Positions 1 through 49,540 of a stretch of 49,540 bases of DNA are shown in pieces (the first letter of the stretch is position 1; the number at the start of each line of letters is the position of its first letter). The DNA comes from Syntrophaceae bacterium. GTDB taxonomy: Bacteria > Desulfobacterota > BSN033 > UBA1163. Made by a program: the position numbers and the translations under genes. A model generated the notes under the pieces. It had not been told where the DNA came from and did not search any database. It saw only the letters and a list, made by a program, of their open reading frames with translations. Location of the stretch: positions 1 through 49,540 of the forward strand of contig JACAEV010000164.1 of NCBI GenBank assembly GCA_013388645.1. The letters are read 5' to 3'.

Positions 1-1079
1 ACATGACAGACTCCAGTAAGTGTTTCAATAGCATAAGGAAAATACCTTTTCTTAAACCAGAGCGCCACATTGACCAAACTGATCAAGACCGGAACTTCCA
101 GCAAAGGACCGATAACAGCCGCAAACGCCTGGCCTGAGTTAACTCCGAACACAGCCACAGCCACGGCAATGGCCAGCTCAAAATTATTCGAGGCTGCGGT
201 GAAACTAAGTGTAACGGACTGTTCGTAGGTAGCCCCCACCTTCTTTGACAAATAAAAGGAGATAAAGAACATGGCTACGAAATAGATGAATAATGGAATC
301 GCTACCCGGACGACGTGCATTGGAAGCTGGACAATGTATTCCCCTTTGAGGGAGAACATGACGAGAATCGTGAAAAGCAATGCAATTAATGTGATCGGAC
401 TAATTTTGGGTATGAATTTCTCTTCATACCACTCCCGTCCCAGTGTTTTTAAACCGATGAGTCTTGAAAGAACACCTGCAATGAAAGGGATTCCGAGATA
501 GATGAAGACGCTTTCAGCAATCTGACCTATCGTGATGTTCACTGCCATGCCTTTTAATCCTAACCATGGCGGAAGCACAGTAATGAAGATGTATGCATAG
601 ACGGAGAAGAAAATGACCTGGAAGATGGAGTTGAAAGCAACAAGGCCTGCGCAATATTCCCTATCCCCTGAGGCCAGATCATTCCATACGATGACCATGG
701 CAATGCAGCGTGCCAGGCCGATCAAAATCAAGCCAACCATATATTCGTGGTAACCAGAAAGAAAGGCAATGGCTAAAAGGAACATGAGGATAGGACCAAT
801 GATCCAATTCTGGATGAGAGAAAGGGTAAGGACTTTGTAGTTCCGGAATACCTGTCCAAGCTGTTCGTATCTCACCTTTGCCAACGGTGGATACATCATC
901 AGGATCAGACCTATGGCAATAGGAATATTGGTCGTCCCAACCTGAAACTGATTCCAGAAATCCACGATACTGGGGAAAAGATACCCCCAACCCACGCCTA
1001 CAAACATTGCCAGGAAGATCCACAAAGTTAAAAACCGATCCAGAAATGAGAGTTTTTTCATCACCTGTTCTCCAGCCAT
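1..1079 (-). CDS. acr3: ACR3-family arsenite efflux permease (3' end beyond window)
   Basis: An open frame of 359 codons runs from the ATG at 1079 to the window edge with no stop, so only the last few residues can be missing (the family is about 350-370 residues). The translation is a polytopic membrane protein of about ten hydrophobic segments. It carries the ACR3 signature around residues 122-139, including the conserved Cys at residue 125 followed by Ile-Ala-Met-Val and the WNDLASGD stretch. A second conserved block with SNNFELAIA lies near the C-terminus. Members of this family extrude As(OH)3 across the inner membrane, driven by the proton motive force. The gene starts 3 bases after the arsR stop and its ribosome site lies inside the arsR end, so the two are co-transcribed and probably translationally coupled. 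Confidence 0.93.
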
Positions 1080-1082
1080 CCT

Positions 1083-1469
1083 TCAAATCCTCCTCTTAAT
1101 TTTTTTACGCACTTTCTTTAATTTCATGAGTGCCTTGCAGCTCCCTTGCTTCTTAAGTTCTAATAACTTGTCCTTGTCCTCACGAAATTGAGGGAAATGG
1201 GATAACTGCATTTTTAGAAAATCGATTTGAGCCTTGTAAATCCCATTCTGCGAATCCTTCAGGCGGTAGTGCATCCAAACTCCTGCTCTTTTACTCTCAG
1301 TAATGCCGGAATGTTTCAGGTAGGCGAGATGTCTCGATACCTTCGACTGCGGTTCATCCAGAACGTACATCAGGTCGCAAACGCAAAGCTCGCCTTGCGT
1401 GAGAAGCATCATGATCCTAAGCCTTATTTCATCTGAAAGGGCTTTAAAAAACTGTGTTAACTGTTCCAT
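1083..1469 (-). CDS. arsR: ArsR/SmtB-family arsenic-responsive repressor
   Basis: A 128-residue winged-helix protein. The metalloid-binding ELCVCDL motif is at residues 27-33, giving Cys29 and Cys31 as arsenite ligands. The third Cys of the E. coli protein is a Met here, which is common in this family. The recognition helix (PQSKVSRHLAYLK) follows. A TTG nine bases upstream is possible, but AAGGAG is ideally spaced for the ATG at 1469. The C-terminal 35 residues are Lys-rich. It heads the arsR-acr3 operon and is expected to repress it until arsenite binds. Confidence 0.93.
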   Translation of the reverse strand: MEQLTQFFKALSDEIRLRIMMLLTQGELCVCDLMYVLDEPQSKVSRHLAYLKHSGITESKRAGVWMHYRLKDSQNGIYKAQIDFLKMQLSHFPQFREDKDKLLELKKQGSCKALMKLKKVRKKIKRRI

Positions 1470-1498
1470 ATTATGCAACTCCTTTATATTTGAATCCG

Positions 1499-1512
1499 TA
1501 TATGCAGATATA
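1499..1512. promoter_or_regulatory. Candidate ArsR operator
   Basis: The inverted repeat TATAT-GCAG-ATATA overlaps the -10 box of the arsR promoter. AT-rich dyads in this position are typical ArsR/SmtB operators, so autorepression is the natural reading. Binding is inferred from position and symmetry only. Confidence 0.5.
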
Positions 1513-1537
1513 TAAATTGAAGGTTATTATTTGTCAA
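1509..1537 (-). promoter_or_regulatory. Sigma-70 promoter of arsR-acr3
   Basis: On the minus strand there is a perfect TTGACA (-35, 1532-1537), a 17-base spacer, and TATATA (-10, 1509-1514), about 40 bases upstream of arsR. Seen directly; activity is inferred. Confidence 0.75.
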
Positions 1538-1741
1538 GAGAAAAATATTACAATGTAGTAACCATTCACTCATTCCGTGGGGAATAGGACTTCCTCCTAA
1601 CCTATTCATGTCGAATCTATCCGCGTTCTATGGATTTTCGGAAATATCCCTCTCGTGCCTAAAATATTTCCGCCTTTCAGTGAGTGATAACCGCAGTTTT
1701 TCTAATTGCCAATTGAATTGGTATTTGTTAATATTGTTCCA

Positions 1742-1975
1742 TTGAAGCCCATCAAATATACAAGGCGTGCCAAGAACAGGATGAGGTGGCACAAAATTAC
1801 TGAGTCGGAGGTAGAATCAGCCTTAAAGGCACCTGAATTTCTTGAACCATCCGTGGAGAATAGATTGAATGCATGGATAAAGATTTATGATAAATTCCTT
1901 AGTCTAACATACAGAGAGGAAAGCGATAGAGTTTTAATCATCAGCGCTGTAAAGAAGAATAAAGGGTGGAGGTGA
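1742..1975 (+). CDS. DUF4258-like small protein, putative toxin
   Basis: A basic protein of 77 residues. The opening YTRRAKNRM followed by ITESEVESAL matches the start of DUF4258 domains (His/Arg-rich helix, then an 'I-s-e-e-v' helix), and the C-terminal strands (RVLIISAVKK) fit as well. The start is uncertain: a TTG at 1742 keeps the whole domain, another TTG at 1706 adds 12 residues, and neither has a clear ribosome site. It ends 6 bases before a DUF2283 gene. Such pairs recur in bacterial genomes and behave like toxin-antitoxin modules in gene neighbourhoods, but no activity can be read from the sequence. Confidence 0.6.
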   Translation: MKPIKYTRRAKNRMRWHKITESEVESALKAPEFLEPSVENRLNAWIKIYDKFLSLTYREESDRVLIISAVKKNKGWR

Positions 1976-1981
1976 TTCCAT

Positions 1982-2212
1982 TTGAAGATCGAATATGACA
2001 GAGAGGCTGACGCCCTGTATATCCAGCTCAGGGAGGTATATGTTGAAGATAATATTGATGTGGAAGAAGGCATTACCCTTGACCTCGATGAAAACAGACA
2101 CATTGTAGGAATCGAAATCCTCGATGCCAGTAAAAAACTTTCTTTAAAAGACTTGGTCAATATCACCATCGAGAACATTCCTGTGGACCGGATTGAGGCC
2201 ACAACGCGTTAA
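1982..2212 (+). CDS. DUF2283 family protein, putative antitoxin partner
   Basis: A 76-residue acidic protein. It opens with the DUF2283 hallmark (Y-D-x-E-A-D-A-L-Y-I-x-L, residues 4-15), followed by an acidic turn (GITLDLDENRHIVGIEILDAS) and a C-terminal helix. Translation begins at a TTG placed 8 bases after GGAGG, a good ribosome site that lies in the end of the preceding DUF4258 gene. The tight spacing and the acidic/basic pairing with its neighbour suggest a two-gene module. The biochemical role of the family is not established. Confidence 0.8.
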   Translation: MKIEYDREADALYIQLREVYVEDNIDVEEGITLDLDENRHIVGIEILDASKKLSLKDLVNITIENIPVDRIEATTR

Positions 2213-2354
2213 TAAAATAGTCTATCGTCCATCATTTTTCTGCTTAACTAAAGAGGCAATGCACTTTTCCTACATTACTGGTAAGGTAGCTTATTAAACA
2301 GACTGTTTCGGGTTTAGTTTAATTGGATCGGTGAACTACCGGCAATCAGACCCC

Positions 2355-2561
2355 TCAGGCTCCTCCAAAGCCAACTGTCACCTTGCCTCCCTCGACAATG
2401 ACGGGGACTTGTTGGCGGCCACCAGAAAGTTTCAACATCTCATCAAGTTTTTTAGGGTCTGAACCTACATCGAAGAAAACCGCTTTGTCTCCATAGGCTT
2501 CACGAGCCTTAGTGGTATAGGGTCAACTTATCGTGCCGAAAATCTTCACTTTTGTAGCCAT
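2355..2561 (-). CDS. Glutaredoxin-like selenoprotein (UXX-star family), in-frame UGA = Sec13
   Basis: Reading from ATG at 2561 (GGAGG with good spacing upstream) gives 12 residues, then TGA (2523-2525), then an uninterrupted frame to TGA at 2355, 68 residues in all. Around the UGA the protein reads ISU-PYTTKAREAYG. This is the CPYC/CPYT redox site of a glutaredoxin/thioredoxin fold with selenocysteine in place of Cys, and the cis-Pro loop QVPVIV and GGKVTVGFGG follow as in that fold. A stem-loop with apical loop CGTGA begins 18 bases after the UGA, the spacing of the E. coli fdhF SECIS. The alternative, a pseudogene, is unlikely because the frame and fold are intact on both sides. The organism would need selABCD elsewhere. 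Predicted role: small thiol/selenol redox protein of unknown partner. Confidence 0.85.
2485..2525 (-). promoter_or_regulatory. Candidate bacterial SECIS element
   Basis: Downstream of the in-frame UGA the mRNA can form AGGCU-CGUGA-AGCCU, extended by CCA/UGG below a small internal loop. The apical loop starts 18 nucleotides after the UGA and carries a G at its second position, matching the distance and loop rules for SelB-dependent recoding. Folding was done by eye. Confidence 0.65.
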
Positions 2562-2714
2562 TTTTTCCTCCTCTTTTTAAAAAATTCGTATTAATTTAGT
2601 AGTTGTTCGAGTTCGTTTCATAAAATCCCTCCCAACCCCCCTTTGCCAAAGGGAGGAAAAACATTTCCGCCTTTGGACAAAGTAGAAGTATAGGGGTAAT
2701 GCCTCATCTAAACG

Positions 2715-2770
2715 GGGTAGGGGCGACTTCAGTCGCCCTTTAGAAAGGGAGACTAAAGCCTCCCCTACCC
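2715..2770. repeat. Intergenic inverted-repeat element
   Basis: Outer arms starting GGGTAGGGG and ending CCCCTACCC enclose an 8-bp hairpin (GGGCGACT-TC-AGTCGCCC, 2721-2738). A second G/C-rich hairpin (CCTTTG-CC-AAAGG type) lies just upstream near 2640-2660. These look like dispersed intergenic palindromes, not genes. Confidence 0.6.
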
Positions 2771-2812
2771 ATGGCCCCCCACTTCAGTGACGCCTTACGT
2801 AAAAAATATTTC

Positions 2813-3925
2813 TCAATACGGAATGGGTCTCTTTAATCGAGCTCTTGATGATTCGATCAGGTTCTCAATCTCTTTGTCAGATTCCATTTTTGGGTGCATC
2901 AGGATGAGATAATTTTCATAAGCATTTTTTCCTTCGGAGCTTGGCATTTTTTTCTTTTGTTCAATCAATATGGCCTGTAAATCCTTCAGGCCTTTTATAT
3001 CTTTTTCATATTTTGGATCTTCTATTTTTTTCTGGGTTTCCTCGATTTTTTTCTGAATTAAGGTTTTGGATGAGATATCTATGAATTCAGAAGATCCCTT
3101 GATTAAATTTAAATTCATCCTGCCAACATGAGCGCCAAAGGCATCCGTCTGGACATAAATAGAGCGGTGAATCTGTTTTGGGAAAATGAAAGAGCGGTCG
3201 TTCCCTCCAATGATGATCGAGAGCCGCGGCACTTCTTTGGCAAGGGATTCAATTTCAGGTGGAGTTAAATGGGCAAGGGCGACGATATGATCACAGGAGG
3301 CCATGAAGCGATTGATGGTCTCCTTGGCAGCTTTGGTGGGATTTTCGATGGAATAGTTTTTAAGTTCTTTTTGAATATTAGGGGGAATTTCATTGGTGAT
3401 CAAGCCGAGAATTCCGATTTTGATGCCTTCGATTTCTTTGATGAGGTAGGGTTTAAAAATAGGTTTATTTGTCTTTTTATCTTTGAGATTTGCAGAGAGG
3501 AATAAAATCTTAGAATTTTTTTGAAGATTTTTTAGATATTCAACTCCCAAACCGAGATCAGTATCTCCAATATTGAGGGCATGATAACCCAAGGTTTCAT
3601 ATAACGTTAAAACAAACTCTGCCCATCTTCGGGCTTTATCTCTTTCGTTCGGTTGGCCATAATAACTCATGACCAATGCATCCCCTCCATCGATGGTCAG
3701 TAGATTTTCAGCCTCCTGTCTGACTGTTTTGAGGTAGTGAGCCCTTCTGGGTAACCCTCCGTTATCTCCTCCTTCGGGGCAAGTGCTACACGGTTCTAAC
3801 TCCCCCAGGGTATTCGACGTGTAGATCAATGTGAGCGAGGCTTCCGTTGCAAGACTGAGGTGATTTTCCATATGGAACAAGAGAATCAGAAGAAGAATGC
3901 CGATCCATAGGATTTTAGTTCTCAT
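2813..3925 (-). CDS. Secreted metallophosphoesterase (5'-nucleotidase/UshA N-terminal-domain type)
   Basis: A 370-residue protein with an N-terminal hydrophobic signal segment (residues 5-20), so it is exported. The body matches the calcineurin-like domain of UshA-type 5'-nucleotidases: TIDGGDAL (metal-binding Asp), LNIGDTDLG, FLSANLKD, IGILGLI and an IVALAHLTPPE stretch. The C-terminal nucleotide-binding domain of UshA is absent; residues about 285-330 form a charged, coiled-coil-like segment instead. Near the N-terminus is a CSTC pair in a GELEPC context, seen in deltaproteobacterial relatives that are often fused to cytochromes; no CXXCH haem site is present here. It stands alone. Substrate unknown. 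Confidence 0.7.
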   Translation of the reverse strand: MRTKILWIGILLLILLFHMENHLSLATEASLTLIYTSNTLGELEPCSTCPEGGDNGGLPRRAHYLKTVRQEAENLLTIDGGDALVMSYYGQPNERDKARRWAEFVLTLYETLGYHALNIGDTDLGLGVEYLKNLQKNSKILFLSANLKDKKTNKPIFKPYLIKEIEGIKIGILGLITNEIPPNIQKELKNYSIENPTKAAKETINRFMASCDHIVALAHLTPPEIESLAKEVPRLSIIIGGNDRSFIFPKQIHRSIYVQTDAFGAHVGRMNLNLIKGSSEFIDISSKTLIQKKIEETQKKIEDPKYEKDIKGLKDLQAILIEQKKKMPSSEGKNAYENYLILMHPKMESDKEIENLIESSRARLKRPIPY

Positions 3926-4184
3926 TTTCCGCTGCTTAATCCCTTTCTTTATCCTAATCTGAGCGATTCAGCGTTCCTGAAAGAGAGCTGAAATGCCTCA
4001 AAGTCTTTTAGGAAGCGATTTTTTCTTAAGTGAGGTCAATACTTTTTCATTACACCAAACTGGTGAATGGTTCATCAGTTCTCATAGTGCTTCAGCAATA
4101 AAAGGTGATCGCTCCAAAAGCCTTTTCGGCATTCCTGCTCTCCATAAAAATTTTGAGAACCGCTCAATTTAGGTTTATATTTTT

Positions 4185-5297
4185 TTAATCATCCCCAAAG
4201 CAGGTTCCCACAGAACGTGCAGCCTTGATGACGGGATGATTTAGAGGGACTGTTTTCGGCCCTCTGGCTACCTCTTTCAGGAGTACAGCAACGAGGGAGT
4301 TCTTTTTCATCCCTACCATGTACCCGAATTCTTTATTCCCTATCATATCGACTGCCTTTGTTCCAAGGCGGGTGGCCAATATCCTATCAAAAGAAGTCGG
4401 GGAGCCCCCTCTTAGGAGATGCCCCATCACTACGGTGCGAGTTTCGAGACCCGTGATCTTTTCGATTTGCTCCCCCAGAACAAAACCTATTCCTCCAAGA
4501 CGAATGGGATCAGAGCTTTCCTTTACGATCCTCTGGATAACCATATCTCCGCCTTTGGGTTTTGCTCCTTCAGCAACCACCACGATACTAAATCTTTTTC
4601 CCTTCTTATTTCTCTCATTCACTTTTTCAGTGATGACATTAATGTCGTAGGGAATTTCAGGGATCAGGATGATATCTCCACCTGCGGCCACTCCGGAGTA
4701 AAGAGCAACCCATCCTGCCCGATGTCCCATCACTTCTACGATCATTACCCTGTGATGCGACTGAGCAGTCGTATGGATCCTATCAATACCCTCCGTGGCA
4801 ATTGATACGGCAGAGTCAAAACCAAAAGTAATATCCGTCCCTCTCAAATCATTGTCTATGGTTTTCGGCAACCCGATGATAGGAACTCCATCTTCAAAAA
4901 GTCTATGAGCAATGCTCAGTGTTCCATCCCCACCAATACACACAAGGCAACTTACGTCATGTTTGTTTATGTTCTGTATAGCTATCTTCGATCGATCCTG
5001 AAATTCTAATTTCCCCCTCTTTTTTAAGGGATAACGATACGGATTGGCAGTTTTCGAAGTCCCCAGGATCGTTCCACCCAGGGTCAGAATTCCTGAAACA
5101 TCCTCATAGTGAAGGATCCTGTATTGATTGTTGATCACCCCATGATACCCGTCTTCTATCCCTATCACTTCCATGTCCTTTTCAATGATGGCCTTCTTTG
5201 CCACAGCGCGTATTACCGCATTGATACCCGGACAATCCCCCCCGCCGGTAAGAATGGCGATTCGCTCTCTTTTAAGACGAGTTCGATTAATTCTCAT
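4185..5297 (-). CDS. pfkA: 6-phosphofructokinase
   Basis: A 370-residue phosphofructokinase converting fructose 6-phosphate to the 1,6-bisphosphate in glycolysis. Landmarks: GGGDCPGINAVIR at residues 18-30 (phosphate loop), GGDGT at 122-126, PKTIDND at 144-150 (catalytic Asp) and VEVMGHRAGW for substrate binding. The Gly after GGD is the ATP-type residue (E. coli G104), while the Lys in PKTIDND replaces the Gly of classical ATP enzymes. The Gly/Lys pair is known from group III ATP-dependent members, so ATP is the likelier donor, but pyrophosphate cannot be excluded. ATG at 5297 is preferred over a TTG 6 bases upstream; GAGGGAG precedes both. Monocistronic. Confidence 0.93.
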   Translation of the reverse strand: MRINRTRLKRERIAILTGGGDCPGINAVIRAVAKKAIIEKDMEVIGIEDGYHGVINNQYRILHYEDVSGILTLGGTILGTSKTANPYRYPLKKRGKLEFQDRSKIAIQNINKHDVSCLVCIGGDGTLSIAHRLFEDGVPIIGLPKTIDNDLRGTDITFGFDSAVSIATEGIDRIHTTAQSHHRVMIVEVMGHRAGWVALYSGVAAGGDIILIPEIPYDINVITEKVNERNKKGKRFSIVVVAEGAKPKGGDMVIQRIVKESSDPIRLGGIGFVLGEQIEKITGLETRTVVMGHLLRGGSPTSFDRILATRLGTKAVDMIGNKEFGYMVGMKKNSLVAVLLKEVARGPKTVPLNHPVIKAARSVGTCFGDD

Positions 5298-5420
5298 AGT
5301 CAAATTGCTCCCTCAATAAATTCAATAGCAATTTCGATTGGCAGGAAGATATTGGTTGCATCCTCCAGTCCTTTCAAGACAGTAAATGGTATCACACAGC
5401 TACTCCGGCAGAGGTGTTTT

Positions 5421-5486
5421 AAGGGAACCCCTAATAATTCCTAATTCGTCACTCCCGCCCCGTATCAGGTACGGGGTAAACTCCAG
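5421..5486. repeat. Dispersed intergenic repeat, copy 1
   Basis: Positions 5431-5486 are identical base for base to 18731-18786, and the match extends to 66 bases with two mismatches. Inside is the hairpin CCCCGTA-TCAGG-TACGGGG. In this copy ACTCCCGC (5451-5458) can pair with GCGGGAGT further on, giving a long cruciform. Another hairpin of the ATTCCTGC-TTCC-GCAGGAAT kind is at 5517-5536. The rest of the pfkA-gltX gap (5298-5624) is AT-rich and shows no gene. Confidence 0.9.
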
Positions 5487-5624
5487 CGGGAGTCCAGTCA
5501 TTTCAAAAGTTTATGGATTCCTGCTTCCGCAGGAATGACATTTTTAGAAATTGCCTTAAAACTTAGAGTTTAGGATTTCGAGCTCAGAGTTTAACCTCTT
5601 TAATTAAGATTTTGATATTCGAAC

Positions 5625-7028
5625 TTAGGATTTCTTAATATATTCAATCGCCATCTCGAGCCGTTTGGTCACCTCTGTTTTCCCAAGGATCTCCATCACC
5701 TCATCAATCGGAGGGCTGACTGTTCTCCCAGTTAAGGCCACGCGAATCGGTTGAGCAATCTTCACTAATGGTTGACCCCGAGACTCGGCCAATTGTTGAA
5801 TCAATCGATGAGCATTCTCCTTTTTTAATATGGACTCTTTCGATAGAGAAGTGATCACCTCGTTGAAAATAGGGAGAACTCCCTGACTTAAAAATTTCAC
5901 GGTCGCCTTCTCATCATAAATTATCTCTTTGCAGAAATAAAATTCAGACATTTCTGCCATCTCCACCAAAGTCTTGACCCTTTCCCTGAGGGAGAGAACA
6001 GCTTTTGTTAAAAGTTCTGGGTTGATGTCAACATATCCTTTCGCCTCCAGAAAAGGTCGTACCCTTTGAATCAATTCCCCCAGTCCGATTTTCTTGATAT
6101 ATTGCGAATTGAGCCAATCCAGCTTCCCTGGATTCATGGCTGCCGCTGATCTCCCCACGGCTTCCAAACTGAATTTCTCGATCAACTCGTCACGAGTAAA
6201 TTCCTCTTGGTCTCCATGGGACCACCCTAAGCGGACTAAGTAGTTGACCACGGCCTGTGGGAGATATCCCATTTTTTGATACTCCATGACCGATTGAGCC
6301 CCATGTCGCTTAGAAAGTTTTTTCTTATCTGGACCGAGGATCATCGGGACATGTCCAAATTGGGGGAGAGGATAACCCAAGGCTCGGTAAATCTGAATCT
6401 GGCGAGGAGTATTGTTGAGATGGTCATTTCCACGGACGACATGGGTGATGTCCATGGTGGCATCATCCACCACCACCGAAAAATTATATGTGGGGAGACC
6501 ATCGCTTCGGAGGATGATGAGATCATCCAGTTCCGTATTGTCAAATTCTACTCGACCTTGAATGAGATCTTCCACTGCGGTCTTCCCTGTCTCGGGAGAG
6601 AGGAAACGGATGGCAAATGTTTTCCCTGTGGGGAAAGTTTTTCTTCCGAGACAGGTTCGATCATATTTGGGCTTCAACCCAGCCTGAAGTGCCCTTTCTC
6701 TTTTTGTCTCCAACTCCTCAGGAGTACAGTAGCATCGATAAGCCTTGCCCTCTTTCAAGAGCTTCTCTGCCGCCTCTTGATAAAGGGAAATCCGTTCTGT
6801 CTGATAAAAAGGGCCTTCATCCCAATCCATTCCCAACCAGATCATGGCATCCAAGATCACTTGGATCGCCTCCGGGGTGGATCGCGCCACGTCTGTATCT
6901 TCGATACGGAGAATAAAGACCCCCTGAGCATGGCGCGCCAGTAACCAATTGAATAAAGCGGTCCGTGCCCCTCCAATATGAAGGTCCCCTGTGGGGCTCG
7001 GAGCAAATCGCGTCCTCACCTTAGTCAT
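5625..7028 (-). CDS. gltX: Glutamyl-tRNA synthetase
   Basis: A class I synthetase of 467 residues charging tRNA-Glu. RFAPSPTGDLHIGGARTA carries the HIGH-type motif (HIGG, residues 17-20). KLSKRHGA is the KMSKS-type loop, RIEDTD the acidic specificity segment, and the CYCTPEELE region matches the GltX zinc/anticodon-side insert. The ATG at 7028 matches the conserved MTKVRTRFAPSPTG start; another ATG lies 12 bases upstream. It follows alaS after a roughly 100-base gap holding a hairpin-rich repeat (7065-7110). Whether it also makes Glu-tRNA-Gln depends on gatCAB, which is not in the window. Confidence 0.96.
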   Translation of the reverse strand: MTKVRTRFAPSPTGDLHIGGARTALFNWLLARHAQGVFILRIEDTDVARSTPEAIQVILDAMIWLGMDWDEGPFYQTERISLYQEAAEKLLKEGKAYRCYCTPEELETKRERALQAGLKPKYDRTCLGRKTFPTGKTFAIRFLSPETGKTAVEDLIQGRVEFDNTELDDLIILRSDGLPTYNFSVVVDDATMDITHVVRGNDHLNNTPRQIQIYRALGYPLPQFGHVPMILGPDKKKLSKRHGAQSVMEYQKMGYLPQAVVNYLVRLGWSHGDQEEFTRDELIEKFSLEAVGRSAAAMNPGKLDWLNSQYIKKIGLGELIQRVRPFLEAKGYVDINPELLTKAVLSLRERVKTLVEMAEMSEFYFCKEIIYDEKATVKFLSQGVLPIFNEVITSLSKESILKKENAHRLIQQLAESRGQPLVKIAQPIRVALTGRTVSPPIDEVMEILGKTEVTKRLEMAIEYIKKS

Positions 7029-7064
7029 CGTGACTCTCATGTTGGATCATGGAAAAAATAATAA

Positions 7065-7110
7065 AAAAATCCCCCTCAATCCCTTTGTGGAAAGGGGTGG
7101 GGGGATTCGA
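7065..7110. repeat. G/C hairpin repeat between gltX and alaS
   Basis: Nested inverted repeat: AATCCCCC pairs with GGGGGGATT, and CCCTTT-GTGG-AAAGGG forms the inner hairpin. A related palindrome occurs near 2625-2660. It may stabilise transcript ends after alaS or simply be a dispersed intergenic element. Confidence 0.5.
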
Positions 7111-7125
7111 CTTCCAAAGAGGTCA

Positions 7126-9750
7126 TTAAATGAGATCGTCAATGGCTTGAAGTGCCTCATCCAGTTTTTTATAATCGGTCCCACCGGCCTGCGCAAAATC
7201 AGGACGCCCCCCTCCGGTCCCTCCGATATGAAGCGCAATCTTTTTAATCATTTCATTGGCCCGAAATCGATGGGTGAGATCTGGGGTCACTCCCATGACC
7301 ATGGAAACTTTGTTCTGGCTCTGACCTCCGAGAAGAATGATGCCTGATCCGATCTTCCCTTTCAACTGGTCAACAAATTCTCTCATCCGCTTGATCTCTT
7401 TCCCATCCACTTTGGCGGAAAGAACCTTCACCCCTTTTATCTCCTTCACCAAAGGAAGGAGCGTAGAGAGTTCTTGGTGGGAAAGTCGATCTTGAAAAGA
7501 GGAGATTTCCTTTTCCAACTCCTTCTGCCTCTCTAATAACCGCTCTATTTTTGAAGAAAGTTCCCCAGGGGTTGATTTGAGAAAAGAGGCGATCTCTAAA
7601 AGTTCTCGCTCCTCCTCTTTGATAAATCGGTAAGCGCCTTCCCCGGTTAAGGCTTCTATCCTTCTGACCCCTGCCGCAACGCCGGACTCGCTCACAATTT
7701 TAAAAAGACCGATATCCCCTGTTCTGGAGGTATGAGTCCCCCCGCAGAGTTCCATGCTGAAGTCCGAGACCATGACCACTCGGACCTTTTCACCATACTT
7801 CTCCCCAAAGAGAGCCATTGCCCCGGTCTGTAGAGCATCCTCGACCGCCATAATCTTTGTCTCTACTTTTAGGTTCTCTCGAATTTTTTGATTGACCAAC
7901 GCCTCCACACGTTCCAGTTCTTCTTTCTCCATGGCAGCAAAATGGGTAAAATCGAACCTTAACCGATCTGGGGAGACCAGAGAACCTGCTTGATGCACAT
8001 GATCACCTAAAACTTCTCTCAATATGGCTTGAAGGAGATGGGTGCCGGTATGGTTTAGGGCGATTGCCCTTCGGCGTTCTTCTTCTACCCGGAGCACCGC
8101 CTCCATTCCTTTCCTCACCTTTCCCCTCTTGACCTTTCCCTGATGAATAATCAACTCTTCGATGGGTTTGATCGTGTTTTCCACGTCGATGGAGAATTCT
8201 TCATGGAAGATAACCCCTCGGTCTCCGACCTGACCCCCTGCTTCCCCATAGAAAGGTGTTCTTTCCGTCACAATCTCGATCTCCTCCCCTTGATCGGCGA
8301 AAGGAACTCTTTCATCACCTTTGATCAACTGAAGAATCTTCGATTCGGATTGCGTCTCTCCATATCCTAAGAAAACCGTCTTCAACCCTTCGTTTGCAAG
8401 CTGTCGGTAGATCTCTCTTGTTCTTCCTTCGCCGATCCCCTGCCACGCCTGTTTACTCTTGTTTTTCTGCTCGTCCATCTGAGCCTTAAATCCCGCTTCA
8501 TCAAAATTCATCCCTTTCTCTTGGAGAATTTCAGCCGTTAAATCAAGAGGAAATCCATAGGTATCATAAAGGCGAAAAGCGACCTCCCCAGACAGCACCC
8601 TTCCCCCTTGTTGCTGAAGTTGCTCCAACTCCTCTCGCAGGATTTTCAGCCCCGAATCGAGCGTTTCTGAGAAACGCTCCTCTTCGTTCTGGATGACCTT
8701 TGAAACGAAGGCCTCCGTTTCTCTCAGCTCAGGATAGGCGTCCTTCATCATCTCTACTACTTTCGAAGAGGTCCGATACAGAAAAGGGCCTTCCATCCCG
8801 AGCATCTTTCCATGCCGCATTGCCCTTCTCATGATTCGGCGAAGTACATATCCTCTCCCTTCGTTGGAAGGGAGAACACCATCACTGATTAAAAAAGTGG
8901 CGGCCCGGCTATGATCAGCAATCACTCGTAGGGAGATATCGGATTGCAAGTCTTGTCCATAGGGAATATGGCTGATCGTCTGAATCTCTTCAAAAATCGG
9001 CCTGAAGAGATCTGTTTCGTAGTTACTTTTCACCCCTTGAAGGATAGCAGAAATCCTCTCTAAGCCCATGCCAGTGTCGATGCAGGGTTTGGCGAGAGGT
9101 TGGAGCCCCCCTGCGGAATCTCGATTAAATTGCATAAAGACGAGATTCCAGAGTTCTAAGAATCGGTCACAATCACATCCCACTTGACAACCGGGACGTC
9201 CACATCCTACTCCCTCTCCTTGATCGATCACGATCTCCGAACATGGACCACAAGGGCCTGTCTCACCCATTGCCCAAAAGTTATCTTTTTCACCTAATCG
9301 AACGATCCGATCTCCTGGGATGCCCACTCTCCTCCAGAGATGAAAAGCCTCATCGTCATCTAAATAGATGGTAATCCACATTTTTTCTGCTGGTAATCCC
9401 CATTGGTGAGTGAGGAGGTCCCATCCCATTTCTATGGCTTCTTTCTTAAAATAGTCCCCGAAAGAAAAGTTTCCCAACATCTCAAAGAAGGTGTGGTGCC
9501 GGGCGGTCTTGCCCACGATTTCGAGGTCATTATGCTTTCCACCGGCACGAACACACTTCTGCGATGTGGCAGCCCGTCGATAGCTTCGAATCTCTTCGGC
9601 TAAAAAGACCCCTTTAAATTGGACCATTCCAGCATTGGTGAAAAGCAGGGTGGGATCGTTTTTGGGGACCAACGAGGAGCTTCGAACAATTTGGTGGTCT
9701 CTCTGTTCAAAGTAGTTGAGAAAAGCCCTTCGGATCTCATGAGAGGTCAT
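7126..9750 (-). CDS. alaS: Alanyl-tRNA synthetase
   Basis: An 874-residue, full-length class II enzyme. The N-terminal catalytic domain opens with IRRAFLNYFEQRDHQIVRSSSLVP and includes the FTNAGMVQFK motif. The editing domain has HTGTHLL and the distal ELCGGTHTSRTGDIG zinc-site motifs. The C-terminal oligomerisation domain with a coiled coil (about residues 720-760) ends in GGGRPDFAQAGG. It charges tRNA-Ala and hydrolyses mischarged Ser/Gly. Its ATG overlaps the pilT stop (ATGA), so translation is coupled to pilT within a recA-pilT-alaS run. Confidence 0.97.
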   Translation of the reverse strand: MTSHEIRRAFLNYFEQRDHQIVRSSSLVPKNDPTLLFTNAGMVQFKGVFLAEEIRSYRRAATSQKCVRAGGKHNDLEIVGKTARHHTFFEMLGNFSFGDYFKKEAIEMGWDLLTHQWGLPAEKMWITIYLDDDEAFHLWRRVGIPGDRIVRLGEKDNFWAMGETGPCGPCSEIVIDQGEGVGCGRPGCQVGCDCDRFLELWNLVFMQFNRDSAGGLQPLAKPCIDTGMGLERISAILQGVKSNYETDLFRPIFEEIQTISHIPYGQDLQSDISLRVIADHSRAATFLISDGVLPSNEGRGYVLRRIMRRAMRHGKMLGMEGPFLYRTSSKVVEMMKDAYPELRETEAFVSKVIQNEEERFSETLDSGLKILREELEQLQQQGGRVLSGEVAFRLYDTYGFPLDLTAEILQEKGMNFDEAGFKAQMDEQKNKSKQAWQGIGEGRTREIYRQLANEGLKTVFLGYGETQSESKILQLIKGDERVPFADQGEEIEIVTERTPFYGEAGGQVGDRGVIFHEEFSIDVENTIKPIEELIIHQGKVKRGKVRKGMEAVLRVEEERRRAIALNHTGTHLLQAILREVLGDHVHQAGSLVSPDRLRFDFTHFAAMEKEELERVEALVNQKIRENLKVETKIMAVEDALQTGAMALFGEKYGEKVRVVMVSDFSMELCGGTHTSRTGDIGLFKIVSESGVAAGVRRIEALTGEGAYRFIKEEERELLEIASFLKSTPGELSSKIERLLERQKELEKEISSFQDRLSHQELSTLLPLVKEIKGVKVLSAKVDGKEIKRMREFVDQLKGKIGSGIILLGGQSQNKVSMVMGVTPDLTHRFRANEMIKKIALHIGGTGGGRPDFAQAGGTDYKKLDEALQAIDDLI

Positions 9751-10970
9751 GGTTTGAAACCCGTCCCCCTTCGGTCATTCATTTTTGAATCCAAGGGCCT
9801 TGCCACTTTTACTTTCTTCTCTTCCTCTTTTTCCTTCCCTTTGCTCGCTTCTTTCTCCTTCTCTAACAGCTCGAAATCCTCCCAACTGGTATCGCTTGCG
9901 GCAAGAATTCCCTTCACCCTCAGTGCAAAATCATCCGAATTGGTGCAGTGTTTGAGCGCCTCATCATAAGTGACCAATCCCTCTTTCATTAAGAACATAA
10001 GGGATTGATCAAAGGATTGCATCCCATAACTGGTGACTCCTCTGGAGATGGCGTCATTGATTTCGTTGGTCTTATCCTTTTCGATAATGCATTCCCTGAC
10101 TCTTGCTGTAGAGACCATGACCTCCACCGCAGGTACTCTTCCCATTCCATCTGCCCTTGGCACCAATCTCTGAGAGATGACACCTTTAATCACTCCCGCA
10201 AGCTGCAAGCGAACCTGTTTCTGGTGGTAGGGAGGGAAGACGGAAATGATTCGAGTCACCGTCTCCGTCGCATTTAAAGTGTGAAGGGTGGACATGACCA
10301 GATGCCCTGTCTCAGCAGCGGTCAGTGCTGTCTCGATCGTCTCAAAATCCCTCATTTCTCCAACCAAGATCACATCTGGATCTTGCCGGAGAGCCACACG
10401 CAAGGCACTGGAAAATGTGCTTGTATCGGAGCCGATCTCCCTTTGGTCTACGATCGACTTCTTATCTTCATGGACAAATTCGATGGGGTCTTCAATCGTG
10501 ATGATATGGCAATTTCGCTCATTATTGATAATATCAATCATGGAGGCCAAGGTCGTTGATTTACCACTCCCAGTGGTTCCTGTGACCAGGATGAGGCCTC
10601 GTTGTTCCAAAGAAATACTTCTAAGGACTGGAGGAAGATGTAATTCCTCCAGGCCCTTGATCTGATAAGGCACGATTCGAAGGGCAATCCTGAGCTTACC
10701 TCTCTGCTGAAAAACATTCACGCGAAATCGTCCCAAACCGTAGACTTCGTAACCCATATCCACTTCCCGATTTTTGATAAATCGTTCTTTCTGCCAATCG
10801 TTCATCAATCCAAAAGCCATCTTTGATAAGTCATTGTGATCGAAAGGCTTCACCTTATTCCAAGTTCTCAAAGCACCATTGACTCTGAAGATTGGGGGGA
10901 CTCCTTCTTTGATGTGCACATCAGAGGCTTCCTGAGAGAGCGCCTCCAGTAGGATCTGATTTAAATCCAT
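9747..10970 (-). CDS. pilT: Type IV pilus retraction ATPase PilT
   Basis: A 407-residue secretion-type hexameric ATPase. It has an N-terminal PAS-like domain, Walker A GTTGSGKSTT, Walker B-type VGEMRDFETIE and a His box (TGHLVMSTLHT), then a C-terminal domain with SYGMQSFDQSL typical of PilT/PilU. It powers pilus disassembly and twitching at the inner membrane. The last 45 residues form a highly charged Lys/Glu tail not found in typical 345-residue PilT. The start has AAGGAG well placed. The gene lies 31 bases after recA and overlaps alaS by 4 bases. PilU is the main alternative name. Confidence 0.9.
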   Translation of the reverse strand: MDLNQILLEALSQEASDVHIKEGVPPIFRVNGALRTWNKVKPFDHNDLSKMAFGLMNDWQKERFIKNREVDMGYEVYGLGRFRVNVFQQRGKLRIALRIVPYQIKGLEELHLPPVLRSISLEQRGLILVTGTTGSGKSTTLASMIDIINNERNCHIITIEDPIEFVHEDKKSIVDQREIGSDTSTFSSALRVALRQDPDVILVGEMRDFETIETALTAAETGHLVMSTLHTLNATETVTRIISVFPPYHQKQVRLQLAGVIKGVISQRLVPRADGMGRVPAVEVMVSTARVRECIIEKDKTNEINDAISRGVTSYGMQSFDQSLMFLMKEGLVTYDEALKHCTNSDDFALRVKGILAASDTSWEDFELLEKEKEASKGKEKEEEKKVKVARPLDSKMNDRRGTGFKP

Positions 10971-11001
10971 CTTCTTCTCCTTCCTTTTCTTATCCTGTCG
11001 G

Positions 11002-12030
11002 TCATACTTTGGAGCTTCGAAAGTTTTCCAGAACTTCCTTTTCCATCTGCTCCAGAACCTTAGGATTTTCTTTTAAAAACTGCTTTGCGTTCTCCCTCCC
11101 TTGACCAATGCGCTGACCACCATAGGCATACCAAGTCCCACTTTTCTCTATAATATTCTTGTCCACGGCTAAGTCGAGGACATCCCCTTCCCTGGAAATA
11201 CCTTCCCCGTGAATAAGGTCAAACTCGACCTCTTTGAATGGAGGGGCGACCTTGTTCTTGACCACGCGAACTTTTGTCCGTGTGCCGATCACTTCCTGGC
11301 CCTGCTTGATGGAAGCGATTCGTCGGATATCGAGCCGAACGGACGAGTAAAATTTAAGGGCATTTCCTCCGGTGGTTGTCTCTGGATTTCCAAACATAAC
11401 GCCGATCTTCATTCGAATTTGATTGACGAAAATCACGATTGTATTTGATTTACTGATCGTGGCGGTCAATTTCCTCAAGGCTTGGGACATCAATCTGGCC
11501 TGAAGTCCCATATGGGCATCGCCCATCTCCCCTTCTATCTCTGCTTTAGGAACAAGCGCTGCCACTGAGTCGACTACAATGACATCCACCGCTCCACTCC
11601 GAACCAGAATTTCAGTAATCTCTAATGCCTGCTCCCCTGTGTCAGGTTGGGAGATAAGAAGGTCGTCAATTTTTACGCCTAATTTTTTTGCGTATTGAAC
11701 ATCTAAGGCATGCTCTGCATCAATAAAGGCCGCAATGCCCCCTTTCTTCTGTGCTTCGGCAACCACATGAAGGGCTAATGTTGTCTTGCCAGAGGCCTCA
11801 GGACCGAAAATCTCCACCACCCTTCCCTTTGGCAATCCCCCAACCCCCAGAGCCAGATCCAATGAAATGGATCCGGTGGAGATGGTTGGAATTTCTCCGA
11901 GCATGGCTTCCGCGCCTAATTTCATAATGGCGCCCTTTCCGTACTGTCTTTCAATTTGGGTGACGGCTAAATCCACTGCCTTACCTTTACTTGAGTCCAC
12001 TTTTGAATCTACCTTTGGATCTACTTTCAT
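11002..12030 (-). CDS. recA: RecA recombinase
   Basis: A 342-residue RecA. Walker A GPEASGKT is at residues 76-83; [22 protein letters not shown], the L2 loop region ([18 protein letters not shown]) and the [15 protein letters not shown] segment are all present. It forms filaments on single-stranded DNA for recombination and SOS induction. The frame extends 11 codons further, but AGGAGAG is placed for the ATG at 12030. The N-terminus shows a small duplicated [13 protein letters not shown] stretch. No clear LexA box was seen upstream; a perfect dyad lies at 12043-12057. Confidence 0.97.
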
Positions 12031-12117
12031 TATCTCTCCTGTACCGACGATGTCGGTCCGCAAGGCATATAGGGTAAACTTTTAATGCTATGCTCTATGC
12101 GCTCTGCTTTAGGCTAC

Positions 12118-12684
12118 TCAAGGACCTCCCAATTTAATCTCTCTTAAAGGCGTGTAGATAGGACCGGTAGGTTTCAAATCGCTTTTAAATAAAACCACTT
12201 TCTCTATCTGAAAATCTCCAAACTCCTCCTCTTGGTGTTTCTCCATCCTCCCCACCAGTGCCTCTCTCCCCAGATTTGATTTCATCCTTCCTAAGGTTAG
12301 ATGAGGATGGAAAGGACGATTCTCAGGTTCAAATCCAATTTCCCTCAATTTAATTTCTATTTGGTTCTGAAGCACAGTGAGGACTTCTTCCCCATTCATT
12401 AATCCTATCCAGATTACTCTTGGATTCTTTATAAGGGGGAAGGCTCCTACCCCTCTCACCTTCAGAGAAAATGGCGAAGTGTTTTGGACCGGCCCCTCAA
12501 TTGCCTTGAAGATGGGCTCAATCCTCGACTCTTCAATATTTCCAAAAAATTTTAGGGTTAGGTGGATCTTTTCAGGATTGACCCACCGCACATCTGCACG
12601 GGTTAATCTTAAGTCTTCCTGAACCCCCTCAATCTTTTTTAGAATCGGCGTCGGAAGCTCAATGGCCAGAAAAGATCGGATCAA
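12118..12684 (-). CDS. thpR: RNA 2',3'-cyclic phosphodiesterase (2'-5' RNA ligase family)
   Basis: A 188-residue protein of the 2H phosphoesterase fold. It has the two diagnostic HxT motifs, HLTLKFFG (His41) and HPHLTLGR (second HxT His at about 128), facing each other across the active site. It opens 2',3'-cyclic phosphate ends of RNA to 2'-phosphates. It precedes recA on the same strand by about 90 bases, a common bacterial pairing. Its usual neighbour pncC/cinA lies 6.2 kb away here, separated by an accessory block. Confidence 0.9.
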   Translation of the reverse strand: MIRSFLAIELPTPILKKIEGVQEDLRLTRADVRWVNPEKIHLTLKFFGNIEESRIEPIFKAIEGPVQNTSPFSLKVRGVGAFPLIKNPRVIWIGLMNGEEVLTVLQNQIEIKLREIGFEPENRPFHPHLTLGRMKSNLGREALVGRMEKHQEEEFGDFQIEKVVLFKSDLKPTGPIYTPLREIKLGGP

Positions 12685-12827
12685 TCAAAACCCTCTTCAC
12701 AATCCCACCCATTCCCCTCACCATAATAGGGGATAAGAAGGGATTATTTTTATTCGATGTTAACATAACTACAAAAAAAGTCAATCAGAATTGGACCTTG
12801 TGGGCGTTTCCCATCTTAAGATTTTTA

Positions 12828-12856
12828 TTGACAAAAAAGCTCTTTTCAGATATGGA
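12828..12856 (+). promoter_or_regulatory. Possible promoter of the AtoE-type transporter gene
   Basis: TTGACA (12828-12833), 17-base spacer, TATGGA (12851-12856). The -35 is perfect and the -10 weak. It would leave a leader of about 160 bases that includes the small reading frame at 12945. The rest of the 12685-12944 gap is AT-rich with no gene. Confidence 0.4.
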
Positions 12857-12944
12857 AAGTCATGTAGGGTTCATTCTTCAGCAAATTAATCAAATTTTAC
12901 CTCAAAATTTTTCAGTTAACTTAGCAGAAAGGAGGTGAGAAGGT

Positions 12945-13007
12945 TTGAGGCCTCGAATCATTTTCCAGTTCGATGGCTCCATGACCTCATGCCCTAAACT
13001 GTTTTAG
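12945..13007 (+). CDS. Possible 20-residue leader ORF before the transporter
   Basis: An exceptionally strong ribosome site, AAAGGAGGTGA, is followed 9 bases after AGGAGG by TTG and a 20-codon frame that ends at TAG (13005-13007), 16 bases before the transporter ATG. No such ribosome site would be expected here by chance, yet the peptide has no recognisable features. It could be a translated leader that controls re-initiation at the next gene, or the ribosome site could act only as a standby site. Confidence 0.35.
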   Translation: MRPRIIFQFDGSMTSCPKLF

Positions 13008-13023
13008 GAAGGAGGAACCGAAT

Positions 13024-14445
13024 ATGGTTGAGAAAAAGAAAGAAGAAGTTCGTGGAACCTTTGAATTTCTCAAAGATTGGGGGGATGCTCTCACCCGATG
13101 GACAGAGCGTTGGATCCCTGACGCTCTGGTGATCGTTATTATTTTAACCTTAGTTACCTATATCCTGGCACTCATCTGGGGATTTAAACCCGAAATCGGT
13201 CTTGGATCCCGAGCTTATGAATCCATTCTGGCATGGGGAAAAGGTTTTTGGGAATTACTTACCTTTGCGATGCAAATGTGTTTGATTATGATGACAGGTT
13301 ATATTTTGGCCTGCTCTCCTCCGGTTCGAAGATTAATGGATGGGCTCTCCGGTTTGTCTAATCCTGAGAAACCGTGGCAGGCGATTGTCACAATGGCTAT
13401 CTTTTCAATGATTATGGCTTGGCTCAACTGGGGATTGAGTTTGATTGCCAGTGCGATGCTTGCCCTATTTATCGTAAGAAGAAACCCAAAGGTAGACTAT
13501 CGATTACTGGTTGCTGCAGCTTATTTAGGACTCGGCTGCACCTGGCATGCAGGCCTTTCCGGCTCTGCCACGCTTCTCGTGGCCACCCCAGATAATTTTT
13601 TAATAAAAGGAAAATTATTAGATGCAACTATTCCTGTTGCCAATACCATCTTTCATCCATTCAACCTTATTTTGACTCTCATCATTGTTGTGGTCGTCAC
13701 TATCTTGATGGCTTTGATGCACCCCCGGCCCGAAAAGGCCTTTGTGGTCAAACCTGAGTTGATGAACCAACTTAAACTTTATGAAGCGCCTCCCATGCCT
13801 TCAAAATGGGAAAGCCCCTCTGATTGGATGAATTGGTGGCCTGGATTTAACATCATCGTCTTCATTGGAGGACTGATTTGGTTGATCTGGCACTTTTCAA
13901 CCAAGGGCGTTGACCTGAACCTCAATGTGGTCAATTTTGCAATGCTCATGCTCGGTATTCTCTTCCACTGGAGGCCCTGGTCATTTTTAAAAGCCACCGA
14001 GGATGCTGGAAGAGCTGTCTGGGGAATTGTCATCCAATTTCCTTTTTATGCAGGGATTCTTGGACTTTTTAAGTTCACCCTTCTTTCTACGGTCTTCACC
14101 AAGGCTTTTGTGGCGATCTCAAATCCACAAACCTTTCCGCTTTTCGTCTACTGGTATGGGGGGATTCTTAATTACCTCATCCCCTCTGGTGGTGGGGAGT
14201 GGGCAGTGGTTGCGCCTTATGTCGTTCCTGCAGCCAAGGAGTTAGGAGTTGGAATGGGTACAACGGTCGTCACATTTGCGTGGGCCGATATGATGACTGA
14301 TATGATCCAGCCCTTCTGGGCGATTGCCATGCTTGCTGTGGCTAAACTGAATTTCAGGGATATCATGGGTTGGCTGCTCATGGTCTTCTTCGTCTACTTT
14401 ATCATCACCTCACTCGCCTTTCTTTTCTTCATCCCCAACTGGTAA
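13024..14445 (+). CDS. atoE: Short-chain fatty acid transporter, AtoE family
   Basis: A 473-residue membrane protein with about ten to twelve hydrophobic segments. It matches the SCFA_trans/AtoE family: N-terminal LTRWTERWIPDALVIVIILT, central MAWLNWGLSLIASAMLA, and the conserved LIPSGGGEWAVVAPYV near residue 385. The family takes up short fatty acids such as acetoacetate or butyrate across the inner membrane. GGAAGGAGG precedes the ATG. It faces a convergent DapA-like gene, with a terminator between them. The adjacent ADP-forming acyl-CoA synthetase subunit suggests short-chain acid or CoA metabolism. The substrate is not determined by sequence. Confidence 0.88.
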   Translation: MVEKKKEEVRGTFEFLKDWGDALTRWTERWIPDALVIVIILTLVTYILALIWGFKPEIGLGSRAYESILAWGKGFWELLTFAMQMCLIMMTGYILACSPPVRRLMDGLSGLSNPEKPWQAIVTMAIFSMIMAWLNWGLSLIASAMLALFIVRRNPKVDYRLLVAAAYLGLGCTWHAGLSGSATLLVATPDNFLIKGKLLDATIPVANTIFHPFNLILTLIIVVVVTILMALMHPRPEKAFVVKPELMNQLKLYEAPPMPSKWESPSDWMNWWPGFNIIVFIGGLIWLIWHFSTKGVDLNLNVVNFAMLMLGILFHWRPWSFLKATEDAGRAVWGIVIQFPFYAGILGLFKFTLLSTVFTKAFVAISNPQTFPLFVYWYGGILNYLIPSGGGEWAVVAPYVVPAAKELGVGMGTTVVTFAWADMMTDMIQPFWAIAMLAVAKLNFRDIMGWLLMVFFVYFIITSLAFLFFIPNW

Positions 14446-14480
14446 CAAAAAGGGCCTGTCCCCGACCAAGGAACAGGCCC
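14446..14480 (-). terminator. Intrinsic terminator for the DapA-like gene
   Basis: On the minus strand GGGCCTGT pairs with ACAGGCCC and is followed by TTTTTG. It lies 30 bases past the DapA-like stop. On the plus strand the stem has no T-run, so it mainly serves the minus-strand gene. Confidence 0.75.
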
Positions 14481-14509
14481 ACCTGATTCCTTTCCAATGA
14501 TCATTCTAT

Positions 14510-15535
14510 TTACTTCCAATAACGATCGTTGGATAGACGTTCTTCTATATTAATTTTATAAAATTCTTGAATGGGTCTGAGCACCTCTTTGTCTTTTTCG
14601 TAAACCTCTTTCAGAGCGTTTCTCACAACCTCCACTCCTTTCGGCGTCATTTTTCCAAGGGGCGGACGACAGGGTCCTGAGGGGAGCCCCAGGCCCTTCA
14701 TCATGGTCTTAATTGCCAACGGATTTCTAAATTTACAGGGAACATCGAATCCTTCATAGGATTCCATCGTATTGACGGTCACCACCTTAAAGAGAGGATC
14801 AAGAACCCCTTTAAGTCGATTGGCTTTCTCCATCTCTCCCTTCAGGATCAACCTTACCATTTCATTAATCGGGCCTGGAACGATATTCGACATCACTGAT
14901 ATCACGCCCGAAGCACGAATATCATTTCGAGTCATCATGTCAAAGGTCTTATCATCATCTCCTGAGAGAATATCGAAGTCCTCCCCACATAGGGCTCTCG
15001 TCTTGGCCATCCGCTCAAGGTCCCCTGTTGCCTCCTTGACAGATCTCACATTTCTATATTTCCGATGGAGAATGGCCAGATCCTCAACCTCCAATTTCGT
15101 ACCTGTTCTACCTGGAATGACATAAGGCACAACGAAAGTTTTTCGGAAGGCCTTCGCAATCACTTCATAATACTGAGTCCTTAACTCAAGAGAGGAAGGG
15201 CCATTATAATAACAGTCAACCAGAAGTACTCCTGGAGCACCTACTTCAACAGCATGTTTTGACCCTCTCATCGCCTCATCCGTAGAGTTCGATCCTGTCC
15301 CTGCGATGACGAACGCTCTTCCCTTTGCCAACTTGACCGTCTTTGTGATCACCCGATCATGCTCCCTCCAATCTAAGGTGGGAGATTCGCCCGTTGTTCC
15401 AGTTGGGACAAGATTTGACCCATTTCCAATGAGGAATTGAATATTTTTCTCAAGTCCCTCAATATCGACCTCCCCTTTTCGATTGAACGGGGTCACCATT
15501 GCCGTCCAACAACCCTCAAACTTCTCAAGTTTCAT
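14510..15535 (-). CDS. DapA/N-acetylneuraminate-lyase family aldolase
   Basis: A 341-residue class I aldolase of the dihydrodipicolinate synthase superfamily. It shows TGTTGES (residues 45-51), the CYYNGPS strand, a catalytic Tyr at 138 in PYVIPGRTG, and a Schiff-base Lys at 167 in VKEATGD. It is about 50 residues longer than true DapA (about 292), with an extended C-terminus, so a different keto-acid substrate is possible. The Arg-Thr-Gly after the Tyr (PGRTG) favours a DapA-like activity. It has its own ribosome site (AAGGAGGAGG) and terminator and no lysine genes beside it, so diaminopimelate synthesis is unproven. Confidence 0.8.
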   Translation of the reverse strand: MKLEKFEGCWTAMVTPFNRKGEVDIEGLEKNIQFLIGNGSNLVPTGTTGESPTLDWREHDRVITKTVKLAKGRAFVIAGTGSNSTDEAMRGSKHAVEVGAPGVLLVDCYYNGPSSLELRTQYYEVIAKAFRKTFVVPYVIPGRTGTKLEVEDLAILHRKYRNVRSVKEATGDLERMAKTRALCGEDFDILSGDDDKTFDMMTRNDIRASGVISVMSNIVPGPINEMVRLILKGEMEKANRLKGVLDPLFKVVTVNTMESYEGFDVPCKFRNPLAIKTMMKGLGLPSGPCRPPLGKMTPKGVEVVRNALKEVYEKDKEVLRPIQEFYKINIEERLSNDRYWK

Positions 15536-15705
15536 CCCAACCTCCTCCTTCCCATTAAGTGATGATCTATATTATTGGTAAAAAGACAGAATTTCAAGAA
15601 GAAAAGATTCACAAGCAAAAGAGGTGAAAAAATTCTAAAAAAGATTCATCTTATTAGGACCTCCCGTTTATGACGCATCATGTGACGGTTTTTTTTCGGT
15701 GTTTT

Positions 15706-15734
15706 TTGACATTCAACCCCCTTTTTTTTATATT
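15706..15734 (+). promoter_or_regulatory. Sigma-70 promoter of the acyl-CoA synthetase alpha gene
   Basis: Perfect TTGACA (15706-15711), 17-base spacer with a T-run, TATATT (15729-15734), about 90 bases before the gene. The remaining 15536-15705 gap shows no gene. Confidence 0.7.
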
Positions 15735-15822
15735 TGACAACGAAAGCGAATGATACGAGTCCACAAGGCAGTAAGGGGTATGACCGGTCTCAGGGAGCAA
15801 AAAAATTGAAGTAGAAATACCA

Positions 15823-17277
15823 ATGGTGACGATCATGACAAAACCAAAACATTTTTTAGAAAATTTCTTCAACCCCAAGTCGGTCGCAATCGTGGGGGCT
15901 ACTAATAATCCCTTGAAGATGAATTTCTGCATCATGCAAAACCTGGTCAACCTTGCCTTTCAAGGACAAGTCTTTCCAGTCAATCCGGGTGAAGACAAAA
16001 TCTTAGGAATCAGAGCGTTTGCCAGTCTCCGAGATATCCCTGAAGCGGTCGATTTAGTCGTCTCTGCAGTCCCGGCATCAAAGACCATAGATATTGTAAA
16101 AGACTGCGATGAAATCGGAGCAAAGCATTTGGTGATTATCACGGGGGGTTTTTCAGAGGGAGGCAAAGAGGGCCAAAAGCTCCATGACGAAATCGCCACT
16201 TTTATAAAAGGAAAGGGAATTCGAGTCTTGGGACCAAATACCCTCAGCCCGGTCAACACCAAGAATCACCTGGCCATCAGTTTTAATCCCATCAAAAAAA
16301 TGAGATGTGGAGGCCTTTCCTTTGCCTTTCAGTCCGGATTTTACGAGCCCAAAATAAACTGGATATTATCCCATATGGGGGTCAATAAAATGCTTGATAT
16401 GGGCAACAAGATGGATATCAATGAAGTGGATACGCTGAGATACCTTTATGATGACACTGATACAAAGGTCATTGCCATGCATATCGAAACCCTGAAAGGG
16501 AATGGCCGCGATTTTTTGGGTCTCCTCAAATACGGCTCAAAAGAAAAACCGACCATTATCCTAAAGTCTGGGAAAACTCCTGCGGGCTCAAGAGCAGCGG
16601 CATCTCACACCGGTTCTCTTGCTCGTGAAAACGATGTGATCTTTGGCAGCATGATCAAGCAAGCCTCGGCCATTCGCGCCCAGAACCTGGATGATTTTTT
16701 TGACCTGGCGAAGGCCTTTGAATCCCTTCCATTACCCCAGGGAAATCGTACAGCCATTATCACGCTTTCTGGGGGAGAAGGAGTTATGGCCACGGATGCA
16801 TGTGAGTTGAACGGTCTTAAGTTGGCTTCTCTAAGCAGGGACACCCATCAAAAGATCAAAAAGATCTTTCCTCCATGGGAAATCCCTTTGAATCCTTTTG
16901 ATGCCGGTGTTTGTATGGAGTTCCATCTTTCTAATCTTATTTTGTTTTTTCAGACTCTGACGGCCATCCCTCAGGATGAAAATGTTGATTGCACAATCAT
17001 GCAGATGCCTCCCAACCTGTTCGATGCGTTAATGACCATTCCGAGTGGGCCTCAAAACATGAATGGATCCCTAAAAGAGGAGTTCGTTCAATGGTTGATC
17101 AGTGTAAAGGAATATGGGAAACCCTTTGCATTGTGGTGCACCACAATGGACTCTGAAGAAATGGAATTGGTTGAGAGGCTTGAGGCTAATTCTATTCCAG
17201 TATTTCATTCGTCCGAAAGGGCAATCAAGGCTCTTTCCGCCATGTGCCGATATGCAGATAGGACAAGAAACGTTTGA
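15823..17277 (+). CDS. ADP-forming acetyl/acyl-CoA synthetase, alpha-type subunit
   Basis: A 484-residue protein with three domains in order: a CoA-binding Rossmann domain (SVAIVGATNNP, residues 20-30), a succinyl-CoA-ligase-like domain (AFQSG near 170, MGNKMDINEVD near 195) and a second ligase-CoA domain (TLSGGEGVMATDACE). His262 in AAASHTGSLA matches the phosphorylated His of acetate:CoA ligase (ADP-forming). That enzyme interconverts acyl-CoA + ADP + Pi with the acid + CoA + ATP, conserving energy in anaerobes. The ATP-grasp beta subunit is neither fused nor adjacent, so the partner must be elsewhere. Alternative start: ATG at 15835. Confidence 0.85.
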   Translation: MVTIMTKPKHFLENFFNPKSVAIVGATNNPLKMNFCIMQNLVNLAFQGQVFPVNPGEDKILGIRAFASLRDIPEAVDLVVSAVPASKTIDIVKDCDEIGAKHLVIITGGFSEGGKEGQKLHDEIATFIKGKGIRVLGPNTLSPVNTKNHLAISFNPIKKMRCGGLSFAFQSGFYEPKINWILSHMGVNKMLDMGNKMDINEVDTLRYLYDDTDTKVIAMHIETLKGNGRDFLGLLKYGSKEKPTIILKSGKTPAGSRAAASHTGSLARENDVIFGSMIKQASAIRAQNLDDFFDLAKAFESLPLPQGNRTAIITLSGGEGVMATDACELNGLKLASLSRDTHQKIKKIFPPWEIPLNPFDAGVCMEFHLSNLILFFQTLTAIPQDENVDCTIMQMPPNLFDALMTIPSGPQNMNGSLKEEFVQWLISVKEYGKPFALWCTTMDSEEMELVERLEANSIPVFHSSERAIKALSAMCRYADRTRNV

Positions 17278-17485
17278 AGCTAAAACTGTTGACCTACAAA
17301 AATGCCTTCCCCATTAAATCATGCTCACTGGTAACCGCAGAAGTTGCTTATGGTCTATCAAGGGGGATGATGATTCGACAAATATTTATTCCTTGAGACA
17401 AAAAAGGGCACCATCTTCCCTTGATGAAAATTTCCATTTTAAAAAACCCTTTAATAATCAATAGATTTAGGCATCAAACCTCTTT

Positions 17486-17501
17486 TGGCATTAAAATTGC
17501 T
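17486..17501 (+). promoter_or_regulatory. Sigma-54 (-24/-12) promoter
   Basis: TGGCATTAAAATTGCT matches the TGGCAYRNNNNTTGCW consensus at all positions but one, with GG and GC at the required spacing. It lies about 40 bases upstream of the GEMM aptamer, so transcription would start near 17512 and include the whole riboswitch. The upstream 17278-17485 stretch holds no gene and could contain enhancer sites; none was identified. Confidence 0.6.
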
Positions 17502-17540
17502 GATTATTATCTTAAAAGAATAGAATTAAATTCTACACTG

Positions 17541-17613
17541 TCGATAAAACCAAACCATGAGTAATCGTGGGACGGAAAGCCACGGGTCCTATTGGGATGG
17601 CCGGGTTGCCGAA
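17541..17613 (+). ncRNA. GEMM-I class cyclic-dinucleotide riboswitch aptamer
   Basis: The conserved core is present: AAACC, a P2 helix CCATGA-GTAA-TCGTGG with a GNRA tetraloop (17555-17570), GGACGGAAAGCC, a short P3, and the hallmark GCCGGGTTGCCGAA at the 3' side. Aligning the AAACC block to the V. cholerae Vc2 aptamer puts A17549 at position G20. G20 is read in c-di-GMP aptamers, and A20 marks the GEMM-Ib group that prefers 3',3'-cGAMP in Geobacter. The class call is firm; the ligand is an inference from one aligned base. A terminator follows directly. Confidence 0.88.
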
Positions 17614-17630
17614 ATCAAAGAAGATATTTC

Positions 17631-17663
17631 GCCCGTGGTTGATTTCAACACGGGCTTTTTTTT
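17631..17663 (+). terminator. Riboswitch expression-platform terminator
   Basis: GCCCGTG pairs with CACGGGC, the stem continues as TTGA/TCAA around a bulged G, and eight T residues follow. It ends just before the ribosome site of the first small gene. Its 5' arm (17631-17638) can instead pair with aptamer bases 17580-17587, so terminator and aptamer folding are linked. Confidence 0.85.
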
Positions 17664-17681
17664 GGAGGTGATTCTTTCATT

Positions 17682-17831
17682 TTGAGAAATTACGCCATCA
17701 ATAAAATCATTTGCTTACAGTACCAACTCAGGAAGGTCATCGGAAAGAAGATGGCGAGACGGATTTGTATGTTGATTGAAGAGATCTTTATCACTCTATT
17801 TGGAAGAGAGCCTTACCGAGAGGAGGGATAA
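17682..17831 (+). CDS. 49-residue protein under riboswitch control, unknown function
   Basis: GGAGGTGA directly after the riboswitch terminator is followed by TTG and an open frame of 49 codons ending in TAA at 17829. The product is strongly basic in its middle (QYQLRKVIGKKMARR) and has a hydrophobic stretch, MLIEEIFITLFG. It stops 3 bases before the next gene, and the next ribosome site (GAGGAGGG) lies inside its last codons, so the two look translationally coupled. I do not recognise the family. The TTG start is 13 bases from the ribosome site, so initiation at the ATT just upstream or at an internal ATG is possible. Confidence 0.5.
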   Translation: MRNYAINKIICLQYQLRKVIGKKMARRICMLIEEIFITLFGREPYREEG

Positions 17832-17834
17832 GAG

Positions 17835-18143
17835 ATGTGCAGAGTATTGAGTTTCCATTTATATTGTACCCATTTCAAATGTCCCCACAACTTATTCTGG
17901 GAAGAGTTAAAACTCGATAGAGAAAAAATCCAAATGACCGATAAAGCGATAGAGATCAGAAACTGCTGCTGTTTGATCACGCATCCGTGGACTCCAGAGG
18001 ATATTTGTGATGCATGGGGCCTTTCCAAGGAGGCGATTAGGCGCTCCGAAGAAGAGGCATTTAAGAAAGTGCAGAAGAAAATACGGGTTCCCAAGAGAGG
18101 GCCATTTTTAATCGGTTCCCTTCATAGAGAACTCGTGGCCTGA
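17835..18143 (+). CDS. Small Cys-rich protein with sigma-70 region 4-like HTH
   Basis: A 102-residue protein. Residues about 52-82 (WTPEDICDAWGLSKEAIRRSEE...KKVQKK) follow the pattern of sigma-factor region 4 (T-x-E-E-I-x(4)-G-L-S-R-E-R-I-R-Q-I-E). The N-terminal half has Cys at 2, 11 and 16 and a CCC triplet at 44-46, suggesting a metal or redox-sensing part. No other sigma-factor region is present, so it is probably a small transcription regulator, not a sigma factor. It is the second gene downstream of the sigma-54 promoter and GEMM riboswitch, so its level should follow a cyclic dinucleotide. No named family recognised. Confidence 0.7.
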   Translation: MCRVLSFHLYCTHFKCPHNLFWEELKLDREKIQMTDKAIEIRNCCCLITHPWTPEDICDAWGLSKEAIRRSEEEAFKKVQKKIRVPKRGPFLIGSLHRELVA

Positions 18144-18369
18144 ATAAAATTTGATAGGGTAGAGCTATTCGTTTTTCGGGAAAATATTATATGAGGACTT
18201 CTTTCTTAATATAGAAATAACAGAGAATATGACGAGAAAGGAAATTCAGCGTATCCTGAAAAAATTTAATGCTTCAATATCTCTTTCCTTTGATAGAATG
18301 GTTTTAATTGTAGATTATCAATTTCTGTTAAAACTTGTCTTTTTCCGTCCTTCGACCTTTTTCTTCTTC

Positions 18370-18399
18370 TTGACATTAAAAGTCCCTTGTTCATATATT
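18370..18399 (+). promoter_or_regulatory. Sigma-70 promoter of the zinc-ribbon gene
   Basis: TTGACA (18370-18375), 18-base spacer, TATATT (18394-18399), about 60 bases before the gene. The rest of 18144-18369 is AT-rich, with only an unconvincing 57-codon frame. Confidence 0.6.
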
Positions 18400-18462
18400 T
18401 AACTTATTCCTAACCGAGTTCTAATTAGAAAAAAATCAGACATTGCATTTAGGTTAACAAGA

Positions 18463-18657
18463 ATGCCTCGAAAGAACAGAGAAGAATTCATCATGACATG
18501 GGAACTCACTTGTCGCCTTTGCAAATCCAACTTCGTGGCGCCGGTGCCTCGTGGTCCCAGAGAAGAAAAAGAGTTAAAATGCCCTAAATGCGGAGGCCAA
18601 TATATTGATAGAATGGAGGCCTTAAATCAAAGTGCACCGCCCCCATGCGGTGGCTGA
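18463..18657 (+). CDS. Small zinc-ribbon protein, unknown function
   Basis: A 64-residue protein with two CxxC knuckles, CRLC and CPKC, about 20 residues apart, as in zinc-ribbon domains of rubrerythrin-like or transcription-associated small proteins. The C-terminus ends in a short Pro/Cys/Gly tail (PPPCGG). An internal ATG at 18493 (MTWELTCRLCK) is an equally good start; neither ribosome site is strong. It stands alone between the riboswitch operon and a dispersed repeat. Function cannot be assigned. Confidence 0.65.
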   Translation: MPRKNREEFIMTWELTCRLCKSNFVAPVPRGPREEKELKCPKCGGQYIDRMEALNQSAPPPCGG

Positions 18658-18720
18658 TAGGGAACTGTGGGGGCCGTGAGCCTCCAACGGATTGATGAAT
18701 CATCTCGATGGGATAAGCTT

Positions 18721-18786
18721 AAGGGAATCTCTAATAATTCCTAATTCGTCACTCCCGCCCCGTATCAGGTACGGGGTAAACTCCAG
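18721..18786. repeat. Dispersed intergenic repeat, copy 2
   Basis: Identical to 5431-5486 over 56 bases and two mismatches over 66. It retains the CCCCGTA/TACGGGG hairpin, but the outer closing arm seen in copy 1 is missing (CCAGAGG in place of CCAGCGGGAGT), so it looks truncated. The remainder of 18658-18909 holds no gene that I can see. Confidence 0.9.
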
Positions 18787-18909
18787 AGGTTGCCTTAAGA
18801 ATTACCAAAACTGACCATCCCGGTCTGGCGCTTTATACTCTCTTTCAACTAATACCCACCCATTCATAAAGTAGATTCATCTTCATTCTTCGATGCGATC
18901 GGTAAGGGG

Positions 18910-19410
18910 TCAATCACCGGCTTTCTTCGCAAGAAGGTCCCCATAAACCAATATGTCATAAATAGAATGGAGGGCCTTCTCCATAGATTTTTCTTTTATC
19001 TCCCTTCGGCTCCCTCTTAAATTCAATTTTACCACCCAGGTTTTTTTCCCGTTGGACACTCCGATGAAGACGAGTCCAACCGGTTTTTCTTTTGTTCCGC
19101 CTGTGGGCCCTGCGACACCAGTAGTGGATAATCCGAAATGGGTGCCAAATGTTTTTCGAACTCCTTGAGCCATCTTTCTTGCCACTTGGGAACTCACCGC
19201 TCCGTAGTTCTTTATCTCATCTAAAGGAACCGCTAAATGCTTCATCTTCGATTCGTTGCTGTAGTTAACCATTCCCCCCATAAAGTAATCTGAGCTCCCG
19301 GAGACATCAGTGATGCGATCGCAGATCAGTCCTCCGGTACAAGACTCTGCAACGGAAAGGGTCCACCCCTTTTCCCTCAAACGATCCCCAATCGCTTTTT
19401 CTATTTTCAT
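18910..19410 (-). CDS. pncC: Nicotinamide-nucleotide amidohydrolase (CinA C-terminal domain)
   Basis: A 166-residue stand-alone CinA-C domain. It has the AESCTGG motif (residues 20-26), GSSDYFMGGMVNYSNESK and the STTGVAGPTGG loop. It deamidates nicotinamide mononucleotide to nicotinate mononucleotide in pyridine nucleotide salvage. The N-terminal MoCF-like domain of full CinA is absent. It overlaps pgpA by 4 bases (ATGA) and ends the long minus-strand housekeeping run. It normally sits next to thpR/recA, which are on the far side of the 12.7-18.9 kb block. Confidence 0.92.
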   Translation of the reverse strand: MKIEKAIGDRLREKGWTLSVAESCTGGLICDRITDVSGSSDYFMGGMVNYSNESKMKHLAVPLDEIKNYGAVSSQVARKMAQGVRKTFGTHFGLSTTGVAGPTGGTKEKPVGLVFIGVSNGKKTWVVKLNLRGSRREIKEKSMEKALHSIYDILVYGDLLAKKAGD

Positions 19411-19859
19411 AGATATAGCCTCCCAATAATATGGAGAATTATATTGGCATAAATTCCTGCGATCACATCGTCCAGCACCACACCCAATCCTCCCTTTAAT
19501 CCTTTTTCCAGACGGCGGATGGGAAATGGCTTGAGAATATCGAAAAAGCGAAAGAGAATAAAACCAACGATGATGAAAAGCGTTGACTTAGGAACCCAGA
19601 GCATAGTGATGAGAAATCCCATCATCTCATCGATGACGATCCTCGGATCATCTTTTTTTCTAAAAAAACTCTCAGCATTTTCTGAGATCCATACAGAGAG
19701 AAAGAAAAAACCAATGAGAGTGATTTCATAGAGGGGTAATGGTATTTCAGAAAGAAAATAATAGATGGGGATGGCAATAAGCGTTCCCAGGGTCCCAGGA
19801 GCAAAAGGAGAATAGCCGACGCCAAAGCCGGTGGCAAAGAGGAGGAAAAAATGATTCAT
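19407..19859 (-). CDS. pgpA: Phosphatidylglycerophosphatase A
   Basis: A 150-residue integral membrane protein with about four hydrophobic segments. It has the PgpA signatures GVGYSPFAPGTLGTL near the N-terminus, DPRIVIDEMMGF (catalytic acidic residues) and FRFFDILKPFPIRRLE followed by GVVLDDVIAGIYAN. It removes the phosphate from phosphatidylglycerophosphate to make phosphatidylglycerol in the inner membrane. A TTG 18 bases upstream is possible, but ATG at 19859 matches the usual N-terminus. It overlaps pncC by four bases and is separated from hisF by a gap with inverted repeats. Confidence 0.93.
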   Translation of the reverse strand: MNHFFLLFATGFGVGYSPFAPGTLGTLIAIPIYYFLSEIPLPLYEITLIGFFFLSVWISENAESFFRKKDDPRIVIDEMMGFLITMLWVPKSTLFIIVGFILFRFFDILKPFPIRRLEKGLKGGLGVVLDDVIAGIYANIILHIIGRLYL

Positions 19860-19870
19860 CTTTGATTGAG

Positions 19871-19940
19871 GGTTCAAGGGTTTAGGGGTCGATTAAAATA
19901 GTTTTTAGAGTCTCTTACTTGAACCCTCGAACCCTAGGCC
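19871..19940. repeat. Inverted repeat between hisF and pgpA
   Basis: GGGTTCAAG (19871-19879) is matched by CTTGAACCC (19918-19926), with further partly paired GGGTTTAGGGG/CCCTAGGCCCC flanks. It is a hairpin-forming intergenic element, not gene-like. Confidence 0.6.
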
Positions 19941-19955
19941 CCTGGGATCCATTAT

Positions 19956-20711
19956 TTATAGCCTGACAACGACTCCTTTTTCTTTCAGATAGGTTTTGAC
20001 CTGTGCAATGGTATATTCTCGATAATGGAAGATGGAAGCAGCCAGCACGGCATCTGCTTTCCCGAAAATGAGCCCCTCATAAAGATGTTCCAGGGTTCCC
20101 ACACCTCCTGAAGCGATGACAGGGATATTCACCTGTTCTGAAATCGTTCGAGTCAATTCAATATCGTAACCATCCTTTGTTCCGTCACGGTCCATACTGG
20201 TCAATAAGATCTCTCCTGCCCCCCTCTTCTCCATCTCCTTAGCCCAATAGACCGCATCGATCCCTGTGGATACCTTTCCCCCATGGGTGTAAACTTCCCA
20301 CCCCTCCCCTTTTCTTTTCGCATCAATGGCAATGACGATACATTGGCTTCCAAAACGTTTTGAGGCTCTCTCTACAAAAGAGGGATCCCTCACCACAGCA
20401 GTATTGATCGACACCTTATCCGCTCCGGCCATCAGCAATTTGCGAATGTCTTCCAAACGCCGGATTCCCCCTCCTACGGTAAGGGGAATAAAAATTTCCT
20501 CTGCGGTCTTTCGGACCACATCAATGAGAATCTCTCTCTCCTCCTGCGAAGCAGTAATATCCAAAAAGGCGATCTCGTCGGCACCCTGCTCGTCATAGAC
20601 CTTCGCATTCTCAACTGGATCACCCGCATCCTTCAGGTTAAGGAACTGAGTTCCCTTGACTACTCTTCCGCTTTTAACATCCAGACAGGGAATAATTCTT
20701 TTCGCAAGCAT
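19956..20711 (-). CDS. hisF: Imidazole glycerol phosphate synthase, cyclase subunit
   Basis: A 251-residue (beta/alpha)8 barrel. It opens with [22 protein letters not shown], with the catalytic Asp in CLDV and the second in [13 protein letters not shown]. It takes ammonia from HisH and converts PRFAR to imidazole glycerol phosphate and AICAR, step five of histidine synthesis and a link to purines. Its partner hisH is about 3.4 kb upstream in the same run; hisA precedes it after a 218-base gap that carries a long hairpin element. GGAGCAGG precedes the ATG. Confidence 0.97.
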
Positions 20712-20765
20712 CCTGCTCCGTTCCTTCTTCCTGGCCTAATCAATACTCATTTATGTTTCTCGGTA

Positions 20766-20900
20766 TTTAAACTCTAAACACTAAACTCTAAATTCTAAAC
20801 AAGTCCAAAATCCAAAAGTCAAAAATGACACGGTCTTGAATTTCGTATTTTGGGAATTTGGGTTGGTTTAGAGTTTCGGGTTTCGCGTTTAGAGTTTAAA
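20766..20900. repeat. Long imperfect hairpin element between hisA and hisF
   Basis: TTTAAACTCTAAAC (20766-20779) is repeated in exact inverse at 20887-20900. Inside, further tracts pair (AAACTCTAAA with TTTAGAGTTT, CCAAAATCCAAAA with TTTTGGGAATTTGG). The 135-base unit would fold into one long AT-rich hairpin. Related words occur in the gaps near 5560-5630 and 23055-23100. Confidence 0.7.
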
Positions 20901-20929
20901 AACTTTCCTTAAGATTTCGATATTTAAAT

Positions 20930-21661
20930 TTAGGATCTCCCTCTGGCAATGCGAATGGCTTCTTCCAAATCAAGCTTCCCTGTATAGAGAGCACGCCCAA
21001 CAATCACTCCGATGACCCCATCCAGCTCTAACTCCATGAGTTGTTCAATGTCTTCGATCCGAGACACTCCTCCTGAGGCAATCACCGGGGTCGAAACAGA
21101 TCGAGCTAATTTCTGAGTCGACTCGACATTTAAACCTGTGCCCATTCCATCTCTTTCAACATCCGTAAAGATAATGGCTGAAAGACCGATTCCCTCAAAC
21201 TGTTTTGCCAAGTCAATCGCTTCAAAGGAAACGATTTCATTCCATCCCTGAATGGCCACTTTTCCCTCTTTGGCATCAATCCCGAGGATCACCCTTTCAG
21301 GAAAATGATGGCATGCAACCTGAATGAAGGGACGATTCCGAATGGCGGCTGTCCCCAAGATGACCCATCTCACTCCATCAGACAGATAATCTTCAATAGT
21401 AGATAAATCACGAATGCCTCCACCCACCTCTAATGGGATCTGAATGGATCGAGCGATCTCCTTGATCAAAGATCGGTGAAAGGGTTTCCCCGTCGCGGCT
21501 CCATTGAGATCCACCACATGAAGCCTCTCAGCGCCCTTTGACTCCCACCATTTGGCCATTCCAACAGGATCTTCCGAATAGACTGATTCCTGATCCATCC
21601 TCCCCTGAGAAAGCCTGACACATCTTCCATCTTTCAGGTCCACGGCAGGGATGACGATCAA
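20930..21661 (-). CDS. hisA: ProFAR isomerase
   Basis: A 243-residue (beta/alpha)8 barrel. It starts MIVIPAVDLKDGRCVRLSQG, with the catalytic Asp in AVDL and the second in TDVERDGMGTG. It catalyses the Amadori-type isomerisation of ProFAR to PRFAR, the step before HisHF. The ATG overlaps the stop of the secreted-protein gene (ATGA), so the two are translationally coupled. Confidence 0.96.
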   Translation of the reverse strand: MIVIPAVDLKDGRCVRLSQGRMDQESVYSEDPVGMAKWWESKGAERLHVVDLNGAATGKPFHRSLIKEIARSIQIPLEVGGGIRDLSTIEDYLSDGVRWVILGTAAIRNRPFIQVACHHFPERVILGIDAKEGKVAIQGWNEIVSFEAIDLAKQFEGIGLSAIIFTDVERDGMGTGLNVESTQKLARSVSTPVIASGGVSRIEDIEQLMELELDGVIGVIVGRALYTGKLDLEEAIRIARGRS

Positions 21662-22314
21662 GGCATTTCCTCCAACTCTTTCAATCCAGGGAATCTTCTC
21701 AACATCTCATCCATCCCTACACTTGAAAGCTCTTCTGCCGTCAACCAGGATGCCTTTCTCCTGACAAAAGACCCTATTTTTAAAAGGTTCTCGCTGAGGG
21801 GCCTCTGGGTTTCATCAAACTTCCCTATCCAAACCATCTTTTCGCCCTTCAACCGGATGAGATGGGCATCGAATCCCACCGAGGCAGGCTTTTCTGCACC
21901 AATATGAGATCCAATCCTTTCCTCGAAACGGAAAAGAACTCCAATAAGAATAAAATCCATCTCTAATGTTTTTCCTAAGTGAATGAACGAACGCAATGGT
22001 TTCAATTCAAACTGTCTCCTCTCGATTTGAGAAAAGGCTTCCTCCACTTTTTCCAGAGGAAGAACATTGAACGTCCCCATGGACTCCATTTTCTGCTGAA
22101 GAAGTCGGGTGAGGGTATTCTGTGAGCCAGGCACCACCTCCCCTCTTAAAATCACCCCTTTACAAATGGGACAGGGAGCTCCTTTTCCTAATTCCTCCCC
22201 TCGATGAATCAAAAAGGGCATGACAGCCAGACGGGGTTTCATTGCTGCCTGCAATCCAACGTCCCCTGCAAAGATCATCCCTAATATTGATAACAATAAC
22301 AGATACTTTTTCAT
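21658..22314 (-). CDS. Secreted protein of unknown function within the his operon
   Basis: A 218-residue protein from ATG at 22314, chosen because GGAGGTGGAG lies just before it. Residues 1-24 form a clear signal peptide (MKKYLLLLSILGMIFAGDVG). The mature part begins with PRLAVMPFLIHRG, reminiscent of the opening strand of periplasmic CsgG/LpoB-like domains that detect or bind partners, and contains a CPIC pair near residue 46. Further on, FILIGVLFRFEERIG and MVWIGKFDETQRPL also resemble those domains. The family is not firmly recognised. It overlaps hisA by 4 bases, so it is transcribed with histidine and KDO genes without an obvious functional link. Confidence 0.75.
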   Translation of the reverse strand: MKKYLLLLSILGMIFAGDVGLQAAMKPRLAVMPFLIHRGEELGKGAPCPICKGVILRGEVVPGSQNTLTRLLQQKMESMGTFNVLPLEKVEEAFSQIERRQFELKPLRSFIHLGKTLEMDFILIGVLFRFEERIGSHIGAEKPASVGFDAHLIRLKGEKMVWIGKFDETQRPLSENLLKIGSFVRRKASWLTAEELSSVGMDEMLRRFPGLKELEEMP

Positions 22315-22379
22315 CTCCACCTCCCTTGGATTTCTTTCCCCCTTTAGAAAGCGTGCCCCAATGGAATTTCTAACGGGGC

Positions 22380-23033
22380 TCACTTTTTTGTCCCGATCTT
22401 CTTGGCATCCTCTAAAAATTGGGCAATCCCTTTTTCGGTCAGGGGATGTTTCACCATCTGTTCGATGATAGCAGGAGGAATGGTTACAATCTCTGCTCCT
22501 AACATCGCGGCCTCAATCACATGAATCGGATTTCGAATGCTCGCTACGATGATCTGGGTCTCTATATTCGGATAGCTGGAATAGATTGCCCGAATTTGAC
22601 GAATTAGTTCAAGTCCATTAAAACTGATATCGTCGAGTCTCCCTAAAAAGGGACAAATATAGGTGGCTCCTGCCTTTGCAGCTAAAATGGCCTGACTCGG
22701 AGAAAAGAGGAGTGTGACATTGGTATGTATTCCCTCTGAGGAAAGGATCTTGACCGTTTTTAATCCTTCCGAGGTGATGGGAATTTTAATGACAATCTCT
22801 TCCCCCCAGGTGGCCATGACTTTTGCTTCTTTCACCATCTCTTCACAGGTCATTCCTGTCACTTCCACATTGACAGGTCCTTTCACTTCCTCCCAAATCT
22901 TCCGGATTAGCGTTTCAGCCTCCTCCCCTTCTTTTGCAAGAAGCGTAGGGTTAGTCGTCACACCGTCGACCAAACCAAGCGCTTTAGCTTTCCTGATCTC
23001 ATTGAGATTCGCTGTATCGATAAATATCTTCAC
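22380..23033 (-). CDS. Transaldolase / fructose-6-phosphate aldolase-like (TalC family)
   Basis: A 217-residue short transaldolase. It opens with MKIFIDTANLNEIRKA and VDGVTTNPTLLAKEG; the Schiff-base Lys is in VIKIPIT, and FLGRLDDI follows. Enzymes of this size transfer dihydroxyacetone units between sugar phosphates (transaldolase) or cleave fructose 6-phosphate. Sequence alone does not separate the two, and most non-enteric members are transaldolases. It starts at GTG with GGAGGAGGGTGA upstream. It lies in the kdsA-to-hisA stretch. Confidence 0.92.
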   Translation of the reverse strand: MKIFIDTANLNEIRKAKALGLVDGVTTNPTLLAKEGEEAETLIRKIWEEVKGPVNVEVTGMTCEEMVKEAKVMATWGEEIVIKIPITSEGLKTVKILSSEGIHTNVTLLFSPSQAILAAKAGATYICPFLGRLDDISFNGLELIRQIRAIYSSYPNIETQIIVASIRNPIHVIEAAMLGAEIVTIPPAIIEQMVKHPLTEKGIAQFLEDAKKIGTKK

Positions 23034-23121
23034 CGGTCACCCTCCTCCTTTATTTGATTTCATATCTCAGATTTAAGATTTTAGATTTTCCGATCTGAAT
23101 TCTACAATCCGCAATCTTCCA

Positions 23122-23955
23122 TTAGACGATTCCCCATGTCCTCACCATATCATGAATCGCTTTGGTCTGTCGAAGAAGACGTTCCATCTCGTTGAGAGGG
23201 ATCATGCTGGAGGCATCACAGAGTGCCTGACTGGGCTGTGGATGGGTTTCGAGGAAAAGACCATTGCAACCTACCGCCACCGCTGCTCTGGTAAGATGAG
23301 GTACATAGATCGGACTTCCCCCTCTCGGGTCTTCACTCGGAATACCATAATTTCTGACCACATGGGTGGCATCAAAAATCACCGGGCAGCCTATTTCTTG
23401 CATGATGGGGATAGAACAAAAGTCTGAAATTAATTTATTATAACCAAAACAGGTTCCGCGCTCGGTAAGAAGAACCTGGTGATTCCCGGTGCTATAAATC
23501 TTTTTTACCGCCCCTGCCATATTTTCGGGTGCAACGAACTGCCCTTTCTTAATATTGACCACTCTTCCCGCCTCCCCTGTTTTGAGAAGGAGGCTCGTCT
23601 GCTGACAGAGAAAAGCAGGGATTTGAATAATATCTAAAACCTCCTTGGCATATTCCACATCCTCCATCCGATGGACATCGGAGAGGACAGGGATGCCTAC
23701 TTTCTCTTTCACCTTAGCCAAGATTTTCAACCCCTCCTTCAGCCCTGGGCCTTTATAAGATTTTTCCGACCCTCGGTTATCCTTTTCATAGGAGGCTTTG
23801 AAGATGAAAGGGATTTTGAGGATTTCACAGATCTCCTTCAACTGTTTTGCGATCTCCATCGCATTCGCCTCTCCTTCCAACACACAAGGGCCTGCAATCA
23901 ATACCAGAGGATTTCCTTTTCCAATCCGAATTTCACCAACCTTGACTTCGTTCAT
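23122..23955 (-). CDS. kdsA: 3-deoxy-8-phosphooctulonate (KDO-8-P) synthase
   Basis: A 277-residue enzyme condensing arabinose 5-phosphate with phosphoenolpyruvate for lipopolysaccharide KDO, which marks the cell as Gram-negative. LIAGPCVLEGE (residues 19-29), FKASYEKDNRGS, VLSDVHR and VIFDATH motifs are present. Cys24 in AGPC is the metal ligand of the metal-dependent class (Aquifex type), in place of the Asn of the E. coli enzyme. AAGGAG precedes the ATG. It is embedded between hisH and the transaldolase gene. Confidence 0.96.
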   Translation of the reverse strand: MNEVKVGEIRIGKGNPLVLIAGPCVLEGEANAMEIAKQLKEICEILKIPFIFKASYEKDNRGSEKSYKGPGLKEGLKILAKVKEKVGIPVLSDVHRMEDVEYAKEVLDIIQIPAFLCQQTSLLLKTGEAGRVVNIKKGQFVAPENMAGAVKKIYSTGNHQVLLTERGTCFGYNKLISDFCSIPIMQEIGCPVIFDATHVVRNYGIPSEDPRGGSPIYVPHLTRAAVAVGCNGLFLETHPQPSQALCDASSMIPLNEMERLLRQTKAIHDMVRTWGIV

Positions 23956-24083
23956 GAATGACTCCTTTTAAACAACCTGATTCGTGTCCGTGCCTCGTGA
24001 ATCGTAAAAACTCAAAACCTACTTAAATTGTATCCATTTAGCTTTTTGAAAACTTCACGAGACAATAAATCAAAAAAACAATT

Positions 24084-24704
24084 TTAAATCGACTTCACAA
24101 AATTCTCCAATATCCTCAACCCTTTTACCTGACTCTTCTCCGGATGGAACTGGGTGGCAAAGAGGTTCTCTTTACAAATGCTGGAAACAAAAGGGATACC
24201 ATAAGGGGTGAGCGTGGAGATGACCGGTGTCTCCTCTGGGACAACATAATAAGAATGGACAAAATAGAAAAAATCTCCGTTTTCTACGTTCTGGAGTAGG
24301 GAGACCTCTTTTTTCTTTTCAATCGTATTCCAACCCATGTGAGGAACTTTGTGATCTGGATCAGGTTTGAATTTCACCACTTTCCCTTTAATCAGGCCTA
24401 ACCCTTTGTGAGATCCAAATTCTTCGCTTTCGGAGAAAAGGATCTGAAGTCCAAGGCAGATGCCCAAGTAAGGTTTCCCTTTTTCAATAAATCGGAGCAG
24501 AGGCTCGACGAGTCCATACTTTTCCAGATTCTCCATGCAATCTTTAAATGCCCCTACCCCTGGAAATACAATCGCTGAGGCCCTTCCAATCTCCTTTTTG
24601 CTCCGTGTTAATTGAGTTTCAACGCCAACCCTCTCAAAGGCTTTTTGGACGCTTCGTAGGTTTCCCATGCCATAATCAACGATGACCATCTTTGATTTCA
24701 TCAC
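24084..24704 (-). CDS. hisH: Imidazole glycerol phosphate synthase, glutaminase subunit
   Basis: A 206-residue class I glutamine amidotransferase. The nucleophile Cys is in GICLGLQIL, with His and Glu of the triad in QFHPEKS near the C-terminus and VFPGVGAF upstream. It frees ammonia from glutamine for HisF. The start could be the GTG/ATG pair at 24704/24701 or ATG at 24689. It follows hisB by a 100-base gap. Confidence 0.95.
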   Translation of the reverse strand: MMKSKMVIVDYGMGNLRSVQKAFERVGVETQLTRSKKEIGRASAIVFPGVGAFKDCMENLEKYGLVEPLLRFIEKGKPYLGICLGLQILFSESEEFGSHKGLGLIKGKVVKFKPDPDHKVPHMGWNTIEKKKEVSLLQNVENGDFFYFVHSYYVVPEETPVISTLTPYGIPFVSSICKENLFATQFHPEKSQVKGLRILENFVKSI

Positions 24705-24804
24705 ATATCCATGTGATCTGACAGTCGTTTCGTCATATCGTCTTATAGTGCATTAAATATTAGAGAGGCTCATTGACTATGTAACGAAGAGACCATTCGA
24801 CTGT

Positions 24805-25398
24805 TTACAGTATTCCTTTCGTTGATGGGATTTGAGAAGATCGTTTATCAATCAAAACCGCTTCTCTCAGTGCTCTTCCAAATCCTTTAAATACCGCTTC
24901 TACCATGTGATGACTATTTTTTCCATAAAGAAGATTGATGTGGAGAGTAATCCTGGCGTGGTTGCAGACTGCCCTGAAGAATTCCTCCACTAATTCCAGA
25001 TCGAAGCTCCCTATTTTTGACCGCCTCAGCTTCATCTGAAAGACCAGGCAGGGCCTCATCGAAACGTCTATCGCAACGCTGACCAATGTCTCATCCATTG
25101 GAATCATGGCCATTCCATACCTCTGGATTCCCTTTCCGTCCCCAACCGCTTTTCTCAATCCCTCCCCCATACAGATGCCCACATCTTCAACGGTGTGGTG
25201 CGCATCTACACTGATATCACCTCTTGCCTTGAGAGAGAGGTCCATCCCGCTATGATAAGCCAGTAAACTGAGCATATGATCGAAGAAGGGGATTCCCGTC
25301 TGAATGAAATGTCTTCCAGACCCATCGAGATTCAGTTTCAAGGCGACCTCTGTCTCCTTCGTCTTTCGTCTCCAATCTACCTTGCGATTTTTCTTCAT
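24805..25398 (-). CDS. hisB: Imidazoleglycerol-phosphate dehydratase
   Basis: A 197-residue single-function dehydratase without the phosphatase domain of the enteric fusion. The metal-binding repeats FFDHMLSLLAYHS and DAHHTVEDVGI, and the C-terminal NSHHMVEAVFKGFGRAL, are intact. The ATG at 25398 has GGGAGAGACG before it; the frame extends 8 codons further. It makes imidazole acetol phosphate, two steps before histidinol. It starts 24 bases after hisD. Confidence 0.96.
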   Translation of the reverse strand: MKKNRKVDWRRKTKETEVALKLNLDGSGRHFIQTGIPFFDHMLSLLAYHSGMDLSLKARGDISVDAHHTVEDVGICMGEGLRKAVGDGKGIQRYGMAMIPMDETLVSVAIDVSMRPCLVFQMKLRRSKIGSFDLELVEEFFRAVCNHARITLHINLLYGKNSHHMVEAVFKGFGRALREAVLIDKRSSQIPSTKGIL

Positions 25399-25422
25399 CG
25401 TCTCTCCCTTATTAGAAACCAT

Positions 25423-26754
25423 TTACCCATCATCCCAATCCCCTTTAGAGACTGTGTCACAATTCTTCATCCTTATCTGAACCGATCGATAGTGCCCTTC
25501 TAATCCTTCCCACTCTGTAAATCTCTTGACATCATCCTCAAACTGTCTCAATGCGCTCCGTGTAAATCGCATCAGATTGGTCCTCTTGACAAAATCTTCC
25601 ACGCCCAGAGGTGAAGCGAATCGTGCGGTACCTGCGGTTGGAAGAATATGATTGGGCCCAGCCATATAATCTCCAATCGTTTCGGGAGTATAGTGTCCCC
25701 AAAAGACTGCGCCCGCATGTTTGACCTTTTTGATCAAGAGATGCGGTCTTGAAACAGCAAGTTCTAAATGCTCCGGAGCAATCCGATTTGCCAACCTGAT
25801 CGCCTGTTCGATATCTTTGACAATCAAGATGGCCCCTTTTTGACGAAGGCTCACAGAGGCAACTTTTCCACGTTTGAGAGAAGAGAGTTGATTCTCTATT
25901 TCACTCCTCACCTTTCTCCCGAATGTTTCGGAGTGGGTAATGAGAATGGCAAGGGCCATTTCATCATGTTCCGCCTGAGAGATGAGATCGGCTGCGACAA
26001 AGGAAGGGGGTGTCTTTTCATCGGAAATAATCACAATTTCACTTGGGCCCGCCACCATATCGATATCCACCTCGCCATAGACCAATCGTTTGGCCGTAGC
26101 CACGTATTGATTGCCTGGCCCAACAATCTTGTCCACCTTGGGAATCGATTTCGTCCCGTAAGCAAGCGCGGCAATCGCTTGTACCCCTCCAATTTGGTAG
26201 ATTCGATCCACCCCTGCTAAATCTGCTGCAACCAGGACAGATGGGCTGATTCCCTCTTTTTGAGGAGGAGTGACCATGAGAATTTCCCGAACTCCGGCGA
26301 CCCTTGCAGGAAGCGCAGCCATCAGTACAGTCGAAGGATAAGAGGCTTTTCCACCAGGGACATAAATTCCCACTCTTTCCAAAGGTGTTATCATCTGCTC
26401 AAGCCGAATCCCTCTCTCCTCTTCCTTCAAGGTTGGAATCCATCTTTTCATAAGAAGTTCCTGAAACGTTTGAATACGATGAGCGGCCCGTCTCAACGTG
26501 TCTAAAAATTCCTTTGGGACTTTCCTGTAAGCCTCTTTCACCTCCATTCTCTTTATTTGAAGTCGATGGCTTGGAATGGTCACCCCATCAAAGACCTGAC
26601 TGTAATGAAGGAGGGCTCGATCACCGTGATTCCTCACCTCTGTTAAAATGGAACGAACTTCCCTTTCGAGGCGAAGGTTAACCTGTGTCCCCCTTTTCTC
26701 CACCTCGGAGAGGTATCGATCAAACCCTTTTTCTCCTGCTCGAAGAATCTTCAT
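25423..26754 (-). CDS. hisD: Histidinol dehydrogenase
   Basis: A 443-residue zinc enzyme oxidising histidinol to histidine with two NAD. GPGNQYVATAKR, DMVAGPSEIVIISD, ADLISQAEHDE and GPNHILPTAGTARF with the metal-binding His residues are present. ATG at 26754, with AAAGGGG upstream, is preferred to one 18 bases earlier. It lies directly after murA. hisG, the usual neighbour here, is missing from the window. Confidence 0.97.
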   Translation of the reverse strand: MKILRAGEKGFDRYLSEVEKRGTQVNLRLEREVRSILTEVRNHGDRALLHYSQVFDGVTIPSHRLQIKRMEVKEAYRKVPKEFLDTLRRAAHRIQTFQELLMKRWIPTLKEEERGIRLEQMITPLERVGIYVPGGKASYPSTVLMAALPARVAGVREILMVTPPQKEGISPSVLVAADLAGVDRIYQIGGVQAIAALAYGTKSIPKVDKIVGPGNQYVATAKRLVYGEVDIDMVAGPSEIVIISDEKTPPSFVAADLISQAEHDEMALAILITHSETFGRKVRSEIENQLSSLKRGKVASVSLRQKGAILIVKDIEQAIRLANRIAPEHLELAVSRPHLLIKKVKHAGAVFWGHYTPETIGDYMAGPNHILPTAGTARFASPLGVEDFVKRTNLMRFTRSALRQFEDDVKRFTEWEGLEGHYRSVQIRMKNCDTVSKGDWDDG

Positions 26755-26816
26755 CCAAAAACCCCTTTGCATGATGGGCCTCTCATCCTACGCTCCACCC
26801 ACTCCTATTCGACCCC

Positions 26817-28076
26817 TCAGCTCCCCTCTTTCACCCTTTCTATCTTTGCTCCGAGTCTGGATAATTTTTTGTCCAACCCCTCATATCCACGATCTAAATG
26901 GTAGACTCTCGAAATTTGCGTCACCCCCTCTGCGGCTAATCCGGCCAGGATAAGCGATGCGCTCGCCCTTAGATCCGTTGCCATGACGGGCGCTCCACTT
27001 AAACTTTCGACACCCTGAATGATGGCCGTGTTTTCTTGAATCCGAATGTCCGCTCCCATTCTCTGAAGTTCACTGACATGGATGAACCGATTTTCAAAGA
27101 TGGTTTCAGAAATGACACTCAACCCTCTTGCCAAAGACATGAGGACCATAAATTGAGCTTGCATATCCGTTGGAAATCCCGGGTAAGGTTGTGTTTTCAC
27201 ATCGACACTCCGGATTCTCTTCATCCCTACGACCCGGAGTCCATCTCCGTCAGGCTCAATCTCCATTCCTGACTCTCTCAATTTATGGATAATGGTCTGC
27301 ATGTGTTGAACAGGAGCTTTGTTAATCTTAATATTTCCACGGGTCACGCCGGCGGCCACCATTAATGTTCCCGCTTCAATGCGATCCGGGATGATCGTGT
27401 GTTCGACCGCGTGGAGGGACTTCACCCCTTCGATCTCAATGAGACTGGTCCCAGCGCCATCGATCCTCGCACCCATCTTGGTCAGGACATTCGCTAAGTC
27501 CACCACCTCAGGTTCCATGGCCGCATTATGCAAGATAGTCTTCCCTCTGGCCAGGGTGGCGGCCATCATGAGATTCTCTGTTCCGGTTACCGTAACCGTA
27601 TCAAAAGAGATATCCGCTCCCTTCAATTCATCAGCCCTCGCCTCAATATAACCATGACGAAGTTGGATCTTCGCTCCCATCGCCTCAAGCCCCATGAGAT
27701 GAAGATTGATCGGACGTGCGCCGATGGCGCACCCTCCCGGTAGAGAAACCATCGCCCTTTTCGTTCGAGCGACCAGAGGTCCTAAGACCAGAATGGAGGC
27801 TCTCATGGTTTTGACCAAATCATAAGGAGCCTCAACGTTGGTAATCTCTTTCGTATCAATCCGATAAGCCTCCCCCTGCTTATAGACGTTGACTCCAAGA
27901 TTGTTTAGAACTTTAATAATGGTCTGCACATCTTTCAGATTGGGAACATTGTGAAATACATTGGTGCCTTCGCTCAGGAGGCAGGAAGCAAAAATGGGAA
28001 GGGTGGCGTTCTTCGAACCACTCACCTCTACTTCCCCGATTAATCTCTCCCCTCCACGGATGACGATCTTATCCAT
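26817..28076 (-). CDS. murA: UDP-N-acetylglucosamine 1-carboxyvinyltransferase
   Basis: A 419-residue enzyme for the first committed step of peptidoglycan synthesis. [24 protein letters not shown] is the normal N-terminus, so the ATG at 28076 is chosen. Cys116 in [11 protein letters not shown] is the fosfomycin-sensitive catalytic Cys. [13 protein letters not shown] and the C-terminal [16 protein letters not shown] are typical. It lies between prmC and hisD. Confidence 0.97.
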
Positions 28077-28173
28077 TCTAAAATCTCCTATCCGGGAGGC
28101 GTCAGGCATTAGGGATCAAAACCACTTCCGCCTTGCGCCTCATGCTCTCACGAGACTTATAATTTTGTGCTTC

Positions 28174-29049
28174 TCATTTATACTGACGCTGTGCCTTGAC
28201 CACCCTTTCAATCCCCGATAGATCTGGAACGCTCTCAGGTTTTAAAAATTGGCCTCCCTCCTCCACCCATTTAGAGACGATCGGACTTTGACCCTGTCCA
28301 ACTTCCAATAGGAGCCACCCTTTAGGTTTGAGATAAAAATGGACCTGGGAGAGAATACGCCGATAAAACTTCAGCCCATCCACCCCTCCATCCAAGGCCA
28401 AGAGGGGCTCATAATCCCTCACCTCTTTGGCCAAGGTGCGAATCTCGTGTCGTTGAATATAGGGGGGATTAGAAAGGATCAAATCAAAAGGACCTTCCCT
28501 TTTTAAAACACGGAATGGTTCAAAGAGATCACCATTAACAAATTCGATCTGATGGTGGACACCCACCGATTTTGCATTTTCCTTGGCTAATATCAATGCG
28601 TCTCTTGAAAGATCCGTGGCCACCCCCAAAATATCTTTTCTTTCTCTGGTCAAGGCGACGATGACCGCGCCACTTCCGGTACCAATTTCGAGGACAAAAG
28701 GTCTCCTCCCCGACTGAGTTTGTGAGAGAACGATCAGACCTTGCTCCACTAATAGCTCTGTCTCAGGTCTTGGTATCAACACCCGATCGTCCACCTTCAC
28801 ATCGATTGACCAGAATTCCTGATGTCCTAAAATATATTGGAGGGGTTCTCCCGAAATTCTTCTTCGGATCAGGCTCTCGAACATCCTTTGCTCCTTTTCC
28901 TGAAGCGAGTTATGAAGATTCCGATAGAGCCCTTCCCTGCTGAGGTGAAGTGACCGAGCTAAAAGAAGCTCTGCGTTGAGCCGAGGATTTTCAATCGGAT
29001 GATTTTTTAAACATTTCGTCGACCAATTGAGACATTCCAATATGTTCAT
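28174..29049 (-). CDS. prmC: Release-factor glutamine methyltransferase
   Basis: A 291-residue SAM-dependent N5-glutamine methyltransferase. The N-terminal helical domain is followed by a Rossmann core with VLEIGTGSGAVIVAL (SAM site) and the catalytic NPPY motif in LILSNPPYIQ. It methylates the Gln of the GGQ loop in RF1/RF2. It lies 28 bases after prfA, its substrate's gene, the usual pairing. Confidence 0.96.
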   Translation of the reverse strand: MNILECLNWSTKCLKNHPIENPRLNAELLLARSLHLSREGLYRNLHNSLQEKEQRMFESLIRRRISGEPLQYILGHQEFWSIDVKVDDRVLIPRPETELLVEQGLIVLSQTQSGRRPFVLEIGTGSGAVIVALTRERKDILGVATDLSRDALILAKENAKSVGVHHQIEFVNGDLFEPFRVLKREGPFDLILSNPPYIQRHEIRTLAKEVRDYEPLLALDGGVDGLKFYRRILSQVHFYLKPKGWLLLEVGQGQSPIVSKWVEEGGQFLKPESVPDLSGIERVVKAQRQYK

Positions 29050-29077
29050 ATCAAACCCAACCGTCCCTCATCCCACG

Positions 29078-30172
29078 TCATCCACTCCCCTGTTGCTTAC
29101 TTTGCTCAAGCTCTCCCTTTAAGGCCTCTGCCTGGTAATGGGTGGTCAAGGCAGTAATGATTTCATCAAGTTCTCCTTCCAGGATGGACTCCAAACGATA
29201 AAGGGTTAATCCGATCCGGTGATCGGTCACTCTCCCTTGAGGGAAGTTATAGGTTCGGATGCGTTCGCTCCGCTCTCCGCTTCCCACTTGGTTTCTTCTT
29301 TTTTCAGAAATTTCCATCTCCTTTTCTTGTTGAGCCTTATCCATCAATCTCGCTCGGAGAATTTTAAGGGCTTTGGCTTTATTTTTGTGCTGCGATTTCT
29401 CATCCTGGCAGGAGACGACCATTCCTGTGGGAAGATGGGTAATCCGAACAGCGGAGTCCGTGGTGTTGACACTCTGCCCCCCCGGCCCTGAGGATCGGAA
29501 GATATCGATGCGTAGGTCATTGGGATCAATTTGGACGTCCACCTCCTCTGCCTCCGGGAGAATGGCGACGGTGACCGTAGAGGTATGAATGCGACCCTGA
29601 GATTCGGTGATTGGAACCCTCTGAACCCGGTGGACACCGCTTTCAAATTTTAGTCGGCTATAGGCCCCCTTCCCTTCGATCGAGGCGATGATCTCTTTAA
29701 ATCCTCCTACCCCCGTGAAATGGCGACTCAATATCTCCAATCGCCAGCCTTGTTTTTCTGCAAACTTCGAATACATTCTGAAGAGATCGCCGGCGAAAAG
29801 ACCTGCCTCTTCTCCACCCGTTCCTGCACGGATTTCAAGCAAGATATTTTTTTCGTCATTCGGGTCTTTGGGAAGAAGAGCCGTTTTCAATTCTCCCTCT
29901 ACCCTCTCCTTTTCTTGGGTCAATCGATGGAGCTCCTCTTTCGCCAATCGTTTCATCTCTTCATCTTCTTCATCATCCAGAAGATGCTCACTTCCCTTGA
30001 TCTCCTCTCCTAACCGTTTAAGCCTTCGGTAAAGATCGACGACCTTCCCCAGTTCTGCATATTCCTTGGCGGCCCTTTGAAACTCGTCCTGTTTCGTCAA
30101 AAACTCAGGTTGGCCGAGGAGATGAGAGAGGGTCTCGTATCGGCGCTCGACCTCTTCTAATTTCTCAAACAC
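29078..30172 (-). CDS. prfA: Peptide chain release factor 1
   Basis: A 364-residue RF1 that releases peptides at UAA and UAG. The GGQ loop ([11 protein letters not shown]) and the domain 2 stretch [18 protein letters not shown] are clear. The codon-reading tripeptide is P-I-T, where P-A/V-T is usual. RF1 does not read UGA, which agrees with UGA being recoded in this genome. It starts at GTG after AGGTGAAAG and is coupled with prmC. Confidence 0.96.
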
Positions 30173-30223
30173 CTTTCACCTCAACGTAATTTTAAATGTC
30201 AAAATCTAATGATGAAATAAAGG

Positions 30224-31150
30224 TCACAAATTCTTGAATGACCGGTGGCCCTCCAACTCTAACACTTCTTGAAGAGCACGAAGCGCCACTTCGATCTGGT
30301 CCTCAGAAGGCTCACGAGCCGTCATCCGTTGGAGCCAAAGCCCGGGTTTAATGAAAACTTGCATGCCTTTCCTCTCTCGCTTTTGATCGGCGAAACGGAT
30401 GATTTCATAGGCGAGCCCTGCAATGAGAGGGATGAACACGACTCGAGAGGCCACCTTATATCCGAATGCAAAGTGATGAGGGATAAGGGCAAAGACTAAA
30501 ATACTTACGACCATGACGATGAGAAGGAAGCTCGTCCCACATCTCGGGTGCAGGGTACTAAAACCCTTGACCCGATCGGCCGTCAGGACCTCACCCGCTT
30601 CGAAGGCAAAGATCGATTTGTGTTCGGCGCCATGATATTGAAAGATGCGTCGAATCTCTTTAAAAAAAGAGATCCCCCACAAGTATGCTAAAAAAATCAC
30701 CAATCGAATGATTCCATCCACCACATTGAAGAAAAGGCCACTGGTGGACACCATGGGAATGATGAACCGTAACCATTTCGTCAAAAAGAGAGGAATCAAG
30801 AAAAAGAGGAAGATGCCAAAGCAGAGGGCGAACGTAAAAGTAAGCCCCATGGTCCAGGAGCTAACTTCTTGCCCCTGATCCAGAGACTGATTGGCTGAAA
30901 AGTTGAGCGCTTTCATCCCCAATATTAGAGCGGAAAGTAAGTTCATCACTCCCCTGACCAATGGAATTTTGGAAATAAATTTCTTTTCAGAAAAAAAGGT
31001 TAACCTCTCTCGCCTCACCGCAATCTCGCCATTAGGTTTTCGGACGGCAATCGCCATTGAACTGGGAGACCTCATCATCACCCCTTCGATCACAGCCTGT
31101 CCACCGACTCGAAGGCGTTCCTCCCCTTTAAACACTCCTCCCAAGACCAT
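30224..31150 (-). CDS. DUF1385 (YqhQ-like) membrane protein
   Basis: A 308-residue membrane protein with about four to five hydrophobic segments after a soluble N-terminal part. It has the DUF1385 landmarks VGGQAVIEGVMMRSP near the start, FQYHGAEHKSIFAFE in the middle and STLHPRCGTSFLL. GAGGTGGG precedes the ATG at 31150; the frame extends 18 codons further. Members always sit between rpmE and prfA in deltaproteobacteria and Firmicutes; their molecular role is not known. Confidence 0.92.
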   Translation of the reverse strand: MVLGGVFKGEERLRVGGQAVIEGVMMRSPSSMAIAVRKPNGEIAVRRERLTFFSEKKFISKIPLVRGVMNLLSALILGMKALNFSANQSLDQGQEVSSWTMGLTFTFALCFGIFLFFLIPLFLTKWLRFIIPMVSTSGLFFNVVDGIIRLVIFLAYLWGISFFKEIRRIFQYHGAEHKSIFAFEAGEVLTADRVKGFSTLHPRCGTSFLLIVMVVSILVFALIPHHFAFGYKVASRVVFIPLIAGLAYEIIRFADQKRERKGMQVFIKPGLWLQRMTAREPSEDQIEVALRALQEVLELEGHRSFKNL

Positions 31151-31372
31151 TTTTTGACCCACCTCAATTATACCAACTTCCCATAGATAGACGAAAACAC
31201 CCATTCACCTTCAAAGACATATTTATATAATAGAGTGAACTAATGTTGAAGGCCTGTTAAAAAAATGCCAGATAGAAAGAGAGGACGATCGGATGACCCT
31301 TTGGCCACGGTTCGAGCGGGGAATCCCATTTGGATCGACCGGGATGAGTCAGTTTGATTGGATCGGTTAAAA

Positions 31373-31588
31373 TTATTCTTGCTGATTTTCTTTCTTCCCA
31401 TATTTTTTCTGAAACCGTTCAATTCTTCCAGCGGTATCTAAAAATTTTTGTTTCCCGGTGAAGAAAGGGTGACAGTTGGAGCAAATCTCTACATGAATCT
31501 CTTTTTCCGTACTTTTTGTCTCAAAGGTGGCTCCACAGGCACATTTAATCACCGTATCAAAAATTTTCGGGTGAATCTCTTTTTTCAT
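31373..31588 (-). CDS. rpmE: Ribosomal protein bL31, zinc-binding type
   Basis: A 71-residue L31 of the large subunit. It has four Cys (CACG and CSNC pairs) that mark the zinc-containing C+ form, and the [20 protein letters not shown] signature. The ATG at 31588 has GGAGG at good distance; a TTG 15 bases upstream overlaps that site and is unlikely. It follows rho by 56 bases. The 31205-31372 gap toward the DUF1385 gene holds nothing recognisable. Confidence 0.97.
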
Positions 31589-31659
31589 CTTATCAGCCTC
31601 CAAGTATCTATTTTACTGATTTTCAACAAATTTTCAACTGCCTTCGGCCCATCCTGCGT

Positions 31660-32913
31660 TTACTGGTTCATGGAGTCCAAGAAGTCCCGATTACTCTTCG
31701 TGGCTTGCATCTTCTCCAATAGAAATTCCATGCTCTCTACCGTGTTCATCGGCTGAAGGACTTTTCTTAAAAGCCAGATGCGATTTAGATCGTTGGGTTC
31801 CATGAGGAGCTCTTCTTTTCGCGTCCCGGAGCGTTGAATATCGATGGAAGGAAAAACCCTTCGATCGACTAAGCGGCGGTCTAAATTGATCTCCATATTT
31901 CCTGTCCCCTTGAATTCCTCGAAGATCACCTCATCCATACGACTTCCCGTATCGACCAAGGCCGTGCCAATGATGGTGAGGCTTCCTCCCTCTTCAATGT
32001 TCCGGGCCGCACCAAAAAACCGCTTGGGGCGCTGAAGCGCATTGGCATCGATCCCTCCCGAGAGGACCTTTCCACTTGGAGGAACCACCGTATTATATGC
32101 CCGGGCCAACCGAGTAATGCTATCGAGAAGGATGACCACATCTTTTTGATGTTCGACCAATCGCTTGGCCTTCTCGATCACCATTTCCGCCACCTGAACG
32201 TGGCGAGAGGCCGGTTCGTCAAAGGTGGAACTGATGACCTCTGCATCGACGGACCGCTCCATATCCGTCACTTCCTCGGGTCGCTCATCGATGAGAAGGA
32301 CGATCAAGGTGATCTCTTTATGGTTAGCCGTGATACTGTGAGCGATCGTTTGGAGGAGCATCGTCTTACCCGTCCTCGGAGCGGCCACGATGAGCCCTCG
32401 TTGCCCCTTTCCGATGGGCGTGAGAAGGTCCATCACTCGAGCGGAGTAATTTTTTGAATCATTGGCCGTTTCCAAATGTATTTTCTCTTGAGGATAAAGG
32501 GGAGTGAGGTTGTCAAAGAGGATCTTATCCCTGGCCACCTCTGGATCTTCATAGTTCACCAGCTCCACTTTGAGCATGGCGAAGTATCGCTCCGTATCTT
32601 TGGGAGGTCGAATTTGCCCTGAGACCGTGTCCCCCGTCCTCAGGTTAAATCGACGGATCTGAGACGGCGAGATATAGATATCATCCGGCCCAGGGAGATA
32701 ATTGTAATCGGGGGCCCTTAAAAATCCAAATCCATCTGGCAAAATTTCTAACACTCCCTCTCCGAAGATCAGGCCGTTTTTCTCCGTCTGGGCTTGAAGA
32801 ATCGCAAAGATCAGCTCTTGCTTTCTCATCCCACTGGCCCCTTCCACATTGAGTTCCTTGGCGATTTTGTACAATTCATTAATTTTCAACTTCTTCAAAT
32901 CTTTGATATTCAT
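31660..32913 (-). CDS. rho: Transcription termination factor Rho
   Basis: A 417-residue hexameric RNA helicase. It has the Rho_N helical domain ([18 protein letters not shown]), a cold-shock-like RNA-binding domain ([23 protein letters not shown]), Walker A APRTGKT, Walker [17 protein letters not shown] and the secondary RNA-binding Q/R loops. It has no large insertion. It lies at the head of the rho-rpmE-DUF1385-prfA-prmC-murA cluster, after coaE. Confidence 0.97.
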
Positions 32914-33001
32914 GATTTCCCTTTATCCTCCCTTTTGGCCCACCTTGCCCACCCCCGTTAGCCGTGCTGCCAACAAGGTCGTTCTGGCAGGTCAACGACC
33001 T

Positions 33002-33643
33002 TCAGAGTTTTGGCGATGAACGGAGCTTCTCTTTTTTCTCAAGCGCATCCTTTTTTAACGCTTGATAAACCTCTTTTGCCCTGTTTTTCGTCTCCTCCAA
33101 CGATCCCTCATTCCGAATGATGTAGTCTGCAAATTTTACCTTCTCCTCCAAGGGCATCTGGGAGGAGACCATTCTCAGGGCTTCCTCTGTGTTTTTCTGA
33201 TCTCGATCTTTCAACCTCTCAATTTGCTGGGTCTGGGTTGACGTCACCACAATCAGTTTATCCATCTCTTGGTGATCCTCAAGCTCCACAAGGAGCGGGG
33301 CGTCGATCACCACGATGGCCTCCGGATCCTTTGTCCCAATCTCTTTAGCTCTACGATTCATTTCTTCCTTGATCCGAGGATGAAGAATTTGATTCAAGCG
33401 CTTCCTCTCATTTGAATTCCCAAAGATTCTTTCGGCCAATTTTTTCCGATGAATGGTTCCATCATCTTGAAGGATGTCTTGGCCAAAGGCCCTGACGAGT
33501 TCATTCCAGGCGGGCTGGCGGGGTTGAACCAATTCCCTGGCGATCTGGTCTGCATCAATGATATAAGCGCCCTCTTCTTTTAAGACTTGAGAAACGGCTG
33601 TCTTTCCGCTTGCCACCCCTCCCGTCAATCCAACGATGAGCAT
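33002..33643 (-). CDS. coaE: Dephospho-CoA kinase
   Basis: A 213-residue P-loop kinase for the last step of coenzyme A synthesis. Walker A GLTGGVASGKT is at residues 5-15, followed by IDADQIARELVQP, then VIDAPLLVE and a lid helix with RDQKN. AGGAGA is placed before the ATG. It starts 15 bases after gyrB. The C-terminus is Lys-rich. Confidence 0.95.
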   Translation of the reverse strand: MLIVGLTGGVASGKTAVSQVLKEEGAYIIDADQIARELVQPRQPAWNELVRAFGQDILQDDGTIHRKKLAERIFGNSNERKRLNQILHPRIKEEMNRRAKEIGTKDPEAIVVIDAPLLVELEDHQEMDKLIVVTSTQTQQIERLKDRDQKNTEEALRMVSSQMPLEEKVKFADYIIRNEGSLEETKNRAKEVYQALKKDALEKKEKLRSSPKL

Positions 33644-33658
33644 TCTTTTTGGGGTCTC

Positions 33659-36097
<2,439 letters not shown>

Positions 36098-37228
36098 CTA
36101 AAGCCTCATGGGCATGATGATGCATAATTGATTGAAGGCCTTTGGGGCGGTCGAGGTGGGTTTGAGAACTCCGGGGCTTCCCTCGTCCCTTAACTCCATG
36201 AGAACCTCCTCCGTATTCATTGCGTTGAGTGCCTCCATTAAGTAACGAGCATTAAATCCAACTTGAAGCGGAGGGCCTTCATAAACCGCTTCCAGCTCCT
36301 CCTGGGCATCGCCATAATCTTGATGATAGGAGGACATCTCGATCGAATTTTTTTTAAGAGAGAGTTTCACACCCTCCACCCTCTCGCTTGCCATGGTTGA
36401 AATCCGTTTCAAAGAACTGTACATCTTCTCTCTTCCAATCATTAATTTCTTATCGTTCCCCTCGGGAATCACTTGTTCATATTCAGGAAATTCTCCATCG
36501 ATCAATCGAATGACGGTAAGAGATTTTCCCAATTTGAAAAATCCATGCGTCGAATCGAAATAAATTCCCATCTCCTCCTCATCATCGTGATCTCCGATAA
36601 TCTTTTTTATCTCCAAAACCCCCTTTTTTGGAATGATCAATCCTTTCTCAATTCCTTGGATGGGTTGATTTTCTTGATCCATCAGACAAAGGCGATGACC
36701 ATCCGTTGCCACCATTCTCAATATATCCTTCCCCCCTTGTTTACTTTGAGTTAAAAGAACGCCATTGAGATGGTATCGAGATTCTTCATTGGAAGCAGCA
36801 AAAACCGTCTTTTCGATCATCTCCCGGATGAGGTGCGTCGAGACAGTTGAAAAATTTTCAACTTTACAGGGAGGAAGTGAAGGAAATTCCTCTGGGTCTA
36901 AACCTGCCAAGTTGAAGACCGATCTTTCACATTGAAGGTTGATCCATTGATTCTCTTTTTTCTGAAAGTGAATGAGGACATCAGGTAATTCTCTCACTAT
37001 TTCATATAGTTTTTTTGCTGAAACGGAGGCCTTCCCTTTTTCCCGAACGGTCGCCTTTAATTCTTCACGGATACCTGTTTCTAAATCGGTTGCGGTGAGA
37101 TAAAGGGAATTCTGATCCCATTCTAATAGAATATGGGAGAGGATGGGAAGAGTGGTTTTTCTTCCTGCCACACTTTGAACGAGTCCTAATCCTCTTAGAA
37201 GTTCTCTTCTTTCGATTTCAAAATTCAT
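36098..37228 (-). CDS. dnaN: DNA polymerase III beta clamp
   Basis: A 376-residue sliding clamp of three similar domains, ending in the conserved hydrophobic pocket residues (CIIMPMRL). LPILSHILLE near residue 27, MVATDGHRL and MLMNTEE-like motifs (MEALNAMNTEEVLMEL) are typical. GGAGGT precedes the ATG. It lies between dnaA and gyrB as in most origins. Confidence 0.96.
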   Translation of the reverse strand: MNFEIERRELLRGLGLVQSVAGRKTTLPILSHILLEWDQNSLYLTATDLETGIREELKATVREKGKASVSAKKLYEIVRELPDVLIHFQKKENQWINLQCERSVFNLAGLDPEEFPSLPPCKVENFSTVSTHLIREMIEKTVFAASNEESRYHLNGVLLTQSKQGGKDILRMVATDGHRLCLMDQENQPIQGIEKGLIIPKKGVLEIKKIIGDHDDEEEMGIYFDSTHGFFKLGKSLTVIRLIDGEFPEYEQVIPEGNDKKLMIGREKMYSSLKRISTMASERVEGVKLSLKKNSIEMSSYHQDYGDAQEELEAVYEGPPLQVGFNARYLMEALNAMNTEEVLMELRDEGSPGVLKPTSTAPKAFNQLCIIMPMRL

Positions 37229-37544
37229 TATCTTTACCTCCTATTAAGATTCATTATCTTTAAAAGAACCGTCTTCTACGTCTATCTCTGTGGAAATGAA
37301 GAAAAGAATACTAACTTAAAAAAAGAAAAGACGTTTTGATGTGGAAATTCCTCCTATGAATCGTTGGATTACCTTTGGATAATAAAAACATTTCATCTTT
37401 TTTTTAATTTCCTCCTCCACCATTCACACTCTTTCCACAAGATTTACCTTAACAAACAAAAACAATATATTGATCAATGTGGATTCCAATTCGTTAAATA
37501 ATGTTCAATAGTTATAACGAAGAGATTCCTTGAATCGATCGGAT
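37229..37544. other. dnaN-dnaA intergenic region, likely part of oriC
   Basis: An AT-rich 316-base gap with several near-consensus DnaA boxes: TGTGGAAAT at 37289-37297 and 37340-37348, TTTCCACA at 37432-37439 and TGTGGATTC at 37478-37486. A/T-only runs (for example 37410-37430) could serve as an unwinding element. No gene. Confidence 0.55.
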
Positions 37545-38882
37545 TCATGATTTAATTTGATTTTCCAAATTATTAATCATTTCTTTAAAGGAATCCTCTT
37601 TCGATATCATCTCTTTGACTTTTTTAATAGAGTGAAGCACGGTGGAATGATCTTTTCCCCCAAATTTTTCACCAATTTCAATTAAGGAGGCAGGGGTTAA
37701 TTTTCGAGAGAGATACATGCCGATTTGTCGAGGAAGCACATAACTCTTATGCTTTCGTTTTACCCTTAAATCTGGAATTTTAATATTAAAAAAGTTGGCT
37801 ACGACTTTTTGAACCAGATCAATAGAGATCAATTCAAACTTCGGTTTAATGACATGTTTTAAAACCTCTTTGGCTAATTGGATGTCAATCGGTGTTTTCG
37901 TCAATGAGGCGAAGGCGCCGATCCGAATGAGGGAGCCTTCTAAAATTCTAATGTTGGAATCAATTTGAGATGCAAGAAAGAAAGCGACATCATTGGGAAT
38001 GGATATATTTTCTGTTTCAGCTTTTTTTCGTAAAATGGCTACTTTGGTTTCAAGGTCAGGAGGCTGGATGTCTGCAATCAGTCCCCATTCAAATCGCGAT
38101 CGGAGTCGTTCTTCGAAATCAGGGATATCTTTTGGAAACTTATCGCTGGTGAGGACAATTTGTTTTCGAGATTGATGGAGGGCCTCAAAGGTATGGAAAA
38201 ATTCAGCCTGTGTCCTTTCTTTGCCAGCGATAAATTGAATATCGTCGATCAGCAAGATGTCCATCTTTCGATATTTATTTCTAAATTCATCCATCCTTTC
38301 GTAACGGAGTGAATTAATGACTTCGTTGGTGAACTCCTCGGAAGTAATGTAACAGATTTTTTTGACTTCGTTAAAAATTCGGTGTTGAACAATATGGTTC
38401 CCGATGGCATGAAGGAGATGGGTCTTCCCCAACCCCACTCCTCCATAAATGAAAAGGGGATTGTAATTTTTCGCAGGTGATTCGGCTACGGCATGGCAAG
38501 CTGCATGGGCAAACTGGTTGCTCGCCCCCACCACAAAATGATCGAAGGTATATTTTGGGTTGAAAAGAGATGGAGGAGAATGAAAGACCTGTGGGTCATA
38601 GTTTGGCAAAGATTGAGGAGGGGAGTCTTTTCCGTTGATCTTTTCATTTTTAATTCGGAATTGGAGCTGGCAAGAGGATTGAGTGAAATGAGAAAGGGCG
38701 TCTTTAATATAGAGGGAGTAATGTTCATTGATCCATTCTTTAAAGAACCGGTTTGGGACCTCTAATTCAACCCGTTCACCTTCTTTTGAAATGAATTGAA
38801 TGGGTTTAATCCAAATATCAAAATTTTGTTGACCGACTCTTTCTTTTAAAGAATCGATCACTTTAGGCCATAAATCTTCCAT
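37545..38882 (-). CDS. dnaA: Chromosomal replication initiator DnaA
   Basis: A 445-residue DnaA starting at ATG 38882 (AAGG upstream; the frame reads 24 codons further but those residues do not look conserved). Domain I is MEDLWPKVIDSLKERVGQQNFDIWI; domain III has Walker A GGVGLGKTHLL, ILLIDDIQFIAGKERTQ and the Arg finger box; domain IV has the DNA-binding signature GGKDHSTVLHSIKKV. It opens the origin and loads helicase. Confidence 0.97.
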   Translation of the reverse strand: MEDLWPKVIDSLKERVGQQNFDIWIKPIQFISKEGERVELEVPNRFFKEWINEHYSLYIKDALSHFTQSSCQLQFRIKNEKINGKDSPPQSLPNYDPQVFHSPPSLFNPKYTFDHFVVGASNQFAHAACHAVAESPAKNYNPLFIYGGVGLGKTHLLHAIGNHIVQHRIFNEVKKICYITSEEFTNEVINSLRYERMDEFRNKYRKMDILLIDDIQFIAGKERTQAEFFHTFEALHQSRKQIVLTSDKFPKDIPDFEERLRSRFEWGLIADIQPPDLETKVAILRKKAETENISIPNDVAFFLASQIDSNIRILEGSLIRIGAFASLTKTPIDIQLAKEVLKHVIKPKFELISIDLVQKVVANFFNIKIPDLRVKRKHKSYVLPRQIGMYLSRKLTPASLIEIGEKFGGKDHSTVLHSIKKVKEMISKEDSFKEMINNLENQIKS

Positions 38883-38954
38883 GGAATTGACCTTGATGGA
38901 TTGAAACAGTGTATGAAGGGCATTGAAGGAATGGGCAGGAGGGGCCCAAAACAA

Positions 38955-39125
38955 AAAATCTTTTCATTTTCAATTACTTATAAATCTCTTTTCACAATGT
39001 TTCCACAACTGTGGATAAATGAAATTAAAGACAAAGAAGGGAAAAGCTGAGGATTAATTTATTGTATTCAATCGATAGTGCATTATAACCCCGTCAAAAA
39101 AAAAATCAAGTTTTTTTTGATGGAG
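38955..39125. other. dnaA-gyrA intergenic region, likely second oriC segment
   Basis: It contains a perfect DnaA box (TGTGGATAA, the complement of TTATCCACA) at 39010-39018, an inverted near-match (TTTCCACA) at 39000-39007, and an AT-rich flank (39055-39120). The A-run/T-run palindrome at 39095-39121 could also act as a weak terminator for gyrA. Confidence 0.55.
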
Positions 39126-41552
39126 TTATTCTTTTTCAGCCAATCTTGCAACAGCGACCACCTTTTCGCCCTCTTCCAGGGTGATCAGCCTTACCCCTTG
39201 CGTACTCCTTCCCTGAACGGGGATGTCAATGGCTCGTAGACGAATAATTTTCCCTTTGTTAGAGATGACCATTAATTCATCTTCGTCGACGACGGTTTTA
39301 ATCCCAATCACATCGCCCGTCTTTGGGGTCCTCTTCATTGTAAAAATACCGGACCCCCCCCTATTCTGAACCCGATACTCCGATGCCTGAGTTCGTTTTC
39401 CGTAGCCATTCTCAGAGACGGTCAAAATTTGTGTGTGAGGAGCCACCACTTCCATCCCCACCACTTCGTCTTCTTTAGAAATTCTAATTCCCCTCACCCC
39501 GTGAGCGATTCGACCCATCTCCCGGATTTGGGTTTCAGGGAAATGAATGGCTTTTCCAAATTTGGTGCCGATAAAGAGATGCTGTTTCCCATCCGTCAAT
39601 TTCGCAGAGATGAGTTCATCTCCTTCATCGAGGTGAATGGCAATGATGCCCCCTGATCGTGGATTACTGTATGCTTCAAGGACGGTTTTCTTGATCGTCC
39701 CTCTTTTGGTCATAAAAGTAATAAATTTCCCTTTTGCAAAATCTTTGAGAGAGAGAATGGTGGTCACCTTTTCTTCTGGACTCAGATGGAGAAGATTGAT
39801 GATGGCCTTTCCTCGGGTCATGCGTCCAGCCTGCGGAAGTTCATGCACCTTCTTCCAGTGGATCTTTCCAGCGTCAGTAAAAAACAGGATATAATCATGC
39901 GTCGAGGCGACGAAAAGGTCTTCGACAAAATCTTCTTCTTTGACATTAATCCCCACCTTCCCTTTTCCACCGCGATGCTGGCTTCGGTAGAGGCTGATGG
40001 GATTTCTCTTGATGTATCCTGTGTGGGTGATCGTCACCACCATGTCCTCTTCGGCGATGAGGTCTTCCACCCGTATTTCCGGGACCACCTCCACAATTTC
40101 CGTATGCCTTTCGTCTCCGTAGTTGTCTCGGACAACGATCAGTTCCTCTTTGATTAAATTGAGAATCAACCGCTCGCTGGCCAGGAGGGCTTTCAAACGA
40201 TTGATCAATTTGATGGTCTCCTCGTACTCTTCCACGATTTTTCGCTGTTCAAGGTTCGTGAGTCGTTGGAGCCTCATCTCCAAGATCGCTTGAGCCTGCT
40301 CGTCTGAGAAGGTGAATTTCTCCATTAAACGTTCTTTTGCCTCTTTCGGGGTTTTGGAGGCTTTGATCGTAGCGATGATGGCATCGATATGGTCAATCGC
40401 CTTTTTCAGACCTTCCAGGATATGAGCCCTGGCTTCTGCCTTGTTGAGTTCGAAACGCGATCTCCGGATGACCACCTCTTGTCGATATTGGACGAAGAGA
40501 TGGAGCAGATCTTTGAGGGAGAGCAGTTTTGGTTGGTTTTGGTGGATCGCCAAAAGGATGATCCCAAAAGAATTCTGCATTTGAGTATGTTTATAAAGCT
40601 GGTTGAGGATGACTTCAGCGACTTCATTTCTTTTCAATTCAACAACAACCCTCATTCCCTCCCGATCTGACTCATCTCGGACATTGGAAATGCCATCGAT
40701 GACCTTCTCCTGAACCAATTCAGCTATTCTTTCAATGAGTTTGGCTTTGTTGGTTTGATAAGGAAGCTCCGTAATGACAATGTTTTCCCTTTCTCCCTTT
40801 CGATCCCTCTCAATGATTGCTCTGGCCCTAAGTTGGATGACCCCTTTTCCAGTTTCATAGGCCTGGCGAATTCCTTCTTTCCCATAGATGAACCCTCCCG
40901 TCGGAAAATCAGGTCCTGGTAGATGATTCATCAATTCATTGATAGAGATATCAGGATCTTCGATCAAAGCAATGATCGCATTAATCGTTTCTACCAAATT
41001 ATGAGGGGGGATGTTCGTTGCCATTCCGACTGCAATCCCCGAAGAGCCATTGACAATGAGATTGGGGAATTTGGAGGGAAGCACGGAGGGTTCGACCAGA
41101 GATTCATCATAATTTGGAACGAAGTCGACGGTCTCTTTGTCGATATCGGCTAATAACTCGGTAGCCAGTTTTGCCATGCGGATTTCTGTATATCGCATGG
41201 CAGCAGGAGGATCACCATCGACGGAGCCAAAGTTCCCTTGACCGTCGATCAAGGGATAACGAAGAGAGAAATCTTGTGCCATTCGAACAATCGCATCATA
41301 GACAGCCATATCCCCGTGCGGATGATATTTACCGATCACATCGCCGACGATTCTCGCTGACTTTTTATAGGGCTTATCCCAATCATTATTTAACTCATTC
41401 ATGGCAAAGAGAATGCGGCGATGAACGGGTTTCAGGCCATCTCTCACATCCGGCAGCGCTCGGCCGATGATGACGCTCATGGCATAGTCCATGTAGGACT
41501 TTTTCATTTCATCTTCGATATTAACAGGGAGGTGCTCGATCGCAGTGTTCAC
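39126..41552 (-). CDS. gyrA: DNA gyrase subunit A
   Basis: An 808-residue breakage-reunion subunit. The catalytic Tyr lies in [10 protein letters not shown], and the quinolone region around [20 protein letters not shown] carries a Asp-Met-Ala where E. coli has Asp-Ser-Ala (S83 equivalent = Met), which may affect quinolone binding. The C-terminal beta-pinwheel contains the GyrA box (QHRGGKGK). It starts at GTG with AGGAG upstream. It lies between dnaA and the divergent rpmH operon. Confidence 0.96.
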
Positions 41553-41705
41553 GATAACTCCTGAAATGGCATTGGGTCGGAAAGAAGCCCTTCACTTGTT
41601 TTTCAGTATTCTTTTAATTAAGCGATAGGGCAGGATGATTGGGTATCGGTCTGTCTCCGGTAGGCCCTACCCTTCTGGGTGAAGCGCCTCAATTTTGATA
41701 ACAAA

Positions 41706-41734
41706 ATTTAATATAAAACCCCCTTCCCTGTCAA
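41706..41734 (-). promoter_or_regulatory. Possible gyrA promoter
   Basis: Minus strand TTGACA (41729-41734), 17-base spacer, TTAAAT (41706-41711). Perfect -35 and weak -10. It is divergent from the rpmH promoter 20 bases away. Confidence 0.4.
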
Positions 41735-41753
41735 CAAAATTAAAGCCCTAATC

Positions 41754-41782
41754 TTGACAATGAATTATAAATATGGTTTAAA
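41754..41782 (+). promoter_or_regulatory. Possible rpmH promoter
   Basis: TTGACA (41754-41759), 17-base spacer, TTTAAA (41777-41782), in a very AT-rich stretch 52 bases before rpmH. This is where transcription flips from minus to plus. Confidence 0.45.
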
Positions 41783-41834
41783 TTTAAAGTTTAATTATTT
41801 CAAAAAATAAGACACTTTAACCGAGAGGGATTGG

Positions 41835-41969
41835 ATGAAGAGAACCTATCAGCCCAGTAACCTTAGGCGGAAAAGAACACACGGCTTCTTGGAAAGGATG
41901 AGCACAAGAAGCGGTCGCAATATCATAAAGCGGAGGCGATTGAAAGGAAGAAAGAGGTTAACCGTTTAG
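41835..41969 (+). CDS. rpmH: Ribosomal protein bL34
   Basis: A 44-residue, very basic protein beginning [20 protein letters not shown], with [11 protein letters not shown] and ending KGRKRLTV, the invariant L34 pattern. GAGAGG lies ahead of the ATG. It is the first gene of the rpmH-rnpA-yidD-yidC-jag-mnmE plus-strand operon and was too short for the usual ORF cut-off. Confidence 0.97.
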
Positions 41970-42032
41970 ACCTTGAATTCCAGAGAATGAGAAGAGAAAC
42001 CCTTCGATGAATTGATAATGATAGGGATCAAA

Positions 42033-42371
42033 GTGAAAGGGTCCTTCCGTTTTACCAAAAAGCAGAGGATCACTTACCCTCAGGATTTCAGAAGGGTGAT
42101 GAAATTAGGCAGGAGGCTTTCTTCTCAAAACTTTGTCCTCTTTCTAAAAAGGAACGATCATCTTTTTCATAGGCTGGGGGTTGTCATTAAAAAAGAGATT
42201 GGTCCTGCGACGTTCCGGAATCGAATGAAGCGATACCTCCGCGAGTTTTTTCGCCTCCACAGGCATCAGATCAAAGGTTCTTACGATATAATTTTAATGG
42301 TGAAAAAGGGATGTTCGATCAATCGTTATCAGGAAGCAGAGGAAGAGTTAAAAAAACTTTTCGTTATTTGA
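42033..42371 (+). CDS. rnpA: Ribonuclease P protein component
   Basis: A 112-residue basic protein that binds the RNase P RNA and helps tRNA 5' processing. FRFTKKQRITYPQDFRRV at the start and the RNR motif region (TFRNRMKRYLREFFR) are characteristic. GTG at 42033 gives the normal N-terminus (MKGSFRF) with AGGG upstream; ATG at 42018 and TTG at 42012 are alternatives. Its stop overlaps the yidD start (TTGA). Confidence 0.93.
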   Translation: MKGSFRFTKKQRITYPQDFRRVMKLGRRLSSQNFVLFLKRNDHLFHRLGVVIKKEIGPATFRNRMKRYLREFFRLHRHQIKGSYDIILMVKKGCSINRYQEAEEELKKLFVI

Positions 42372-42634
42372 AGAAGGGAACGATTTATAAAACGGTCCAT
42401 GAATGGACCAAAAAAGGGGCTATCCTTTTAATCCTTTTCTATCGATATTCGTTTTCAATATTCTTTGGACCCTGCTGCCGTTTCACCCCTTCCTGTTCCT
42501 CTTATGCTCTGCTATCGATTCATCGGTTTGGAATTAAGGTGGGAGTAAGACTCATTTTTAAAAGAATCATAAAATGTCATCCCTTCCATCCTGGTGGATA
42601 CGATCCAGTTCCCCAAATCCCAAAAGAATATTAG
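42368..42634 (+). CDS. yidD: Membrane protein insertion efficiency factor YidD
   Basis: An 88-residue protein with an N-terminal amphipathic/hydrophobic helix and the family core CCRFTPSCSSYALLSIHRFG and KCHPFHPGGYDPVP. It assists YidC-dependent membrane insertion. TTG at 42368 overlaps the rnpA stop; an ATG at 42311 would add 19 unlikely residues inside rnpA. It is 25 bases before yidC. Confidence 0.93.
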   Translation: MKKGTIYKTVHEWTKKGAILLILFYRYSFSIFFGPCCRFTPSCSSYALLSIHRFGIKVGVRLIFKRIIKCHPFHPGGYDPVPQIPKEY

Positions 42635-42659
42635 GAAGGAGATTTAAAGAAAAGAAGAT

Positions 42660-44396
42660 ATGGAAAAAAGAGCTATCTATGCAATATTATTGACCTTTTT
42701 TATAATTATGCTCTGGAGTGTTATTCAATCAAAATTATTTCCTCCAGCTCCAGAAAAACCAGAAACAAAGGAGGTAAAGAAGGAACAGATTGCTCCAATA
42801 GAGAGGCCTATCGAGAGAAGGGAGCAGATTAAGGAATCAAAACCCTTAGTAAAGCCCAGGGTGGTCATCGAAAAAAAGGACGTCTCTGTTGAGACATTGA
42901 ATTACTCAGCCGTTCTTTGCTCCGAAGATGCCAGATTAAAACATTTCAGGCTTAAAAAATATGAAGATAGTGTTGAACAGTCATCCATAACGATTAAATT
43001 GATCCAGTTGGTTCAAAGCCTCTTAGGGAAAAAAGAAGAGACGTTTAAAAAACCCGCTCCACTCGATTTGGTGAATACGAGTGAAAAAGAGGGACTTCCA
43101 TTGGGACTTATCTTTAAAGAATCAGGCCCCTCCCCTTCGGATGGAAACTGGGAAGTAGATCGGGAGCAACTCCGGTTAATCCATAGCGGGGAAAAGGGTG
43201 AAGTTGCTTTTACAAAAAGCTTAGAAAATGGGTTAAAGGTGACGAAACGTTATCAATTTCATTCGGATCAATATACCCTCGACTTGGATGTGGAGATTGA
43301 AAATGATACTTCTAAGGAGATCACGATTCCTGTGGGCGTCCAATGGATTGGAAAAGTTGAACTTGAGAAATTAGCTGATGAGGATAATAAAGATTATGGA
43401 TTAAAATATTCCTTTTTTAAGAACCAAAAAGTGGAAAGGAAAGATCTGGGAGGTGCAAGCGCTTCAGGATGCACCCCTGGTTGCGGATCGAAGAAAAGGA
43501 GGACCGAACCTTTTGAATTCTCTGATAAAGGTGAATTAAAATGGTTTGCATACGAGGGAGAATATTTTGCCTCTTTGTTGATTTCACCTCCGACAGAAAA
43601 GAACCTCTCCCTCTCAGTAAAGGGTGATGAAAAAAATCTTTTAATGGTCAATTTGACAACCGCATCTGTATCGATTCCACCCAAACAAAGGATCAAGGTC
43701 CCCTATCAAATTTATTTGGGTCCCAAAGAGATTGATCGATTAAAGGGACTTGGCGTTGGAGCTGAAAAATTAGTCGATTTTGGATGGTTTACGATAGTGG
43801 CCAAACCCCTCATCTGGTTTTTAAAACTGACTAACAAGATTACGGGAAATTTTGGGATTGATATCATCATCCTCAGCATTCTGATAAAAATCGTCTTTCT
43901 CCCTCTGACGCAGATCAGTATGAAATCGATGAAGGAGATGCAAAAAGTCCAACCGGAAATGAATCGACTCAAAGAGCAGTATAAAAATGACAAGGCAAGG
44001 CTTCAGCAGGAAATCATGCTTCTTTATAAGAGAAGGAAGATCAATCCGATGAGCGGGTGCCTACCTATGCTCATACAAATACCTGTATTCATTGCACTTT
44101 ACAATGCACTTCAATATACCATCGAGATGAGGCATGCACCTTTCTTTCTATGGATTCGGGACCTCGCTGCGAAAGATCCAATCTATATTACCCCGCTTAT
44201 TATGGGGGGGACCATGGTCCTCCAGCAAAAAATGACTCCAACAGCAGCCGATCCTACGCAGGCTAAGATGTTTCTACTAATGCCGGTAATGTTTACTTTT
44301 TTATTTCTCAATTTCCCATCCGGTCTGGTTTTATATTGGTTGGTTAATAATGTCTTATCAATTGCTCACCAATATTATTTGAATAAAAAGACTTGA
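42660..44396 (+). CDS. yidC: Membrane protein insertase YidC
   Basis: A 578-residue Gram-negative type YidC. It has an N-terminal transmembrane helix (residues 6-22), a large periplasmic domain (about 60-370) and the Oxa1-like core of five helices from about 380 (MKEMQKVQPEMNRLKEQYKND, GCLPMLIQIPVFIALYNAL, NFPSGLVLYWLVNN). The periplasmic domain contains a short Cys- and Lys-rich loop (SGCTPGCGSKKRR, near residue 270), seen in some deltaproteobacterial relatives. It inserts and folds inner-membrane proteins. GGAAGGAG precedes it. Confidence 0.96.
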   Translation: MEKRAIYAILLTFFIIMLWSVIQSKLFPPAPEKPETKEVKKEQIAPIERPIERREQIKESKPLVKPRVVIEKKDVSVETLNYSAVLCSEDARLKHFRLKKYEDSVEQSSITIKLIQLVQSLLGKKEETFKKPAPLDLVNTSEKEGLPLGLIFKESGPSPSDGNWEVDREQLRLIHSGEKGEVAFTKSLENGLKVTKRYQFHSDQYTLDLDVEIENDTSKEITIPVGVQWIGKVELEKLADEDNKDYGLKYSFFKNQKVERKDLGGASASGCTPGCGSKKRRTEPFEFSDKGELKWFAYEGEYFASLLISPPTEKNLSLSVKGDEKNLLMVNLTTASVSIPPKQRIKVPYQIYLGPKEIDRLKGLGVGAEKLVDFGWFTIVAKPLIWFLKLTNKITGNFGIDIIILSILIKIVFLPLTQISMKSMKEMQKVQPEMNRLKEQYKNDKARLQQEIMLLYKRRKINPMSGCLPMLIQIPVFIALYNALQYTIEMRHAPFFLWIRDLAAKDPIYITPLIMGGTMVLQQKMTPTAADPTQAKMFLLMPVMFTFLFLNFPSGLVLYWLVNNVLSIAHQYYLNKKT

Positions 44397-44406
44397 GGTT
44401 CGAATC

Positions 44407-44865
44407 TTGGAAGAAATAGAAATTGCAAAAGAGCTCACAACAGGATTGCTGAACCGGATGGGACTCAAACCAGAGGTGGAAGCGTTATATAAAGAGGGCA
44501 CCCTCAACATTGAAATTAAAGGAGACCACGAGGGCATTCTTATCGGAAAATACGGTCGAACACTCGAATCGCTACAGATACTGATTAACAAAATGGTCAA
44601 TAAAAAGTTAAAAACCTCTATAAAGATCATTATTGATATCGATAATTATCGGGAAAGAAGATCTGCCAACATTATTAGGATGGCCCAACGCTTGGGTGAA
44701 AAAGCAAAAAGGACAAGTCATTCCATAACGATAGGTCCATTCAATGCTCATGATAGGAGGATCATCCATCTTGCCCTCAAGGAGGATCCTTCCCTTAAAA
44801 CGGAGAGCCTTGGAAATGGGGATCTGAAGGAAATCAGGATCATCCCAATAAATCAAAAGGGATAA
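44407..44865 (+). CDS. khpB: KhpB/Jag-type RNA-binding protein (KH-R3H)
   Basis: A 152-residue protein with a KH-like domain (IKGDHEGILIGKYGRTLESLQILINK) followed by an R3H domain (YRERRSANIIRMAQRLGEKAKRTSH, then NAHDRRIIHLAL). The N-terminal Jag_N domain of longer Jag proteins is absent, as in many proteobacterial forms. It binds RNA and lies in its usual place between yidC and mnmE. Start TTG at 44407 with GAGG upstream. Confidence 0.9.
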   Translation: MEEIEIAKELTTGLLNRMGLKPEVEALYKEGTLNIEIKGDHEGILIGKYGRTLESLQILINKMVNKKLKTSIKIIIDIDNYRERRSANIIRMAQRLGEKAKRTSHSITIGPFNAHDRRIIHLALKEDPSLKTESLGNGDLKEIRIIPINQKG

Positions 44866-44890
44866 AGACCCCGAAACCACACAAATAAAA

Positions 44891-46315
44891 GTGAACAAAG
44901 GTTCTTCCCCCAGTTTAAAAAAGAGAATCCCATCTACTCATGAAGAGACGATTGCAGCCATTTCAACCCCGTTTGGGGAAAGTGGTATAGGAGTCGTCAG
45001 AATGAGTGGTTCTTCAGCGGAATCTATTGCCAAAAAATTATTCAAACCTAAAAATGACCAACCTTATTTCATCTCCCATCACATGCATTATGGTGAATTG
45101 ATTGACCCCAAAAGTGGAAAAGCTGTTGATGAAGTGTTGATGGTTTTAATGAAGTCTCCAAAAACATATACTCGGGAAGACATTGTGGAGATCCACTGCC
45201 ATGGAGGTTACTTCATTTTAAAGAAGGTATTAGATATAGTTTTGAGGGAAGGGGCCCGAATGGCCGAGCCAGGGGAGTTTACTAAAAGGGCCTTCTTAAA
45301 TGGGAGAATTGATCTCACGCAGGCTGAGGCGGTAATCGACCTGATTAAGGCTAAGACAGAGATCAGCCTTGAAATTGCGAACCAGCAACTGAGAGGATCA
45401 ATGTACAAGGAAATGAGCGAACTTCGATCGCAATTGATCGAACGGTTGGCGCTAATCGAAGCCCATATTGATTTCCCAGAAGAAGAGATGGAGCCAATCG
45501 TTTTGCAAGAGTTGAAGGGAGATCTTGAGAAAATGGTCGATCAGTTGGAGAGATGGATTGCATCTTATGAAGAGGGAAAGGTCTTTAGGGATGGGATTTC
45601 CTGTGCCATTGTTGGAAAAACCAATGTCGGTAAATCGAGCCTCCTTAATGTATTATTAAAAGAGGAAAGGGCGATTGTGACTCCGATTCCGGGGACGACA
45701 AGGGATGTCATTGAAGAGGTCTTAAATATTTATGGGATACCTGTGCGATTAATGGATACGGCAGGCTTGAGAAAACCATTAGATTCTATTGAACAAGAAG
45801 GGGTTAAAAGGGCGAAAGAGCGAATGGCTGACGCTGATTTTGTGCTATTGATGCTTGACGGTAGTAGAGAAATCGACTCGGACGACAGAGAGATCTTTGA
45901 AGAAATCAGAAAAAAGAAGAGAGTGGTGATCGTTAATAAAAATGATCTACCCTTAAAAATTTCGTTGGAAGAGATAAAGAACCAATTTAAGGATGAACCA
46001 ATTGTTTTAATTTCAGCATTAAAAAACGAGGGAATCGATCATCTCAAGGAGGCTATCTATAATTCCTTGGTCCATCGCAATATAAGAAATACCTCTGAAC
46101 ATCTCATTATATCGAACATTCGCCATAAGAATATTCTTACTCAAATAAAGAACAATCTATTTAATGCAATAAAAGGATTGGAAGAGGGGATTTCAATGGA
46201 ATTCATTGCCTTTGAAATCCACTCTGTGTTGGATGCCTTTGGTGAAATGGTTGGAGAGACAACTACTGAAGAGGTCTTAAACCGAATTTTCGAGCAATTC
46301 TGCATTGGTAAATAA
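44891..46315 (+). CDS. mnmE: tRNA modification GTPase MnmE
   Basis: A 474-residue protein. It has an N-terminal folate-binding domain (TIAAISTPFGESGIGVVRMSG), a helical domain with an inserted G domain (GKTNVGKSSLLN, DTAGLR, NKND) and the C-terminal FCIGK with the essential Cys. With MnmG it installs the cmnm5U34 modification on tRNA anticodons. mnmG is not next to it. The start is GTG, without a strong ribosome site. Its TAA shares the A with the ATG of the next gene. Confidence 0.96.
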   Translation: MNKGSSPSLKKRIPSTHEETIAAISTPFGESGIGVVRMSGSSAESIAKKLFKPKNDQPYFISHHMHYGELIDPKSGKAVDEVLMVLMKSPKTYTREDIVEIHCHGGYFILKKVLDIVLREGARMAEPGEFTKRAFLNGRIDLTQAEAVIDLIKAKTEISLEIANQQLRGSMYKEMSELRSQLIERLALIEAHIDFPEEEMEPIVLQELKGDLEKMVDQLERWIASYEEGKVFRDGISCAIVGKTNVGKSSLLNVLLKEERAIVTPIPGTTRDVIEEVLNIYGIPVRLMDTAGLRKPLDSIEQEGVKRAKERMADADFVLLMLDGSREIDSDDREIFEEIRKKKRVVIVNKNDLPLKISLEEIKNQFKDEPIVLISALKNEGIDHLKEAIYNSLVHRNIRNTSEHLIISNIRHKNILTQIKNNLFNAIKGLEEGISMEFIAFEIHSVLDAFGEMVGETTTEEVLNRIFEQFCIGK

Positions 46316-47646
46316 TGTTTCACGTGAAACATCAGGAACCCCACATCCTGCTAATTAACCCATGGATTACAGATTTTGCAGCTTATAATTTCTGGATAAA
46401 ACCGCTTGGATTACTATATATTGTTAGTCTATTAAAGGGAAATGGGTTTCGAGTAACTTTGATCGATTGTCTTGATTTTCAAATAAAAACAAAAAAATAT
46501 GGAGATGGAAATTTTTTAAAAACAGAAATTGAAAAACCCCTTCCTGTTAAGTCAATCCCAAGAAAGTTTAGCCAATATGGAATTCCTGAAGAAATAATGT
46601 TGAAAAGACTTTCAAATATTGAAGAACCAGATCTCATATGTGTTAGCTCTGGAATGACTTACTGGTATCCTGGAGTTTTTAAAGTCATTGAAATTGCAAG
46701 GAAATTTTTTAAAAAGGCCCCTATAATTCTCGGTGGAATTTATGCCAACCTCTGTTATGAACATGCAAAAGAACATTCTGGTGTGGATATTGTTTTCAAG
46801 GGAAGTAGGGAGTCAGAAATCTTGAAGTTGATTTCGGATCTGACTCATAAAGAACTTATAACTCATAACTCAAAACTCTCAATTGATGACTTACCCTATC
46901 CTTGTTTTGACCTTTATCCTCAGCTCAATTATGTATGTATCACTACCTCAAGGGGATGCCCATTTAAATGTACCTATTGTGCCTCTCCGTTTTTATCAAA
47001 TAGTTTTTCGAGAAGAGATCCTTTAAATGTGGTTAAGGAGATAGAATACTGGACGACAACACGGTATCAAGTCAATAACATTGCCTTTTACGATGATGCC
47101 CTCCTTATCGAGCCATTAAAACATTTTATCCCTATCATGAAAGAAATCATCAGAAGAGGAATCCATTGCAATTTTCACACCCCCAATGCCCTCCATATTA
47201 AGGAAATAGATGAAGAGGTGGCTGACCTGTTGTTTCGTGGAGGGGTTAAGACCGTTCGTCTTGGTCTTGAAACATCTAATGAAACCATTCAGATCGCAAC
47301 AGGAGGGAAGGTGGATAATCAGGAATTTAGACAAGCGATCAAAAGTTTAAAGAGAGTAGGGTACTCAGGTGAAGAAATTGGGGTATATATAATGGTAGGA
47401 TTACCGGGGCAGAGGGTAGGGGAGGCAGAAGAAAGTATTGCATTTGTTAATGAGATAGGTGCGAGACCGATTTTGGTGGAGTATTCCCCTATTCCTCATA
47501 CTCCCTTATTTGAAAAGGCTAAGAAAAATTCTCAATTTGATCTCGAAAATGAACCTTTGTTTCATAACAATACCATATTGCCTTGTCAGGGGGAAGGGTT
47601 CACAATGGAAGATTTGAAAAGGTTAAAAAAGAAATTGAGGAGGTAA
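46315..47646 (+). CDS. B12-binding-domain radical SAM protein
   Basis: A 443-residue protein. Residues 10-155 form a cobalamin-binding-like Rossmann domain (ILLINPWITDFA, PLGLLYIVSLLKGNGF, APIILGGIYANL), then the radical SAM core has the 4Fe-4S motif RGCPFKCTYC (CxxxCxxC), GLETSNE and MVGLPGQ. Such enzymes include methylases and ring-forming enzymes; the substrate is unknown. The first residues MFHVKH are encoded by a perfect parS site. It starts on the last base of the mnmE stop and is followed by an MBL-fold gene after 4 bases, so they form one operon. Confidence 0.88.
   Translation: MFHVKHQEPHILLINPWITDFAAYNFWIKPLGLLYIVSLLKGNGFRVTLIDCLDFQIKTKKYGDGNFLKTEIEKPLPVKSIPRKFSQYGIPEEIMLKRLSNIEEPDLICVSSGMTYWYPGVFKVIEIARKFFKKAPIILGGIYANLCYEHAKEHSGVDIVFKGSRESEILKLISDLTHKELITHNSKLSIDDLPYPCFDLYPQLNYVCITTSRGCPFKCTYCASPFLSNSFSRRDPLNVVKEIEYWTTTRYQVNNIAFYDDALLIEPLKHFIPIMKEIIRRGIHCNFHTPNALHIKEIDEEVADLLFRGGVKTVRLGLETSNETIQIATGGKVDNQEFRQAIKSLKRVGYSGEEIGVYIMVGLPGQRVGEAEESIAFVNEIGARPILVEYSPIPHTPLFEKAKKNSQFDLENEPLFHNNTILPCQGEGFTMEDLKRLKKKLRR
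46316..46331. promoter_or_regulatory. parS centromere site (ParB/Spo0J binding)
   Basis: TGTTTCACGTGAAACA, the exact 16-base palindromic parS consensus. It is the only copy seen in the window. Its location within 8 kb of dnaA agrees with origin-proximal parS in other bacteria. parA and parB themselves are not in the window. Confidence 0.95.
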
Positions 47647-47650
47647 GTAG

Positions 47651-48334
47651 ATGAATCCCCATGAAATTGTGAAAGATGTCTTTATTGTCGGAGGCCCAGA
47701 TATTACAGATGGAAGAGATGGTTGCATCTATCTTATAAAGTTAGAGGAGCTGATGTTAATTGATACAGGGGCTGGTTGGAGTGTTGATAAAATAATTGGA
47801 AATATTCAAAAATTGGGATTAGATCCCAAAGACCTTAAAAAAATAATTTTGACCCATTGTCATATTGACCATATTGGAGGAGTTCCGGAAATGAGAAAAA
47901 GATTTGGGGTCAAAATATATATTCATAAATTGGACGCACCTCCTCTTGAAGCTGGAGATCAAGTTCTAACAGCTGCGAGTTGGTATCAGACTACGTTTCC
48001 TCCTACAGTCATAGATATGAAATTCAATTTGCCCGAAGAGGTGGTCACCATTGGGGAACAGAAAATTATATGCCTTCATACACCGGGTCATACTCCAGGA
48101 TCAATATGCATCTATCTGGATAAAGATGGGAAGCGAATTCTTTTCGGGCAAGATCTTCACGGTCCTTTGCTGGAAGAGTTTGGATCCAATCTCGAAGATT
48201 ATGGCCGATCCACCAAGAAGTTACTTAACCTTGATGCTGATATCCTCTGCGAAGGCCACTTCGGAATTTATAAAACCAAAAAAGATGTCAGAAATTATAT
48301 CCTCTCCTACCGCCGCCAATACGGGGTTGAATAA
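47651..48334 (+). CDS. MBL-fold metallo-hydrolase
   Basis: A 227-residue protein with the metal-binding THCHIDHIGG motif (HxHxDH, residues 68-77), PGHTPGS (third His), FGQDLHG (bridging Asp) and a final CEGHFG. These provide a di-metal hydrolase site of the glyoxalase II/beta-lactamase fold. It starts 4 bases after the radical SAM stop with GAGGTAAG upstream, so co-expression is likely. It is cytosolic by lack of a signal peptide. Substrate unknown. Confidence 0.9.
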   Translation: MNPHEIVKDVFIVGGPDITDGRDGCIYLIKLEELMLIDTGAGWSVDKIIGNIQKLGLDPKDLKKIILTHCHIDHIGGVPEMRKRFGVKIYIHKLDAPPLEAGDQVLTAASWYQTTFPPTVIDMKFNLPEEVVTIGEQKIICLHTPGHTPGSICIYLDKDGKRILFGQDLHGPLLEEFGSNLEDYGRSTKKLLNLDADILCEGHFGIYKTKKDVRNYILSYRRQYGVE

Positions 48335-48427
48335 ACGAAACACAGACTTTACTTTATTTTTCAAGGCACTTCTAATCGGTGTAGTCGCTCTGTAAATCTG
48401 TGTAATTTGAAATTTACAAAAATATTC

Positions 48428-48473
48428 TTGACAAAAGAGTATTTTTATTATACTCTTTTTTGAAGAGTATAAT
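48428..48473 (+). promoter_or_regulatory. Promoter/operator of the CopG-PIN module
   Basis: TTGACA (48428-48433) and TATACT or TATAAT (48468-48473) flank three alternating half-sites: AGAGTAT at 48436, ATACTCT at 48450 and AGAGTAT at 48464, exactly 14 bases apart. They would fit autoregulation by the ribbon-helix-helix antitoxin. Promoter strength and binding are inferred. Confidence 0.6.
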
Positions 48474-48487
48474 ATTGAGGAGTTTTT

Positions 48488-48748
48488 ATGGCAAAATATT
48501 CTAAGAAGGTGCAAGTGTTACTTACCGAACAACAGTTAAAGGATCTCGAAGAGATTGCTACAAAGAATCATAAAAGGATTGGCACCCTTGTACGCGAAGC
48601 TATCGAAGAGTACCACCTCAAGAAAAATAAACAGCAGAAGATCGCCGAAGCCGTGGATCGACTCCTATCACTCCCTGAAATCCCGGCCCCGGAAGATTAT
48701 CAGAGATGGGAAGCCGAATACCTTGAGGGGAAGTATTCATGTCGATAA
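48488..48748 (+). CDS. CopG-type ribbon-helix-helix antitoxin
   Basis: An 86-residue protein with an RHH N-terminus: strand KKVQVLLTEQQLKDLEEIA, then helix and the turn KRIGTLVREAIEEYHL. The acidic tail (LPEIPAPEDYQRWEAEYLEG) would wrap on the toxin. GAGGAG precedes the ATG. It overlaps the PIN gene by 10 bases, the usual antitoxin-first layout. Confidence 0.85.
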   Translation: MAKYSKKVQVLLTEQQLKDLEEIATKNHKRIGTLVREAIEEYHLKKNKQQKIAEAVDRLLSLPEIPAPEDYQRWEAEYLEGKYSCR

Positions 48749-49170
48749 GTACGCCACCTGTCTTGTTTATCGATGCTAATCTGATCATGTATTCCATCGG
48801 CAGCCCTCATCCTCTTCGTGAACCCTGCAGAAAATTCCTTGAAAAAATCAAGTCTCGAGAAATTCACGGCGTAACGAATACAGAAGTTCTCCAGGAGATC
48901 CTCTATCGGTATTTCTCAATAGAAAGAAGAACACTCGGCGAAATCGCCTATCAATCGATGATCGAATTCTGCACAGATATTTTTCCGGTAAGGGTCATGG
49001 ACACAGATAAGGCCCTCGAGATTTTAAAAAGGGTTAAAGGAATCACATCCCGTGATGCTATCCATGCCGCCACCATGATCCACAATGGGATAAAAGAGAT
49101 CATCTCTACGGATCCTCACTTTGACCTCCTTCAAGAAATCAAAAGAATCGACCCATTAAAACTCGGTTGA
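48739..49170 (+). CDS. vapC: PIN-domain ribonuclease toxin (VapC-like)
   Basis: A 143-residue PIN protein. The acidic metal-site residues are in FIDANLIMYS (Asp near 12), TEVLQEIL, SRDAIHAA and ISTDPHFD, so the site looks intact. VapC-type toxins cleave tRNA or rRNA when the antitoxin is lost. It overlaps the preceding CopG-type gene. The target cannot be predicted. Confidence 0.85.
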   Translation: MSISTPPVLFIDANLIMYSIGSPHPLREPCRKFLEKIKSREIHGVTNTEVLQEILYRYFSIERRTLGEIAYQSMIEFCTDIFPVRVMDTDKALEILKRVKGITSRDAIHAATMIHNGIKEIISTDPHFDLLQEIKRIDPLKLG

Positions 49171-49540
49171 GGCTATTTTTACTGGCTTTAAGCACAAAAT
49201 TTTTGTCCCAAGGGATAGTGTGGATGAGGCTTTGGATATGATCTTGTCGACCTACATGTAAGCCCTCAGTGATGAGTTTTGCATTCCATCGTCCCGACAG
49301 AAATGCTTTCGAAAATCTTAGAATGCGGATTGGAATATTATCTTTGATGGTAAGATTGAAATCACGGATTGGATGGGGTCGTAAGACATGTCAGATTAAC
49401 CGATCCAGTTAAAGAACGAAGCTAACCCAACTTCCGCAGTTTCAATGGTTTAAAAAAATTTTTAAGGGAAGGGAAGTGCATAACCACTTGATAACACATG
49501 CGGTGATTTTTGATAAAAGTTCAAAACTCAATGTAGTGAC
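49171..49540. other. Gene-poor end of window with possible coding remnant
   Basis: A short frame continuing out of vapC in another phase gives FVPRDSVDEALDMILSTYM up to a TAA at 49259-49261. It has the look of a protein C-terminus but no start, and I do not recognise it. The rest shows nothing supportable. Confidence 0.3.

Follow-up and report, generated by a model that had tools for sequence, protein, structure and literature searches.

A predicted UXX-star family 1 selenoprotein with two selenocysteines, encoded beside arsenic efflux genes in a Syntrophaceae bacterium

One end of the window, by which we mean the whole stretch of 49,540 nucleotides from a Syntrophaceae bacterium analysed here, carries on its minus strand, in this order, genes for an UshA-like protein, a predicted selenoprotein of the UXX-star type, an ArsR/SmtB-family regulator and an ACR3 arsenite efflux transporter (Table 1). 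Two small plus-strand genes separate the UXX-star gene from the ArsR and ACR3 genes, and represent a possible toxin-antitoxin-like insertion. Two kinds of dispersed intergenic repeat occupy about 2621-2800, between the UshA-like and UXX-star genes, and a 202-nt probe has 35 matches in the host genome, itself included. We also would like to point out a c-di-GMP-I-GGC riboswitch aptamer (RF03167) at 17540-17614 of the plus strand (62.9 bits, gathering threshold 59).

Table 1. Predicted features around the UXX-star gene, in window coordinates.
Feature	Position	Strand	Basis
ACR3 arsenite efflux transporter, truncated at the window edge	1..1079	-	TIGR00832, 464 bits (cut-off 282.8)
ArsR/SmtB-family regulator	1083..1478	-	NF033788, 84.8 bits (cut-off 55)
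Two small genes	1706-2212	+	one weakly DUF4258/BrnT toxin-like, one DUF2283
SECIS 2, core stem CGGU/ACCG (2329-2341), loop AGUUC, almost wholly past the reading frame	2320..2348	-	bSECIS rules; covariation in 29 homologues
Predicted UXX-star family 1 selenoprotein gene, 71 codons, two Sec (U13, U69) and a UGA stop	2346..2561	-	NF041114, 101.3 bits, profile 1-70 of 70
Predicted true stop codon UGA	2346..2348	-	aligned with the stops of homologues; outside the bSECIS rules
UGA2, predicted Sec69 of the C-terminal U-x-x-stop	2355..2357	-	UGA in 29/29 family members, stop exactly three codons on in 29/29
SECIS 1, upper stem AGGCU/AGCCU, loop CGUGA, inside the coding sequence	2491..2515	-	bSECIS rules; covariation in 28 sequences
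UGA1, predicted Sec13, replacing the first Cys of a CPYT motif	2523..2525	-	UGA in 27/29 family members, Cys (UGC/UGU) in 2/29
Shine-Dalgarno sequence AGGAGG, 5 nt 5' of the ATG	2567..2572	-	direct sequence reading
UshA-like protein, Cys form (EPCSTC) of a Sec-containing family	2813..3925	-	NF041198 and NF049981, both under cut-off; EPCPSU paralogue L114

Read on the minus strand from 2561, the UXX-star frame yields 68 residues, MATKVKIFGTISUPYTTKAREAYGDKAVFFDVGSDPKKLDEMLKLSGGRQQVPVIVEGGKVTVGFGGA, before it reaches UGA2; continued to 2346, it becomes a frame of 71 residues with two in-frame UGA codons and the tail GGAUGV-stop, of which the part from UGA2 to the stop spans 2346-2357. Residues 13-16 of the protein, at the glutaredoxin active site, are UPYT. 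Translation by the standard code gives only 12 residues, and the plus-strand reading of 2355-2561 makes no sense as protein. The initial annotation had placed at 2355-2561 a hidden, glutaredoxin-like selenoprotein gene of 68 codons with a strong ribosome site and with a UGA substituted for the first Cys in a CPYT site. The ribosome site and the substitution are both borne out; the reading itself is also real, but it lies on the minus strand, which had been left unstated, and runs through UGA2 to its end at 2346. When both strands were scanned for frames that are interrupted by UGA and carry a SECIS-like hairpin, among frames that do not fall mostly within open reading frames of 150 aa or more, only the UXX-star gene emerged, together with one 44-codon candidate, which is taken to be due to chance.

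Homology is decisive for this assignment, a hairpin by itself being weak evidence: against NF041114 (UXX-star selenoprotein family 1, curated cut-off 72 bits) the 68-residue form scores 92.8 bits, which already upholds the proposal of a selenoprotein gene at this place, and the 71-residue form reaches the higher score given in Table 1 and fills the whole profile. The Pfam glutaredoxin model PF00462 is also matched (27.5 bits, gathering threshold 22.9). When the host genome and its relatives, 148 genomes in all, were searched with NF041114, 85 had a match and 37 a match over the cut-off (the host counted), and most of these 37 matches extend to profile position 70 and contain two TGA codons in frame. 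The best of them have, after GFGG-(T/S/A), a UGA, two codons and a stop. The nearest named relatives found, of which the best are 58 to 64% identical, are mostly uncultured Syntrophobacterales, Syntrophaceae and other Deltaproteobacteria. We aligned 29 sequences, from related genomes and including the window gene. UGA or Cys stands at the first site in all of them, as anticipated by the initial annotation, for which a lack of homologues with either residue there would have spoken against the gene; Cys at site 1 combined with Sec at site 2 is also found in L101, L102 and L107. The C-terminal UGA and, after two further residues, the stop are invariant in the alignment, a constancy due in part to the choice of sequences, which were picked as high scorers of a profile extending over the C-terminal residue. 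Three places after UGA2 the stop is UGA in 17 sequences, UAA in eight and UAG in four. A variant of these proteins (L091, L092, L094, L095, L096, L108 and L109) has UPFC at site 1, an insertion resembling SLRGGIPLF and the tail GGTU(P/A)V(K/N), with a hairpin-like stretch 3' of the second UGA; its named carriers are mostly Syntrophaceae and other deltaproteobacterial MAGs.

Since the relatives share the arrangement of UGA, two codons and stop, and the longer frame scores higher, the gene is best read from sequence as 71 codons at 2346-2561, with two Sec and a UGA acting as the real stop. Ending translation at UGA2 would instead leave a protein of 68 residues with U13 as its only Sec; UGA2 is indeed a stop in the standard code, and the 68 residues are already over the NF041114 cut-off. 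This shorter product is nevertheless very improbable, given the gain in score and profile coverage on extension, the U-x-x-stop of all 29 relatives, the strong covarying SECIS 2 after UGA2 (see below) and the two Sec residues listed for the family, together with the motif UxxT, in a 2026 review of prokaryotic selenoproteins (PMC13188914). UXX-star family 1 and its two Sec have thus been tabulated already, and the two-Sec gene of the window is a further member of that computationally predicted family. With the family, also labelled 'distant Grx-like protein 1', it shares the full-length profile score over cut-off, UxxT, two Sec, the C-terminal U-x-x-stop and the glutaredoxin fold; nothing separates it from the other members, its UGA stop being that of 17/29 (itself included), and only the core stem of its SECIS 2 is shorter than in near relatives. 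The initial annotation had named the right family but tied the name to the U-PY(T) of the active site, whereas "UXX-star" in our reading denotes the C-terminal U-x-x-stop, by analogy with KCU-star, which is named for a Sec just before the stop. KCU-star (DUF466) selenoproteins also have a Sec at their very C-terminus, and a SECIS element has been reported 3' of its codon (PMC4607533), but they are unrelated proteins with a single Sec, which is their last residue.

Putative SECIS elements were sought at each UGA with the published rules for bacterial SECIS, or bSECIS (loop 3-9 nt, stem 4-16 bp, G in the first two loop positions, spacing 16-37 nt, MFE <= -7.5; PMC13188914), applied by our own implementation and not by bSECISearch. 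The hairpin after UGA1 (spacing 18, loop CGUGA starting 19 nt on, 5-bp stem, -7.6 kcal/mol) conforms to all four rules, and that after UGA2 (spacing 17, 4-bp stem, -9.6 kcal/mol) conforms as well, while the stop UGA fails. The SECIS-like hairpin of the initial annotation corresponds to that after UGA1; the second element lies outside the coordinates then given. As 6.7% of the 2182 UGA triplets that the window contains pass the rules by chance (2.6% with tight spacing), the SECIS 1 hairpin alone is weak evidence; its single-sequence folding does not differ significantly from shuffles (z -1.65 to 0.09), and an Rfam search of the gene region gave chance matches only, none of SECIS type.

Across the family, 19/29 first sites and 25/29 second sites pass the rules. 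In counts that took in all members, including those with another hairpin register, 85.7% of the cells of SECIS 1 were paired over 28 sequences, with two-sided changes in 16 cells and pairing of 21-55% in slid controls; for SECIS 2, over 29 homologues, 80.3% of the cells were paired, 49 cells had two-sided changes, which touched all seven pairs, and slid controls gave 30-48%. None of 500 shuffles matched the observed pairing or covariation score at either site; note that shuffles ignore the relatedness of the sequences, which the slid controls preserve. By a separate score, a strong hairpin stands in register at 24/29 second sites, whereas control offsets yield one in 1 to 3 of 29. Because site 2 is non-coding, codon constraint does not explain its covariation. 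The core stem of SECIS 2 has 4 bp in the window gene and 7 bp in the close relative L045.

Constraint on the protein is visible in comparison with the G001 orthologue (80% identity), where third positions hold 24 of the 37 in-frame nucleotide differences and 44 of the 60 nucleotides after the stop differ. AlphaFold2, run with the 29-row alignment, predicts a beta-alpha-beta-alpha-beta-beta fold (pLDDT 82.2, pTM 0.62) for which the top PDB matches in Foldseek are glutaredoxins, so that a glutaredoxin fold is predicted for the UXX-star protein, consistent with the glutaredoxin-like character first ascribed to it. The UGA codons could in principle be mutations or assembly errors in a decayed or mis-sequenced Cys gene of an ordinary glutaredoxin, and the host genome is a draft of 250 contigs (95% complete, 4.94% contamination). 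The same UGAs recur, however, in dozens of independent genomes, and the third-position pattern and the SECIS elements at both UGAs further oppose this reading, which the homologous sequences already refute and to which we attach a practically negligible probability.

The genome that carries the two-Sec gene also appears equipped to decode it. SelB (380 bits), SelA (629.9 bits) and tRNA-Sec (82.8 bits; called by ARAGORN as tRNA-SeC with anticodon TCA, i.e., UCA) were found, SelA and tRNA-Sec on one contig (C230). This accords with the expectation of a Sec-decoding organism, also as regards selB and selC, whose absence would have counted against the gene; of the four components selA, selB, selC and selD, only the last was not recovered in the draft assembly, its best match scoring 83 bits against a cut-off of 125, and we interpret the sub-threshold matches as HypE and further proteins resembling AIR synthase. 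Since 14 of 17 genomes of the same family have SelD over the cut-off, each with one in-frame TGA, its absence here is likely a gap in the 95%-complete assembly. The co-occurrence of Sec decoding across relatives is uninformative, as 133/148 have tRNA-Sec over the cut-off. At least two other likely selenoproteins occur in the host genome, namely a UPYC glutaredoxin (L018) and an UshA-like protein with EPCPSU (L114). The L018 gene (G000:C228:2914-3108), a second glutaredoxin-like selenoprotein gene, lies beside a frame that by eye resembles uvrA. Its product scores 87.4 bits with the YruB-type glutaredoxin model (cut-off 88.55) and 55.1 bits with NF041114 (cut-off 72); as a classical UxxC Sec-glutaredoxin, it shares with the UXX-star protein the Sec at the first active-site position and the glutaredoxin fold, but differs in having UPYC and no C-terminal Sec. 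In sister genomes, in-frame TGA codons are seen in SelD and in several UshA-like proteins, and the lineage therefore appears rich in selenoproteins.

On comparative grounds we regard as shown the frame, the two Sec sites with their SECIS elements, the predicted fold and, except for SelD, the decoding machinery. We consider it highly probable that the locus encodes a functional two-Sec member of UXX-star selenoprotein family 1, with the gene, its two Sec and their decoding all predicted. SelB and tRNA-Sec would read UGA1, at residue 13 in the U-P-Y-T active site that belongs to a glutaredoxin fold, aided by the hairpin within the coding sequence. They would also read UGA2, at residue 69 in the C-terminal G-G-A-U-G-V-stop, aided by the hairpin of the 3' untranslated region. 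The third UGA follows UGA2 by 9 nt and, with no hairpin at the required spacing, would end translation. The two selenols may act jointly as a redox pair or as a metalloid ligand, and the pair possibly supports the efflux of arsenic, or of a similar metalloid, where the gene adjoins those for ACR3, ArsR and the UshA-like protein.

The neighbourhood is conserved in part of the host's family. UXX-star scores over the cut-off in seven genomes of the family; ACR3 lies within about 5 kb of the gene in five of them (the host, G000, and G005, G009, G012 and G016), and an UshA-like gene without TGA adjoins it in five (G000, G001, G009, G012 and G016), the UshA-like gene order being the same in the last four. 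The UshA-like protein of the window falls under the curated cut-offs (217.1 of 275 bits for NF041198, 53.9 of 140 for NF049981) and has EPCSTC, without the Sec in CxU/CxxU that marks the Sec-containing form, its Sec-containing paralogue being the EPCPSU protein mentioned above. Related clusters contain DsbD/ArsG-like, ArsE-like thioredoxin and ArsP-like permease genes. From this conserved arsenic efflux setting, and from the suggestion that Sec may serve as a metal ligand in UXX-star proteins (PMC13188914), we infer, with moderate confidence at best, a thiol/selenol redox or metalloid-binding role tied to arsenic in the host lineage; a literature search for a selenoprotein together with arsenite efflux gave no match. 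The protein could instead be an ordinary cytosolic thiol/selenol oxidoreductase, its arsenic neighbourhood being due to a chance gene order peculiar to the lineage. In genomes outside the host's family the UXX-star gene stands in other neighbourhoods (e.g., L115 and L116), and the ACR3 link, found mainly within the family, is absent from G003, of the same genus, and from G018, outside the family, both of which keep ACR3 on another contig; against this stand the ACR3 and UshA-like neighbours in the family genomes, although this synteny could be inherited gene order, shared descent explaining part of it. We give the ordinary oxidoreductase close to an even chance, and regard an arsenic-linked role of the UXX-star protein as plausible but somewhat doubtful. 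The fullest proposal, in which a two-selenol metalloid carrier or reductant serves arsenic handling with ACR3 and the UshA-like protein, and in which one hairpin outside the frame gives opposite meanings to two UGA codons 9 nt apart, making the locus a natural test of SECIS spacing, we hold to be rather unlikely as a whole.

Genes of this kind are easily lost or cut short, as illustrated by the truncated product of standard translation and by a careful reader who still stopped at the second Sec codon. The parts worth following are the arsenic setting and the two UGAs of opposite meaning. With a Sec-UGA, two codons, a stop-UGA and a covarying non-coding hairpin in 17/29 members, the spacing rule for UGA recoding becomes directly testable, and the conserved arsenic efflux setting offers a testable context for a selenoprotein family of unknown function.
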